From Gracilaria vermiculophylla (taxonomy: Eukaryota > Rhodophyta > Florideophyceae > Gracilariales > Gracilariaceae), in contig JAHNZQ020000004.1 in NCBI GenBank assembly GCA_019155205.2, forward strand, positions 1,204,153 through 1,268,152: 64,000 bases of DNA, given 5' to 3'. Shown piece after piece: positions 1 to 64,000 of this stretch (the first letter of the stretch is position 1; the number at the start of each line of letters is the position of its first letter). A program made the position numbers and the translations under genes. A model generated the notes under the pieces. The model was not told the DNA's origin. It saw nothing but the letters and a program-made list of their open reading frames with translations, and searched no databases.

Positions 1-16
1 CCTCCCTTCCCCCTTC

Positions 17-2167
17 ATGCAGCCCTTCCGCATCGGCCTCGTCACATGGAACGTCGGTGGAGCCCCCCCGGGCATCCCTGTCAACACTCACAAACTGCTC
101 GCATGCGCCAAGCACAACCACGTCGTCGTCGTCGGCCTGCAGGAGGTCGCCGTCGGCCGCCGCGGCTGGAAGAACCACCTCATCCGCGCACTCGGTCCCG
201 ACTGGCTATACGCGGGCGGTGAGGCCTACGCTGGCATGCGTCTCAAGGTCTTTGTCAGGAAGAATGAGTTCGGCAGACCAATCATTTCGGTGACCCCCAC
301 CGGCATGCGCGTGGGAGCAGGCGTGGCCGACCGCTGGCCGAACAAGGGCGCCGTCGCCGTCGGCATGCGCTTTGGCCGCTTCTGCCGCGTCGTCTTTATC
401 GTCGCCCACCTCGCCGCCAATGAGGAGCGCCTGCAGAGCCGTCAGGATGACTGGCGTGTTATTCTGCGCAGACTTGACCGCGACGAGTTTTTGCGTCGAA
501 ATGCAGACCATGTCATTCCCGTCCCCCTCTTCCACCGCTACGATCACGTTTTCGTATTGGGCGACCTTAATTATCGCGTCGTCGCCCCCGGTTCCACCAA
601 GGAAGATCGCGTACAGTGGGTCAAGGAACGCGTTGAAGCCCGCGACTGGCGCGCTTTGATTGACGTTGACCAGCTCACCAAGGAGCGTCTTGGCGGCAAC
701 GTGTTTGCGGACTTCGAGGAGGCCGACATTTCGTTTGCACCAACGTTTAAGATTGTTCCGCAATCCGGCCACTATAGCAACCATCGCATCCCGAGCTACT
801 GTGACAGAATTCTGTGGCACTCTCTGCCAGCCAGAGTTGAACTGGTCACATGTCTTCAGTACCAAGCGCTCAGCAACTTCAAGCAAAGTGATCATATTCC
901 CGTGTACGGTGCGTTTGAGCTGCGCGTGCCTACGTTGTCTTCGCCGGATCCACCTATGCGGACGCCAGACGGTTATCGCATTGTGTTCGAGTTCATGTTG
1001 GTTCGTTTTATCAAGGGTGCGCGCCCTTTTGTGAAGCGTGATTCGTTTGAGGATGCCCCTCATTCAATGCGTCGTATTATCACCCCTCACCCTCTGAAAA
1101 GTTCATCTTCCAAATCTCTGCGTTCCTCAAGGATTCGAAACCTTTTGCAACACATCTCAGCCGATGACGCAGAAGAGTTTGTTGACGGGGAACATGTGGA
1201 CGACGTCGAAGATTTAGATGTAGATGACGCAGATTCCTCATCATCTCTGTCATCGGAGGACCCCGACGATTTCGTAACATTGGAAGAAGTACCCGACGAC
1301 AGTCCTGATGAAGGGTTCGAATACCGATTTCTAGACGCCGAGAGTGCAAACTTGGAGAACAAGTCTTCCAGCGACAGCTATGGGTACAACATTGACTTAT
1401 TGCAAACCCTCGAATCATGCGCCTCCAGGTCAGTTCTTTCGACGCCCACTACATCAAATGACCTCGCGCACATGGGCGAGGAAGTGCAGCATGAGCCAAA
1501 CTCGAGAACTGCGGGTGAGAAGTCACTGCAGGCTAAAGTATGGAACGATGGTAAACGCGGACGAACACCAGGTCCGAGTCCGGAGCCTCATGCGAATAGT
1601 GGGCCAAGAAAGCGAGATTCATTGTCTCGGCAAGTGTCTGAGAGCGTTGAAAGAAGAAGACTACCCAGTGCCGCCAGGAGGCCGCGACTCAATGCCTTAA
1701 GGATGGAGGTACATGGTCAAGGTATATTCTTGAAACGAGATCGAATCTACAGTATAGGCCTTCCGAAACGCACCTCTGGGTCTCGTGAACGCATCGGAGA
1801 TACTCTTCCAGTAATTCCGTTACTTCCCGTCAAAACCCTCGAAGAACTGAAGTACCGACACATTCTTCTTGAGTTTGCGAAGAAAAAGTCACGGGTCGGA
1901 AAGTCAGGAGTGCTTCCAATGCGTGAGCTTTTGCCCTATGCTGGGGAGTTCTATGCATTTGAAATGGCCTTAACTAAATATGGACGCCCTGTGGCCACTG
2001 TTGAGGCATGCGTACAGATGACGGTAAGCGATTCTGAGTACTGGGTTGACTCTAGAGGTCGGGTGGTTAGAAATAGGAACGGTGACTCCATTCGAACGTA
2101 TAACGGGGACCTTCCAGTTCGACAGAAGACGCATGCTCGAAGCAAGCAGGATCCTCGCTGGAGATAG
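17..2167 (+). CDS. Inositol polyphosphate 5-phosphatase (type II/IV-like)
   Basis: A 716-residue protein that should remove the 5-phosphate from inositol phosphates or phosphoinositides. Residues 5-305 hold the complete catalytic fold (DNase I/endonuclease-like): TWN at 10-12, LQE at 41-43 (metal-binding Glu), AHLAA at 130-134, GDLNYR at 182-187, PSYCDRIL at 259-266 and SDH at 291-293. GDxNxR, P-x-x-CDR-I-L and SDH are the family signatures. Residues about 360-450 are a very acidic Asp/Ser-rich linker, and 500-560 a charged low-complexity linker. Residues about 565-690 form a second folded segment, possibly a C2-like lipid-binding domain, which I cannot assign firmly. The first ATG lies 17 bases into the window and the catalytic domain begins at once, so an upstream exon outside the window is possible. 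The upstream in-frame codons here have no stop. Confidence 0.93.
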   Translation: MQPFRIGLVTWNVGGAPPGIPVNTHKLLACAKHNHVVVVGLQEVAVGRRGWKNHLIRALGPDWLYAGGEAYAGMRLKVFVRKNEFGRPIISVTPTGMRVGAGVADRWPNKGAVAVGMRFGRFCRVVFIVAHLAANEERLQSRQDDWRVILRRLDRDEFLRRNADHVIPVPLFHRYDHVFVLGDLNYRVVAPGSTKEDRVQWVKERVEARDWRALIDVDQLTKERLGGNVFADFEEADISFAPTFKIVPQSGHYSNHRIPSYCDRILWHSLPARVELVTCLQYQALSNFKQSDHIPVYGAFELRVPTLSSPDPPMRTPDGYRIVFEFMLVRFIKGARPFVKRDSFEDAPHSMRRIITPHPLKSSSSKSLRSSRIRNLLQHISADDAEEFVDGEHVDDVEDLDVDDADSSSSLSSEDPDDFVTLEEVPDDSPDEGFEYRFLDAESANLENKSSSDSYGYNIDLLQTLESCASRSVLSTPTTSNDLAHMGEEVQHEPNSRTAGEKSLQAKVWNDGKRGRTPGPSPEPHANSGPRKRDSLSRQVSESVERRRLPSAARRPRLNALRMEVHGQGIFLKRDRIYSIGLPKRTSGSRERIGDTLPVIPLLPVKTLEELKYRHILLEFAKKKSRVGKSGVLPMRELLPYAGEFYAFEMALTKYGRPVATVEACVQMTVSDSEYWVDSRGRVVRNRNGDSIRTYNGDLPVRQKTHARSKQDPRWR

Positions 2168-5106
2168 CAGCGGCTCGCAGGGGCACAGGACGCCCTCTGT
2201 TTTGTTGAAATTGTAGATAGATGTAAGGAACACTTTGGACATGCTGACCGCAACCTTCGCTTGTGACCCTGGCAGGTTTTAAAAGTGTTCTACTTAGAAG
2301 CAGAATTTGCGCTAGTGAAGATGGAAATTATGTCTAAAAGGTTTTCTTGTGGTCGCCATGCAAAAGGGTTGTTGAGCATGAGGTTCTCGATTCGTTGGCA
2401 TACGGCGAAAGTCATCCATACTCTTGGAGGAAGACCCCCTTAGATTAAAGGGAACAAACTGAAGCGTCAGCACTCGGGACCCGTGCGATAAGCTGGTATT
2501 CAGGTAGAGTCTCGGTCTGCGTACCGGTCTCGAGTTCGGGTGTAGAGTGCGCAACGATTCTGGCTGTTTTTTGGGCAATCAGTTGCAGTCGATGAATACC
2601 TTTTATAACGCAACCCAACGCAATGACAAATGCACCTCTTGGACGCAAGATTGTCGAGACTGTTAGAAAGACAGTGCAGGGGCATGAAACCCATTTGCGC
2701 AGAGAGACCACGAAGACTTCACCTCTCCCTACTCATGATCATCAAGTTCTATCTCTGGAATGGTAGGCGGGTTCAGAGGTAGGCTTCTCTGTAAAAAAAA
2801 AGACAGGCGCTTGCGATCAGTGTCATGACTTGGCATGTCAAGTCAAGTCATGACAAATAAAATTTTTGTTGCGAGGGAAGCGACGGTTTTTCGAACCTCG
2901 CTATATGGGTCACTGGGTCTTGTGATGTACTATTTTAAAGCTCTTTTTTCCACTTGTGGAACAGTTGCTACCGAGTATAGCAGCCAATCGTACCATTGTA
3001 CTCTGTGGGATCTAGTCGTCTCCCTTCTCGGGAGACCAAATATTTGGCGACCGGTGCGTTCAGTTTCATTGCCAAACGCTGCTAGTGAATGTCTGGTGAA
3101 CCCAAGTACCTTACCTTCTTGAAAGCGCGGCCATCAATACCCTTGTCTGAAAGATGAAAAAATAATTCTGTGCCTCGATCCAAAGTACAGCCACTAAAAC
3201 CGTTGTTTCAAATCTATTTGTGAAGTACTAAAGGTACTGTGCACAAAGTGATTACGTATGTAATATCATTTTGCCACCAGCACTCTTTATCAGAAAGAAT
3301 CTGTGCATCGTGAAACAATTTGCCGTCCCCATGGACACCAACGCCCATACATCAGCTCTTGTCTCAACATGTTCTTTCTCTGCGGACGACTGTTTCTCCA
3401 TCCTTCGAAAAGAAAAGAAGGAATGTCTTCATTATCAACAGCGTCATCCGCAGATCTGCAGACCAACACACGTTGGCAGTCAAAGTATTGTCAATACTGC
3501 GCGAACATTCATTCCACGAAAACTGACATGTATCCAATATTCTCCAAGTATTTGATGTCAGAATGCTCAAATTCGCTTTCGCCACACATGTATGAACTAT
3601 GCTTTCCGGAAAGCTTGGCAAGCTTTCTACTCCATTCCATTGACTTTCTGTTTTTCTTCTTGCGGTACTTATGCACAAGCCGATAATTGTCCTTGGCACA
3701 CCCGCTGCATTTCCTCGCTCAGGCCCGATTTTGTTGGCGAGCAGTCACGTTCCCCAGATGACCACCGCTCGCATCAACACCTTGTTGGTGCCCGAATGAG
3801 AAAGAGAAGAGCAATGAAATGAAAACATTGGAGATAACGATGCCCTTCGTTATTTTGGGAATAGAAGAAACCATAGTCGGGTGGACCTCACGCACACGCT
3901 TTGACGTTAATGTGGTGAGAGAAAGCGCGATGTGATAGTTCCGTTAACTCACCGCTCGCGGTTTTCAGCTTTGTGGGTCTCGGTTAGGCATGATCAACGC
4001 ACGATTCGTACTGAAAGAGTTGGACGCCATAGTCCTAGTCGGGCCACACGATAAGCGTTCTTATTGGAATCGTGCACGAATGGTTTGAGGGTGACATTAG
4101 GAGAGAGCTTCATCCCCAAAATCTAGGAACGCCCATGGGATACTATCTAAATTTCCTCAAGTCCATCGGCCCACAATTGGGACTTGAGCTTGATGAGTGT
4201 AAATGCTTGACGTCCCCTACACCAGCCTCACCCGTGAAATATTCCACGTGAGTGATGTACACTCGAGCCATTGAGCTTAGTGAAGAGGGGGGCTCTGTGC
4301 CTGAACTGTTAAGCCTAGGTTATTTTTATGATGGATGAGCCTAGTTTGGTGCACTGCTGAGTCAGTGCGGATGGAAGATGATGTTCATTCGAATAAAAAA
4401 GTTGTTGTTGACGTCATTGAATCAGAAGTTTTGTCACAATCACGCTGTGTTTCGGGCGTCATTTTTGCCATGAGGGATAAGTTTTTTTTATTTTTGTTCC
4501 ACTTGTTGGAATTCGATATCAGTTTTGGAAGCAGGCCCCTGACTTTGGACGGATATGCCAGTAGTAATTTATGACCTGAGTCCATTCCTTTCTTTGAAGA
4601 CAAATCAAAAACAATGGACGTAAGGAAAGAAACGTTGGAGGTTTCGGCGTTTTTCACGGGAAAAGGACGGAGAGCGAATTTTGTAAGAGATCACCAGATG
4701 CTCCGCAATCGAGGGCGGTGGATGCTGGTGAGGGGTGTAGGAGAAGTAGAAAATAGGTAACGTAACTGTTCTATATCAAATGCGTCGGAAAATTTGTAAT
4801 GCATCGTTTCATAGAATGGCTCTAAATGAAGGCTCGATTTCGTTCCCGAACGCGAGTTGCAAATTCCAACCAAAACAACACTCCGAAACCCTTTCCAATC
4901 CCAATCCGAAACGCTCGAGACAATTGACGCAGAGAACCTCCACAAAAATTTTACAACAGTTCTACGGTTCAGTACTGCTGTGCTGCCCTGCACAAATAAA
5001 GTTCATGGTTTGACAAACTTGTGCGTGAGCCGAGATGGCGAAGATGAAGTTGCCGTAGATTACCTTGCCGACAAGTATTTAAAAAAGAAACTCTCGGAGC
5101 GTGGTG
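2168..5106. other. Gene-poor stretch of about 2.9 kb
   Basis: No reading frame here looks protein-coding. The available frames are short, mostly lack an ATG, and have no recognisable motif. No RNA gene is recognised. A TATA-like stretch (TATTTAAAAA) lies near 5077, about 30 bases before the ATG of the next candidate gene. Confidence 0.5.
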
Positions 5107-5472
5107 ATGGAATTCGAGGTGGATTTGAGTGGCACGGTGAGAGTCGGCACTTTGCCCGAGCGCCACTTGACCGCAGAGTCGATACTAAACGTTTTAAAAG
5201 CAAAGACCGAAGGCAGTCTTTGCTTGGAAAGTGCTGCAGAGCTGCATCCTGTTGTAGAGCTTGCTCTGCGCAGAAAAACGCTAGTGGAGCGCTTGAAAGA
5301 GACTTGCAAGCAGAGGCGCAAGATTGGCGCTTCTCGCGCTGCTCACAAACGCGCTTTGAATTTTAGTGGTCAAAATGAGTTGATGTCAGGGTCGGCAGAT
5401 GCAGCAAGCGATGGAATGGGAAGTGACGTCGACGGATCGTCTTTTGTTGATTCCAAAGCTTGGAATGGTTGA
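5107..5472 (+). CDS. Unrecognised small protein, possibly first exon
   Basis: An ATG frame of 121 residues. The N-terminal half looks like a structured, helix-forming protein (alternating hydrophobics, then a basic helix with LVERLKETCKQRRK near residue 60). The C-terminal third is Ser/Asp/Gly-rich and disordered. A TATA-like element lies about 30 bases upstream, which would leave almost no 5' leader. The next frame at 5585-5857 is on the same strand and also looks coding, so the two may be exons of one gene or two halves of a decayed gene. The gap between them has no convincing intron of normal length. Family unknown. Confidence 0.35.
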   Translation: MEFEVDLSGTVRVGTLPERHLTAESILNVLKAKTEGSLCLESAAELHPVVELALRRKTLVERLKETCKQRRKIGASRAAHKRALNFSGQNELMSGSADAASDGMGSDVDGSSFVDSKAWNG

Positions 5473-5614
5473 GTTCTGACAGAATTGTGTGGCCTCATGC
5501 AGGCTCTGTTGGCGCTGATGCCTGTTATTGGACACGAGCTTGGCACGCGCGACACATTAAAACTTTGAGCAAAAACAGTGCCGTTTGGGGCGCTACGGTG
5601 TTACTCTTACTATG

Positions 5615-5857
5615 ACGCTTGCTTTCTGGTTAAGAAGCCTAGATGAGGTAGACGAGAAGCTAAGACACGCAGCTTTCATGTGGCGTATCGAATGCCAAGA
5701 GTACTGCAGGGAAACGGAAATGGGGTCGGCTTCACTTGCTAAGTTCGGAGACACATTTTTGTGTACTTCAGAGCAGTTACTTTATATTCATCATCATCTC
5801 GATGACATCACGCATTCAATGAGCTCCGCAAAAGACTATTCATCACAAGTTAAATGA
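5615..5857 (+). CDS. Unrecognised short frame, possible second exon
   Basis: An open frame running to the stop at 5857, starting in frame at the ATG at 5615 (an open stretch extends further 5'). The product is helix-rich, with Trp, Glu and His residues spread over about 80 residues (for example FMWRIECQEYC and YIHHHLDDITHSM) and no low complexity, which is unusual for a chance frame in this area. It may continue the 5107-5472 product through an unseen intron or frameshift. I recognise no family. Confidence 0.25.
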   Translation, partial: TLAFWLRSLDEVDEKLRHAAFMWRIECQEYCRETEMGSASLAKFGDTFLCTSEQLLYIHHHLDDITHSMSSAKDYSSQVK

Positions 5858-6808
5858 CGTTCTGCACGTGCAGCTGTGTGCAAAATCACGAGATCGAGGC
5901 TGAATTGCGCTCGCTTTTCTTACACGCTTGGCGGGAACATCGCCTCACCACGAGTGGTGCCCGTGGCTCTCCTGCTTACCATCGTGCCACGTGACACGCA
6001 CAGTGCGACAGGTGCTGGACAAGTTATCAATGATGCAATATTTCACGAGTTGTCTCCCGCCTCCTCACCACTGACACCCCCGCGCGCGCAGGCTGCGCAT
6101 CGTCACACGCATGACGCGCATCCAAGCCTCGCTTGCATTTGCTCACAGGCCGTGCTCGCGACGGAACACCCATGGAATCGATAAGGCTGCGACGATGGCA
6201 AATTCTCTGTGCCGTTTCGTTGCCCGTCCTTTGTTCAAGTGCATTATTTTAAACAACCTTGTAAACCGCAACACGCTCGTCATCATGTCATCATACTGTC
6301 CCGCATCCATGCGCTTGCAAGCCCCCCCTTCGGTCAGCATGGCGATGACGTGAACGCACCCTCACATCTCTGCGCAGCGTCCGAGTAAAATGCCGTGAGA
6401 GGAACCACGGGCATGTTTTTAATTAAAACCTCCCTTCGACGCACGGAGATGTCCCCCTTTTCGAGTCTGACTCAAGTCTAATTAGAACCATTGTTCCACT
6501 CGTTGCACACGGCAGACAGCTTATCGCTATGGAGCCTGTCTCTAATATGAACATACTGCACCAATGGTGCTCCTGCTTTGGGGCGTTGCCGACCTTACGG
6601 AGTGCGTTGAGATACAGCGGGCCTGTTTGGGTTGCATCCTTCATCGCTTCTCATTCGGACACACTATCGTCTCTTCACTGTCGCCAGGGAGCAGCCATCT
6701 CACTGTTTCTGGCGTCTTCCGGCTCATCCTTTCCCATGGAATAATGCTTTGTCCAAACAAGGCCAAGTACAACACGCATCGCATTCTCAGCTACGGAAAC
6801 ACTGCCTA
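5858..6808. other. Intergenic region upstream of the TIG/REJ gene
   Basis: About 950 bases. Short frames only, none with coding character. It should hold the promoter of the gene starting at 6809; I see no clear TATA box. Confidence 0.45.
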
Positions 6809-9800
6809 ATGCTTTCTTCGATGAAAAGCATATTCGCAATCCTTTTGCTGTTTCATCTAGCGAATGCTGTACCGACTGGTACACGCGATAGCTACCTGTC
6901 CTTTGAACGGAGCCCGCCGGACAACCTGGCCGACTTTCTTCGAGTACGCCAAGCCTTTTCCTTCGGTGCACCATCTGCTGGGTTTGTTCCTCTTGAGTTT
7001 TCGACCAGAAATGTTCTTATGATAAATGGAACTGCCGACGACTCGTTTATGCTGTCTTTTGTCACGGAAAAGGGATCAAATGTCACCGAATACGAGTTCA
7101 AGTTTTTTTCGAATGATACGGACATTCTCATGCCAGAACAAGATCTGTCTACCTCTCGAACAGTAAGTGAGACATTTGTCAACATAACATCGATTGTGGA
7201 ATTTAGGCGATTTCCTGGGCTCGTTCAGCTCACCATCGAAGCCATCAGAGCAGACGGTTCTTTGTTCGATTCCATTCAGATCCACTTCCTCGCAGCAGGA
7301 ATGGTGCTGTACGTCAAGCAATCAAGAACAATTATTTCTGGCTTTGGCCGGTCATTTGATATTGAAGATTACTCACTCGTCAACGAGAAACAACTGTGGG
7401 ACCTTGGCGTTTTCATCCAGTTCCTAAACGGGAGCAACTCGAATGAATTGCTGGTAGCAACAGACAGCGCCCCTCCATACTTTTCGCTCGCAGACATTGA
7501 AGCCAATCTTTCTAGTTTTGAAGGGCAAATTCTCTGGGATCCTTCCACCTGCTCAATATCTGGGGGTCAGTGGAATGGAAGCGACTTTTCTCTCTCTCAG
7601 GGGTGCGGCATGGGATTTTCCATTGGTCGAAGAAACGGAAGCGTTTACGACGGATGCCATTTTGCGTTTCTCTTCGAGAAAAACAGAGCTGGGGATTTCA
7701 TAGTTCTTTTCAAATGGAGAAGATTTACGGAAGGCAGCGACTTGGACGATGAATTGTACATGACCTACATTCTTGTCGTGATATCTGGCACACCCCCGGC
7801 CATTGTTCGTCGTATCGAGCCTGGAAACCCTTACAGCAGGGATGGCGGAGAGGAACTGTATGTCGAGATGATTAATTCGGGTGATCTGAACATCACGTCG
7901 TTTAACGTAAATGACGTTCCGTTCCTCATCATTCCTGGAAGTCGTCAGTTCATTACGGGTCCTGATGATTTCTATGAAACGGCGAAGTTCCTGACTAAAC
8001 CTGGTACAGGAAAACGGCTCCCGTGGACAATCAGCGCAACAAAGGTTGAGAACAACAAAACTGCGCCGCAACCTGCTGTGTTCGTGGACGAGAGCGGGTT
8101 TCTCTTTTCTTACGATGATGAAGAGGTGTTCATTATCAGCATTTCTCCGGATTTGTTCCCAGAAACTGGTGGAGTGGAAGCGGTTCTTTCCGGGAACTTC
8201 ACTGCGTTTGCCAGTACTGCGTTGAACCACAACGTCATCATCGGAAACTACATTTTGCGAATCACCGACTTCGTTTCTGTGACTGAGACCGAGATTCGAA
8301 TCATTATTCCCCCTCGAGCGACGATCGGTTCTGCCTGGAAATTCGGCATAATCGTTCAAATTGCAAGCTCCTTCTCGAACAGGGTGTTCTTTTCATACTA
8401 CGCTTTGTCACTACGACTATCCCCGCAGGTTTATGGAGCATCGAAGGATTTTGATAGCGACAACTACGTTCTGAGCGCATGTGGAACGACGACATTTGTT
8501 GTCAATGTCATGAACAAGGTTGAAGATAATGTTATTTTTGAGTGGACAATGCTCGAAGCTTCTGGACAAGCCGTGCCGCTTTTGGACAATGACACGATGC
8601 TTGTTACGGACACGAACACCTTAGAACTTCCGAATTCATTGGTCTCCGAGGACGAAGTGTACGAATTAACTGCAATTGCCACTGAGGGAGATGTTTCTGC
8701 GACCCACACATTCCACGTCACGAGGAGTGCATCCTCAATAGTCGGCGTAACTATTGTCCAACCGGAAAACCGCACCATCGCATCACCTGCTGTGAACCTG
8801 AGAATTGTGTCTAAAATTGATATTCCCCCATGTGTTACTGATGCGAGAAGCTTGACATACCATTGGCTTTACGAAAACAAACTAAACACAGTGAAGAAAG
8901 CCACAAATGATGGCGTTACAAACCCGGATATATTCAACGCTTCTTTGGCACCCGTATTCAGCAGCTTTGTTTTCTCATACAGGAATGACACCGGGACTTT
9001 GGTCACAGATATCACTCCAACAAGGCTTGGTCGAGAGCTCATCATACCGATGGACCACTTGCAGTACGGTTTGCATAGAATTCGTCTAGAAGTCAGCTCT
9101 GAAAATGCTACTGTTTTCGGGCGCGCATCTTCTACGGTGCTTATCTTTGAGCCCCCGTTAACAGCATGGATTGGGGCTGGAGAAGAGCAGCGGGAGGTTT
9201 CAGACTCTGAAGATTTACTCATCACTGGAGAAGGAAGCCGCGACCCGGATGTCCTTTCTTCTGCAAGTAACTCATCCGTAGGGCTCACATACGAGTGGTC
9301 TTGCAGCTATTTCTTGTATTCGAACAAATCTCAACGGACGCCCTGTGGCGCAGATCTTCTTCCTTTCAGGAACCAATCTAGCTTTCTGATTACCAAGAAT
9401 GTATTGCAAACAAAAAGGTATAATAACCTCAACGAAACGGAAGGGCGACTTCAGATAGAGTACAGGCTAACGGTTAGCAAAGGGTCACGAACGGGAAGCG
9501 TGACCCAAATTCTTTCAGTTGTCAATTCAGAAGGTTTGATGTTGGCAAGGTATGACAGGATTGAGGTCTCAAATTCCAGAGGACTGGTCAACCTTAACGC
9601 GGTCGAGTTCTGGGAGGACATCGTGATTCAACCAATTGCCCCGACAAGTACACAGTGGAGGTTCCGTTTGGAAGAGCCAGTATGGGAACGCTCGACTTTC
9701 ATTGCCGGAAACAACAAATTGATAATTGGACCTGGGTACTATTCTTCAACTGGAAGTAGCGATCCTGGTTACCAAACTCTTCCTCTCGGAATATATGGAG

Positions 9801-11728
9801 GCAAGCTAAGATCTCATGTAACTTACAAGTTCTCAATTTCCTTCCTTGAGGCTGGTCTATTGGCCAACGAAGTGTTAATCTCTTTCACTACCACTGAGGC
9901 GCCAGAAATAATCCTTAGTCCTATGGCGGTAAGCAATGGATCGACAAGCACAGTTTTCACGGCGCATGCCTCCACGTCGTTTCAAACGAACTCATCTTTT
10001 GCTTATCAGTTTTACTTGATATCCCTGGACTCTACCATGAGAGAATACTGTGTTGATGGATGTACAGGAGCTAGTAGGGTGAGATTCCAAATCCCTAGAC
10101 CAGGACAATACATCCTGCAGTGTCGACTCATCGCAGCAAACGGAAAGACAATCATGGCCGTGCAAAATAGCACTCGCAATCTGTTCATTTCAGCGCAAAG
10201 TATAGAGGAGGCTCTTGCTGATTATGATAACAAGACAGAAAAGGATTATATGTGGGGTGATGATGGATCTGTCAATCAGAGAGGTTTCTTCATCTCTCAT
10301 CTTTTGTTCGAACCGGCAGCAAGTGAAGTCGTGGCTCTTTCTGATCAGACTTCTGGTGACCTATGTCTCAAATATGTCAAGAAGTGGGCAAACATGTCGA
10401 GTACGATTTTGCAGAACGAACTTCCAAACACTCCAAGCACCAGGAATTACGTGAGCCTTGCTTCGAATTATGCGAGGCTTAGTTGCGCGGAGGATGAAGA
10501 GACTTTGTATCTGCTTTTGAAGATTGTAGATCAATCCATTGCTCGGACTCCCACAGAAGAGTATTTGACTACAACATCCTATTTAGATGCGGCCGGCATT
10601 CCAGAGACCACCCTCGAAATGGACCTCGTTCGGTTCTACAATTTCAGCATGACCCGTGCCCTTTCTAACATTGCGCATGGATCCTCACGAGGAAGATTAG
10701 TGCCACGGTCTGGCGAGGTCAGCAACATTGTTTTGGATCTATCGGAGATGTGGGTGAAGCATATAACAACCTCTGCGACTAGTGGACGATTATGCGGATG
10801 GGACGGGACGTTCACTTCAAACACCCCTGATGGCGAATCAGACCGATCTCTGGTGCCTTCGTCTGACGTGTATCCATTGGGACTCAGTACTATTCGAGTT
10901 GCTGTACGCTGCAATCCTGAACAAGGAAAGTCCTTGAGCACTCCATTTTCATCTTTTGAGTGGTGTGATGCTGTGTACGATATTACGCAGAACGAACGGA
11001 AGCTCGTTACACTTGCGGAGATGTTCGATTATCCGTACCTGTCTGGTGTGCAGGGAACCAATCGTTCGGAGACCACCCGGGTTGTACTCGTGGACATCAC
11101 AACATTGGGGGATGCGAACAAATTGATTTCGGCAGTCAGCGATGGTCAAGTGGCAGCTCAGACTGGAGAAAGCGATGGTAGCGACCAAACATGCTACAAA
11201 GTTGGAATGACAATGATCGCAGACGCCACGGTGAGAACAGATGTGTGCTCAGAAAACGTTCCTTACCGAATGTGGCCCAGAAAGGAATTTGGAATATCCT
11301 ACGAAGCACCGTTCGAGGACTCCGCGTATCTGAAGAGAACGGCTGGAATCGTCGCCACACCTGAAACACGGAACACATCCAAATTTGTTGTCGCCAAGTC
11401 AAACTCTCTTGGCCTCTACGGGGCTTACAGATCGCGTTGTTTGGATCAATCTCAAGGTTTGCAAGGCTCAGTGACAAGAGTTTCCGGCATGCTTATCGGC
11501 ATTTTAATGATAGTGATTCTCGTGACGTTCTTGGTGTATTTGCTTTCTGTTGTGGTTGTCTCTTACGTGGCAAGAACTAATACATTAGCCGATCATGCGG
11601 AGATCTACGTTGACAGAGATGTTTACGGCCGAGCAGTGATTCCAATCAATACAGGACTGCTAAGTACATCAGGGACAACAATTATGACTTCTGCCTACGG
11701 CGATAGCATAAGGGGCAGCGCTCGGTGA
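6809..11728 (+). CDS. Large TIG/REJ-type cell-surface membrane protein
   Basis: A 1639-residue single-exon protein. The open frame extends upstream, but the first sensible ATG is at 6809 (another at 6821), directly before a signal peptide (KSIFAILLLFHLANA, residues 6-20). The ectodomain is rich in N-x-S/T glycosylation sites. Residues about 438-535 resemble an IPT/TIG domain (ISPDLFPETGG, then an IIIPPR strand, ending in NRVFFSY). Residues about 780-1130 resemble a REJ (receptor for egg jelly) module, with the DxDxL-type turn followed by TYEWSC. One membrane segment at about 1560-1586 is followed by a cytoplasmic tail of about 50 residues with tyrosines. TIG and REJ domains are known from polycystin-1 and fibrocystin-like proteins; here there is no channel domain. 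Likely role: adhesion or recognition at the cell surface (inference). Confidence 0.8.
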   Translation: MLSSMKSIFAILLLFHLANAVPTGTRDSYLSFERSPPDNLADFLRVRQAFSFGAPSAGFVPLEFSTRNVLMINGTADDSFMLSFVTEKGSNVTEYEFKFFSNDTDILMPEQDLSTSRTVSETFVNITSIVEFRRFPGLVQLTIEAIRADGSLFDSIQIHFLAAGMVLYVKQSRTIISGFGRSFDIEDYSLVNEKQLWDLGVFIQFLNGSNSNELLVATDSAPPYFSLADIEANLSSFEGQILWDPSTCSISGGQWNGSDFSLSQGCGMGFSIGRRNGSVYDGCHFAFLFEKNRAGDFIVLFKWRRFTEGSDLDDELYMTYILVVISGTPPAIVRRIEPGNPYSRDGGEELYVEMINSGDLNITSFNVNDVPFLIIPGSRQFITGPDDFYETAKFLTKPGTGKRLPWTISATKVENNKTAPQPAVFVDESGFLFSYDDEEVFIISISPDLFPETGGVEAVLSGNFTAFASTALNHNVIIGNYILRITDFVSVTETEIRIIIPPRATIGSAWKFGIIVQIASSFSNRVFFSYYALSLRLSPQVYGASKDFDSDNYVLSACGTTTFVVNVMNKVEDNVIFEWTMLEASGQAVPLLDNDTMLVTDTNTLELPNSLVSEDEVYELTAIATEGDVSATHTFHVTRSASSIVGVTIVQPENRTIASPAVNLRIVSKIDIPPCVTDARSLTYHWLYENKLNTVKKATNDGVTNPDIFNASLAPVFSSFVFSYRNDTGTLVTDITPTRLGRELIIPMDHLQYGLHRIRLEVSSENATVFGRASSTVLIFEPPLTAWIGAGEEQREVSDSEDLLITGEGSRDPDVLSSASNSSVGLTYEWSCSYFLYSNKSQRTPCGADLLPFRNQSSFLITKNVLQTKRYNNLNETEGRLQIEYRLTVSKGSRTGSVTQILSVVNSEGLMLARYDRIEVSNSRGLVNLNAVEFWEDIVIQPIAPTSTQWRFRLEEPVWERSTFIAGNNKLIIGPGYYSSTGSSDPGYQTLPLGIYGGKLRSHVTYKFSISFLEAGLLANEVLISFTTTEAPEIILSPMAVSNGSTSTVFTAHASTSFQTNSSFAYQFYLISLDSTMREYCVDGCTGASRVRFQIPRPGQYILQCRLIAANGKTIMAVQNSTRNLFISAQSIEEALADYDNKTEKDYMWGDDGSVNQRGFFISHLLFEPAASEVVALSDQTSGDLCLKYVKKWANMSSTILQNELPNTPSTRNYVSLASNYARLSCAEDEETLYLLLKIVDQSIARTPTEEYLTTTSYLDAAGIPETTLEMDLVRFYNFSMTRALSNIAHGSSRGRLVPRSGEVSNIVLDLSEMWVKHITTSATSGRLCGWDGTFTSNTPDGESDRSLVPSSDVYPLGLSTIRVAVRCNPEQGKSLSTPFSSFEWCDAVYDITQNERKLVTLAEMFDYPYLSGVQGTNRSETTRVVLVDITTLGDANKLISAVSDGQVAAQTGESDGSDQTCYKVGMTMIADATVRTDVCSENVPYRMWPRKEFGISYEAPFEDSAYLKRTAGIVATPETRNTSKFVVAKSNSLGLYGAYRSRCLDQSQGLQGSVTRVSGMLIGILMIVILVTFLVYLLSVVVVSYVARTNTLADHAEIYVDRDVYGRAVIPINTGLLSTSGTTIMTSAYGDSIRGSAR

Positions 11729-12087
11729 AGAAATTTCGATGTTTGATCGTCAACGACGATGCGCACTTTCATCATGGTGTTATCACTCAACAACTGCAAA
11801 CAAGGACAGTAAAAATATAGCTGTAAAGAAAAACCTACTCTTGCTCTGAAACATGGCCATTGCCTATTTAGTCTAAGGTAGTCGTATTTTCAACAACAAT
11901 TTGTGGAGGCCCGTCAATTGATAAGGACTGCAAATTTTGTCACATGGTTTGGGAGCAAAGTAAACCCTCATCCCTGCATTACATTGTCGTCTAGGCGAGG
12001 TTCTCAGGTTGTCACATAGTTCGATCTCACTTATCAACATAGAGATGCGTTCAATGGAGGTGTAAACATACGGCCCACTTCAAATAT
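11729..12087. other. Convergent 3' intergenic region
   Basis: Lies between the 3' ends of the TIG/REJ gene (+) and the DUF2358 gene (-). AT-rich, no gene seen. Confidence 0.5.
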
Positions 12088-13062
12088 TTAGACATTGACA
12101 TTCGCGTTCGCATTGCACAACTCTAACCAAAGCTCATGAACAGGTGTGCCCTGTATTTCACGTTCAACATAGACGCATAGCTCGCCAGCTTCACCAAAGG
12201 GGGCATCCGAAAGCAAACCCCTCAACTTTCGTTCTTTAGCACCGAGCTCCGCGGTGCTTTTCGGAGCCGCGGAGAGCTTCATGACAGCTACCTTGGTCAT
12301 TCTGACGTCGACATCTTGATTTGGACTGTTCGATATGCTCCATTTCGGGACTTTAGAAGAGCCGCTGAACTGTTTCAGAAACACTGCGTTTCCTGAAGAG
12401 CTCTCAAAATCGCGAACTTCGAAGTCACGAGTCCGTCGAAGCGTCACAAAGTCGTCATACTGCGCTCTTAAACGCTGGCCTGGTACGACTTGTGTGACAA
12501 AGTCGCTGACAGCGGGCAAAGAGAAAAACGAGCTGTCATCCAGCGAGTCCCAATAATCAGCTTGTCCGGTAATCTTGCCCTTCTGAATGTCCACAAAGTA
12601 GTCGCTCTGGCCCGTAAAGGTAACACGAGGGCGCCAAGGCAGGTTTACAATCATGGATAAAAACCATCTCGTTCGAATGGTGTCACGACGAGCACCGATG
12701 ATTTGAAGGTCGAATAGATTGAACTGAGCATCAGAAAATAGCAGCGACCGCTCCAGGAAAGTTATATGCTTTTCATAGCGCTTCAGGCCCTGTAACTTGG
12801 TGAGTGGATCTTCGAATACAAAATCAGATGAGAATAGGGAGTAGTCCGAGGGCTGAGCGGGATCAAACAGGGCCACCAGGTCCCGTCTGAGACGTTCAGC
12901 AAGCGCTTCGACGACCGGGGGCGTTGTAATCTCGGATGTCGGCGGGGTCACCTCCGTCGCACGGCAGACTGGGTAGGGTCTCCGCAAGGGACATCTATTT
13001 GTTGATATGGTTTGCTTTTTGTGCGTGAGTATCACGTTGGGGGCAAGAAACGCACTTGTCAT
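12088..13062 (-). CDS. Plastid DUF2358 protein with C-terminal SOUL-like region
   Basis: A 324-residue protein. Residues 1-35 look like a plastid transit peptide (start MTSAFLAPN, a Phe near the N-terminus, and CRA before the acidic linker). Residues about 50-180 match DUF2358, a SnoaL-like fold (FVFEDPLTKLQGLKRYEKH, then TGQADYFVDIQKGKITGQAD-type strands). From about residue 200 the chain reads YDDFVTLRRTRDFEVRDFES, the typical opening of a SOUL heme-binding domain, although this domain looks shortened and divergent. The same fusion occurs in plant chloroplast SOUL proteins such as Arabidopsis HBP5. Likely role: tetrapyrrole or heme binding in the plastid (inference from family). The start is the only ATG placed before the transit peptide. 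Confidence 0.82.
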   Translation of the reverse strand: MTSAFLAPNVILTHKKQTISTNRCPLRRPYPVCRATEVTPPTSEITTPPVVEALAERLRRDLVALFDPAQPSDYSLFSSDFVFEDPLTKLQGLKRYEKHITFLERSLLFSDAQFNLFDLQIIGARRDTIRTRWFLSMIVNLPWRPRVTFTGQSDYFVDIQKGKITGQADYWDSLDDSSFFSLPAVSDFVTQVVPGQRLRAQYDDFVTLRRTRDFEVRDFESSSGNAVFLKQFSGSSKVPKWSISNSPNQDVDVRMTKVAVMKLSAAPKSTAELGAKERKLRGLLSDAPFGEAGELCVYVEREIQGTPVHELWLELCNANANVNV

Positions 13063-13787
13063 GGTGGAATAGATCGTATGACAATGTTAAGAAAAGAACG
13101 ATGTCAGACTACTAGTGTTCTAGAGCCGTTGCAGCTGATGTGGCTGTGTCTGAAGCTCGTCGAGGTGTGCAAGTAGGGGATAGAAAAAGGGCCCGAAGCG
13201 GATATGCAGGCGGCGAAGCCTTTGAGCCTTCGGTGGTAGAGGGCGTTGTGCGCGATGGACCTGAGGGGAGAAGCGCGGTGTGGCAGGTTTGTGCGGTCTC
13301 GGCTAGCAATGCTTCGAAGAAAGTGTTTTGTTCGCATGCAAACTTGGAGGGTCGGTGTACTATGCAGTGTGAGCCAGGCACGTGGCTATAGGCGGCCCAG
13401 ATCAGAGAATCAATATGCACAGATAGAATCCACATGGAAATGGGTCAAGCGTCATGCGGGAGCTCGCTGACAGCCACGTACTGTAAGTCTTGATCTTTCG
13501 CCGCACTGCACGGCAGAGCCGGCACGGGTCGTGATTGCAGCTCAGGCAGTCCATCACAGACCAGTCGACTCTTTGTCGCTAAAGAGAGCAGCTCACCACA
13601 TAACGCATCGGGAGAACCGTGACAGCCGTTCTCCGACATTACGTCGCGCTGCTCATCGGCATCAATCCATCGCCAGCGATTCTCCATCGCATCAGCCGCG
13701 TTTCTGTTCTTCAGTGCGCGATTGCCCGAGTAATCTTGCTTTCAACTCACTCGCCGTTCCTTCGCACTTGCTGCATTCGCGTTCGAA
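13063..13787. other. Divergent intergenic region, DUF2358 and DUF1995 genes
   Basis: About 725 bases between two divergent genes for plastid proteins. Frames on both strands lack coding character. It could act as a shared promoter. Confidence 0.4.
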
Positions 13788-14654
13788 ATGGCCCCCGCAG
13801 ATCAAAGCGGCTCGCGTGCACACCGGACTGCGCCTTTTGCCTTCAGCTCAGGCCTCTCGGTTTCACAAAAGGCTCACGTCGCCCCCGCCAAGAGCCCGCG
13901 TCACACCCGCCATCGCCCATTTCCGACATGCACGGCCTCGGCGTCCGGCCTGCCGCGCACGTTTCCAGAAGTGCATGCGGAAGCAACCAGCAGTCTCCTC
14001 CAGGCACTGGCAGCCAATAAATCGTTGATCGAAATTCAATTCCCACCGGTGCCAAACATGGCCACCGCCGCGCTCAACGAACTTCTTGACGCAAACCGCT
14101 CCTTCACAAGGGAAATGATTCGACCGTTGGTCCCGAAATACAGCGCCGACGACTTGCATGTATTGTTCCCTGACGCCGGAGAAGCGCGGCTGGCCGCCAA
14201 GGTGTACGGCGACGTCCCGTTTAGAATTGGCGTCATTCCGCCGCAAGTGCCACCGTACGTGCGCCGGCCGTCCATAGCAATCATCGTTAATCCTGGCTTC
14301 AATATATCAGAATGGATAAATATTCAGAACTTGGTTCCGGAGGACTCCAAGTGCACACTGGTCACAGTGAATGCCGATTTTGATAAAGTTCGAGGTAGTT
14401 ATTATCCTCGTTTGTTCTATCCCGGTTTGTACAAAGCCAAGGAGAAGCTTTTGAACCGTTTTGAGGAAGTGTACTACATAAAGTCTTTCTCGAACGGTGG
14501 AACACTGCTCAAACGGTATCCGGAGCACTGGAAGCTCTTCTACGCCGGCCGAAGCGGCACTCAGTTGATCTGGGAGGGGGTTGAACGGCCACAGTTCCGA
14601 TGGATAGAGCAACAATTATCACAGAGAAGAACCAAAGATCTAACAGCGCGATGA
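13788..14654 (+). CDS. DUF1995 plastid protein (LPA3-like)
   Basis: A 288-residue protein. Residues 1-75 are Ser/Ala/Arg/His-rich with few acids (start MAPADQSGSRAHRTAPFAF), consistent with a transit peptide. The DUF1995 domain runs from about residue 85 to 278: FPPVPNMATAALNELLDANRS, the diagnostic VLFPDAGEARLA near residue 124, IAIIVNPGFN near 165, and a C-terminal GTLLKRYPEHWKLFY. Known family members include LPA3, a plant factor for photosystem II assembly, and other plastid proteins of unclear role. This points to thylakoid or stromal function in photosynthesis; the exact role is not shown by the sequence. ATG 13788 is the first in frame. Confidence 0.85.
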   Translation: MAPADQSGSRAHRTAPFAFSSGLSVSQKAHVAPAKSPRHTRHRPFPTCTASASGLPRTFPEVHAEATSSLLQALAANKSLIEIQFPPVPNMATAALNELLDANRSFTREMIRPLVPKYSADDLHVLFPDAGEARLAAKVYGDVPFRIGVIPPQVPPYVRRPSIAIIVNPGFNISEWINIQNLVPEDSKCTLVTVNADFDKVRGSYYPRLFYPGLYKAKEKLLNRFEEVYYIKSFSNGGTLLKRYPEHWKLFYAGRSGTQLIWEGVERPQFRWIEQQLSQRRTKDLTAR

Positions 14655-15812
14655 ACACTTTCCTGCCGACGATAAACAGCCTCATAGCCACCCTTTTGCG
14701 ACTCTGTCGATCGGCACTGCACGCAAAGTTTCATGACTCCTGAGTGCTGGGCGTGTCGACCGTTCACAAAAGCTCGCTTGTTTCCATGGGTTACACTTAG
14801 TTTTTGCGATGAAATTTACGTGCAGTGTCGAAGAGTTGCCTCTACGCCACACAGCTTATCGAAAAACATCTGCGCTCTGATCGAAAACAAAAGCAAGAGC
14901 GTTTGCCTAGTACTTACGTCGTTCCGTCCATCTTGTGCCAGCTGCAAGGGTCGTCATGCCGATCTTTCTCCTTCACGGCCATGAACTGGCAGTGCGCAGC
15001 ACAGGCCAAGCAGTGGCTGAAAGGACAATAGACGGGTAAATTTGTGCCACACAAAGTGGTGCAAGACACAGCAATGCTGATACATGTAGAGTGGTGCGCG
15101 CTGTGAAGGAGAAGTGCACGCGCAGAATGATCGGACGAAAGACTGCACGGACGGAGAATGATATCGACAAGTGCGTTCAACTTGACGGCCATCGGACTGA
15201 TTAGCTAGCGCTTTGCACACGGTTTGCTGCGCACCCGTAGCAGTTTTGTTGCGCAGCTTTTGCTGCGACAAGGGTGGTGCGATGAACGCGATATGGCTGT
15301 ATGATTGGAGCATTTATGTGCTCAAAAGGTTGCATTGCACGGGGTGACGGCAACGATGCGCAAAGGGTGCGGGTGTGTGGGTAGGGTGCTGCGACACGTT
15401 TTCGCTGTGATGCATCGAAAGGTGCAGGGATGGGAAAGGACGCACGGCATGTTTGCGCACAGAGCGGACACAGGGCATTTTGAGCATGTTGACGAGTGCG
15501 ATAAAGATGAACTCATGGGGCGGCGATACAAGTTGTGGTAGAGTGGATGCGGACATGCGCGCGAAAAACGAGCGTTACCGTAGCTGGGAGGCGATGCACA
15601 GCAGGGCAGTTGCGGTGTGAAAGTGGTGACGGAAGAGAGAAAGCGGCATTGGGGGCGGTGGCTTAGGGGCCGGCGAGTGCGCAAACGTACCGATTGCCAA
15701 GGCGTAGAGCAGGATGGCAGCGACGGAGGGGCGAGCAGGGACGCGGAATCGCAAAATCGAAAGGGTGCGAGCGGCGCAAAAACGCAGGGCGGGTGCGGCA
15801 CGCGGGGCGGCA
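14655..15812. other. Intergenic region, convergent ends
   Basis: About 1.16 kb between the 3' ends of the DUF1995 gene (+) and the Hint gene (-). GC content rises sharply in its last 200 bases. No supported gene. Confidence 0.45.
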
Positions 15813-16835
15813 TCACATCGCGAGCGAAAGCGCGTCGATGCCGAGCGGAGCAAGCAGGCGGACGGGGGCCAGCAGAGCGTGGGCGGCGATCGGCGGAACG
15901 GCCTTGGTGTACGTGGTGCACAGCACGCCGTCCACAAAGATGTGGCCGGAGCGGGTGTGCACGTTGTACAAGCCGCGATCCCACACGGTGTGGATGCGCG
16001 TGACGGGGCGCCAGCCGTGCGGGGTGCGCAGCAGCGTGCCCACGCGCAGCTGCTCCGCGGCGACGATGGCGCGCGGGGTGTGGACGTAGTGGCGGTGGGT
16101 GACGGTGGCGGTGATGTTTGCGGCGACGGAGATGCGCAGGAACCAGCCGCGAAAGAGCGGCTGGGCGTGGGTCCAGCCGATGACGGGGGTGAAGCCGGCG
16201 GCGTCGGCGACGACGTGGGCGCGCGTGAGGGAGGATATGGGGGCGCGGCCCGCGGGGGTGACGACGGTGGCCGAGGAGGGGAAGCACTTCTCGCCGCGCT
16301 GCGCGTCGAACTCCTGGCGCGTCATGGGCGTGTACAGGCACTGGTCGTTGATGACGAGGTGCGAGCGATTGGGCGCAAAGGTGTACTGCTCTGACGCGAG
16401 CGCGTGCGCCAAGGTGCTGTTGACAGTGGCGAACACGTCACTCCACGTGACCGAGACGTTGCGGGCCGTGGACACAAACGTGAAAGTGGCGCGCTCGTCG
16501 AAGCGGAATCGGCCGCACACGAGCGCGTCGCGCACGCGCAGCAGAAGCGCGGCGGTGGTGTCGGGCGCGGCGCGCATGTACGCGGCCAGCGAGTCGGCGG
16601 AGAGCGGCGCGGAGAACTGCACGCGACCGTCGGAGCACGCGCGGTCCTCGACGGACATGAGTGTAATCGAGTCGGAAAGGTCGCCGGGCGCAAAGTCGAG
16701 GAACGCGGGGCACGCGTCCACATCGACGCGCCGGATGTACGGGCCGCCGAGGTGCGTGGTGTTGAGTGCGGCCGCGGCGTGCGCGAGCAGCAGCGCGGCG
16801 AGCAGCAGCGCGCGCGGCGCGCGCGGCGGCGCCAT
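15813..16835 (-). CDS. Secreted Hint-domain protein (hedgehog-type autoprocessing)
   Basis: A 340-residue protein with a signal peptide at residues 1-23 (ALLLAALLLAHAAAA). Residues 25-180 form an unrecognised N-terminal domain with four Cys (42, 67, 107, 166) and five N-glycosylation sites. A Hint domain starts at Cys184 (GEKCFPSSATV). Its core features are visible: TATVTHRHYVHT at 242-253, carrying the T-x-x-H catalytic pair (T246, H249), then AEQLRVGTLL, and GLYNVHTRSGHIFVDGVLCTTY at 288-309, which matches the final Hint strands of Hedgehog proteins. By family knowledge, such a domain cuts the chain before Cys184, releasing the N-terminal domain, possibly with a lipid or thiol adduct. The short tail after the Hint fold shows no sterol-recognition region. 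The start gives a perfect signal peptide. GC-rich codon use. Confidence 0.85.
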   Translation of the reverse strand: MAPPRAPRALLLAALLLAHAAAALNTTHLGGPYIRRVDVDACPAFLDFAPGDLSDSITLMSVEDRACSDGRVQFSAPLSADSLAAYMRAAPDTTAALLLRVRDALVCGRFRFDERATFTFVSTARNVSVTWSDVFATVNSTLAHALASEQYTFAPNRSHLVINDQCLYTPMTRQEFDAQRGEKCFPSSATVVTPAGRAPISSLTRAHVVADAAGFTPVIGWTHAQPLFRGWFLRISVAANITATVTHRHYVHTPRAIVAAEQLRVGTLLRTPHGWRPVTRIHTVWDRGLYNVHTRSGHIFVDGVLCTTYTKAVPPIAAHALLAPVRLLAPLGIDALSLAM

Positions 16836-17773
16836 GCGTGTTTACAGGCGGGGGGGGGGGCGCGCGCGCGCGCAGCGAAGCGCGGCGGAAGCGGCGTAGA
16901 GGGCGACAAGGGGGCCGACGGGGAGCGGCGCGCCGCCGGGCGCGCTGCCCCGCGGAGAAGCTTATGCGAGAGCGCCGAGGCGAAGCTTTACGCCACTCGG
17001 CTGTCTAAATCTACTACACCGCGCCACGTGGCCGCGTGGCGGCACGTGCCGCCAAAAGCGCCCCTTGCTCGGCGGACGCGCGAACGCGCCGCGCGCGCAG
17101 CTCGCCGCGCGCGCCGTGGCGCGTACAGTACGCCGCTGTTCAGCCGCGCGCTACGTCAGCGCCGCCGCCGCTGCCCGCCCTCTCCGCCGCGCCCACGCGC
17201 CCGTCCGCCCCCCGCCCGTCCGTCGCCACGCCGGCGATAAACTTCACCGCGCGCACCACCCGCGCGCGCACCTCCCCGCGCGTCTTCTCCTTGCCCGCGT
17301 CGCGGCCTCCGCCCCCCGCGCCTCCCTCCGCGCCCCCTCAGCCCCTCCTGTCTGTCCGTCGGGGCCGCGCCCCCCCCCCCCCCCTGCCTGCCGCCGCTCC
17401 CGCGTCCGTCCACACCGCCCCCCCCCCCCTCCCCCATCGGCCGCCGCCACACGGCGCGCCCGCTGTTCCGCTCGCGCTTGAGACGCGACCAATGTTTGTT
17501 GTAGATCATTGTATTGAATGTGTTTGTACCTAGTCAGTGATTGTTGCGATGAAGGCAGCACGGGCAGCGTTGGGCGCCGACCAGTCGGCGCGGCCAGCGA
17601 GGGCGGCGGGGGCGCAGCGCAGCGCGCGAGAAGCGCCACCCACCCAACAGCAAAGAAAACGTCATGCGCGGTACGCGTGGGAGCAACCGGCATACCACCT
17701 TGCACGCCACAAGAAGCCAAAAAAAGGAAAGAAAAAACAAAATAAAACGCGCACCACCACCGTCCGCCCGCCA
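16836..17773. other. GC-rich promoter region of the Hint gene
   Basis: About 940 bases, very GC-rich near 16850-17470 with C tracts, then more AT-rich next to the cyclin stop. No supported gene. A run of G residues lies directly before the Hint ATG (16849-16860). Confidence 0.45.
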
Positions 17774-19045
17774 TTATTCATCTGAGCAGTCCATCATGTA
17801 GTCCGTCCTCGGCACGTTGGCCGAGATCGCCGAGAACTTGTCCGACGAAAACTTGCGCTTGACGGCCGTCAGCTTGTTGGTGCCGCCCAAGTCGCGCTCG
17901 TGCTCCAGCAGCCGCGCCATCTCCCCCTCGCACTGCGCAATGTCCCCCTGGCTCCAGCCCCCGCTGTGGAACTTCATCGACCGGTCCCACGGCAGCGACA
18001 GCCGGCACAGCCGCGCAGACAGGCTGCACGCCGCCGCCGCGCGCACGCTGGGGCGAAACTCCAGCATCGCGCTGTCCTGCAGCGCCAGCTCGATGAGGTA
18101 GTGCGTCAGGTGGCGGTGCGCCGCCAGCCCCGTGCCGCCCACCGCCTCAGCCGCGCTCAGGCACCGGTTCATGAACGTCAGCGACGACGGCACCGTCACG
18201 TCAAAGTTCAATGCGTTGAGGATGAACGCCTCCATCGACAGAATCTCGTCCTTGGTGTACGCCTTGTCCGAAATGTAAACAAAGTCGCCCACCTCCGGCG
18301 CGTAGATTTCCTCGTACTTGCTGGCGATGAACATCGCCGTCACGCCCACTAGCTGCAGCTTGCGCCGCACCACCTGCGTCCCCTCCAGGAAGCGGTCGAT
18401 GATGTTCACGGTTAGGTGCAGCGTCTCGGGCATCAGCTTGAACTTGAGGTGCACGTCCACCAGCCAGTCGATGAGAATGGCGCGCATGCGCACAGTGATG
18501 TCCGCCTGGCGCGTCATGTACGCTGGGTCGGGCATGAACTTTGTCTCGGCCGCCACGAAATTGGCCACAATGTCACACGCATACTCGGCTGCGTACAGGT
18601 GGTTGCCAAAGTGCGCGGCGTCAATGTCCAGCACGTGGGGCGGAACGGTGAGCACGGGGCGCAGAAGCGGCGGGCGCGGCGGCGGCACGCACGAGAGCTC
18701 GGCAGGGAAGTGCAGCTTGCACGACACGGCGGCGGCGGCTGCGGCTGCGCGAGCCACCGCGTTGGCCGCGTTTCCGGCGTGGCGAGCCTGGCGCGCGGAG
18801 AGGCGGCCGCGAGGGGCAGTGGCGCCCGTGGACATGGGTGAGAGCGTGGCATCAGAGGAGAGCGCCGCAGTGGCCTTGGCGGCTCGGCGCGCGGCAATGG
18901 CGCCTACATTCCTGGCGATGGCGGCACGTCGCGGCTTTGACACATTGGGGTTGGGCTTGAGGGGGAGGGGGTCGTTGTGAGAAAGGTTAGTGATGTCGCC
19001 GAGGGCGCGCTTGTCGGCGCGGGAGGGGAAGCGAGCTGTACTCAT
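17774..19045 (-). CDS. CYCB: B-type mitotic cyclin
   Basis: A 423-residue cyclin. Residues 12-20 (KRALGDITN) are a destruction-box-like motif for APC/C, with Lys in the usual first Arg place. A basic, Ala-rich linker follows. The N-terminal cyclin box (about 165-290) carries MRAILIDWLVDVHLKFKL, the MRxILIDWLVEVH signature of A/B cyclins, followed by ETLHLTVNIIDRFL and FIASKYEEIYAPEVGDFVYI. The C-terminal cyclin fold runs from about 295 to 400. It should activate a CDK1-type kinase at G2/M. B rather than A type is suggested by the KYEEIYAPEV and short N-terminus; this is moderately sure. The open frame extends upstream, but the ATG chosen puts the degron at the usual place. Confidence 0.93.
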   Translation of the reverse strand: MSTARFPSRADKRALGDITNLSHNDPLPLKPNPNVSKPRRAAIARNVGAIAARRAAKATAALSSDATLSPMSTGATAPRGRLSARQARHAGNAANAVARAAAAAAAVSCKLHFPAELSCVPPPRPPLLRPVLTVPPHVLDIDAAHFGNHLYAAEYACDIVANFVAAETKFMPDPAYMTRQADITVRMRAILIDWLVDVHLKFKLMPETLHLTVNIIDRFLEGTQVVRRKLQLVGVTAMFIASKYEEIYAPEVGDFVYISDKAYTKDEILSMEAFILNALNFDVTVPSSLTFMNRCLSAAEAVGGTGLAAHRHLTHYLIELALQDSAMLEFRPSVRAAAACSLSARLCRLSLPWDRSMKFHSGGWSQGDIAQCEGEMARLLEHERDLGGTNKLTAVKRKFSSDKFSAISANVPRTDYMMDCSDE

Positions 19046-19119
19046 GGCGCGAGGGTGCCGCGAGTGGTGGTTAAGGATGCTAGGGGGAAGCGAGAAGAGG
19101 GAATGATAAGTGAGGGAAT

Positions 19120-19320
19120 GGGACGGGGGGGGGGGAGGGAGGAGGAAGCAGGGGGCAGGGCGAGGCCGCACAGAGCGGGAGGGAGGGGTTAAGAGGCGTT
19201 GGGGAGTGGGGTGCAGCAGACGAGCGGTTACGGATTGGAATGGGTGGGAAGAGAAGGGGAGGGAGGGGGGGGGTGGGGGGGGTTGTGGCGGTGGTGGTGG
19301 TGGTGGGGTGGGGGGGGTGA
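19120..19320 (+). other. G-tract cluster (quadruplex-prone)
   Basis: Multiple runs of four or more G on the + strand, the densest near 19124-19145 and 19255-19320. They lie 75-275 bases upstream of the cyclin ATG, on the template-opposite side of the minus-strand gene. They could fold into G-quadruplexes; this is inference. Confidence 0.5.
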
Positions 19321-20415
19321 GCGAGGGGGTTTGTGGTTGGGCGGATGCACGTCGGCTACGAGAGAGCGCAGTGGCGGATTGCGCGGGCGACGGATGAGAG
19401 CATTGACCGTTGCAAGCAGGGCGGTGGCAGCCGACACGCGCGCGCCGAACGGCACTGCGACGCGGCGGCGCGGCGGCGCACCCGGCGCGCGTGCCGCGTG
19501 CGTGCCACACGCGCCGCACGCGTCTCACGCATGGCGCGCCGCCTGAGCGCCGCCTTCGCGCCGCCTTCACGCTGCCGCGCGCCGCCGAGCCACTCCGCGC
19601 TCCACGTGTCAACACTGTACACGGCGCGTGGCGCTCCCGCCCTTTTTCGCGCCGCAACGGCTGCATTTTTCCCCACAGCGGACCGTTTGGACACCGCGCG
19701 CGCGCCCGAAACGGACCACTCATCCGCCGTCAGCGGCGCACGCCGCGCGCGCTGGCCGCGCTGGCGGCCCTGTCGCGCGTGGCGCCGCTGTACGCGCTGT
19801 GCACGCATGCGCGCTGGCCGCGTGGCGCGCGCCGCACCCCCGTCGCTGCCGGCTCGTAGCTCGCGTTGCCCACGCGTGCACTCTTCCACCGCCCGCGCGC
19901 AACGCAGTCCACTGCGTCTCCGACGCCTCAACGTTGAGCCGTATCAACTTTTTGTATAACAGCCGCCTCTGTCGTTGTTTCCGCACGTGCGAGGCGTTTG
20001 CCGCGCCGCGAGTGCCTCTGCGAGAGCCACACAAGCGACTCCCCTCCTCTTCAATTTTGAAAACCGCCGCGAGAACCCCCCCCCCCCCCGCGACGCCCCC
20101 GCATGCCTTCTTCACCGCCTTACACAACGGCCCTCAGCCCGCCACCCCTAAGTGCACGTACATTTCTAACATTAGATTAATCACATCTCTCGCGTCGTCC
20201 GCCACCTCGCGCGCTACCGATCTCCGTCCACCATTTAACTTATTCCTACATTCACATTGCCGCTCTCTTCGCCGCCGGCGACCGCATCCCCAAGCCCCAT
20301 ACATACCGTGCCACTCGCGTTCGGGCTTCCGCGCTTCGTTGCTCTCCACGTCTCTCAGTCCCTCGGTTCCTCGTCCCCTTACGTCGCTCGGATGCGCACG
20401 TCGCCACATGCCGTC

Positions 20416-20466
20416 GCTGCAGCAGGAACGCCGCTGCAGCAGGAACGCCACTGCAGCAGGAACGCC
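20416..20466 (+). repeat. 17-bp tandem repeat, three copies
   Basis: Unit GCTGCAGCAGGAACGCC; the third copy has A as its first base. It lies in noncoding DNA between the cyclin and hemerythrin-like genes. Confidence 0.9.
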
Positions 20467-20719
20467 GCCTCCGACCGCCGCCAATTCTTCCAACCCACCC
20501 GCCTCGCTGCCACCTGCGAGCCGGCGCCACCCAGCGCCCGCCAACTCGCCACATCGCCACCTTCCCAAAAAGTCCACATACGTCACACACGTGTATGCAT
20601 GCCAGCCCGTCTGCGCACCACGTCTGCCTGACGGTTCGATGTGGGCGAATTCGGTGCGCGCGACCGTTATAGCGCCACTTTTGCTTCCCTGCCGTCGCCC
20701 GAACGCAAGCTTTGTCGTT

Positions 20720-20740
20720 AACAACAACAACGACAACAAC
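20720..20740 (+). repeat. CAA-rich stretch before a start codon
   Basis: AACAACAACAACGACAACAAC-type sequence ending 37 bases before the ATG at 20778, so probably in the 5' leader. Similar CAA runs lie at 33159-33192 and 36092-36110. Confidence 0.7.
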
Positions 20741-20777
20741 ATTATTTACCGCCGTCACCTTCATCACCGCCTTGCTC

Positions 20778-21869
20778 ATGGCCGCCGCCTCCTCGCAACC
20801 GACTTTCCCGCCAATCCAGCTGCACTGCGCGTCCGCGCCGGACATGGCGCTGTCGCCGGACGCTGAGATGGAACGTGCCAAAGTGGTCATGTCGTCCTCG
20901 CCGCGGATGCCGGCCGTGGGCTACTTTGGGGCGCGGTACGGCCACAAGTGGTACGCTGACATTGTGGCGCTTCCGCACAACGCGGTGCGCCGGCAGTTGT
21001 GCGACGCGTTCGTCATTGCAAACGCGTTGGGTAAGTTGCAACTGGACGTTGCCGACGCCGACCTTGCCAGAGTGTACGCCTGGCTGGGCACGCTGGAGGC
21101 GTTTGTGCGCGCCGTGTTCAGCGCCGAAGCGCGCTTTGTGTTCCCCCTGCTGGACGCCAACGTGCACAAGGCCAGCTCCCCGGACGGCAAGCCCGTGTAC
21201 CTGCCCGAGCTTATCTCCGTGCGCGGACGGGTGAATGCGCAGCAGCGCATTTTGGAACTGCTGGCCAAGGCCAGGAAGACGAGGGATGTGGCCACCGGCG
21301 AGACGGTTGCGAAAATCAATGCGTTGCGGTACGCACTGGATCAATTTGGGGCCAATATGTTGGACTACTTTTCTGCAATTGAGCGCTTTGCGCCCAAGGT
21401 GTTCAAGAGTACGTTGCGCAACGGACAGCGTCAGCAGATCAAGGTGGAGAACAAGATGTTTGAGTTTGTGCACCGGCATGAACAGGGATCCATGCTGGCT
21501 GCTTTGCTAATGCAATGCATTGAGAGTCGCGCCACGCGGCAGCAATTTGTGGAACGCAACTTGAAGAAGAGACAGCGGGCGCAGTTCATGGTGGATGTGA
21601 AGAGGGTTGAGAACACACACATGAGAGTGGCTGCTGCATTCGACGAGGCTGCTTCGCGGTATGAGAAGCGATTTAACGTGAACAAGTTCCTGCAACACTA
21701 CGATGCGCAGGGAGATAATAAGATTACGTTGGCCATGCTGGGCGAGAACGACATCAATGCCGAGAGCGCGGAGGTGATGGTGGAGAACAAGGCGCGCGTA
21801 GAAGACGAGGACTCGTCGCGGGGTGTGGCGTTAGATGACGATGTTGTGGAGGTTTACACGGAGGGGTGA
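20778..21869 (+). CDS. Hemerythrin-like four-helix protein, ligands degenerate
   Basis: A 363-residue soluble helical protein. Residues about 50-130 (WYADIVALPHNAVRRQL, then FVRAVFSAEARFVFPLLD) follow the pattern of an HHE/hemerythrin-like domain, where the second helix normally reads H-x-x-x-E-E-x-x-x-F-P. Here the iron-binding His and Glu are mostly replaced (SAEARFVFP). A second helical hairpin (YFSAIERFAPKVFKS, then KMFEFVHRHEQGSML) at about 205-255 could complete the bundle. The tail is acidic. A non-metal, perhaps scaffold or sensor role is likely, but the function is not known. The frame is open upstream of 20778; I chose the first ATG. The codon use is GC-rich but less so than its neighbours. 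Confidence 0.65.
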   Translation: MAAASSQPTFPPIQLHCASAPDMALSPDAEMERAKVVMSSSPRMPAVGYFGARYGHKWYADIVALPHNAVRRQLCDAFVIANALGKLQLDVADADLARVYAWLGTLEAFVRAVFSAEARFVFPLLDANVHKASSPDGKPVYLPELISVRGRVNAQQRILELLAKARKTRDVATGETVAKINALRYALDQFGANMLDYFSAIERFAPKVFKSTLRNGQRQQIKVENKMFEFVHRHEQGSMLAALLMQCIESRATRQQFVERNLKKRQRAQFMVDVKRVENTHMRVAAAFDEAASRYEKRFNVNKFLQHYDAQGDNKITLAMLGENDINAESAEVMVENKARVEDEDSSRGVALDDDVVEVYTEG

Positions 21870-23229
21870 GGTAGGCGCGCTAGCGGCCATTGTGTTGTGG
21901 TGCAGCTGTTGTTTGTGTGTTAAGAATGCGGTAGCAGAGCAGGATCTGTTTTATTTTTTTTTCGCAAGGACATGCTGTGGCAGACGAGATGTAGGTAGGC
22001 ACTGCGATTGTGTGGGAGTGATTTGTACAGAGGCGTTGGGGGTGTATGTTACTTTTTTAATGCGTCATGCCGACAGGGTGCTGCTGGTTGATGGTCGCCG
22101 CTGGTCCGTTCTTCATTTCGTGTTTGCTGTCGAGAACTGTGCTTTTCGGATCGGCGGCCGCTTTTTTTTCTTTTTTTTTTTCTTCTTTTTTCTTTTTTAT
22201 ATTTAAGTTTTGGTTGTGGTCCTTTTTTGTTGTTGCACAGACGCAGTGTGTGTTTGGCGGGTGGAACCGTGCGCCATTTGCATGTGTTTGCCGTAAAACC
22301 GGTACCTTTCGGGCTGGGCGTTGGCGCTCGCGCCGTAACCTCTCGTGGCAGTCGCTCTGTTGCAGTCTGCTGCGCACCGAGCACACGTGCGATGTGGAGC
22401 ACGCGGTAGCGTACGCGAAACGTAGCCGCGGCCACTGGCTCGCATCGCGCTGTCCCGTCGCAAAGCTGTGGCGCTCGCCAATTGCGCGCGCCACCGCCGG
22501 TCTTTGCGAGTTTGGCCGCGCTCCAGCTTCGCCGCGTGCTGTCGGCGACGCGCGGAGCAGTTGCGCCGCGCCCAACCCACGGCCGTGCGCCAACGCCTTC
22601 GGCACGGCCCCCGCGTGCAACCGCGCCCCCGCCTCCGCCATGCGCGCGCACGCACGACGGCGCGGCCCGCGCACCGCGCCGCCACACATGAAAATACGCG
22701 CCGCCGCACGCACATATCGACACCCAAATTCGCGCCCGCGCCACCCGCCCAGCTTCCGTGCCACAGCGCAGTGGAGTTTGATTGCGCGCGGCTGGCGGGC
22801 CCGCTTCCGCCCCGCCCCGCCGCTCCGCCGCCCCGCCGCCGCGCAAGCTGGCGTGCCCGCGCTCAGCGCTCAGCCTCGCGCCACCCCCGCTGCGCCCCCC
22901 TCGCCCCGCCCAACATGCGCGCGCTTCCGTATTGTGTCAAGCGCGTAGAGAGCCGACCGATACGTTTACGCTGCGCTGCCCTGCGTATCGATACGTCATG
23001 GCGCTTTACATCATTGCCCTTGTTCGCGCTCTACCATTACCCAAACTGCACCTGTTCCGCAAAGCCATATCACATTTACACCCAATGCTGCCGCGAATGC
23101 CTGCCGTATATTATCGCGTTTATGCGGACCATAACTCTACTCTACAACAATACTAGCTAGCGTCGCTACAAGTTAATAATATCTATTTAAACACCATGTA
23201 TGCGTGCCTTGTGTCATACACTCCACCTT
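21870..23229. other. Convergent intergenic region with poly-T tract
   Basis: About 1.36 kb between two convergent genes. A T-rich tract of about 50 bases lies at 22159-22204. The rest includes a GC-rich area with chance open frames but no family signal. Confidence 0.45.
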
Positions 23230-25191
23230 TTACATAGCAATGCTGTCTTCATCATTGTCCTCTACTAAATGGGCGCATTCAAACCTGCTCACCATCTCGT
23301 GGAACATCTTCACACTTTCCTTGTAAATAGCCAAGTCCACCTGCTCCACCCGTTTAAACTCGTTTCGTTGCTGCTCGGACATTTTGTCCCAAACAATCTT
23401 CGCCGTCAGCGAGTATGATCCGCTGTTCATGCGCTCGCGAGGCTTGTCGATTAGCTCAAGCCCGTCCAGGTTTTGCAACCCGTGCGCCTTGCTGAACGCC
23501 GCCACAGACTTTTTCAGCATGCACAGAGACGCCTTCTCCTGCGCCTGCAGCCCAATGAACACAAAGTTTCGCCGCAGTCGCACAATGGACTTGAAAACCA
23601 TCTCGCCGGCCTGCTGCTCCGCGATCTCGAACCTGTGCCGGCGGAAGCCGCTGAACCCGTCCGAGCACAGGCGGCTGGCGTAGTAGTTGGGGCCGGCGTC
23701 GCGCACCAGCGGCGAGTCGGGCATTTTGCTCCCGAGCACGAACGACAGCAGCTCGGGCAGCGCCACCGACTGCTCCTTTTTGCCCGCGTTGCGCACGAAA
23801 AAGTGGTAGAAGAACGAGATCTTGCGGTGCAGGGGGTGTCGCATGACGGTGAAGTAGCGCAGGTCGCGCGTGGGCAGCCAGAACTCGGCGCCCTTCTCCC
23901 AGTACTGGTGGCCGAGGATGAGGTCAATGTTGTCGCGCTGCTGCTGCGCCAGCTGCTCCATCGTAGCCCAGTCGCACGACCACTCCGCCTCGGTGCCCAG
24001 CGCCGGGCGCGCCGGGCCGGAGTTGTGGCACGTATCCATGATGTCGATGTGCTGCCCGTCGCCGTTTGTCTTGTGCTCGAGGCTGAAAAAGTCAAACAGC
24101 CGTTCCTTGAACGACACGCCGCCGGTCTTGTGCAGGTGGAAGTAGTTCAGCGCCGTCGTGGCGTCGAACGTGGAGAAGTCCGCCGGGTTGCGCGTGTTTT
24201 CGCTGCTCAGCCGCGCCTCCCGGGCGGCGTTCTGGATGGAGATTGGCGTGGATTGCGGCGGTTGCGGCGGTTGCGGCGGTTGCTGCTTTTGCTGCGTGCT
24301 GTTGTTTTGTTCATCACTTTGCTTTGGCTCGTTGGCGGCGGATTGGAGCGCGTTGTCGGTCGGCGGTTGCGGTGCATCGGCTTGCGCGGGCTGTTGCTGC
24401 GCCGGTTGATGCTGATCGGGCTGTTGCCGATCGGGTTGTTGCTGATCGGGCTCTTGCTGATCGAGCTCTTGTTGCGCGGGCTCTTGTTGCGTGGGTTCTT
24501 CTTGAGCGGGCTGTTGCTGCGCGAGCTCTTGCTGTGCGGACTCTTGCTGCGCGGGCTCTTGTTGCGCGGGCTCTTGTTGCTCGGGCTCTTGTTGCGCAGG
24601 CTCTTGTTGCGCGGGCTCTTGTTGCGCGGGTGGCAGATGCTCAGGTTGGTGCTGCGCGGCCCCTTGCTGCGCGGGGCCTTCCTGTTGCGCGGCGCTTTGC
24701 TGAGACTGTTGCTCCGAGATGGAGTTGGTTTGCTGTGCGTCGGAGGGCAATGGAGCCGGTTGGGCAGGCTGATCCAGCCGGGCGGTTGGATCTATCTGTG
24801 AAGGCGGGTGCGAAGAAAGAGATTGAGAAGGTCTCGGAAGCGGTTGTGGCGAAGGCTGGGCGGGAGCCTCGGACTGCGGGTCGATGGCTTGGCGCAGGGC
24901 CAGGGCAGAGCGGGGCTCAACGGTTGAAGAAGGCGAGAGATTAACGAGATTCCACGTGGACGGAACAGAGGAGCTGTGCAGAACATCGAGCATGAAAAAC
25001 GAAAAGGCGACGAACATGAGGAGGGTGGCGGAGCGAACGGCGCTGCCTAGCGGGCAGAAGAGGCGGGAAACGTGTTTTTGGCGGCGGTGAGAGACAACGA
25101 GGGGCGGCGGGTATAACGGTAACGACAGAAGATTCCTGGAGCGCGAATGGCTGTGAAGGACTGCGGCGGGGCGATGGGCTGCACTTCTCAT
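23230..25191 (-). CDS. Golgi-type carbohydrate sulfotransferase with Gln/Pro-rich stalk
   Basis: A 653-residue type II membrane protein: a basic N-terminus, a membrane anchor at about 54-71 (SATLLMFVAFSFFMLDV), a stalk and a lumenal catalytic domain. The stalk (about 90-330) includes a run of QQEPAQQEPA-type five-residue repeats at about 184-257. The catalytic part begins near residue 340. YFHLHKTGG at about 349-357 is the 5'-phosphosulfate loop binding PAPS, and VMRHPLHRKISFF near 449-461 is the 3'-phosphate motif with conserved Arg and Ser. This matches the Sulfotransfer_2-like group (heparan or chondroitin sulfotransferases). In a red alga the acceptor may be a sulfated galactan of the wall or mucilage (inference). 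The open frame continues upstream, but this ATG gives the anchor a normal position. Confidence 0.85.
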   Translation of the reverse strand: MRSAAHRPAAVLHSHSRSRNLLSLPLYPPPLVVSHRRQKHVSRLFCPLGSAVRSATLLMFVAFSFFMLDVLHSSSVPSTWNLVNLSPSSTVEPRSALALRQAIDPQSEAPAQPSPQPLPRPSQSLSSHPPSQIDPTARLDQPAQPAPLPSDAQQTNSISEQQSQQSAAQQEGPAQQGAAQHQPEHLPPAQQEPAQQEPAQQEPEQQEPAQQEPAQQESAQQELAQQQPAQEEPTQQEPAQQELDQQEPDQQQPDRQQPDQHQPAQQQPAQADAPQPPTDNALQSAANEPKQSDEQNNSTQQKQQPPQPPQPPQSTPISIQNAAREARLSSENTRNPADFSTFDATTALNYFHLHKTGGVSFKERLFDFFSLEHKTNGDGQHIDIMDTCHNSGPARPALGTEAEWSCDWATMEQLAQQQRDNIDLILGHQYWEKGAEFWLPTRDLRYFTVMRHPLHRKISFFYHFFVRNAGKKEQSVALPELLSFVLGSKMPDSPLVRDAGPNYYASRLCSDGFSGFRRHRFEIAEQQAGEMVFKSIVRLRRNFVFIGLQAQEKASLCMLKKSVAAFSKAHGLQNLDGLELIDKPRERMNSGSYSLTAKIVWDKMSEQQRNEFKRVEQVDLAIYKESVKMFHEMVSRFECAHLVEDNDEDSIAM

Positions 25192-25568
25192 GGCGATGGG
25201 GGGGAAAAGGGGTGCGTGCGAAGCGGAGGCGCGAAAGAGTAGCGGAGGGTGGAGTGCAGAGGGGAGGAAGGGTGTAGGAATGGTGAGGGAGCGCGAGGTC
25301 GTGCGAAGGGAGCGTGAAATAGGTGTGCGTTCGGGAAGCGGGTGGGGCGGTTTTGACGGCGATGGTTCGACAGATGCGCAAGGGCGGCGGCACGCGCAGC
25401 GCACGCGGCTCGTGGCGCGCACTGATCACGGGGCGCGGCTTTACAGCGGCTGACGTCGCCCCATTGGCGCGGTTTCATAAACGCGTGCAGAAATGAAAGT
25501 TTCCAAAGAGAGCGCGCACCGGCTCTGGCGCATGACGCGCCGCGCGCGCCACGCGTCACATGTAAACA
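25192..25568. promoter_or_regulatory. Upstream region of the sulfotransferase gene
   Basis: Contains a CRE-like TGACGTC at 25451-25457 and an inverted CCAAT box (ATTGG) at 25463-25467, about 270 bases before the sulfotransferase ATG. Functional status is inferred from sequence only. Confidence 0.35.
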
Positions 25569-27668
25569 TTACGCAGACGAATCGTCGCCGCCGCTGAGCA
25601 GCAGCAGCGCGCCGCGCGCCGCCGCCGCGCGGCCGTCGCCGTCGCCGCCACCGCCGCCGCCACCGCCGCCGCCGCCGAGCGCGAGCGCGCTGATGTCCGC
25701 GGCGCGCCGCCACTCTTCGCGGAGCAGCGCGCCGTCGCAGCGCACGCGCACGCGCAGCGGCGCGTCGTCGGCCAGCCGCAGCCGCGCGCCGCGCGGCGCG
25801 CGCGGCAGCGCGCGCAGGTTGACGCGCCACCGCCGCGCCGCGCATGGCGCGCGCGCCGCCGCGCAGCGCCCCGGCCGCTCCGCCACCGCCGGCGCGTCCG
25901 ACGCGTGCAGCCGCACAACGGCGGTCGCCGTGCGGCAGCGCGCCGCCCCGCCGGCGCGCCGCACCATCGCGGCCGCCACCGCGCCGCCCAGCCGCTCCTC
26001 CAGCGCGCGCACCGCCGCCTGCAGCCGCGCGCGCGACGCCGCTGCCGCCGCCGCCGCGCGCTGCGCGTGCCAGTCACCGGCCGCCGCGCTTGCGGGCAGC
26101 GCCGGCGCGTTTCGCACGTCTCCAGCCGGCGCCACCCGTTGCGCCGCGCGCTGCGCGTGGAACTCGCTAGCAGGACGCCTTGCACGCAGTGATAGCGTGT
26201 CCTGCTCTCTGCCAGATGCCTTCATCGTCCCTGTGTAGCGCTGCGCGTGCCAATCACCTTCAGGTGGCCTTGTGGGCGGTGGCGGCGCGTCTCGTCCGCC
26301 GCCGAGCGCTTCCATCTGGCCTACGGCGCGTTGCACGTTCAAGTCGCTCGCTGATAGTTCTGTGGGCGGCCGCGGCGCGTTCCTCTCTCCGCCAGCATTA
26401 TTCATCTGCATTGTAGCGCGCCGCGCGCCCCAATGACCGGCCGATGTTCTTGTGGGCGGTTGTGGCGCGTCTTGCCCGCTGCTGGGCGGATACACCTGCG
26501 CTGGGACACGCTGCGCGTTCCAATCACTTGCAGATGGTCTTGTGAGCGGTGGCAGGGCGTCGTGCATGCCGCCAGGCAGTTCTACCCGCCTTTTGGCGTG
26601 CTGAACACTCAAATCAGTAACAGATGGATTTGTGGGCGGCAATGGCGCGTCTTGCTCACCACCAGGCGGCTTCGTCTGCCTTGTAGTGTGCTGCACACTC
26701 AAACCATTGGCAGATGGACTTGTGGGCGGCGGTGGCGCTTCTTGCTCACCACCAGGCGGCTTCGTCTGCTTTGCGTCGTGCTGCATTCTCAAATCATTGG
26801 CAGATGGACTTGTGGGCGGCGGTGGCGCGTCTTGCTCGCCACCAGGCGGCTTCGTCTGCTTTGCGTCGTGCTGCATTCTCAAATCATTGGCAGATGGACT
26901 TATGGGAGGCGATGGGGCGTTTTGCTCGCCACCAGGTGGCTTTGTCTGCCTTTTGGCGTGCTGCCCGCTCGAATCACCTGCAGATGAACTTGCGGGCGGC
27001 GGCGGCGCGTCCTGCTCACCGCCGCGAGGATCCGCGACGAGCTGCGCGCTTCGGTCGCTCAGAGACGGCCTTGCGCGTGGTGGCGGCGGCAGCGGCGGCG
27101 GCGGCGGTGGCGGCGGCGCGGGCGCGCGTGCTTCGCCGCGCGCATTTGTCAGGCGTGCTGCGCGCTGCGCATGTTTGTGGGCGCTCGCGCGCGGCGGCGG
27201 GCGCGGCGGCGGGGGGCGCGGCGGCGGGGGGGGCGGCGGCGGGGCGGGCGGTGCGGGCAGGCGCGCGTGGCGCGCGGAGGCGGCGAGGTCGCGCGCCAGG
27301 CGGCCGCGCACGCGCGCGGCAAACGCCCACTGCTGGGTGCGGTCGACCATCTCGACGACGCGCGTGACGGCGATGGGCAGCGCGAGCGGCACGCACAGCA
27401 CGAGCGCGACGGCGGCCAAGTAGCGCGCGCGCGCGCGCAGCGCGGCGGCGGCGGCGGCGGAGCGCGGGGGACGGGAGGCGGAGCGGGCGGAGCGGGCGGA
27501 GCGGGCGGAGAAGGCGGGGTGCGACGACGACGCGGAGGGCGCGCGCGGCGGCGGCGGCGGCGGCGGGGGGAAGAGGAGGGCGGAGGTGTTGCGGCTGAGG
27601 ATCTCGAGGGGGGCGAGGGCGCGCGGCAGCGAGGCGCTCCTCTTCGGGTCTCCAAAGTGCAGCTTCAT
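25569..27668 (-). CDS. Single-pass membrane protein with eleven 30-residue repeats
   Basis: A 699-residue protein of unknown family. Residues 1-80 are basic and Pro/Ala-rich, with one membrane segment at about 84-108 (YLAAVALVLCVPLALPIAV). Pro-rich stretches follow. Residues about 205-535 are about eleven tandem 30-residue repeats with core KPPGGEQDAPPPPTSPSAN. The central copies are nearly identical and copies toward either end diverge. The C-terminal 165 residues are a non-repeated Arg/Ala-rich domain with a few Cys, ending in a poly-Gly run. The repeat region suggests an extended, Pro-rich stalk, as in cell-wall-linked proteins (inference). The ATG at 27668 is the first that precedes the membrane segment; longer upstream frames are GC artefacts. 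Confidence 0.65.
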   Translation of the reverse strand: MKLHFGDPKRSASLPRALAPLEILSRNTSALLFPPPPPPPPRAPSASSSHPAFSARSARSARSASRPPRSAAAAAALRARARYLAAVALVLCVPLALPIAVTRVVEMVDRTQQWAFAARVRGRLARDLAASARHARLPAPPAPPPPPPPPRPPPPRPPPRASAHKHAQRAARLTNARGEARAPAPPPPPPPPLPPPPRARPSLSDRSAQLVADPRGGEQDAPPPPASSSAGDSSGQHAKRQTKPPGGEQNAPSPPISPSANDLRMQHDAKQTKPPGGEQDAPPPPTSPSANDLRMQHDAKQTKPPGGEQEAPPPPTSPSANGLSVQHTTRQTKPPGGEQDAPLPPTNPSVTDLSVQHAKRRVELPGGMHDALPPLTRPSASDWNAQRVPAQVYPPSSGQDAPQPPTRTSAGHWGARRATMQMNNAGGERNAPRPPTELSASDLNVQRAVGQMEALGGGRDAPPPPTRPPEGDWHAQRYTGTMKASGREQDTLSLRARRPASEFHAQRAAQRVAPAGDVRNAPALPASAAAGDWHAQRAAAAAAASRARLQAAVRALEERLGGAVAAAMVRRAGGAARCRTATAVVRLHASDAPAVAERPGRCAAARAPCAARRWRVNLRALPRAPRGARLRLADDAPLRVRVRCDGALLREEWRRAADISALALGGGGGGGGGGGDGDGRAAAARGALLLLSGGDDSSA
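26080..27060 (-). repeat. 90-bp coding minisatellite
   Basis: In-frame tandem 90-bp units inside the membrane-protein gene. Starts near 26700, 26790 and 26880 are almost identical; units on both flanks are increasingly diverged. This suggests unequal crossing-over or slippage active in the middle of the array. Confidence 0.88.
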
Positions 27669-28095
27669 GGCGCGGGGGGGGGGAAGGGGCGCTGAGCGCC
27701 GGCGGGGGCGGGGGCGGGGGCGCGGGTGGGGGGGTGGGTGGGGAAGCGGTGCGGTGGGGGGCGATGATGAGCACGCGTGGGCGCGACACTGTCGGGCGCG
27801 CGCGGAAGGGGGGGGGGGGCGATGAATTGGAACAGTGAGCGGCGCGGCGCCACTGAATTGGTGCATCGGCACACACGTGTGCGACGCGCGCGCGCCACGC
27901 GGCGAGCTCAAAATAGCAAAGGAGAGAGAAACACAGACGTTTATTGGAGGTGTGCAAAGGGGGGGAGCGGGGGGTCGGTATGTGCAGGGAAGCAACACAG
28001 AGGAGGGCGGCGGTGGCGCCTCACACGGCACGCGGCACGGGCGCGGCAACGACAACAACGGCGCGGCGCGCGAGCGGCTCGGGCGCAGCGGCGCC
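27669..28095. other. Intergenic region, CAP and repeat-protein genes
   Basis: About 430 bases, GC-rich with G runs near 27674-27760 next to the start of the repeat-protein gene. No gene seen. Confidence 0.45.
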
Positions 28096-28857
28096 TTACA
28101 TGCGGCGCGAGTCGGGCGCCGACATGGGCATGGAGCCGGGGGCGTTGACGGCGGCATCCGGCGGGGTGGCTTCAAAAGTGACGTCGGTGTTGATGTCGGA
28201 GGACCTGTGCGGCTGAGCGGCGGGCGCGGCAGGCGCGGCGGGCGCGGGCGCAGACGCGGGGGCGCGCGCGGGGGCGGCGGCGGGGGCGGCGGCGGGGGCG
28301 GTGCCAGCGGCGGAGCCGCCGCCCTCGTTGCCAAAGTTGTAGTTTCGGCCAAAGAGCTGGGTGCCCCACCAGCGGCCGGAGTGGTCGAAGGCAATGCCGA
28401 CGCCGCAGTGCGTGTGCGACGGCGACATCATGTTGTGAAAGTGCGGCGGGCTGTGCACCCACTGCTGGTGGGCGTCCCACGCGGGGTCGGACGAGCGCGG
28501 CGACGACATGGCGATGTTCTCAGCGGAGACGGGGAGCCAGTACGGGCCGACATAGCCGCCAAGCCCGTGCAGACTCTGGTGGCGGAAGATGTAGGTGGAG
28601 GCCATCCAGGAGGAGTGGCGCGAGCCGATGCGCGTGAGGACGCCGCTGAAGTAGAGCGGGTGCACGCCGCGCGAGGCGCGCATCTGGTTGGCGTAGCGGC
28701 AGCACCTCTGGCTGAGCGTGAACACCCACTGCTGGCGCGCGGCGACGGGCAACTGCGACGCGAGCGTCCAGTTGTGCGCGGCTGCGGATGCGGCGGCGGC
28801 GACGTGCAGCACGGCGGCGAGCACGGCGGCGGTGCGCACGGCGGCGCGGGCGGTCAT
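28096..28857 (-). CDS. Secreted CAP/SCP family protein
   Basis: A 253-residue protein with a signal peptide at 1-27 (AAVRTAAVLAAVLHVAAAASA). The CAP domain spans about residues 35-175: FTLSQRCCRYANQMRASRG, HSSWMAS, H-x-S-L-H-G, then AENIAMS, WVHSPPHFHNMMSPSHTHCG and WWGTQLFGR. The order (AENIA, W..SP.H..NMM, GVG, WW.TQ) is that of the CAP fold, closer to bacterial and plant-type members than to animal venom members. The C-terminal 75 residues are a Pro/Ala-rich linker and a Ser/Asp tail. The substrate or role of CAP proteins is generally unclear (sterol binding, wall binding and protease activity have been shown for different members). The shorter ATG is chosen because it gives the signal peptide. 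Confidence 0.87.
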   Translation of the reverse strand: MTARAAVRTAAVLAAVLHVAAAASAAAHNWTLASQLPVAARQQWVFTLSQRCCRYANQMRASRGVHPLYFSGVLTRIGSRHSSWMASTYIFRHQSLHGLGGYVGPYWLPVSAENIAMSSPRSSDPAWDAHQQWVHSPPHFHNMMSPSHTHCGVGIAFDHSGRWWGTQLFGRNYNFGNEGGGSAAGTAPAAAPAAAPARAPASAPAPAAPAAPAAQPHRSSDINTDVTFEATPPDAAVNAPGSMPMSAPDSRRM

Positions 28858-29352
28858 GGCGAGCGGGGGTGCGGCGCAGTTGGCAGCAGCGGCGGCGGCG
28901 GCGGCGGCGGCGGCAACAGGCGGCGACGTCGTGAGCGGGCGGCGCGGAGGCGAAGCGCGACTGCGGGCGTGCGCAGGCGCCAACGCGCGGCGCTCGGCGA
29001 CCCAATGTAAGGCGCCACCGGACGGAGCGCGCGGCGGCGATGGAGCGCACGCGCGCGCGCGCGCAGGGCGGCCGCGGCCGCGCCACGCCGAGCGCGCGCG
29101 CGCGCGCGCGCCGGGCCGCCGCGGCCTCACCTCGCTCGTGAGCGCGCCGCCTTGGCCGAGGGTGCCGCGCGTGCGCGAGCCCCAAGGCCCGCGGCCCCGC
29201 CGCCCCGCGTTCACACGCCCACGCGCCCACGCGCCCACGCGCCCACGCGCCCACGCGCCCACGCGCCCACGCGCCCACGCGCCCACGCGCCCACGCGCCC
29301 ACGCGTCCACGAATCGGCGTGCTCGCTTGCGGCTTGTGCGCTCATGCGCTCG
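28858..29352. other. Intergenic region, MYB and CAP genes
   Basis: About 500 bases, extremely GC-rich. Holds an 8-bp minisatellite (separate entry) and CG-alternating runs near 29050-29110. No gene seen. Confidence 0.5.
29213..29308 (+). repeat. 8-bp minisatellite CCCACGCG
   Basis: About 11-12 uninterrupted copies of CCCACGCG, ending in a CGTCCACG variant. It lies between the MYB stop codon and the CAP promoter. Every unit has two CpG sites. Confidence 0.93.
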
Positions 29353-29874
29353 CTACTGGGGCGCGGCAGCGTGCGGCGGCACAGCGCCGGGAGCGGCGGC
29401 CGGAGCGGCGGGAGCGGGAGCGGGAGCGGGAGCGGGAGCGGGAACGGGAGCGTCGGCGGCGGCGGCGGAGGCGGAGGCGGAGGCGGAGGCGGAGGCGGGG
29501 GCGGAGGCGGGGGCGGGGGCGAGGGCGGCCAGGCGCGCGGCGCGGCGCGCAATGCTCTTGTAGCGGTTCTTGACGCCGTTGTCGGTGCGGCCTCGCAGGC
29601 GCGCGGAGATGAGCGCCCAGCGGTTGCCCAGCTGGCGGTGGGCGTGCAGCAGCACGGCGTCCTCGTGCGGCGTCCACGCGCGCTTGCGCAGCGACGGCTG
29701 CAGGTGGTTGACCCAGCGCAGGCGCACCTGGCGGCCGTTGCGCCCCGCAAAGTGGCGCGCCACGCTGTTCCACTTGGTGGCGCCGTGCTCGCGCACCACG
29801 CGCACCAGCAGCTCGTCCTCCCACTGCTTCCAGCGCCGCCGCCGGCGCGGCGGCGACGCGGGCGGCGGCGGCGA

Positions 29875-29920
<46 letters not shown>

Positions 29921-30279
29921 AGCGACGCGGGCGGCGGCGCGGGCGGCAGCGCGGACGGCGGCGCGTGCGGCGGCGCGGACAGCAACGCGGGCGGCGGCGG
30001 CGGCGGGGGCGGCGCGGCAGCGGCGGGGGCGGCGGCGAGGACGGCGGGTGCGGATGCGGGGGCGCGGCAGGCGTCTGCGCGGCGGCGCGCGGCAGCAATG
30101 CAGAGCGACGGGCAGTGCGCGGCGAGGCGGCGCAGCTCGGCGCGCGCGCGGTCGTCCAGGCCGGAGGCGGCGGCGAGCAGCAGGCGCACGGGCACGCGGC
30201 CGTCCGGGCGCAGCGCGGGGGCGCAGCGCTCGGCGGCGGTGAGCACGTCGGCGGCGCTGAGCAGCAGGGACACGCCCAT
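29353..30279 (-). CDS. Two-repeat MYB transcription factor
   Basis: A 308-residue protein. Residues 1-75 form a short helical N-terminal region, and 76-143 are Pro/Ala-rich with a Pro run. Two MYB repeats follow: first at about 145-195 (WKQWEDELLVRVV, WNSVARHF, QVRLRWVNHL), second at about 198-245 (AWTPHEDAVLL, RWALISARL, GRTDNGVKNRYKSI). Spacing of the aromatic residues is that of a DNA-binding R2R3-type MYB, and the second repeat has Tyr at its third aromatic position. The C-terminal 60 residues are Ala/Ser/Pro dipeptide repeats. The ATG is the first one before the N-terminal domain; the frame is open further upstream but only low complexity is added. Target genes unknown. Confidence 0.88.
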
Positions 30280-30779
30280 GGCCGGCGGCGCGGCGCGCGC
30301 CCCCCCCCCCACGCGCGGCGCGCGGCGCGGCGCGCGCGGCGACGGACAGACGGCGCGTCGCGCGCGCGCTTAAGCGCGGCGGCGGCGGGCGCGCGGCGGC
30401 GCAGGCGGCGGTGGCGGCGGTGGCGGCGCCGTGGCGGCGACCGCGGACATACGCGGCGCGCATGGGCGCTGGCGCGCGCTTTCCGCGCGCAGCGGTGGAG
30501 GCGGCGGCGGCGCGCGCGGCCAATGGGCGCGCGGCGCGGCGCATCTCAGCTGGCGCCGAGCGCATCTCCGGCGCCAACGCGCCACGCAAGCGTGGCACGA
30601 CAGCGCGCGGCGCAGCAGCGGTGGCGGTGGCGCGCGCGCGCGGCGCTGGGGCGCTTGGCGTCGCTCTGCCGCGAGCTTTACAATGGCGAGCGGGGGCGGG
30701 CGGCAGCGGCGCGCGGCGCGCGCAGGCGCAGCGCAGGCGTGGCGCAGGCGCGGCGCAGGCGCGGCGCAGGCCACGGCGC
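30280..30779. promoter_or_regulatory. Upstream region of the MYB gene
   Basis: About 500 GC-rich bases. Contains a CCAAT box at 30520-30524, about 240 bases before the MYB ATG. No gene seen. Confidence 0.35.
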
Positions 30780-31763
30780 TCAGCCGCACGCGGCGCGCTC
30801 GGCGGCGCGCGCGCGCTCGGCGTCCAGGCGCATAAAGTGCGCAAAGCTTTGGTACGCGGGCGTCCAGCGCAGGGCGCGCGCCGACCAGCTGGCGTCGATG
30901 CGGCGCTCGGCGAAGGGCGCGTCGTCGAGCAGCGCGGGCGCGGGCGCGCGCTGGAAGCGCGGGTGCGCGCGCGCGCTGAGCACAATGTCGCGGCGCGACA
31001 CGGCGAGCGGCGCGGCCACCAGCAGCTCGCGCACGCTGGGCGGCGCGGCCAGGCGCAGCGCGCACACCACGGCGGCCGCGGCGTCGTCGTAGTGCACCAA
31101 GTTGATGGTGGCGCGCGCGCAGCCCGGCACGCGGCCGCGCGACAGCCACGCCGTGTGCGGGCCGCGCTCCAGCGTGTACAGCCCGGACAGGCGCAGCACG
31201 AGCGCGTGGGGGCGCGCCAGCGCGCGCAGCTCGGCGTCGCGCAGCAGCGCGCCGCGGCCGGCGCTGGCGGCCACCGGCGTGCGCTCGCACACCAGCGCGG
31301 CGTCGCCGAACACGGACGTGGACGACGTGAACACGAAGCGGCGGCGCGCGCGCGCGGCGGCGGCGTGCACCAGCGCGCCGTACGCGGCGCCGTCGGCGGC
31401 GGCGCTCGGCGGCACGCACAACAGCACGTTGGCGCAGGGCGCGCGCGAGGCGCCGGCCAGCGCCGGCGTGACGTGCAGCGCGCGCAGCGCCGCGTGCGAC
31501 GCGGCCGTGGCCGTCTCGGCCACGATGGCGGCCGCGGGGTGCAGCAGGCGCCACTGGCGCGCCACGCGCGCCCCGAGGTGGCCCGCGCCCACCACCAGCA
31601 GGTCGTCGTCGCGCGCGCGCATGCGCAGCCGCGCCGGCGCCGACGCCGCGGCGCGAGCCGGCGCGGCGCGCACGGGCGCGGGCGGCGCAAAGGCGGCGGC
31701 GGCGGCCATGTCGCGTCGCGCACCGGCGCAGTGCGTGGCGGCGGCGCAGGCGGCGCGACACAT
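30780..31763 (-). CDS. Atypical SDR / NAD(P)-binding epimerase-like protein, plastid-type N-terminus
   Basis: A 327-residue protein from ATG 31763, or 309 residues from the ATG at 31709. The second start is attractive because MAAAAAFAPPAPVRAAPARA looks like a red-algal plastid transit peptide. The Rossmann motif is VVGAGHLGARVARQW (GxGxxG) at about residue 57. FVFTSSTSVFGD corresponds to the SDR strand with catalytic Ser, but the usual YxxxK is not evident, and NLVHYDDAAAAVVCAL is the typical second half of epimerase-like SDRs. It resembles the YeeZ-like atypical SDR group. Substrate unknown. It is divergent from Rtf2 with 140 bases between the starts. Confidence 0.75.
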   Translation of the reverse strand: MCRAACAAATHCAGARRDMAAAAAFAPPAPVRAAPARAAASAPARLRMRARDDDLLVVGAGHLGARVARQWRLLHPAAAIVAETATAASHAALRALHVTPALAGASRAPCANVLLCVPPSAAADGAAYGALVHAAAARARRRFVFTSSTSVFGDAALVCERTPVAASAGRGALLRDAELRALARPHALVLRLSGLYTLERGPHTAWLSRGRVPGCARATINLVHYDDAAAAVVCALRLAAPPSVRELLVAAPLAVSRRDIVLSARAHPRFQRAPAPALLDDAPFAERRIDASWSARALRWTPAYQSFAHFMRLDAERARAAERAACG

Positions 31764-31766
31764 GCG

Positions 31767-31797
<31 letters not shown>

Positions 31798-31903
31798 CCG
31801 CCGCCGCCGCGCGAGCGCGCACACGTGGCGCGGCGCGCGCGGCGCCCAAAGCGGCGCGCCGCGGCCGCCTTCCGCGCGCGGCGCGGCGCGGTGCGGCGCG
31901 ACC
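31764..31903. promoter_or_regulatory. Short bidirectional promoter, SDR and Rtf2
   Basis: Only 140 bases, or 194 if the SDR starts at 31709, separate the two divergent starts. The DNA is nearly all G and C, with a CGG triplet run at 31764-31793. No TATA box. Confidence 0.5.
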
Positions 31904-31982
31904 ATGGGCGGCGACGGCGGCACGCTCAACAACTCGCGCCACGAGCACACGCGGCTGCGCGCGCGCGTGCTGGGCGCGGCGC

Positions 31983-32014
<32 letters not shown>

Positions 32015-32354
32015 GGCAGCGGCCAGCGCGCGTCTGTGACGCACTGCGCGCTGTCCAAGCAGCCGCTGCGGCCGCCGCACGTGGTGGTGGACCGGCTCGG
32101 CCAGCTGTTCAACAAGGACGCGCTCATCGCGTACCTGCTGCGGCGCGCGCGCGGCGGCGGCGGCGGCGGCGGCGAGGCGGACGCGCTGGCGCACATTGCA
32201 GTGCTGCGGCGCGACACGGCGGCCGTGCGGCTGTGCGGCGACGCGGCGGGCGCGCTGCTGTGCCCGGTGACGCGCCGCGCGCTGTCGGAGCGCGCGCGCT
32301 TCAGCGCGGGCTGGCGCTGCGGCTGCGTGGCGGCCGACGCGCTGGCGCGCGCGT

Positions 32355-32397
<43 letters not shown>

Positions 32398-32548
32398 GGT
32401 GCGCGCGTGCGCGGCGTGCGGGCAGGTGGGCGAGCGCGTGCCGCTGGCGCTGACGGCGGAGCAGCGGCGCGCGCGGCTGGCGGCGCTGCGAGACGCGGCC
32501 GCCACGCGGCGGCGGCGCGCGCCGGGCGGCGCGCGCAAACGCGCGCGC

Positions 32549-32586
<38 letters not shown>

Positions 32587-32650
32587 CGACGGCGCGCGCT
32601 CGCCGCCGAAGAGGCGGCGCGAGGGCGACGCGCCGGCGCGGCCCGCGTGA
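31904..32650 (+). CDS. RTF2: Rtf2-family replication termination factor
   Basis: A 248-residue protein starting MGGDGGTLNN, the usual Rtf2 opening. A first U-box/RING-like half has CALSKQPL, VVVDRLGQLFNKDALIAYLL and HIAVLRRDTAAVRL; a second half has CPVTRRALSERARF, WRCGCVAADAL and CAACGQVG. This paired layout is diagnostic for Rtf2. In fission yeast and humans Rtf2 acts at stalled replication forks and in splicing. The C-terminal 50 residues are basic with an Ala run and a likely nuclear signal (KRARAAA, PPKRRREGD). Glycine and alanine triplet expansions lie near residues 27-35 and 215-230. Start agrees with family. Confidence 0.9.
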
Positions 32651-33906
32651 AGGCGCGCCTCACTGCGCGGTGGGCGGCGCGGCGGCGCGGTGCATTCCTG
32701 TGCGCGCGGGCGCGAGGGACGCTGCGCGGCAGAGCAACGGAGGGGCGGCGGTTAGACGCGCGTGCTCGCGGAGGCGGCGGTCGGTGCGCGGCCCTCGGCC
32801 GAAAGATGGTGTTGTGGTTTCCTACTCCACATCGTGGCGTGCCACTTAAGAGTGGTGCAAGGAACGTGTATCGTCACAGGGCGCGCGCGGGGATGGGCGG
32901 CGGCGCGCCGACGTACCGTTGGGTGCGCGGCTTGGCGGCTTGGAGGTGGCGGCCGCGTGCGGCTTGGCGCCTTGGTGGCGGTGGCTTGACGGCAGCAACG
33001 CTGCGCCGCCGCCACTGCTCGGCGGGTGCGAGACGCCTTGAGTGCCGTGGCGGCGGCGGCGGCGGCGGCGACGGCGGCGGCGGCGTGCGCGCTGAGGCGA
33101 TCCGCCACACGTGTCCAGCAGCGCGCTGCCGCCGCGCTTTGCGCCAAACAACATTCCGCACAACAACAACAACAACAGCAACAACAACAACGTCAGCAAC
33201 GCCACCAGCCCGCCTGTCGTGTGCTCATCCGCGTGCCCCATGCACTTGATTCAAACTGCCGCTCGGAAACGCCTTGCTTGCGTCTACAGCGTGCCCTTGT
33301 CGCACTAGCTCCTGCACGTAAAACGCTACCAGCATGTGCAATTCATCACAAACAATAACAACATCTACAACTAACAATAACAATTCAGAGTGTGCAATGC
33401 TCCACTTGCAGCAACCTTCACACTCGGTCCACTCCAGTTGAGACCACCGACACGCACACCAGCATGCACACCAAAAAGCGCAACGTAGCCATCGCATCCA
33501 GCATAGCTACAGCTGCTCCTCCACCATTTCCCAAAACACCAAGCGCTCACACGAGACCACATCTTGATGGTGAGCCCATGTATGCCAATGTATTGCACAA
33601 CAGTCGCATTCATAGTAAAAGTACATGGCGCGTACTTGACACCGCCTCGAATCGGGTCATGTTCGAGAGCGTACATCGCACTGCGTGCATGCTTTGCAAC
33701 ACTCTTTTTTCACATCATTTTGCTCCCTCGCTCGCTCCCTCCCTTCTCCTTTACCCATTCACGTCCACACACATCCCTCCCGCTGCAATCCCTCCCGCTG
33801 CATACCATCGCACCTCGTTCCGCTGAGAGACACACACCGGTTTGGCTCTCATCACCCCCGTGTGTCCATTCTCATTAGTCGCCACCTGCGCTCCTGTGAA
33901 ACGCAC
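32651..33906. other. Intergenic region, Rtf2 and YBEY genes
   Basis: About 1.26 kb. GC drops sharply near 33130. A CAA run lies at 33159-33192, followed by AT-richer DNA to the YBEY start. No gene seen. Confidence 0.5.
33159..33192 (+). repeat. CAA microsatellite
   Basis: About eleven CAA-like triplets with one CAG interruption, at the edge of the GC-rich block. Confidence 0.8.
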
Positions 33907-34626
33907 ATGGCCGTTTTCGTGAGAGCTATCAAAGCTGTCCGCTGTGTCGACCGTGTTCTCCTTCGACGACAGGTGAGATTTTCGCAAATCATTGACAGCA
34001 AAACCCCACAAGCTGTCCGCCATTTCTGACGCCCTTCTTCTCAAAAAACACACACACACACACACACCCTTTATTATCACGTCAAGCTTCAAGTCATTCG
34101 TAACACGCTTCTAGACGGCCGCTACACACAGCATGATGTCACCGTCATGCTCGCCTCAAACGCTCAAGTGCGACGCTTGAACTGGTGGTATGCATCAAAC
34201 CGACACACAACCGACGTGCTGTCCTTCCCGCAACGCGCTGAATCCCGACGCAAACCGCATCCTCCATCCTTCTTCCAAGCAGATGTATCAACAATTCTGA
34301 CCAACTCGCCTTTTCTCGACCCCAACACCGGCCACCTGCTTGATGGCAGTCGCGCACCTCCGCCGCACATCGCCGAAGACCTGGGACAGATATTCATTGC
34401 CGTTGAATACTGCCACGCGATTGCGAAACAACGCCGAATCAACCCCGCCGACTACATTGCGCTCGCCTGCGTTCATGGCATGGCGCATTTGGTCGGCTTT
34501 GATCACCACACGCAACAGGCGTACGAATCGATGAAAAGCGCAGAGCGAGCCGCTGTGCAAGCCGTAATGTCGCACGCCGGAATCGCTGGCGACCAGAAAC
34601 GCTTCCCCGCGTCGTATCTCCCGTGA
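33907..34626 (+). CDS. YBEY: YBEY endoribonuclease, two exons
   Basis: Spliced by eye: exons 33907-33972 and 34087-34626, intron 33973-34086 (114 nt, GTGAGA...CAAG), giving 201 residues. The joined N-terminus aligns without gaps to the animal YBEY start through the splice (RRQ joined to LQVIRNTL), which supports the junction. Motifs: RLNWWYASNRHTTDVLSFP at 52-70, DLGQIFIAVEY at 120-130, and CVHGMAHLVGFDHH at 151-163, the zinc-binding HGxxHLxGxxH with His152, His156 and His162. An insert of about 50 residues lies between the two. YBEY works in organelle ribosome RNA maturation (16S-type rRNA 3' end); the basic N-terminus suits mitochondrial or plastid import. The intron holds an AC run. Confidence 0.9.
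34048..34067 (+). repeat. AC dinucleotide run in the YBEY intron
   Basis: Ten AC repeats ending 19 bases before the 3' splice site, occupying the region of the polypyrimidine tract. Confidence 0.9.
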
Positions 34627-34672
34627 GGCGCTGCACCCCCGCCGCCACTGACGACGGCCACACACGCGGCCG

Positions 34673-35362
34673 TCATTGCAACAGGAACCGAAAGTTGAGC
34701 TCCTCCAGGTCGAACACAAAGTTGCCCTCGCCCAACGAAATTGCCGAAACGCTTTCGTTGGAAATCCTCGCTTCGGGCACATTCAGGCGCCCCTGAAACT
34801 CGATTTGCAGCCGTTTGTCAACGCGCACCTTCTGCCGCATGGTCAGACCGGCCGGCGGGCTGTCGTGCGGCAGAATGCCCACAAACGGGCGCACATTGAT
34901 TGAGAATAGAGTCTTTCGCGAGTGAATGTCGAAGGCGGCGCGCACGTCCAGCTTGGTTCTGGTGTCGACATTAAAACTTTTGGTGAGACTGATCTTGTCC
35001 TCGTGAAACTCGAGGCGGCCGCCAATGATGCGGTCTCGCCACGACCATTTGAAGGAGAGCTTCTTGTGCCTGAGGTCGAGGTCGGCGCCCAATGACAGTC
35101 TAGTCACACTCAGCGGATAAAAGTATTTTCGCAGCTTGAGCTTGATAGTGGGGTCAATGTTCCAAACCACTTTGGGCAATTTATCGACCAGGACGAACCG
35201 GTTGTGACCGGCGGGTGGCGGCGGGGACGGCGAATTCACCGGGAATGGTGAAACGGCTGGGAGCAGCTGGTGGCGAGCTGCATCTGCAGGAGTGAGAAAC
35301 TGGGTGGACGGCGCGGAGTGGAAGGAGAAGTCTGTAGCACTGGTGGGCTCACCTCCGCCCAT
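34673..35362 (-). CDS. Conserved-looking beta-rich protein of unknown function
   Basis: A 229-residue protein. Residues 1-65 are Ser/Pro-rich and may be a targeting or disordered segment. Residues about 72-225 show alternating polar and hydrophobic residues typical of long beta-strands (KLKLRKYFYPLSVTRLSLG, KKLSFKWSWRDRIIGG, RLEFHEDKISLTKSF). This recalls antiparallel sheets of lipid-binding or envelope proteins, but I recognise no named family. There is no signal peptide and no helical membrane segment. The open frame extends upstream without ATG; the chosen ATG starts MGGGEP. The stop lies only 46 bases from the convergent YBEY stop. Confidence 0.6.
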   Translation of the reverse strand: MGGGEPTSATDFSFHSAPSTQFLTPADAARHQLLPAVSPFPVNSPSPPPPAGHNRFVLVDKLPKVVWNIDPTIKLKLRKYFYPLSVTRLSLGADLDLRHKKLSFKWSWRDRIIGGRLEFHEDKISLTKSFNVDTRTKLDVRAAFDIHSRKTLFSINVRPFVGILPHDSPPAGLTMRQKVRVDKRLQIEFQGRLNVPEARISNESVSAISLGEGNFVFDLEELNFRFLLQ

Positions 35363-36163
35363 GACGTGCTGCGCATGCGAGAACAAGTGCAACACTTTGG
35401 TCGTTTTATTGCGCTGGGCAGGGAGCAACGTTTGCTTTCAGCGAGAGCAGCCGCTACGCTGGTGGTGACATTGCCTGAGGGTTCAGGCCCATTTTCGGGC
35501 GACCTCTTCCCTCCCCCCCGGGGAGAGTCAGCGTGGTGGCTCGGGAGAGACTTTATCGGCTCGCACCTGACTGAGGTCAAAAACGTGCTAAAATTGGCAT
35601 ATCTGCATGTGCATTTTTGGGCTTATCTGCTCATACACTAATCTAACGGGCTACAACGGGGGGGCAGAGGAAGCGCAGATGACCGGCCACAGAGATGCTG
35701 CGAGAAACACGGTGGACCAACATCGACGAGCGGCCGTGAAACAGAAACGGGGGCGGGGGGGGATCGGGTGCGCTCGCCGCACCTTGTCTAGTCTCGGCCA
35801 AACTACCCTACTTGTAACCTATGTGGTCAGAGGTAGAGTGGCAGTGCAGTGCTTCCAGACCCGCAGCCCGCGCACAGCCTCGTACACCTGCAGCATCCCG
35901 TTCATCATGTACACACACCTGTGCCTCCTGCATGTGTGCGCGACCAACTCTGAGCTGCAACCACTCCTCTTCAGTGTACCACAACTGTCTATGCCCCAAC
36001 TCCACGCCCAGAGTCTGATCAGTACAACTGCCAACACTCTCAAACATTTCGAAACAATGCACAAACGATGCGCATGTAGCATGACGCACAACAGCAACGA
36101 CAACAACAAGTGTTGAGATGCGCACAAAGGACAGACAGCGCACTTGCTGCACAATGCTCACGG
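35363..36163. other. Intergenic region upstream of the beta-rich protein
   Basis: About 800 bases. A G-rich run lies at 35750-35762 and CAA/CAG-rich DNA at 36092-36110 near the MED10 stop. No gene seen. Confidence 0.45.
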
Positions 36164-36870
36164 CTACCCGGGGTTTGAAGAAGGTTGAACGTCGTTGCCA
36201 TTCGGCTGAGGAGCATGCTTTGGCATGTCGCGCATGGCGTTTTCAAGGTTCTCTCTACACACACACACACACGAAAACCGCACGTCAGAACAGCAAACAC
36301 TTGAGCGCGCAGTGATGCGAGGTGTGTGGGGAGACGCGCAACGTACTTGAACTGTCGCACAACCGAGAGCTTTCCGCGCGAGGTATTGTTCGATTCCTCA
36401 CACGACTCTCTGCGCATCGAGAACGGCGGGGAGTTAGACACGGGCGCCAACACGCGAGGGGAAAAGCGGCGCATGCAAGCAACATACAGCAAAGCCAGAG
36501 TAACGTGTTCCGGGTTGCGTCCCTTGTCGATGGCGTCCAGCACGTCGAAAGGAATGACAGCGTCGACGGCCTTGCACTTGTCGTCGACTTTCTGCAAGCA
36601 GATGACAAACTCATTTCTGGGCGCAAAACAGGGCGTGAGCACGACGTGCACGCAGGCAGCGGGCAGCGCACGCAAGGAGGCAACTTACACCCGATCAAAC
36701 AGCCCGTTCTGCGAGTCGTACGAGAAGTGGATGACGTCCTGCGCAAACGACGTCAGCACGGCGCACGCCGACTGCAGCTCTATCTCGAGCGCGTCCAGCG
36801 GCGTGGGGGCGGACGACGACGGCTGCGCGGCTCTGCTCCCCACGAAGATGACGTCCGAGTCGTCATCCAT
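36164..36870 (-). CDS. MED10: Mediator subunit 10, four exons
   Basis: Reconstructed by eye as exons 36870-36689, 36616-36488, 36409-36347 and 36254-36164 (minus strand), 154 residues. Introns are 72, 78 and 92 nt with GTAAGT, GTATGT and GTACGT donors and AG acceptors; all reading phases agree. The core is NEFVICLQKVDDKC, then VIPFDVLDAIDKGRNPE, the MED10 signature, then the conserved spacing to GKLSVVRQFKENLENAM. Alignment to the human protein holds across the second and third junctions without gaps. MED10 is part of the Mediator middle module, bridging regulators and RNA polymerase II. The protein begins with an acidic patch (MDDDSDVIFVG), a SUMO-interaction-like start. The last intron has an AC run (TG on the coding strand) at its acceptor. 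Confidence 0.93.
36257..36272 (+). repeat. AC run at MED10 intron 3 acceptor
   Basis: Eight AC units read as TG repeats on the MED10 strand and end directly at the AG of the 3' splice site, replacing a normal pyrimidine tract. Confidence 0.85.
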
Positions 36871-37218
36871 TTGGCGCGGCGCGCTGCGGATCCGCCTCGC
36901 ACGGATTTGAGCTGTGCGACGGCACGAGTTGCGGCGCACGCGGGCGACCAAATTTCGGGGGCGCCAAAGTGCGCGCGCGAAGCAGCGCTCTCGGCACGTG
37001 CGCACGTGTGCACGTGTGCGCGCGCCGTTGCGCGCGCAACGGACGCGACGTTGATGGCAGCAGTCTGCGCGCTGCGCAACGCACAGGGCGCGCGTTGCGT
37101 CATACAGCCGGCGGCTGCTCGCCGCAGAGGCGCCGAGCCGCGGCGCGGCTGCAAGCAGCACGAGCAGCTAGTGTACTTTAATAATCGAAACAAAGCCATT
37201 AGTAAGCAACAAAGGCTA
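36871..37218. other. MED10 promoter region
   Basis: About 350 GC-rich bases between the MED10 start and the VHS-like stop. Repeated GTGCACGTG-like and CGCGCG words near 36990-37030. No gene seen. Confidence 0.4.
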
Positions 37219-37845
37219 TCATGTACGGCTGCCAAGTAGACTGGACGCCCTTCGGGACGCTCTCAACGCGCCTCTGCCCTTCGGGGCCCTGGCCGCGGCG
37301 GCCGCCTGGCGGAACTTGGCGTGCAGCGCGTCCAGGTCGAGGTTGCTGGGCAGCCTGATCGAGTTGCCGACGCTCTCCACGGCCTCCTGAATGTTGAGCT
37401 CCGTCATGCGCGCGTCGCGCGCGTTGTGCGGGGCGGCGGCGGCGGCGGCGCAGGGCTCCCTGCCGTGGGCGGCGGCCTCGCCGCCCACAAAGAGGTCGGC
37501 GAACGAGCTGGGCGTGATGCCATGTCTCTCGTCGAGAAGGCACTCGTCCTTGTTGCACACGCAGCAGTTGCCGCCGTCGCAGCGCAGCGCCATCTTGTCC
37601 GGCAGCCTGAGCACGGTGGACGACAGCGACATGGCGCCCAGCGTGGCCAGGCTGGCGTCGCTGAGCAGCAGCTCGTCGGCGTTGCGCGACCGCATGCAGG
37701 CCACCTGGTCGTGCCTCTTCTTGACGGCCAGGAACTTGTCGCTGAGCTCGCGGTGCGCCCTTCTGGCGGGCTGCGGCGGCGCGGGGATGGAGACGCACTG
37801 CTGCGTGTTGGGCGTGTGCACGCACATTGAGGCGGACGACAGTCT

Positions 37846-37898
<53 letters not shown>

Positions 37899-37901
37899 GC
37901 G

Positions 37902-37935
<34 letters not shown>

Positions 37936-38643
37936 CAGCGACGACGACAGCGACGGCGACAGCGACAGCGACGGCACGAGACGCGACGCACGCCTCCAAC
38001 GCGCGCGCGGCGCGTTCATATGGTTGAGCAGGCGCACAGTGCGCTTGGTGTCGTCGTGATTGAGGAACTTGAGCGGGGCGGCGATACGGTTGAGGATGTT
38101 GGTGGTGACCGGGTACACAAAGGTGTTGTGCGGGACGCGCGGCAGGCGGTGGTGCTTGGAGACGTTTCTGGCGGTGGTGTACCAGAAGCTGGCGGCGGGA
38201 TCGTGCTTTCTGGCCATGGTGCGCAGATCCCGCGCCCATGCGGCCAGCAGGAGGGGCGCCGAGGGCACGGCGGGCGGGGGGTCGGGGTGCAGCGTGAGCC
38301 TCCAGAAGTGGCGGAAGAAGGCGGGGGAGGCGATGTAGCGATAGAAGTAGGGGATGCACAGCACGAGCTTGTGGAGCAGCTGAAGGGGGTGGGCGGGGTT
38401 GAGCAGCGGCCTGGTGCGGGCGGGGAGGAGGTAGCGGCGGATGGCTTGGACGATTGCGGGAATTGAGGCGGGATCGGTGTAGGCGATGAGGATGAGGTTG
38501 CTGGAGGAGAGGGGGACGTCGGGTGAGCGCACGAGGTGGGTGATGGTGTGTCGGGTGGGGGGGCGATGCAACCTGTGGAGGGGGGGGAGGGGGATGGCGC
38601 GGGCGTCGTGGGCGAGCATGGAGTGGTCCTGGATGCGGCGCAT
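37219..38643 (-). CDS. VHS/ENTH-like trafficking protein (tentative)
   Basis: A 474-residue protein. Residues about 25-125 read like a VHS domain: SNLILIAYTDPASIPAIVQAI, HPLQLLHKLVLCIPYFYRYI, SPAFFRHFWRLTL and LLLAAWARDL follow the helix pattern in which VHS proteins place whole-chain adaptor counts. Residues about 225-265 are Ser and Pro homopolymers made by TCG and CCG triplet runs. Near residue 365 lies a Cys cluster (CDGGNCCVCNKDEC) that could bind zinc. The C-terminal 90 residues are helical, ending Ala/Arg-rich. VHS domains bind ubiquitin or sorting signals on endosomes, which would fit with the clathrin light chain in this window, but the match here is by pattern only. It could equally be an ANTH/ENTH relative. 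Confidence 0.5.
37848..37965 (+). repeat. Triplet runs inside the VHS-like gene
   Basis: GAC/ACG triplets at 37848-37883 followed by GGC triplets to about 37935. On the minus strand they code for Ser and Pro runs. Confidence 0.88.
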
Positions 38644-39356
38644 GGTGGGGGGGGGCGGGGGGGGAGCTGGAAGGGTATGGGCGGCATAGCGGGGGGGGTG
38701 TTGATGGCGGTGGGGAGGGGCGGGGAGGGGGGGGGCTGCTGCGAGTGGTGGGCTATAGCGTCGCGGCGTTTTTTTTAGCGCGGCGACAACGTGTATCTAC
38801 CAGGGGGATCCGCGCGCGTGGCGGCCAGAGGTCGCGAGACCGGCGCGCGCCGGCTTACGCCTTTCGGGTGGTGGCGGCGCGGCGCGCGCGGCGCGGCGCG
38901 CGCGCGCCGCTTTGCGCGCGGTCGTGCAGCATCGCCATACGTACGGCGCGTATGGCACGTCGCGACGCTCGCGCGCTCTTCATCTTCCCTGACGTGTATG
39001 CGCGTGCCTCCCGCTGTGTAAACCGCGCCGCCGCCGTCGCGCCGCCCTCCATGCGCCCCGCCGCGCCTTGCTCCGCCTGGCGCCGCCGCGCAACAGCAGC
39101 TTTCCCCGCGACTCAATTCAGCGCGCGCGCATCAATTCAGCGCGCGCCATGTCATCGCGCGCGCAACCCTCGCCCCTTCACCGTCCCTGCCGCGTCATAC
39201 CTCCGCGCTCTGCGCAGCACGCCGCAACGTTCCGCTGCCGCGCCGCGCCCCCCCGTAACGGCCGCTTTCCTTCAAACGCATCCACACTTGCGCCTGCGCC
39301 GCCAGCCCGCGCCCGTCGTCGCCCCCGCCTTCCGCCCGCCGCTGCTCACCGCCCAA
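38644..39356. other. Divergent region, VHS-like and PAM2-protein genes
   Basis: About 710 bases. G runs on the + strand lie directly upstream of the VHS-like ATG (38645-38735). The PAM2-protein frame stays open through much of this region, so an earlier start (ATG at 38952 or 39051) is not excluded. Confidence 0.4.
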
Positions 39357-41285
39357 ATGAGCGCGCACGCCCCACCACGCTCGCGCCCGCCGCGCACCCC
39401 CCTCAACCCCGCCGCCGCACACTTCGTGCCGCGTGGCGCCGCGCGCATTCCCGCACCTCCGCTAAACCCAAATGCGCCCCCATTCGTCCCAGCGCCCGTC
39501 CGCCCCCACCACACCGCCGCGCCCCATCACACCGCCGCGCCGCTCGCCGCCGCCGCCCCACGCCAGCCCGCTCCACAGCAGCTCAGCCCCCAGCCCGCCA
39601 GCCGCGCACCCCCCGCGCGCCCCCCCCTCGATCCGCGCGCCCGCCAGTTTCTTCCGCACCCAGCGCCCTCTGCTCTGCTGGCGCGCCGCGCGCCGCGCGC
39701 CGAAGCCCGCCTCGCGCCCAATTCACCCCAAAACGATTCTTCAAAGCAGTGCGCCCGCGCCCCGCACGCCACCGCGCACCACCGCTCCGCCAAACACCCG
39801 TGCCGCGCCGCGCCCCGTCGAGCTGCCGCCGCCTTCAAGCCCCCCGAACAGCGCCCACGCCTCGCCGACCACGCGCCCAACCCGTCTGCAGCGCCCAGCA
39901 GCAACAGACACAGCTCCAGCAGCAAGCCCAAAGCTGTGCACGCCACGCTCACTTGCGACGGCGCCCGTGCTGTCAGCGCCAGCGCGCGCCCGCGCGCCGC
40001 TTGCTCCGTCTCTGCCGAACAAAGTGACTGCTTTCTCCAAGCAGAGCAAGTTGATACGTGGGCAGTCATAGACAGCTCGCCCACCGAAAACGATTCAAAA
40101 TGGGCTGATTTGCGCCACCTCCTGCAACATGCATGTCATGCTGGCCAAAGCAACAACAACCAAGCAAAAAATAACCCGGCACCACACCGGAACAACCCAC
40201 CGGATAACGCAAACAACCCGGTCGAAAGCCATTGCGATGGAGAAAATGCTGCACAACTCATGCCACTCAGTCAACAAGCAACAGCCGAAAGCACCTCAGT
40301 TGCTACGAGAAATGGCACCTGCAGCTCTAGCGAACCCGCCGTTGCTGACGGATGGGGCGGCGCAGAGAGCATGGCGACGCACGTTGATTCTGCATGGAAT
40401 GATCACGTGCATGTCTGGCGCGCAGCCGATTTTGCCGTGGAGCACGATATACGTAGAAATAACGGACGCGGGGCTTCAAACCAAACGACGCGAATAGCGG
40501 CCAATGGAAAGAAAGGTATGAAAGCTCAAGGTCAGAGGAGAACCTTTAAAAATAATCGAACACATGAAGGCCCCCGCCATGAACAGGCTTGCCAGGATTT
40601 GAATGCAGAAAACAAACAGCGCTGTGCCAACAGAGACAAACCGGGCCGAGCTTGCAACACGGCATTGCACAAGAGTAAAGAGGGAGAAACCCATGAGAAC
40701 GAAAATTTTGCACATTTCTGGAACAAGTGTACAACGCTAGAATCATGGGACGAAGCTGATTGCGACAGCAAGAGCGAACCTGCAAATCGTGATGCCTGGG
40801 AAGCAATTGAGAAGGAGGACGCATGGGGTGGCGAGTCGGGCCCTCAGCTCGACGGGCTACAAGACTTTGGTGGAAAACAGAATTCCTGCTCAAGCCGTGC
40901 AGTGCAATCAGAAAGTGGCACAAAACAAGAGCATAACACCGACAATTCTGTCCAAAAGCAGAGCACAACGTCGGCAGGCGATTGTGCTTGGCAATCTCAG
41001 AAAGGGGGGGAGTCTCTGAACAAGTCGGCGTCTGACCCCATGACTTCTAAGGCTGCGTTGGAGAGGAGGCGAGCACGGTTCGAATGTGATGAAAAAAGGT
41101 ATCGTGCCGAGGCCAAGTTGGCTGCGGAGGACAAAAACTTGGGCAGCGTGCACGTGAAGGAAACCGAGGTGAAACAGGATGTGTGGGCTCTGGCAGTGAC
41201 GCAAGCCACTGGAACTGACCAAGCAGCAGACAGGCGCCCGACTGCCGCTCGCGTGCAGGTCACCTACGACCTCAGCGACGTTTAG
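39357..41285 (+). CDS. PAM2-motif, tryptophan-rich RNA-regulatory protein
   Basis: A 642-residue, mostly disordered protein with no folded domain seen. Three motifs fit the PAM2 consensus LxPxAxxFxP that binds the MLLE domain of poly(A)-binding protein: residues 15-25, 35-45 and 90-100 (PLNPAAAHFVP, PLNPNAPPFVP, PLDPRARQFLP). The middle and C-terminal part holds 11 isolated tryptophans (235, 249, 333, 347, 354, 455, 464, 481, 490, 545, 610), many next to Asp, Glu, Ser or Gly (DGWGG, ESWDEAD, DAWGGES), often 9-14 residues apart. Such W/GW patterns bind Argonaute or CCR4-NOT in GW182. A basic helix lies at about 565-590. The start was set at the ATG before the first motif. Confidence 0.75.
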   Translation: MSAHAPPRSRPPRTPLNPAAAHFVPRGAARIPAPPLNPNAPPFVPAPVRPHHTAAPHHTAAPLAAAAPRQPAPQQLSPQPASRAPPARPPLDPRARQFLPHPAPSALLARRAPRAEARLAPNSPQNDSSKQCARAPHATAHHRSAKHPCRAAPRRAAAAFKPPEQRPRLADHAPNPSAAPSSNRHSSSSKPKAVHATLTCDGARAVSASARPRAACSVSAEQSDCFLQAEQVDTWAVIDSSPTENDSKWADLRHLLQHACHAGQSNNNQAKNNPAPHRNNPPDNANNPVESHCDGENAAQLMPLSQQATAESTSVATRNGTCSSSEPAVADGWGGAESMATHVDSAWNDHVHVWRAADFAVEHDIRRNNGRGASNQTTRIAANGKKGMKAQGQRRTFKNNRTHEGPRHEQACQDLNAENKQRCANRDKPGRACNTALHKSKEGETHENENFAHFWNKCTTLESWDEADCDSKSEPANRDAWEAIEKEDAWGGESGPQLDGLQDFGGKQNSCSSRAVQSESGTKQEHNTDNSVQKQSTTSAGDCAWQSQKGGESLNKSASDPMTSKAALERRRARFECDEKRYRAEAKLAAEDKNLGSVHVKETEVKQDVWALAVTQATGTDQAADRRPTAARVQVTYDLSDV

Positions 41286-41523
41286 CTGCCTCGCGCCGTG
41301 CGTTGTGCGGGCGCGCAGCGGTCGGGAAGAGCGATAACATTCAAAGGCGCGAGCTCTTGATTTTTTGAATTTAAATACACGCTCGCACATCGCTCGAAAG
41401 CGCGGGGTGAGCGCCACGAGCGCACGAGTTGCAACTGCCGGGACAGACACCCACAACTGCGGCAGTTGCGAGCAGTGACGACAAAGTGCCAGCCGCTGTG
41501 CTTTCGCTACCAATCCCTCAGCC

Positions 41524-44500
41524 ATGATTTCCCCCCACCAAAAGGGCCTGCTCTTCGACTCCTCGTCCGCTCCATCTGTGAAACATGCCATGAACGCCCT
41601 GCAAGAAGCCGCTCAATCTCCTGCGCAGCCATCTGCCAGCGAGTCGCTGCTATGCACCCCATCTACCATCGCGACCCCCGCGCGTCTTCAGCCTTCACAC
41701 AAGCCTTTTGTATCTCCCCAACCGCGCAGTGTCGATCTTCACTTCCCATCCTCCAGCCAGGTCTCCCCTCTCACGCAGATCTTTCGAAGCAATTCCACTA
41801 ACATCAGCTCGCAAGTGCGCCTGAAACCATCACATCTAAAGCCACCCTTGCCGTCTCCGAGCCGCACACCTAGTTCCAATGGTAACAAAGTTGTGGCTAC
41901 TCCATCCCCGGCTCCACCATTGCGAGTAAGAAACGGAGAGTCCACCACTCCCCACGCACCGTCGCCTTCGCCCCAATCCGATGGCTTTGCATCACCCTCG
42001 GTGCACGATCACATTCCCGCAACTTTCTCTGCTGTAAAGACGCCAGGCTCGAATCCCATCGTTATTCAGCCTGAAAACTCTCCCTCAACAAGTGAGAAGA
42101 AACAGCTCTCAAAGGAGCAAGACCCCGAAATCCTGGCGTCTTTCTTCAAAATGCGGAGTGCGAAAATGCTCTCGCCGCTCGGGCATCAATCCAAAAGGAG
42201 GCCAATAAATCTTACCAGGGTAGATGTCAACGTCAATCCGCTCGCAAGCACCAAGGAAGAGGCTTCTGAGATTCCTCGAAACGTACCAGTCGATACCGTG
42301 CTCAACGTACCATTCAGTCTCTCCTATGGATTTGAAGAGGCTCTTGAGGTGGACTTGGGATGCAGGGCGAGTCGTGTTCCCCTGCCGTATGCCATAAACG
42401 TTTTCACTTTTGATTTAGACGGGTCTATAAAACCGTATTCCGCTCGCCTTGAACGGGACCCAGATGACAAAGCAAGCGTGTTGGTTGATTTTATTGACCA
42501 GGAGGTTGCATTTTCTCCTGTGCAAGACGAGGATAATGACCTCACAAGTCCGGTCACCGATGCTCTTGAGGAAGCATGCCTTGTCTTCTGGGCCGCTCCA
42601 GACGCCCATGCAGAGAAGGGATATGATAGATTTGTTCTCATAGTGACAGACGAATATGGAAAAGAGTTTGAAACTAATATTGAAATTCGTGTCCGAAAGA
42701 CCGAGCCAATTATTTCCGTGGAGACTGAAGACGAGGTTCCTGATGTGTCAAGGACCGAAACTTTTATTGATTTCCCGCCAGGTCACCAGTATGCGGAGAA
42801 ATCGGTGACAATTTGGAACAATACAGAGGGCGGTGCTCCTCTATTGCTCAACATTCTAATGAGAGATGGAGCATCTGGGGTGTTCTCTATTGGACGAGAT
42901 TCGGATGATCCCGAGGTTTGCATCCCCATGTATATTCGGTCCGGTGATTCTTGCGCTTTTTCGGCAAAGTTTCAACTCGTGCCGGAAGCTCCGATCGATC
43001 ATGAGTACTTTGGTTTAGCCTTAATTAAGTACGCAACCATTTTGCCCTCTTCCGTCAGTCCAGAAGATGATGCTGAATTATACCACGCTTATGACCATGT
43101 GCTTAACTTCACGGCAACTAGTGCAACATTATCAGCTGATCATAATCCAAATTATGAAATAACGCGGCCCATCAATCCAGAGGATGACAAACTGCAAGAG
43201 CATAGATTCTGTCACCCCGAGTCTACATTTCATCCAGATGCGAATTGTGTTCTTGAACATTGTAAGGAATCTGTGTTTCCGGAGTCTACTGCGCCAAGTT
43301 CTTACGGGGAAGAAAACTACATCGAATCTTGTGGTGAATTACACAGAGATCTGAAGAACACCGAAACCAACGGAACGAAGCCGCAGAATTTTAAGAGTTT
43401 CAGTATGGAGCCTCTCCCAATTCATGTACCACCAGAGGCTATTGAAGAAGTTCCAACTGACGCCAGAAAACCGGCGGAATATTGTAAAGTGTTCCTACAT
43501 CAACCTCCAAAATGGGTACCTGGTCATGACGGCAAAGGAAAGATATCCTCCGTAAACTATACTCAAGACAAGACTGCATCAGAAAACAAGGTCTTCGACA
43601 ATGCTTCAAAAAACCACAACTCATTGTCAGTCAACGGGCACAGGAGTTCCCGAAGCAATCATCGATCTTATGTTTCTGCTAGCATGGCGGAACGATTGAA
43701 AAATTTGACACAGAACAAAGTTCACAGCCAGAGCAACTTGGGTCCGAACTGCGCCAAGCCAGCCTCTAAGGTCAAGGGTACGGGAGGAGACCCACGTGGG
43801 TCTCAAATTCATGCGAATATCCGGCTTTCAAGTGATGGAATTTTAAAGCCGAAGGAGGAACTCGTAAATTCTATGGAGGCTGAAAACGATCGAGCAACGG
43901 AAGGCAATATGATATCCTCTCTTGGAGAAAGCCATGGCAAAAATCGTGGAAACGGTGTTGAGGCAGATAGGATTGAAAGCGTTGTTTCTCATCAGAAGGG
44001 AGCAAATCCATCTGGCAAAGATCCGTCTTTACGAGAACGATCAAAGAACTCTCAAGGCAGTGCTGAGAATGCTCAAAACTTCCAGAGGCGTGAATCTCCG
44101 AGCGCATTTGAGTATGGCATACAGCACATGAACAGCACAGAACACACTGAAAGGGTTTCGCACCAGAGCTTTTCGACTGCCAAAAGCGCAGAGGACGGTA
44201 GAAGGTTTTTCGGTTTCAGAAGACTTGCGAAGAATCGCAAACCCAAGATTAAGATGCCTCGGAGTATAAGAGAGAATGGCGTTCGGATTCGTGCAGCCTG
44301 TGGATCAGCACTACTTCCGTTGTTTAACGCCTCATCCTCCTCCATACATGTGAGCCTAGAGGTTAAGAAATATCCTGGTTCAAAGGCCGCAGCGACAGTT
44401 AGCCACAAGATGTTAGCTCTAGAACCGCAGCAGCGAACTAATGTTATTATCACTCGCATGTCTTCAAAAGAGGGTCATCTGAGAATCATTATTTCTGGTT

Positions 44501-45582
44501 ATCTGCGAGGTCCGGTCAAGCTTTCCACTGTTTATCATGTTCCTCTTTTTGTTGAGGAAAGCTTGAGTCGGGTACCAGCTGCGACGGGTTTTGCCGTGGA
44601 CAGGCCCACCATCACTTTCTACGACATGCAGTCCAGGTATCAATATCAGAATATGAGGGTATTGAACGGGACCTACAGGAGAGTGCCTTATAAGGTTTGG
44701 CTCGGGGACTCTAAGGATTCGAAGAGTGGCTGCGATGACAATGTGCTGGCAATAATGTCGAATGGAGAAGGCACTGTAGAAGGTCGGAAATGTGTTTCGG
44801 TGCAAGTAAGATTCGATTCTAGTCATCCAGTGCAGCACTACAGACAAATGCTGCACATATCTATGGATGGCAGCAGGGATAAGGTACCAATTTTCGCATA
44901 CACTGGTAGTTCTTCCATTCGAATCACGCTGACAAAGGAAGGGCTGTTTCATGCAGAGAATCATGGGAATCGAAGTGGATTTGTGGTCCTATCTGGCCCG
45001 GAGGTTGATTCAAAAGACAACATGACAGAAAAAGTTGTTTTGCTCCCGAAGCAACACAGGGAGCTGGTAGCCCCTTACGGATCAGGGACACTTATCTACA
45101 CTGGAGATGAGATTGCTCGCTCGAGGTTCTGTCACGCTGTGACGCTTGTGCCGAACGCCAAACTAGAAGGCGGTGAAGAAATGTGTCTGTTCCTCGGCGC
45201 GTTCGATGGGGAGGAGGGAGCTAAGCAAAAAGAACAGCTGGTTTGGGATCTCGACACAGAGCATTCGCTACATTATGCAGGAAGATTGCTTGGGAACAGT
45301 GTGTGCCGGTATAAGTATGATGCCGATGAACGGCGAATAACCAAGGACAGCAAGCGCTCGAACGACTGTGGGTGGCAGGCTTCAATTGATGCGGACGGCT
45401 ACGTGCACATTGAGAATTATGACACACAGAAGTTTCTGAACTTCAAATGCAAAGGAGCCGAACCCAAGTATGGAAAGATCCCGCCTTTGGGGGATGCAAA
45501 ACTGGCCGCTTTCTTGGAGAACATTGAAGTGTACGCTCGTGGTATGTGTGTGGAGTTGTACAACGAGCGAAGATATGATTAA
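41524..45582 (+). CDS. Large MSP/ASH-like immunoglobulin-fold protein
   Basis: A 1352-residue single-exon protein. Residues 1-190 are Ser/Pro-rich. Residues about 235-400 and 405-535 look like beta-sandwich domains; the second (FIDFPPGHQYAEKSVTIWNN, then APLLLNILM) has the pattern of an MSP/ASH domain. Residues 540-900 are disordered and charged. Residues about 905-1300 form two or more further beta domains: LLPLFNASSSSIHVSLEV, and ITFYDMQSRYQYQNMRVLNGTYRRVPYKVWLG. ASH/MSP arrays are found in centrosome and cilium proteins such as SPD-2/CEP192. Red algae lack centrioles but have polar-ring organising centres, so a spindle-pole role is an attractive guess, no more. Start is the first ATG, eight codons after an in-frame stop region. 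Confidence 0.65.
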   Translation: MISPHQKGLLFDSSSAPSVKHAMNALQEAAQSPAQPSASESLLCTPSTIATPARLQPSHKPFVSPQPRSVDLHFPSSSQVSPLTQIFRSNSTNISSQVRLKPSHLKPPLPSPSRTPSSNGNKVVATPSPAPPLRVRNGESTTPHAPSPSPQSDGFASPSVHDHIPATFSAVKTPGSNPIVIQPENSPSTSEKKQLSKEQDPEILASFFKMRSAKMLSPLGHQSKRRPINLTRVDVNVNPLASTKEEASEIPRNVPVDTVLNVPFSLSYGFEEALEVDLGCRASRVPLPYAINVFTFDLDGSIKPYSARLERDPDDKASVLVDFIDQEVAFSPVQDEDNDLTSPVTDALEEACLVFWAAPDAHAEKGYDRFVLIVTDEYGKEFETNIEIRVRKTEPIISVETEDEVPDVSRTETFIDFPPGHQYAEKSVTIWNNTEGGAPLLLNILMRDGASGVFSIGRDSDDPEVCIPMYIRSGDSCAFSAKFQLVPEAPIDHEYFGLALIKYATILPSSVSPEDDAELYHAYDHVLNFTATSATLSADHNPNYEITRPINPEDDKLQEHRFCHPESTFHPDANCVLEHCKESVFPESTAPSSYGEENYIESCGELHRDLKNTETNGTKPQNFKSFSMEPLPIHVPPEAIEEVPTDARKPAEYCKVFLHQPPKWVPGHDGKGKISSVNYTQDKTASENKVFDNASKNHNSLSVNGHRSSRSNHRSYVSASMAERLKNLTQNKVHSQSNLGPNCAKPASKVKGTGGDPRGSQIHANIRLSSDGILKPKEELVNSMEAENDRATEGNMISSLGESHGKNRGNGVEADRIESVVSHQKGANPSGKDPSLRERSKNSQGSAENAQNFQRRESPSAFEYGIQHMNSTEHTERVSHQSFSTAKSAEDGRRFFGFRRLAKNRKPKIKMPRSIRENGVRIRAACGSALLPLFNASSSSIHVSLEVKKYPGSKAAATVSHKMLALEPQQRTNVIITRMSSKEGHLRIIISGYLRGPVKLSTVYHVPLFVEESLSRVPAATGFAVDRPTITFYDMQSRYQYQNMRVLNGTYRRVPYKVWLGDSKDSKSGCDDNVLAIMSNGEGTVEGRKCVSVQVRFDSSHPVQHYRQMLHISMDGSRDKVPIFAYTGSSSIRITLTKEGLFHAENHGNRSGFVVLSGPEVDSKDNMTEKVVLLPKQHRELVAPYGSGTLIYTGDEIARSRFCHAVTLVPNAKLEGGEEMCLFLGAFDGEEGAKQKEQLVWDLDTEHSLHYAGRLLGNSVCRYKYDADERRITKDSKRSNDCGWQASIDADGYVHIENYDTQKFLNFKCKGAEPKYGKIPPLGDAKLAAFLENIEVYARGMCVELYNERRYD

Positions 45583-46272
45583 ATTTTGCAGAAGCGGTTG
45601 TAGTGGAGTTCATAGCAAGGCGCATGCCTAGAAAAGCAGCCATGTAGGAGTAGTAACGACTATTAAAGCGACATACCAGACCGTGCACGTCTGTCCAGGG
45701 CCAGCAACGGAAGGTCCGGGAACGCGAGGAAGGACAAGCCTCACGCGGTTGGGCGGCGGATCAGCCAACGGTATAGTGGGTGGTGCGAAGTGAGGCACTC
45801 TCGCGAGCAAATATTGCAACTACCAGTTGCAACAAACAGATTAGGCAGCTCAGCTGCCGCCGCTTGTTCAGGAAATTTTTGACGCGGCGCTGCTCGTACG
45901 AAAGCTTTTCTGCGGCCATTTTCCAGAAATTCAGCTAAAAGTCGCCAAATTGCGCGCAAGTCATCCCACCAGCGCACAAGGCCACTGTGGAAGAAGCGCC
46001 GTAGTCACTCGCCGCTCCTGCTTGGCACTCCGCCGCCCACCTCTGTCGTCGAAAGCCACCCATCCGTTGCCCTGGGCGCTCACTCCCCTTCCCTCGAGAC
46101 TCGAAGAGCTCCATCAACAACAAACCCGCTCCCCATTTTCTCTTCCCACTTCCACCTCTTGCCCTTTCCTTGCTCTCCTCTCTCTTGCGCTCGTTTTCGC
46201 CCGCGCTCTCCCCCCTGCGCACCGCCTGCACCTTAGCCCCCCTCTCCATCTCGCCCCCGCTTTGTGCTCGTA
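45583..46272. other. CstF-77 promoter region
   Basis: About 690 bases. The last 170 bases before the CstF-77 ATG are strongly pyrimidine-rich (C/T), as often seen in 5' leaders of growth-related genes. No gene seen. Confidence 0.45.
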
Positions 46273-48890
46273 ATGGATTCAGCTCGCGCCGCTGAGGGCG
46301 AGCGGCGTGTGGCAGCCGATCAGTGGGATATCGACGGGTGGCACATACTCGCCTCCGAAGCCGACAAGTCCCCCTTCGACGCCGCAAAGCCCGTGCACGA
46401 GCGTCTCGTCAAGCAATTCCCACCCATCGGAAAGTTTTGGCGCTCTTACGCAGAACATCTCGCCCGCGAGCAGCCCGAAAATCACGATGCCATCACTGCA
46501 ATTTACGACCGTGCAGTCAAAAATGCACCCACTTCAATTGACCTGTGGCGCAGTTATCTTGCTTATGTGAGTGCCAGGGCTGCCGAGATTCCCGGCTCCA
46601 AGCTTGAATCTGATGCCGTTGCTGTGCACGAAAGAGCCATAAAGTGTGCCGGCTTGGATCTCAATGCCCATCCGCTGTGGACGCACTACATCGAGTTCGT
46701 CAAGAAGCAAACAATGCTGTCGGATAGTCAACGTCGAGACGCGTTGCGACGTGTTTATCAACGAGCGGTAATGATTTTCATTCTTTTGTCTCAACATCAC
46801 CCTTGCTTTTCTCATCCCCTGTACGTGCTGTACTCGCTTCATGCATGCCCGCCCCTGTTTTCACCTTCTTCAAAAAAGAACATTTCGTGTAATCCCTTCG
46901 TGTTGTTTTCTCCTCGTCTTGTACAAACTTTTGTGCCGTCTCATCAACGTTGTCTTACATCTTCATAGTACACGTTGTGAGCTTTCTAGTCCTCACTGTT
47001 CCATCTGAGCAAACATCTCCACGCACGAATGCTCCAAACGGCTCTTCAAGTAGGCGCTTTTGAGCGTGTTACGCTTCATCCGTGCGAAATTCCACTTCAC
47101 CTGAATGTTCATAAATTCTCTCGTAGATAACAAAACCTCTTTTGGTGGCGGGCATGCTGACGCAGTACATGATTAATACAGACTGAGACATTGCAAGACC
47201 AAACATTCAACTAACTAACCTTCTCGTCCTCTGCCTTTCTAAACTTTTTTTTTGAATCTCCTCTATACAACAGGTTCGAACACCCATGCACAACTTAGAT
47301 GCCTTTTGGCGAGACTACACAACTTTTGAACAAACAAGTAATACCAACAAAGAGATTGGTCGGACTCACATGGCTGAAAACCAACCCAAGAACATCGACG
47401 CTCGTGCAGAGTTTCGAGCGCGTAAAACGAGACGCGAAGGCCTAACTCTCTCCACGCTACCAGTTCCTCCACGCGGTCGTGCAAAAGAGTCGTCGCAAGC
47501 CCAGCAATGGCGCAGATTCATTCAACATGAGAGATCAAACCCCTCCTCATTGGCAGAAAATGATCTACACGAGCGTGTGTTGCATGCTTATGAAAGCGCT
47601 CTCTCACCAATGCATCGGTATCCAGATTTCTGGATAGAGTACCTCTCATATGTTCACAGCACGTTCAATGTTGAACTGAAGCACACGCCGGGGAAAAGTC
47701 ATGACAGTAAGGACTCAAACTCAAACGCTAACTCATATGTCACAAAAAAAATGGCCGAATCACTGGAGCCCATCCTGGAACGAGCGATCGAAGCCGTTCC
47801 CCATAGCGTTGCGCTGCACGCCCACGCCAGCTGGTTGTACAATCGAATTGCAGAACCTGCCAAGGGTGTTGCTGCGCTAGACGCGCTGTGCAAGTCGTAT
47901 CCGTCTCCCCTTGCCTACATTCATCTAATGAAAGCCGTTCGAAAGCACGATGGAAGAGATTCGGCCAGAAAAGTGTTCGGGCGTGCGAGAAAAGACCCGA
48001 AAGGCACACATCCAAGCGTTTATGTGGCCGCTGCATTAATGGAGTTCTCCGTTAACAAAGATAGCAAGGTGGCGCGGAATGTTTTCGAGTTTGGGTTAAA
48101 GAATTTTGCAAAGAACGCGGTGATGACTACGGAGTATGTTAACTGGTTATGGGGCACAGGTGACCTGGAGTACGCTCGAGTGGTGCTCAAGAAAGTAATG
48201 CCGGATGCGATGGGCTCTCCGACAGAAGTTCGAAAGCTGTGGGAACGGTGGATCGACCTTGAGGAACTAATTGGGGATGCATCCACCGTTGACCAGGTAG
48301 AAGCAATGTGGAAAGAAAGCGGTGTCGGGCGGCCTGAAACAGTAGTCAGTGAAGTTTTGAGACGATCACGGTTTCTTGGTTTCGAAGGTTTTACAGAGAA
48401 TGAAATGGGGGCTATCAGTGGGAATCGAACAGGCGTTTCAGTCAAGTCTACGGGTGCCAACGCCACGGGCGGGGGCCGCCGGGATCCCAGAACAGGACGA
48501 AGGGTTGGTTCCGCCGGGCCTAGTAAAGAAACAATGGGGAACGGCACATCACAACGGCGAGGCGCTGACGACGGACAGGGTTCGGTTCTGAAGGTGGCCA
48601 TCGAGATGCTGCATAGAATGGCAGTTGCTCTGCCACCAGTGGCGGCACCGCTCCCAAACCCGGACGTTTTGTTCCGTATGGTTGAAAACACTCCTGACTC
48701 ATTCCTCGACACGCCCGCGGGGAGGAATTCTGGAGTGGGGCCAAGGAAGGGAAAGGAAAGTGTTGCCTCCAAGAAAAGAAAGGTTGATGAAGTGAATATT
48801 ACAACGCCGGCAGCCATTGGCGTAGGCGTTGGGGGAACTCCCGACGTGTTTCGTGCCCGACAAGCTGCAAAGCAGGCGAGGACAAGATAA
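46273..48890 (+). CDS. CSTF77: Cleavage stimulation factor CstF-77/RNA14, two exons
   Basis: Exons 46273-46767 and 47274-48890, intron 46768-47273 (506 nt, donor GTAATG, acceptor ACAG), giving 703 residues. HAT helical repeats fill residues 15-540: WHILASEADKSP, FWRSYAEHLAREQ, LWRSYLAYV, LWTHYIEFV, then FWRDYTTFEQ and FWIEYLSYV. The join YQRA to VRTPMHNLDAFWRDY matches the animal protein. The central part holds the HAT-C dimer region. The C-terminus has a basic nuclear signal (KKRKVDE near 665) and ends basic. CstF-77 is the dimeric scaffold of the factor that recognises GU-rich elements during mRNA 3'-end formation. The intron is several times longer than any other supported here. Confidence 0.94.
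46768..47273 (+). other. CstF-77 intron with in-frame readthrough to a stop
   Basis: If unspliced, the reading frame continues 66 codons past exon 1 and stops at 46966-46968. This gives a 231-residue short form holding only the first HAT repeats. Downstream are TGTAA at 46888 with T/G-rich DNA behind it and AT-rich words (ATAAAT near 47111, TTAATA near 47171) that might serve as cleavage signals. Confidence 0.7.
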
Positions 48891-49773
48891 AAAGAAGAGC
48901 TTTCGTTACACTTGACTCGCGCGAAGCATTTCTGCCCCTTCACTTCTTTATTAGTCTGGAGAGCTCCTTGGAGAGCCGTTGTGAGACTGAACAAACGGAT
49001 TGCATTTCTGTGCAATGCCAACGGAGGTCACGATTTGCGCCGGAAGCAATGCAGTCTCGATCAAATAGAGGCTATCGCTCAAGCGCAGGAATGCCCTGTT
49101 GTAGCTCAGTTAGCCTAAGATACACGCTGTAACGCGTACTTCTCGTCCGACCATATAAACATGTTGCCCGATAAGGTAGAGCACTAAGTGTCGTGCATGC
49201 GATATGGGAAGGCGCGCGCCTTTCAATGAGTTTCGCACGCACAGATGCAACCTGTACTGTAACAGATCGCCTCGAGAAATTCATTCTGTCCGGACAAAAA
49301 TGTCCGAATCACTCAGGCGCGACTTGCCCGAAAACTATGAATAAAACAACGCGCACGTCGTTAGCATGCTACAGTATGATCCAAACTACACACTTTATAA
49401 ACCTTCCGGCATCCATGCGGCTGCATTAACGCACATGAACTCCGCACCTGCGTGCAGCCGCCCCCGGGACGGACCAGACAGATTTGGTCTCGTGCCTGCC
49501 GAAAGCTCACACGCTTCTCAAAACCATTTCTACAAGATAGATGTGTTTTAAAAAGTGATAAAATGAGGTTCCCACCTCTATTCTGGGGTTTGTGGGCTCC
49601 ACGTCTTTACGATATTAATCCAAAATTGAGAACAGGCCCGCACTCCCCCTTCTTGTCCTTCTCCACCTTACCTACCCATGTGTTCAGGGACCGGAAGACC
49701 GGTATACCTGAAACCGAAAACGCGATGAAGCATTCCGAGCGCCATATTAAAACAGATATCTGACTGGACACAG
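48891..49773. other. Convergent intergenic region
   Basis: About 880 bases between the CstF-77 and PFP stops. One tRNA-like word (TAGCTCAGTTAG) lies near 49102 without the rest of a tRNA. No gene seen. Confidence 0.45.
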
Positions 49774-51501
49774 CTACTGCGTAACAGCTGTCGCCTCCAA
49801 CTGTAGAGAGAGAGAAACAGTATCAGCCGTCGGACCCCAATACTGCGACGTTCCCGGACTGCGATATTCGTCACCTAACCTCCATGAATCCCTGTTCCGC
49901 GCATATTCGGTGAACGGAGCTCCGTCTAGGTCGACAAGCATCTTCTTGATCACAGCTGTATCCTTACCGTGCCTTCGTTCAATATTCATCATCATTGTGA
50001 GCGGGAAACCTGCTGGCACCCATTTCTCCGCCGCGTCGGTCAGATTGGACAACGTGGCAATGTAGCCCGACTTATTATTGCAGCAAAGCGCTGCGGCAAC
50101 CCGCCCCAGCCCGTATGTGTAGTTCGCGTCAAAGTTGGACGGCATGGCACATCTTCCCTCGTACCCCAGGTAGTGCGGCGTACCGGAGAACTTTCCGCAA
50201 AACTCTCCTCGTTTCTTGAGCAATGCCAGTTGCGCAGAAACCATACCAATAAGCAGACGCTCTGCTTCAATCTTAGCGACCTGAACATTGCCATGAGGAT
50301 CGCGTTCCAGCATAAGCTGGTTCGCAATGGCCTCAGGAAGCTTGACAAACAACTTGGCGTTGTCGGGAGTCAGGGCGGCAGCGACATCGTCACGAGCAAG
50401 AGTTCTATCGGCGCGAGCAAGAATTTCATTGAGATCAGAAATAAGCGCCTCAACGTCCGGCATAAACTCTACAAGCCCTTCTGGGAGAACAATGATGCCA
50501 TAGTTCTTTCCCATTTTTGCTCTTTCCACGACCAAGTTCACGATCTGGTCAACGATGTCGGTGAGAGTGATGGCATGGTTCTTGACCTCCTCACCGATGA
50601 AACAGAGGTTGGGATGGGTTTGCAACGCACATTCCAGAGCTATATGACTGGCTGACCTTCCCATGACACGGACAAAGTGGTACGCTTTGCGGGCTGAAAT
50701 AGCGTCAAATGCAAGGCTGGCAACGCTCTCACAATAACTCTTGGAGGCGGTGTCAAAGCCGAACGATACCTGAACCTGGGCATTCCGCAAGTCGTTGTCA
50801 ATAGTCTTCGGAGCGCCGTTGACGCAGCATTTGAGCCCGTGATCCCTAAAGTCCTCGGCAAGTTTCATAGCGTTGCTGTTGCTATCGTCGCCACCAATAA
50901 TGACGAGTGCATCGAGGTCAAGCTGCTCCACGGTGTCTCGCACGGCCTGGAACTGGGCGGGGGTCTCAATCTTGGTACGACCGGAGCCGATCATGTGAAA
51001 ACCTCCCTGGTTGCGATACGGGGCAATTATATCGGCGTCTAGCTGGACATAGTCGCCTTTGAGCAGTCCGTCTGGGCCCGAGCGGAAACCTAGGAGCTTC
51101 GACTGCGAGTTGAACTTGGTGATGAAATCGAACATACCGCAAATAACATTGTGGCCTCCTGGAGCGGGGCCGCCCGACAGCACGACGCCCACATTCTTGG
51201 GAGTCGTGGCGGCAGGGGGCTGAGAAGCGAAAGAGACAGACGGCTGGCCGTAAAGATTGGGGAAGAGCTGGCTGACGAGGTGGTGGTCAACGGCGGCAGT
51301 GGTGGGCTCGCCGTCCACCAACGCAAGGGCGGCAGGCTCGGCGAGCACGGGGTTGTAGCGGGGGTTATACTGCAGACGTGCGCGCTGCAGCGGCGACAGG
51401 TTCAGGTGCTCGCGGGCCAGGTCGGAGAGCGGTTTGGAGTCGTGCACTTCGACGAGAGTCGGGCTGGGACGGCAAGCGGGAGGGGCAGACTTGGAGGCCA
51501 T
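49774..51501 (-). CDS. PFP: Pyrophosphate-dependent 6-phosphofructokinase, catalytic subunit
   Basis: A 575-residue enzyme that makes fructose 1,6-bisphosphate from fructose 6-phosphate using pyrophosphate, reversibly, in the cytosol. Motifs: VLSGGPAPGGHN at 107-118, GSGRTKI at 172-178, GGDDS at 203-207 (the Asp pair marks PPi rather than ATP use), PKTIDND at 231-237 (catalytic Asp), and VRVMGRSASHI at 278-288. It is the long, clade II form, similar to plant PFP beta, with an extended N-terminus. No transit peptide. The start is the first ATG, 14 residues before the conserved LSPLQ region. It is divergent with the diflavin reductase gene. Confidence 0.96.
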   Translation of the reverse strand: MASKSAPPACRPSPTLVEVHDSKPLSDLAREHLNLSPLQRARLQYNPRYNPVLAEPAALALVDGEPTTAAVDHHLVSQLFPNLYGQPSVSFASQPPAATTPKNVGVVLSGGPAPGGHNVICGMFDFITKFNSQSKLLGFRSGPDGLLKGDYVQLDADIIAPYRNQGGFHMIGSGRTKIETPAQFQAVRDTVEQLDLDALVIIGGDDSNSNAMKLAEDFRDHGLKCCVNGAPKTIDNDLRNAQVQVSFGFDTASKSYCESVASLAFDAISARKAYHFVRVMGRSASHIALECALQTHPNLCFIGEEVKNHAITLTDIVDQIVNLVVERAKMGKNYGIIVLPEGLVEFMPDVEALISDLNEILARADRTLARDDVAAALTPDNAKLFVKLPEAIANQLMLERDPHGNVQVAKIEAERLLIGMVSAQLALLKKRGEFCGKFSGTPHYLGYEGRCAMPSNFDANYTYGLGRVAAALCCNNKSGYIATLSNLTDAAEKWVPAGFPLTMMMNIERRHGKDTAVIKKMLVDLDGAPFTEYARNRDSWRLGDEYRSPGTSQYWGPTADTVSLSLQLEATAVTQ

Positions 51502-51856
51502 GAGGGGGATGGGTGAGAGGGGTAGGAATGAGGAGGAAGAGAGCAGAGAGCGTCAGCAAAGAGCAGCGGTGCGACGACGCGGCGGCGGTGAGGGAAACGG
51601 CGCCGCTTTATGCGGGGCGGCGGGCGTGCGCGACGAGCTCGGCAGTCATGCGCGACACGCGCAAACGGCGCGCTGATTGGCCAATGGCAGATTTGTTGAT
51701 ATGCGCGCCAATAGGCGCGCGCGCGCCAGCGCGCGCGCTGGCACGGCTGCGTGTCACTGGCACGCTGCTCGGCAGGCGGCACGCCACAGCGCGCCCACTG
51801 CCGCGCGCCGTGCTGCCCGCGCAGCCATACACGTTGGACGTTGGCGCGTGTCGGCG
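51502..51856. promoter_or_regulatory. Bidirectional promoter, PFP and diflavin reductase
   Basis: About 355 bases. A palindrome of two overlapping CCAAT boxes, ATTGGCCAAT, lies at 51676-51685 and another CCAAT at 51708-51712. The palindrome reads the same on both strands, fitting a shared promoter. Confidence 0.6.
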
Positions 51857-51942
51857 ATGAGGCGGTGGAGACGGTGCTCACCCACGCCGCGGCGCCTCGC
51901 TGCGGCGGCAGCGCCGCCTCCGCCCGCCGCTGCCGCCGCTGC

Positions 51943-51978
<36 letters not shown>

Positions 51979-53956
51979 TACCGCCGCCGCCGCCGCCGCC
52001 GCCGCTACCGCCGCCGCCGCCGCCGCCGCCGCCGCTGCCGCCGCCGCTGCCGCCGCCGCCGCCGCTGCCGCCGCCGCTGCCGCCGCCGCCGCCGCTGCCT
52101 TCGCCGCCGCCGTTATGCTCGCGCTTCTGTTCGCGTTCACCGCGCTCTTGCTCGCGTTCCGCCGCATCCTTGCCGCCCGAGCCGCGCGCCGCGCTGACGA
52201 GGCGCCGCGGCTCCCTTCTCAGCTCGCGCGCCTTCGGGACGATGCGCTGCGCTACACCGCTCCCCATCGCCCGCACGTGCTCGTGCTGTACGCTACTGAG
52301 TATGGCTTCGCGCGCGAGGTGGCTTGCCAGGTCGCTTCCCGCCTCTCCGGCCTCGCCTCCGTCAGGGTGCTCAACGTCCTGCACTACTCCCTCGTCGACT
52401 TCACCAGGGAGACCGTCATGCTCTTTATTTGCTCCACCACGGGCGACGGCGTGCCGCCCACGGAAGCCGCCGACTTCCGCGACGCCTTGCTTGCGCGCGA
52501 TGTCCTGCTCCCAAAGTCTTTGCATGTGGCCGTGCTCGCTTTGGGCGATACGGCGTACCCGCATTTCTGTCGAGCCGGCGCCATTTTCGACGCGCTCTTC
52601 ACTGACTGTCTGCGTCTCGTCCCCAGGACGAACGTCAACCAAGAAGACTGGCAGGTCATCAACACCTGGATTGACCGCGTCTCCGATGCCATAGCGCCAG
52701 TCGTGCAACCACAACCCGCCTCAATCCCAGACTACTTGCCACCCTCCATGCTCAAGTATATCGCCGCCAATCTAAACACAGTGCACTACTCGAGGAATAA
52801 CCCGTACATGACCACCTTGTGCAGTTGCACATCCCTCACAGCTCACGACACCAACGTGCCGCACCCAAAGGAGGTTGTGCGCGTCGAATTCGCCGTGCAA
52901 CCCGACCAACTCCAGTACACCGTGGGAGATGCTCTGGCGGTCATTCCAAAGAACAACTCCCATCACGTTACACGTCTGTTGCGTTTGATCGCTGTCAACG
53001 GACACGAGCTTGTTGATGTGCACGACAGAGACGGTCTGATGTCTCTGGAGGAAGCGCTCACCGACTGCCTGGACATTGCCACCATCAAGCCGGAGCTCAT
53101 CGCCTTTCTGGCACGTCGTTCCAGCAAGTTCTCGGAGCAGAAGCTTGCCGCCCGCATCTTGGGAGATAATCTTGCCCACAACTCGCTCACCGATTTTGGC
53201 ACTGTTTATGTACAAGAGCGTGAAGTTTTTGAAGTTCTGTGCGATTTTAGAACCGTGCCCGTCTCCCCGCAACAACTTGTCGACCATTTGCGACCGCTTC
53301 ACGCTCGCTATTATTCCATCTCTTCCACCCCCGTCACCAGTCCTGACCGCATAGCAATAACCGTTGACGTGATACGTTACAAGACTTGGAATGTCGAACG
53401 CCAGGGGGTGGCAAGCACCTATCTCAAAGACCGCTGCGTGCCCAATTCCACCAACGTCCCAATCTTCATTTCGAAGAACCCCAATTTTCGTTTACCAAAA
53501 GACAGTGCGAAACCCATCGTCATGATTGGGCCTGGCACGGGAATCGCCCCATTTGTCGCCTTCATAGAGGAGAGAGTGGCGCGAAACGCCTCTGGTGAAA
53601 ACTGGCTCTTTTTCGGATGTCGCCATCAATCGCAAGACTTTCTGTACAAACAAAAGCTGCACAAGCTTGTCGACGACGGTCACCTCAAGCTGCGCACGGC
53701 ATTCTCACGCGATGGCCCGCGAAAAATCTACGTGCAGCACCGAATGAAGGAGTGCGCTGGGCAGCTGTGGCAGTTGATGGAACAGGATGCTCATCTGTAT
53801 GTCTGCGGGGACGGCAGGCACATGTCCGCAGATGTTGACCGGGCGTTGAGCGAAATCGCGATGGAATGCGGCGGCTTCACAGAGGAGCAAGCTCAAACGT
53901 ACTTGCAACTCTTGGCTGACCAGAAACGGTATCAAAGGGATGTATGGATTTCATAG
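51857..53956 (+). CDS. NADPH diflavin reductase (cytochrome P450 reductase-like)
   Basis: 699 residues from ATG 51857, or 613 from ATG 52115. Between the two lies a run of about 60 alanines from GCC triplets. The ATG at 52115 opens directly on a membrane anchor (LALLFAFTALLLAF). Flavodoxin-like FMN domain: VLYATEYGFAREV (atypical for the usual SQTGTAE loop), STTGDGVPPTEAADF, LGDTAYPHFC. FAD domain: HARYYSISSTP, the RxYS motif, near 482. NADPH domain: GPGTGIAPFVAFIEER near 558, GCRHQSQDFLYK and YVCGDGRHM. The chain ends with an aromatic, DVWIS, as in this family. The N-terminal anchor favours cytochrome P450 reductase; without it the protein would look like NDOR1/TAH18. Confidence 0.88.
51940..52112 (+). 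repeat. GCC triplet expansion
   Basis: Nearly pure GCC/GCT triplets coding for alanine. A second, out-of-frame reading would give Arg runs. It lies between two possible start codons. Confidence 0.9.
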
Positions 53957-54426
53957 GCACGCTGACCAATTGTGCCTGTGCCGTTTACCTTTTTTTGTCT
54001 CGGAGCAAAACTGAGTTCGCCAAACATCGACACTTTGAAACACCTGCTTGCCGAGGAAGTTCGTTAGTTCGCACCGACGGTAACACATCGTGGGGGATGC
54101 GGCTGCGCGGTAGCATCGCGATGTTACAATGTCACGCGTCTACAAATATGCTTGACATTCGCTCTTGTGAACAAAGCGCTCCTGAACTTCAGACGGGCGC
54201 TCATGCGATATCGCCAGGCGTGTAAAGTAATAGTGAATTTCAGTAAAGCACGATTTAAGAGGAGAAAAAAACTGTTACGTTCTGCCTAGCGCCGTCAAGC
54301 TCACTACAGACGGTTTCACGAGCTGACTATCACCACAGAACTTCAGCACGTTAGTTTGTACAAAAATCAAGATGCTCCGACATGCAACATGTCAGAAGCC
54401 TCGTATGGCCCGAACAAAAAAAGGGG
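53957..54426. other. Convergent intergenic region
   Basis: About 470 bases between the reductase and HAT-protein stops. No gene or clear element. Confidence 0.45.
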
Positions 54427-56001
54427 TTACACCGAACCTTCCTCTGGAAGAGTGCATGCAGGGCCACTATTCCATTGACCAAGCTTTTCTTCCATTTGCG
54501 ACCATGCTTGCCAGACAGCAATATGCGTAGGGTCAGCGTCAATGCCCTTCTGAAACAACGACCGGGCGGTGTCAATGTTTCCCGCCTTTTGCTCCAAACG
54601 AGCCCAGGCTTGCCATGCCGGTGCACAAGTAGGATCCGCAGTGACCGCTTGTTTGAACAAGCATCGCGCTTTTTCGATGAAACCGTGCCGGCCCTCCATG
54701 CAGGCCCATGCTTGCCAACTGATGGCGTGGCGCAGGTCTGCCTGAGTGGCTGCCTCGAACAAGCGCCGGGCTTCGTCCAAATTGTTGTCTTCGGCTTCCA
54801 ACCTCGCCCATGCATTCCACGTAGGTGCACTGGACGGATCAACCTCTGTGCCTTTCCTGAAATACTCTCGGGCCGCGTCCAACTTGCGGCAGCGATGCTC
54901 CATGATGCCCCAAGCTTGCCATATGTAGGCATGCTGCGGATTCGCCTCGGCACCTCGTTTGAAAAGCTTCCTTGCGTAGGAGATGTTGCCTGCCTTTTTC
55001 TCAGCGATAGCCCAAGCCTGATAGGTGGGCGCCACCTGCGGCCCAGACATGCCTGGACAAGCCAAGGTGGCCAAAAACAGCTGTCGAGAACGCTCATAAT
55101 TTCGGCAGTGGCTCTCCATAGTGCCCCATGCATGGAGAATCTTGGCACATTGCTTGCCGTACCGCTGCAATCCTTCGGAAAAGAGATCCCTTGCTCTCTG
55201 CCATTGCTTCTGCCTCTCTTCAAACTTGGCCCATGCCAGCAAGGCGGCAATGCCATCTTCGCCGTTGGCCTTTGACAGAGCGGCGTTGAACAAAAACCTG
55301 GCTCGGGAGAAGTCATCTTGAGAGGCTTCGAAGTGGGCCCAGGCAACCCAGGTGCGGTGCGAATTTTCGTTGAGCTGTGCCCCTCTTGCAAACAGCTCGC
55401 GCGCCCTGCGCTTGCTGCCGTACCTGGCCTCAAAGATGGCAAACGCCTGGAGAAGCGGGAGGTGGCACGGGTCAACGCGCAAGCCATTGATAAAGCACTT
55501 GGAGGCGGCTGAAATGTGCCCCTTTCTTTGCTCCATGAGGGCCCACGCGTTCCAGGCGGCAGCCTCCGTGGCGGGGTTGATGGCGGCGCGGACAGCGCGG
55601 ACGAAGAGGTCGCGGGCGATTTGCTCGTCGCCGTGGGAGCCCTCCAGACAGCCCCACGAGCGGAGGACCTCAGAAGATGCGTGCGAGTCAGAGATAGAGC
55701 GGAAGGCGGCTCGTGCGGCTTCGTAGCGACGCTCGGTCAGCAGGGCGCGCGCATGCTGCAGCGCGGGGGGAAGCGCGGGGGGCAGCTCGGGGGGCAGCTC
55801 GGGGGTTGCCCGAGCTGATTGCTCGATAGGAGCGCGCGGTCTCTGTGGCGGCGGCGGCGACGGGCGGCGGAGAACAGGGACGGGGGCTCGGGCCGGGGCC
55901 ACGACAGAGGAGGTCATCCGCACGGTAGGACGCACGGCATTGCGGCGGATGGGGCGCAAGGGGAGCGTTGTCGGCGTGGTTGGCGAGACGAAGGCAGCCA
56001 T
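54427..56001 (-). CDS. Plastid HAT-repeat RNA stabiliser (HCF107/Mbb1-like)
   Basis: 524 residues from the ATG at 56001; an ATG eight codons earlier (56025) is possible. The N-terminus MAAFVSPTTPTTLPLRP is a typical transit peptide of a primary red plastid. From about residue 80 the protein is a solenoid of about twelve 34-residue HAT/TPR units, each with A-W-x-x-W-A-x-x-E and ARxLFxxA (for example APTWNAWARLEAEDNNLDEA). This is the architecture of HCF107 and Mbb1, which bind 5' ends of plastid mRNAs (psbH/psbB) and protect them from nucleases. The similarity to CstF-77 HAT repeats is structural only. The RNA target is not shown. Confidence 0.88.
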   Translation of the reverse strand: MAAFVSPTTPTTLPLRPIRRNAVRPTVRMTSSVVAPARAPVPVLRRPSPPPPQRPRAPIEQSARATPELPPELPPALPPALQHARALLTERRYEAARAAFRSISDSHASSEVLRSWGCLEGSHGDEQIARDLFVRAVRAAINPATEAAAWNAWALMEQRKGHISAASKCFINGLRVDPCHLPLLQAFAIFEARYGSKRRARELFARGAQLNENSHRTWVAWAHFEASQDDFSRARFLFNAALSKANGEDGIAALLAWAKFEERQKQWQRARDLFSEGLQRYGKQCAKILHAWGTMESHCRNYERSRQLFLATLACPGMSGPQVAPTYQAWAIAEKKAGNISYARKLFKRGAEANPQHAYIWQAWGIMEHRCRKLDAAREYFRKGTEVDPSSAPTWNAWARLEAEDNNLDEARRLFEAATQADLRHAISWQAWACMEGRHGFIEKARCLFKQAVTADPTCAPAWQAWARLEQKAGNIDTARSLFQKGIDADPTHIAVWQAWSQMEEKLGQWNSGPACTLPEEGSV

Positions 56002-56025
56002 GACTGAGCACGCGATGAAGTGCAT

Positions 56026-57531
56026 GACCCGATAACGGGGACGTCCAGTCGCACAGAGAAGGTGCCTAAGAATTACGCGCTACACGGACAGGCCGGTGAG
56101 TGCTGCAGATCGGTTGGACGATGGCGGTAGGGTTTGGTCGGGTGATTGGCGTTTGAGACATGTTCGAGCACAATGGAAGGGCGAGATCCGAGGGCGACGG
56201 TGGCTTGGACCAATGGTGAGGCGGCGTTTTAGGGCGGCAAACAGCTCGATTGGGCCAATAGATGAAGCTAATCTCGAGCAGCCACCATTGCTTGGCGCGC
56301 CGCCATTGGCGCATGTGTGGCGGAATAATCCAAAATGATATCAACGGCGTATCTGCATATAATTGTGGTCGTGCAGAGCAACACGCATCACACATGTTCC
56401 GCCTGCCCAAATTATCTGTTCCGCGGAGGGGCGAGGCACTGTGCGCCTCAAATTGCTCGCGGTGTGTCCGTCCCACTCCTCTGGTCGGAGAATGTCGCGC
56501 TCCTCGTTTGGTTTTCGAGGTCCCAACTGCTTTAGCGTTCATATTACAAACTTGATCCTAGTTTGGCGAAATTATCTGAGACGAGCTGTGTCAGCACTTG
56601 TAGCGTTTTTCCTTTACTCCATCGCTCATCGTTCGTCTTTTCTGGAAGATGATTAACTGCTCAGTCCACTGAGCTGGGGTGACGCGTGACATTGGAGCCG
56701 CACAATAAACAAGAGGTCAACGCCGAAAAAACAGAAGAATTTTTCATCCTATTTCACACCTTTCTGTAGACTACTTTATCTACACCGTGTGAGCTCTGTT
56801 TGTACACGGCGTACAAACGTGTATCGCGGGCCAGAGGTGTGCAGTCTTACGGCATTTTTCTACCGTATCATGGTCCGCTTTTGGTAGAAACTGTTTCCAT
56901 GCGTCCTGAGCGGACCACCGGAGCTTTTGCGGAGCTTTTCCGGTGCGCAAGGAGCTCCTGCTCCCCAGATACGACTCTTGCATTTCGGAGGCAAGAGCTG
57001 CTCCCAGTAGCAAGTGATAAAGTAGCAGAGGTGCGTTGGATGGGAATAAATAGAGTACGTCTCTCTAGACGGTGCTTCGCGCAAGCTATGCGCGAAGCGA
57101 AGCCGGCCGCCATTGGCCGCGTCTTCCGCAGCGCTGCCGGTTGTGGCGTCGGCGCCATGTGTAATGAATGACAGACAACTGAAATAACTACTTTTCAGAG
57201 AAATTCCTCTTGTCTTCAGCCCTCAAGAGTACAACTGACAGGTCAATCGATGACACGCCGCACACGTATCAAGCCCTTCGATTTCATTCACCAACAAAAT
57301 GTACAATTGACTGCGTGCAGTGTCAGATAGGGGCGCCTCTCCTGTCTCTACCACCACCGACAATCGCCGTTCTCCACTTGCCGAAACTCGCTCCGTCTCC
57401 CCACTGGCTTCATCATCTACTCCACCCGATCCATCCACCTCGTAGTGTCCACAGTCTGCACTGCACAATTTCTTGTCTCCCACTGGCACGCACGGCGGCG
57501 CAAGCGCCCAACCTTTCCGCCTCCTCTCTAA
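56026..57531. other. Intergenic region with CCAAT boxes, HAT and CLC genes
   Basis: About 1.5 kb between divergent genes. Five CCAAT/ATTGG boxes lie upstream of the HAT gene (separate entry) and an ATTGG at 57112-57116 lies about 415 bases before the clathrin light chain ATG. Reading frames here are short and unsupported. Confidence 0.5.
56145..56309. promoter_or_regulatory. CCAAT-box cluster
   Basis: Boxes at 56145-56149 (ATTGG), 56210-56214 (CCAAT), 56249-56253 (ATTGG), 56255-56259 (CCAAT) and 56305-56309 (ATTGG), 144-308 bases before the HAT-gene start. Confidence 0.55.
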
Positions 57532-58188
57532 ATGGATGAGGGTAAGTTGCCCACTTCGGCGGCCCCCAATTCGTTTTCTGCGCCCCCATTCATCTTCCAT
57601 CGTGCCTGACATATTCCCAAACTCCTTCCGAACCGCAAAGACTTTTTCAAGGACTATCCTCCCGTTGGGGATTCTGACCAGGATCCCACTACCCAGCCAG
57701 ACGCTGCCGACGTCCCTTCCCCAGATCCCCTGCAAGCCTTTGTGCTAGGCGGACCAGACGAACAGCCCCCCGCGGACGAGCAGCCAGAAGACCAGTACGG
57801 AAACGGCGGGCCCCCGCCCCCCGATGACGACCAGCCTGAATGCGCGGCCGTCACGGAGTGGCGCGCCTCCTTCGCGAAGCGCCTGCAAGAAACCGTTGAG
57901 AGCGAAAGAAAAGTGAAGGCGGAGCGCGCGGAACGCGCCAGAAACACGCTGGAGACTATGCATGCGCGCTGGAGATCCAATGCGCTCGCTGCGGAGGAAG
58001 CGAACAACAACAAGCAACGCGAGTTCATCATGCAGCGAGACGGCGTTATTTCGCGCATGAGCAAGAGGGGCGAACAGCCGAATTGGGATATTATTCCGCA
58101 GCTTGTCGACATGACTGGCAAGTATAAAGAGGGTGCCCGTGATACTAGCCGCATGCGGCAAGTCCTGTTACGCATGAAGAGCAACTAG
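57532..58188 (+). CDS. CLC: Clathrin light chain, two exons
   Basis: Exon 1 coding part 57532-57541 (ATG plus GAT GAG G), intron 57542-57640 (99 nt, GTAAGT donor, AAAG acceptor), exon 2 57641-58188; 185 residues. The start MDEDFFKDYPPVGD gives the acidic N-terminus with two Phe that light chains use to bind Hip1-type partners. A Pro/Asp-rich stretch follows. Residues about 85-135 are the heavy-chain-binding coiled coil (EWRASFAKRLQETVESERK). The conserved end is WDIIPQLVDMTGKYKEGARDTSRMRQVLLRMK. It should regulate clathrin assembly in endocytosis and Golgi traffic. The frame works only if the first intron is removed. Confidence 0.9.
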
Positions 58189-58918
58189 ATGAACTCGTTC
58201 ACGCTCGTTGGAGATGACTCATTAGGTCCGCTCAAGGCTTTGGTGCAATGAACAGGCATGTGTCATGTTGTTTTCTTGGATCAATCAACCAACGCGAACT
58301 TGATCATCGAATAATGTGTAAAACGTGCGCGCCCATGGTCTTTTGGAAGAGTGCGTTGTACGCTTAACCCGAAAGCTTTGCTCATGTTGTTGTTCCAATT
58401 TTCCTTGACACGTATCGCGTGCACCCAGTGCTCCCTACTAAGTACTTGCTTTTGGAACCTTCAGCTGCGTCAAGTTCAATCGTGGAGAGCCTGACATCTC
58501 TACTTCCGAGCTTGCGTAGTAACGACGAAGAAATATATTCCTATTGTCCTCTCGATAAGTCGGAATGTATTTTTAGAGATCCATTGTCCACATCTCTCTT
58601 CCTCAGGAACGCGCCAGGCCGATCTTTCCTAACACCAAGCGTGGTTGGCCGTAAACTTTGACAGTACCGTAATGCATACCGAGCTACACCCAATATTTTG
58701 GTGCTTGGAAGAGCACATGTTGAGTCTGTGACTGGAAAGAGAAAAGTACTCCGACAATCATCACTCCTTGAATGAATACTGTTTGAAACGACTTAGGGCC
58801 TGCGGTGAGCAATTCTCTTTAAATTTTCATTCACGAATACGTTCACCAGGAGCTCACTTCTAGAGCGAAGAAAGTTTCCTTTATATTCGTGATGCCCAAG
58901 CGTAACGAGTTCGCAGAC

Positions 58919-58959
<41 letters not shown>

Positions 58960-60861
58960 TCTGTAGTGGGTAAGTAAGTCTAATTCTTCCTTAACGCATA
59001 GCGTTTCTGTACAAAGAAACGCTTTCTCGCCAGAAAGACCAACACTCTTTCAGGCCACTTTCTGATGATATCACAAACCAAAAAAATCCGGCGTTCACCC
59101 AACTGGGGCAAGCAAAATCCCCTCGACATTGTTCTCAAAGGACATCGTAGTACGTAGTCTTCAGTGTCATTCAAATCGCCTGATTTACTTTTGCATGTTT
59201 TTGCATATATGCAATATTTCTAGCACCTTGTTTGCAATTGTAGAGGTCAGCTTACCATCATGCGTGCGTCAGCGTTTGTTGAAAAAGAGACGAAGGAGTG
59301 GTGGAACCGTTTTTTCGAAACTCGATATAGAACATATATTTGAGACGAAAAGTGCATATCTGTAGCTTCCGAAGTCTTAGAGATATCCTCTGGTGAGCAT
59401 TGTTCCGAAACTCGTGAGAATCGAGAAGCTTCCTTGCGGCCAATCACGACCATAAGCTCGCCATCATCATCGGCTCTTTTTGTTTCATCGCTTTCACTTC
59501 ACATTTTCGATACATTTATAACAGCATTGCCTTTGCATCATGTCTACTTGACATTGAATAAGCAAAGCGGAACCTTCCACCGTTTAAAACCGGGGGAGAT
59601 CATGGCTATTTTCTCATTAAACATGTTCACAGGTTCATATAGTACCTCGAACTATAACACAATAGATTTGGATACTTTAGGTCTTTTCTTGTCAGGAGGA
59701 CTGCTGACAATAGTACTTTTGATCTGCCTGAACATTTCTGCGAATAAGGTTTAACCGCAAGCATTGATTAGTTCAGACCCCATTTCGGAAAGCTGATTCC
59801 CAGACAGCGCCTCCGTCATCAGAAAGAATCTAAACGCAACAAATATGGTCCTCAAAAATGGTTGAAGAGAAGGGATAGAAATGGGATCCTGATTGTAATT
59901 CGCTGTTGCAATCTTCTATCTGATTGCAACGTCATGTTACAATCTCCTATCAGAAAGCCATCGCTTACAAGATTTGCCCATCAAATTGCAACATCTGCTG
60001 AAAGAGAAATTTGACGTCAGCTGGCGATATATTTTGTTTAAGTGAAGCAACCACAAATTCAAATCAATTGAGTACGTTATAGCGTAACTATAACTCTCAT
60101 TGACTTTGAATAATTCTCATTATTCATTTTTGATCAAACATAACCCTTTTTGAACTATAGCAAATTCTCACGAACGTATGTAAATGCGTAGAGGAATAAT
60201 CGCTTTAAACATTTACGGTGTAGTGGCATAAGATTGTCCGTCAGTATTATTGCGAGTTACAGACTACTTTATAGCCGCTCAACCTAGTAGACCGATGGCG
60301 ATGATTTGTGTTAATGATGGGATTACTGGTTTCCAGTCAATTGCATCGAGTGTTTTGGTGATTTGTGAGGTGGTTTTGTGCTGCTCATCTGAGTGCAATC
60401 TGAAATACCTGTAACCAGAAGGAACTCCTACCGCTTCGAAATCAGAGCGATAGACCATACCAAAGAAGAGAAGAAGAAGAGTGCAATCTCAGCGATGCCT
60501 ATGCAATTGCGATTGCAATCTTCAGATTGCTCGTCCTTTGCAAGACCATCAATTGCGACCTATGCCAGGTTGTCTCATCTCCAACCATCTGCCTCCTACC
60601 TAGCTACATAGAACATTAACACACAGTGAATCTACTGCTACTGCTTTTGACCTGTGTCAAGCCTGCTCTGTTCCCTTGCTCGCCGTTCCTGTGATCAGGT
60701 AATGGACCGGTGTCCTTTATTGAGAGCAGAAGTGTTGATATTACCAACAACGCGCACATGCCCGATACTTTCATCAAGCGTCCAACTGCTTATCGACTCC
60801 CGAGTTTTTTTTCGTTCGTAAATGGTGACCTAAACCGCCAACCTGGCATTCTTCCAATTAT
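58189..60861. other. AT-richer gene-poor stretch
   Basis: About 2.7 kb. A CT microsatellite lies at 58922-58957. A frame at 59602-59754 has a possible membrane segment but nothing else. No supported gene. Confidence 0.45.
58922..58957 (+). repeat. TC dinucleotide microsatellite
   Basis: Eighteen TC units without interruption. Confidence 0.95.
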
Positions 60862-62184
60862 TCATTTCAGACCTTCTTCGAGAAAAGGCTCTTGTTCTGT
60901 AAGTGAACTTCGTGAACTTCTTCGTAAACAAAAGAGAGCCAGAAACTCCATCAGGATTCCAACAGCAATGGAAACAATAGATACGACTACGAATACAATT
61001 CCAATGTCTCCGAACTGAGATTTTCCAACACAGGATGCACACCACATTTCAATTTCACCAAATGTTCCACTCCCCAGATGATATGCCACGCACTCTGACC
61101 GTTCGAGGCTGCTCGCTTGAATCAACTCAATTCCCTTGATGAGGAACGGTAAAACAGAGACGATGTCTGTAAACAGAATATAGACGAATATTCCGAGAGT
61201 GCTGCGCTCGCCCAGAAACGTTCCCGGCACAATTGTCATGACGAGTGGTAACGCTAGAATTGCAACATTAGAGGGTACTAACGAATCGTCGGCCTGTTCT
61301 ATCCTCAGGTCGTTGAGACGTAAGGCTTCATTCACTGCGGGATTATCCTCCATTTGCATGCTTGTGTGAGAAGCGAGCGGGCTTCTAGCCCCCCATCGAG
61401 AAAAGAGGGTGGTGGAATACTCCCATGGGCCTCGTGAAACTTCTCCTGCATTGTCCATGACCAATTTAGGTTGCACCATCACTAGACTATTGTTCAAATC
61501 CTCTCGCACCCATTCCTCTGCATATTGACGGTTGAAGTCGGGTACATTGAGATCGACTTGGTGATTTGTCATCGAAGTTCGTACATACAGCTGATTACTC
61601 TTTCGGTATGCAGAAAAGTTTTCAACTGTACATTTTTGCGAACCTCGTTCAAGAGACCAGCCCGCTTGAGCATGGTTTTCATCCCACCCCTTGATTCCAA
61701 TTTTTGCAGGAGCGTCTGCGATTGATCCCAGTGCCTCTGAGGTGGATCTGACGTAGTTGCGAACGATACTATGAGCGTCGTCCCGAAGGCTCTTTGGAAA
61801 ATCACCCTCATCCACAGCTTGTGTCACGTAGATTTCCATTGGGCACGTACCGTCAAATGATTCGTGGGGTATCTGTCGCTTCCTAGCTGCATCGGCAGCC
61901 GCAACAACCCATTCCGTGAAGCCGTACAGATTACAAGGCGCATCTCGATTCTTTCTACGTTCGTCGAAGATATTTACGAGCTGGTTCAAAAGCCGAATCC
62001 CTTCTCGAGTGGCTTGTCGCTGTTGTGGGTTTGATCGGAGCTTTACAGCGGTTGAAGAGTTTGTTGAGATTGATAAGTATCGTGGAATGGGCCATAACTC
62101 GTGATTGAAAGGGGGCTTGATGCCCTGGAGGTATGTTGGTTGGGGAAACAGAGCGAAAAATATGATGAAATATATATGCATCAT
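60862..62184 (-). CDS. Unrecognised membrane protein with signal peptide
   Basis: A 440-residue protein. Residues 1-20 form a signal peptide (MHIYFIIFFALFPQP); the ATG at 62184 is followed at once by another in frame. Residues about 21-305 are a soluble, probably lumenal or extracellular region with several Cys, N-glycosylation sites and charged helices (EGDFPKSLRDDAHSIVRNYV, EEWVREDLNNSLVMV). Three hydrophobic segments follow, at about 307-328 (VAILALPLVMTIVPGTF), 332-355 (IFVYILFTDIVSVLPFLI) and 398-425 (GIVFVVVSIVSIAVGILMEF). The tail is acidic. I recognise no family. Codon use is more AT-rich than in the GC block. Confidence 0.65.
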   Translation of the reverse strand: MMHIYFIIFFALFPQPTYLQGIKPPFNHELWPIPRYLSISTNSSTAVKLRSNPQQRQATREGIRLLNQLVNIFDERRKNRDAPCNLYGFTEWVVAAADAARKRQIPHESFDGTCPMEIYVTQAVDEGDFPKSLRDDAHSIVRNYVRSTSEALGSIADAPAKIGIKGWDENHAQAGWSLERGSQKCTVENFSAYRKSNQLYVRTSMTNHQVDLNVPDFNRQYAEEWVREDLNNSLVMVQPKLVMDNAGEVSRGPWEYSTTLFSRWGARSPLASHTSMQMEDNPAVNEALRLNDLRIEQADDSLVPSNVAILALPLVMTIVPGTFLGERSTLGIFVYILFTDIVSVLPFLIKGIELIQASSLERSECVAYHLGSGTFGEIEMWCASCVGKSQFGDIGIVFVVVSIVSIAVGILMEFLALFCLRRSSRSSLTEQEPFLEEGLK

Positions 62185-64000
62185 GAGCGCAATGCAACTG
62201 GAGCTAATGATAGTTCAGTCTTCAGAGCCTAAACCATTGCCATTTTTAAACACATATATAGTTCGAGTCAACGCCACTGGAAGCTATTTCGAGATAGGTT
62301 TGAGTGAGAGAAATATGGAAAGGTGCGGAGTGACGTATAGCAATGCTCGTTGCGGGGGTTTTTTGCGACACGTGTCTTGAAACTATTCTGGTCTATGTAC
62401 CGAGGCACACGTAACACGAGATGCCTCTTTTGAGAGACCACCGGGAGGGGAGACGATGGCTCTGAGCTACTGAATAGAAATGCTAAGGATTAACACTCAG
62501 TTGGCGTGTTTCACAGCATATGCCAGTTGCTTGTTGGCAACACATGCTTCTCCTTGTTGCTTCATGCGTGTTTTCCGCATGCGATGAATTTGGCATTAAA
62601 GGTGTTATGAATCTGCTTTATGGTCACAGCGGCAAATAACGGGGTATCGTTCTCGTTTCAGGCCTTTCCCGCCATCACTGGCAGGGCAGAAATGCCTTTT
62701 GATCGTACATGTCATCAAGTGATGTGATATGTTTTAGGCACAGATACAATTCTTGGTGAGTCCCTCGGGCCAAATTATGGCATCATCGAGGAAACAATGG
62801 CCAGCATCAGCTGGTACAGAGTACGTTCATGGTTGTCAATGGTTGCGCAGTGGCGCTTTCGTTTGTGGAACGACATCATGGCCAAGCACCAGTAAGCACA
62901 GGGGGATAGGGTCAAGGGTGTATCGGTATTGTAGGACGCGGCAGACGGGCAACCGCAATGCAGCAGAATGGAGAGCATGCAGCTAGCTAATTGTTTGACA
63001 TGAGAAACCATCTCGGTGGACAGCCTCCACCGGTTCACTCGTTTCATGGAAGTGCAGATTTTAAAGATTATTCGCGCATGTTATTCCAATTTCAGTGCAC
63101 AGCGTTGCAGATCAAAAATATTCGTTACGAAGTGTTCATGCAAGTCCGAGTGATGCGCACACCCAAGAAATAGGCGAAATACAGTGCGTTTCAAAAACAT
63201 ATTACCCCTAAAAAATGGGCCAAAACTGTACTGTAGGCTAGATTTTGCACTTAGTCTATATAAAATTGTTAAAAAAAGATATGATTACCGTCTTCTTTTT
63301 ATTAAAAATGGCTCAGGTCCTCCACTTTCAAACCAAGAACAGCTCCAGATAAAAAAGTAAAACGCCGTGTAGTGGAGTGGCTCCTAAGGAAATATGGTGA
63401 TGTGGCGTTATGGCGTGATACTCCTATGGACGGCTTGTACTATATACCCTAAGCCACGTGGTACATAATTCTGCCCGTGAGCGCTATAGAATCCTTAAAA
63501 AACGGTAAAATTTATATTTATTTTATTAAATTTATGCGGGTAATTACTACAGTAGTGCAACCTGCCGAGGCGGGCTTCGGGCTTGATACTTGATCTAACG
63601 GTCAAGATCCACCTCTGGGAAAGTAAAGGCAAGCATGCTTGAGTGTTCATTTACTTTTCCGGTTGGAGACTTTCGTCGATCATCTTCAGGTTTCTACGCC
63701 ACCAATCCCCAGTTAGCATCATAGCAGCGCCTGTAGGAGCATTGTCCGCCCGGTGAACCTCTCCCTCCGCTTGGTGTTTGCGGATCCCATTTAAGAATTC
63801 CCCGAGTAGTGCAACGCCAAAGGCGGGAAAACACCACGAAGACGTTCGGAATCTTCCCCTTCTAGGGTAGCAAAGCAAACAGAGCCACTCTGGGCGTGCC
63901 ACGGCGAAGCCGATTTGTAAGATCCAGGGCAGCCCTTCAGGCGGTTACCTAGAGTGTTGGATATGAGATTCCCCCAATGGAGCGACAGGAACCACGAGTG
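62185..64000. other. Gene-poor window end with direct repeat
   Basis: About 1.8 kb, AT-rich between 63170 and 63550. The 11-mer AGTAGTGCAAC occurs at 63551-63561 and 63805-63815, each followed by a GGCGGG-rich word. A frame on the minus strand at 63651-63902 lacks an ATG. It may hold decayed mobile DNA; nothing is certain. Confidence 0.4.

Follow-up and report, generated by a model that had tools for sequence, protein, structure and literature searches.

A predicted PABP-docked, tryptophan-rich adaptor with three PAM2 motifs in the red alga Gracilaria vermiculophylla

Which partners would be served by a protein that carries three PAM2 motifs at one end and a series of isolated tryptophans at the other? 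The question is raised by an open frame of Gracilaria vermiculophylla at positions 39357-41285(+) (P0001) of the window, meaning the whole stretch of 64,000 nucleotides that was analysed. The frame encodes 642 aa plus a stop, with a PAM2-rich N-terminus and a W-rich C-terminus, and the original prediction read the product as a possible GW182-like scaffold linking PABP to Argonaute or to deadenylases. Outside animals, the way in which Argonaute silences mRNAs in the absence of GW182 is little understood.

The frame is already open from position 38544 and further in-frame ATGs lie at 38952 and 39051, leaving the true start codon uncertain. Across the W half, 13.8 stops are expected by chance and none is seen, and none of 5000 simulated sequences stayed open in any of the three forward frames; the W half is a real reading frame. 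For the GC-rich N-terminal part, 3003 of 5000 simulated sequences were free of stops as well, thus its openness is uninformative and it is the PAM2 motifs that carry the case there. As no stop lies between the PAM2 motifs and the W half, a ribosome translating the former would continue into the latter, barring an intron. In the available text of PMC10388701, 70.6-76.6% of genes in Gracilaria species have no intron, which is in line with a one-exon structure for the PAM2-W gene. Synonymous codon usage was dropped as a coding test since it fails to separate frames in this genome; the reverse-strand frame outscored the real frame both in the W half (0.053 versus -0.004) and in the neighbouring gene (0.025 versus 0.002). 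Frame length and codon-position GC, the latter being 0.59/0.49/0.52 in the W half, were used as coding evidence instead.

The N-terminal half of the frame sits at the end of a 24-kb tract (16001-40000) with 57-83% GC in 2-kb steps, compared to 44-61% in the remaining window, and its Ala/Pro/Arg composition tracks this local enrichment. Many GCG/CGG-type tandem arrays and long overlapping open frames are also found in the tract. On the other side, the adjoining 1352-aa frame (41524-45582) gave weak, below-cut-off matches to the Ig-like domains of Cep192 and CFAP65, which is odd for a lineage without flagella. On a larger scale, the PAM2-W gene, PAN3 and one of the Argonaute genes (L004) lie within approximately 212 kb of each other on one contig (G000:C17:1243509, 1392422 and 1455037, respectively), which may be a coincidence. 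This contig comprises 5,157,289 bases, and the V sex chromosome of G. vermiculophylla is given as 5.14 Mbp in the available part of PMC12502185; the likeness is one of size only.

The original prediction of three LxPxAxxFxP matches within 100 residues proved accurate, with motifs beginning at residues 16, 36 and 91. These are LNPAAAHFVP (residues 16-25; 39402-39431(+)), LNPNAPPFVP (residues 36-45; 39462-39491(+)) and LDPRARQFLP (residues 91-100; 39627-39656(+)). All three copies have the Leu and Phe of the PAM2 motif, each follows a proline (PLNPAAAHFVP, PLNPNAPPFVP and PLDPRARQFLP), and together they span 85 residues. Chance is ruled out as their source by shuffles, simulations and genome-wide counts. 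When residues 1-110 were shuffled, three motifs appeared in 0 of 200,000 trials and at least one in 0.41%, while Markov DNA simulations of positions 38600-40000, read in six frames, produced at least two motifs in one frame in 0 of 4000 cases and at least one motif in 33 of 4000. A loose PAM2 DNA pattern matched three sites in the window, all of them in this gene, compared to a mean of 0.22 and a largest count of 2 in 100 shuffles. Across the genome, searched as 44.8 Mb in 27 contigs, a stricter pattern matched nine sites, three of which are found here, and a backward control pattern matched one. The other six strict sites are distributed over an ataxin-2-like gene (one), a repeat protein read as nucleoporin-like (L022; one), a DPDAI-repeat frame (L028; one) and frames of at most 59 codons (three). 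The three copies in the PAM2-W frame spell the same motif residues with different codons, making them unlike a recent DNA repeat. The Pfam PAM2 model (PF07145) recognized copy 2 alone, at 17.9 bits and an E of 0.0025 in the protein scan, which is below the cut-off of 20 bits, and at 15.2 bits and an E of 1.63 in the genome search; PAM2 was the only entry listed when the 642-aa protein was scanned against Pfam at E<=1.

A cognate MLLE domain is present in the same organism. One such domain was detected in the genome, on PABP (104 bits). As with the other partners, the genome was searched by scoring top-ranked candidates in each frame, and intron-split genes may have been overlooked. The algal MLLE domain shares 51 of 82 residues with PABP1 chain 7bn3, and its helix reads KITGMLLD where that of the chain reads KITGMLLE. 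With PAM2 motifs on the one protein and the sole detected MLLE domain on the other, docking on PABP through a PAM2-MLLE interaction is well supported, and the sequences of both sides predict it with high confidence. PAM2 is also carried elsewhere in the genome by an LsmAD protein, which is ataxin-2-like, and by a protein of DUF1771-Smr type. In the PAN3 frame (L029), a degenerate PAM2-like stretch, SPLAAEFIP, can be read by eye near the N-terminus.

The remainder of the protein contains 11 tryptophans, and each of the positions named in the original prediction is correct. Trp235 and Trp249 are spaced 14 residues apart (40059-40103(+)); Trp333, Trp347 and Trp354 form a second group that includes DGWGGAE (40353-40418(+)); Trp455, Trp464, Trp481 and Trp490 are located in an acidic stretch that includes DAWEA and DAWGGE (40719-40826(+)); and Trp545 and Trp610 follow (40989-41186(+)). 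Within the clusters the spacing is 7-17 residues. A basic stretch with a net charge of +8 (residues 361-400; 40437-40556(+)) separates W clusters, and could possibly contact RNA. After residue 215, a boundary picked after the sequence had been seen, Trp accounts for 11 of 427 residues compared to 0.78% in ten control proteins from the same genome (p 6.6e-4), and for 11 of 20 aromatic residues compared to 10% in the controls (p 7e-7), which makes it the commonest aromatic of the region. Over the whole protein, W content is 1.7%, about equal to that of the highest single control (1.69%); the notable point is therefore the occurrence of W within a part that is poor in F and Y. The acidic flanks ascribed to the tryptophans are modest. 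Asp or Glu occupies position -2 in 6 of 11 cases (p 0.0026, with eight offsets and two residue classes tried) and 21 of the 88 positions within 4 residues of a Trp (p 0.019), no strong consensus is seen, and Gly follows Trp in just 2 of 11 cases.

The tryptophans had also been placed in a disordered region. The single-sequence AlphaFold model has a mean pLDDT of 41.8, with 539 of 642 residues below 50, and such low confidence is what disorder predicts; it fits a disordered chain, although a model of this single-sequence kind cannot prove disorder. On the same basis, the GW182-type feature of multiple Trp in a disordered chain is seen here, with 11 Trp in a chain of low pLDDT. The only ten-residue blocks with a mean pLDDT above 70 cover residues 571-590, inside a predicted charged helix (residues 565-594; 41049-41138(+)) that is hardly amphipathic. 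This helix was considered as an amphipathic CAF40-binding helix and rejected, as its helical moment is low (0.05-0.24).

Searches for relatives returned none. With the whole protein, no homologue was found at E<=1 among the best 7985 candidates by shared words, and with residues 415-642 none was found at E<=1 among the 995 candidates scored. As these searches ranked candidates and were confined to proteins between 0.55 and 1.75 times as long as the query, they could overlook a relative that is unannotated, split or fused. The protein database does include close relatives of the alga, with Argonaute L003 being 81% identical to a protein of Agarophyton chilense and 73% identical to one of Gracilaria domingensis, which places the alga among the Gracilariales; its genome also has 11 matches to phycobilisome linker domains. 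The PAM2-W protein is either unannotated in the relatives, very fast in its evolution, or species-restricted. This absence of a homologue is the main weakness of reading the protein as an adaptor. A search of the alga's own genome for a second copy returned the gene itself alone. Scanned against Pfam at E<=1, the protein gave no match to Ago_hook (PF10427), TNRC6-PABC (PF16608), UBA or RRM. Neither PF10427 nor PF16608 was found in the genome, a weak result as no control genome gave a match to either model. With no GW182 domains in the Pfam scan and no homology detected, membership of the GW182 family is not borne out. In the literature searched, including the available text of PMC12026948, no algal PAM2-W protein is named, which does not imply absence from print.

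Possible partners for deadenylation are encoded in the genome. The algal NOT9 is identical at 191 of 245 aligned residues to chain 9jnl, which we take to be human CNOT9, and a PAN3 gene is present. In the available text of PMC12819147, the groove of Not9 and its Trp/aromatic pockets are described as having many residues that are invariant in eukaryotes and as being contacted by Trp-containing motifs. Judged by the overall identity of the algal protein, NOT9 would be the most likely point of contact for the tryptophans. For a PABP-docked, W-rich adaptor, the CCR4-NOT route is more likely than the Argonaute route.

Three Argonautes (L003, L004 and L005) are present in the genome, two of which keep the positions of the catalytic tetrad, and of six RNase III matches, four are paired in two frames of approximately 1750 codons, which are taken as Dicer-like from their sequence. 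The Trp pockets were aligned for nine L003-type Argonautes, namely L003 and L004 together with seven taken from 63 database matches to Argonaute. The hAGO2 positions P590, R688, C691 and P700 are kept in all nine, E695 and Y698 are kept in none, and all nine have H, Y and W in place of V591, L650 and F653; positions 591, 650, 653 and 698 are presumed to line the pockets. At position 660 a Lys is aligned in eight of the nine and no Phe is found at 659, but the alignment at 659-660 is ambiguous owing to an insertion of two residues, and a separate pairwise alignment gives Phe and His instead, with K660 pairing with His. Two plant Argonautes aligned in the same way keep K660, E695 and Y698. Argonaute L005 is without P590, E695 and C691 and keeps Y698 and P700. 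L005 (1-2556) also has changed catalytic positions (D597T, D669N and H807D in hAGO2 numbering) and is probably not a slicer. As to the role of these positions, C691 and P700 are parts of pocket 3 of human Argonaute in the available text of PMC9262622, and combined mutation of K803, E838, P733 and F802 in ALG-1 abolished AIN-1/AIN-2 binding (PMC5147811, available part); by constant offset, we infer these four to be K660, E695, P590 and F659 of hAGO2. The GW interface varies in AGOs of fungi and of the PIWI clade, and in plant AGO10 a Trp probably blocks one of the pockets (PMC12477606, available part); the main text of that source, as available, is without the words Rhodophyta or algae. As aligned, the animal-type Trp interface of the algal Argonautes appears only partly kept, and a distinct red-algal interface is possible. 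As several of the animal AGO2 Trp-pocket positions are changed and others kept, the case for Argonaute binding is weakened, and putative binding by the W part is doubtful. The scaffold originally predicted thus draws support from the PAM2 motifs, the MLLE domain, the W-rich part with its low modelled confidence and the partner genes, but its link to Argonaute has lost ground through the pocket changes.

As an independent GW182-like scaffold, the protein would attach through its Trp clusters to PIWI in at least one of the algal Argonautes, and would so connect small-RNA targeting with PABP and deadenylases. GW182/TNRC6 proteins and the algal protein are alike in combining PAM2 with scattered Trp in a disordered chain, and Argonautes, PABP, NOT9 and PAN3 are all found in the algal genome. 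The layouts differ, as TNRC6 has one variant PAM2 in its C-terminal silencing domain, whereas the algal protein has three consensus-like PAM2s at its N-terminus, such that the order of PAM2 and W is reversed, and shows no UBA, RRM, Ago_hook or TNRC6-PABC match in its Pfam scan. The two Argonautes with tetrad positions, the Dicer-like frames, the close spacing of Trp within clusters, the resemblance of DGWGG and DAWGG to WG/GW hooks, and the four invariant pocket positions together with the Lys aligned at 660 all favour this scaffold, and yet it is unlikely in view of the missing E695 and Y698, the three replaced positions, the ambiguity at 659-660, the paucity of Gly after Trp, the lack of an Ago_hook match in the protein, and the variability of the GW interface in PIWI-clade and fungal AGOs (PMC12477606, available part). 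Somewhat more probable, though on balance not expected, is a plain PABP partner in which the PAM2 motifs matter and the tryptophans either have no role or are meant for a different partner such as trafficking adaptors, as in mRNA transport of the Upa2 type. Plant CID/ERD15, Paip and TOB-like proteins are examples of plain PABP partners, and those of the CID/ERD15 type have a similar LNPNAPxFVP-like PAM2 and are not known to have a W-rich region.

The near-consensus PAM2 motifs suit a plain PABP partner, as does Upa2 of Ustilago maydis, whose layout, compared by description, is the closest known in combining several PAM2s in one scaffold with a Trp motif. According to the available text of PMC9249222, Upa2 has four PAM2s, dimerises, and bears a C-terminal GWW that is crucial for endosomal binding; the algal protein differs in that its 11 Trp stand apart and GWW is absent. 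Its Pfam scan showed neither FYVE nor any other domain for trafficking, and the strong enrichment of W over F and Y is not what incidental tryptophans would give. Far less probable is that GC-rich sequence gave rise to the PAM2 half as a side effect, and that this half and the W half do not belong to one translation product. Its place at the end of the GC-rich tract, its readiness to be open by chance, the absence of a homologue and a codon usage that does not single out the frame are all compatible with this, but three PAM2s stand in one frame with different codons where simulations never produced even two, and the lack of a stop from the motifs to the W half means that a ribosome runs on unless an intron intervenes.

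The preferred reading, which is held tentatively, is that of a disordered adaptor docked on poly(A) tails via PABP, with the W part directed to CCR4-NOT and deadenylation promoted. The three N-terminal PAM2s would bind the MLLE domain of algal PABP, and having three of them might increase avidity for a tail that bears several PABPs. The W-rich C-terminal part would make weak, repeated Trp contacts, most likely with the aromatic pockets of NOT9 and perhaps with PAN3, and the outcome would be promoted deadenylation of the bound mRNAs; Argonaute may be a further partner, although not the favoured one. In its mode of action such an adaptor would resemble GW182 or the Puf3/TTP-type adaptors, although its membership of the GW182 family is not supported. 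In the Puf3/TTP-type CCR4-NOT adaptors, similarly, tryptophans of a disordered region are expected to engage NOT9 at its aromatic pockets (PMC12819147, available part), but these adaptors possess an RNA-binding domain, whereas Pfam lists none here and attachment to mRNA would go through PAM2-PABP. Several PAM2s need not be essential, as mutation of all four in Upa2 abolished MLLE binding and left endosomal mRNA transport unaffected (PMC9249222, available part).

A bolder and decidedly unlikely extension is that red algae evolved a GW182-type scaffold independently, in which the Trp clusters would hold CCR4-NOT and an Argonaute with an altered PIWI pocket (His/Tyr/Trp at 591/650/653) at once, allowing small RNAs to shorten tails. 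Even with PABP and CCR4-NOT as its sole partners, the protein would be an adaptor for tail shortening with a layout that is new. A PABP-docked, W-rich scaffold in a red alga with Dicer-like and Argonaute genes would make it possible to ask if the combination of PAM2 and Trp has evolved repeatedly, and if a deadenylase, not Argonaute, was the partner it started with.
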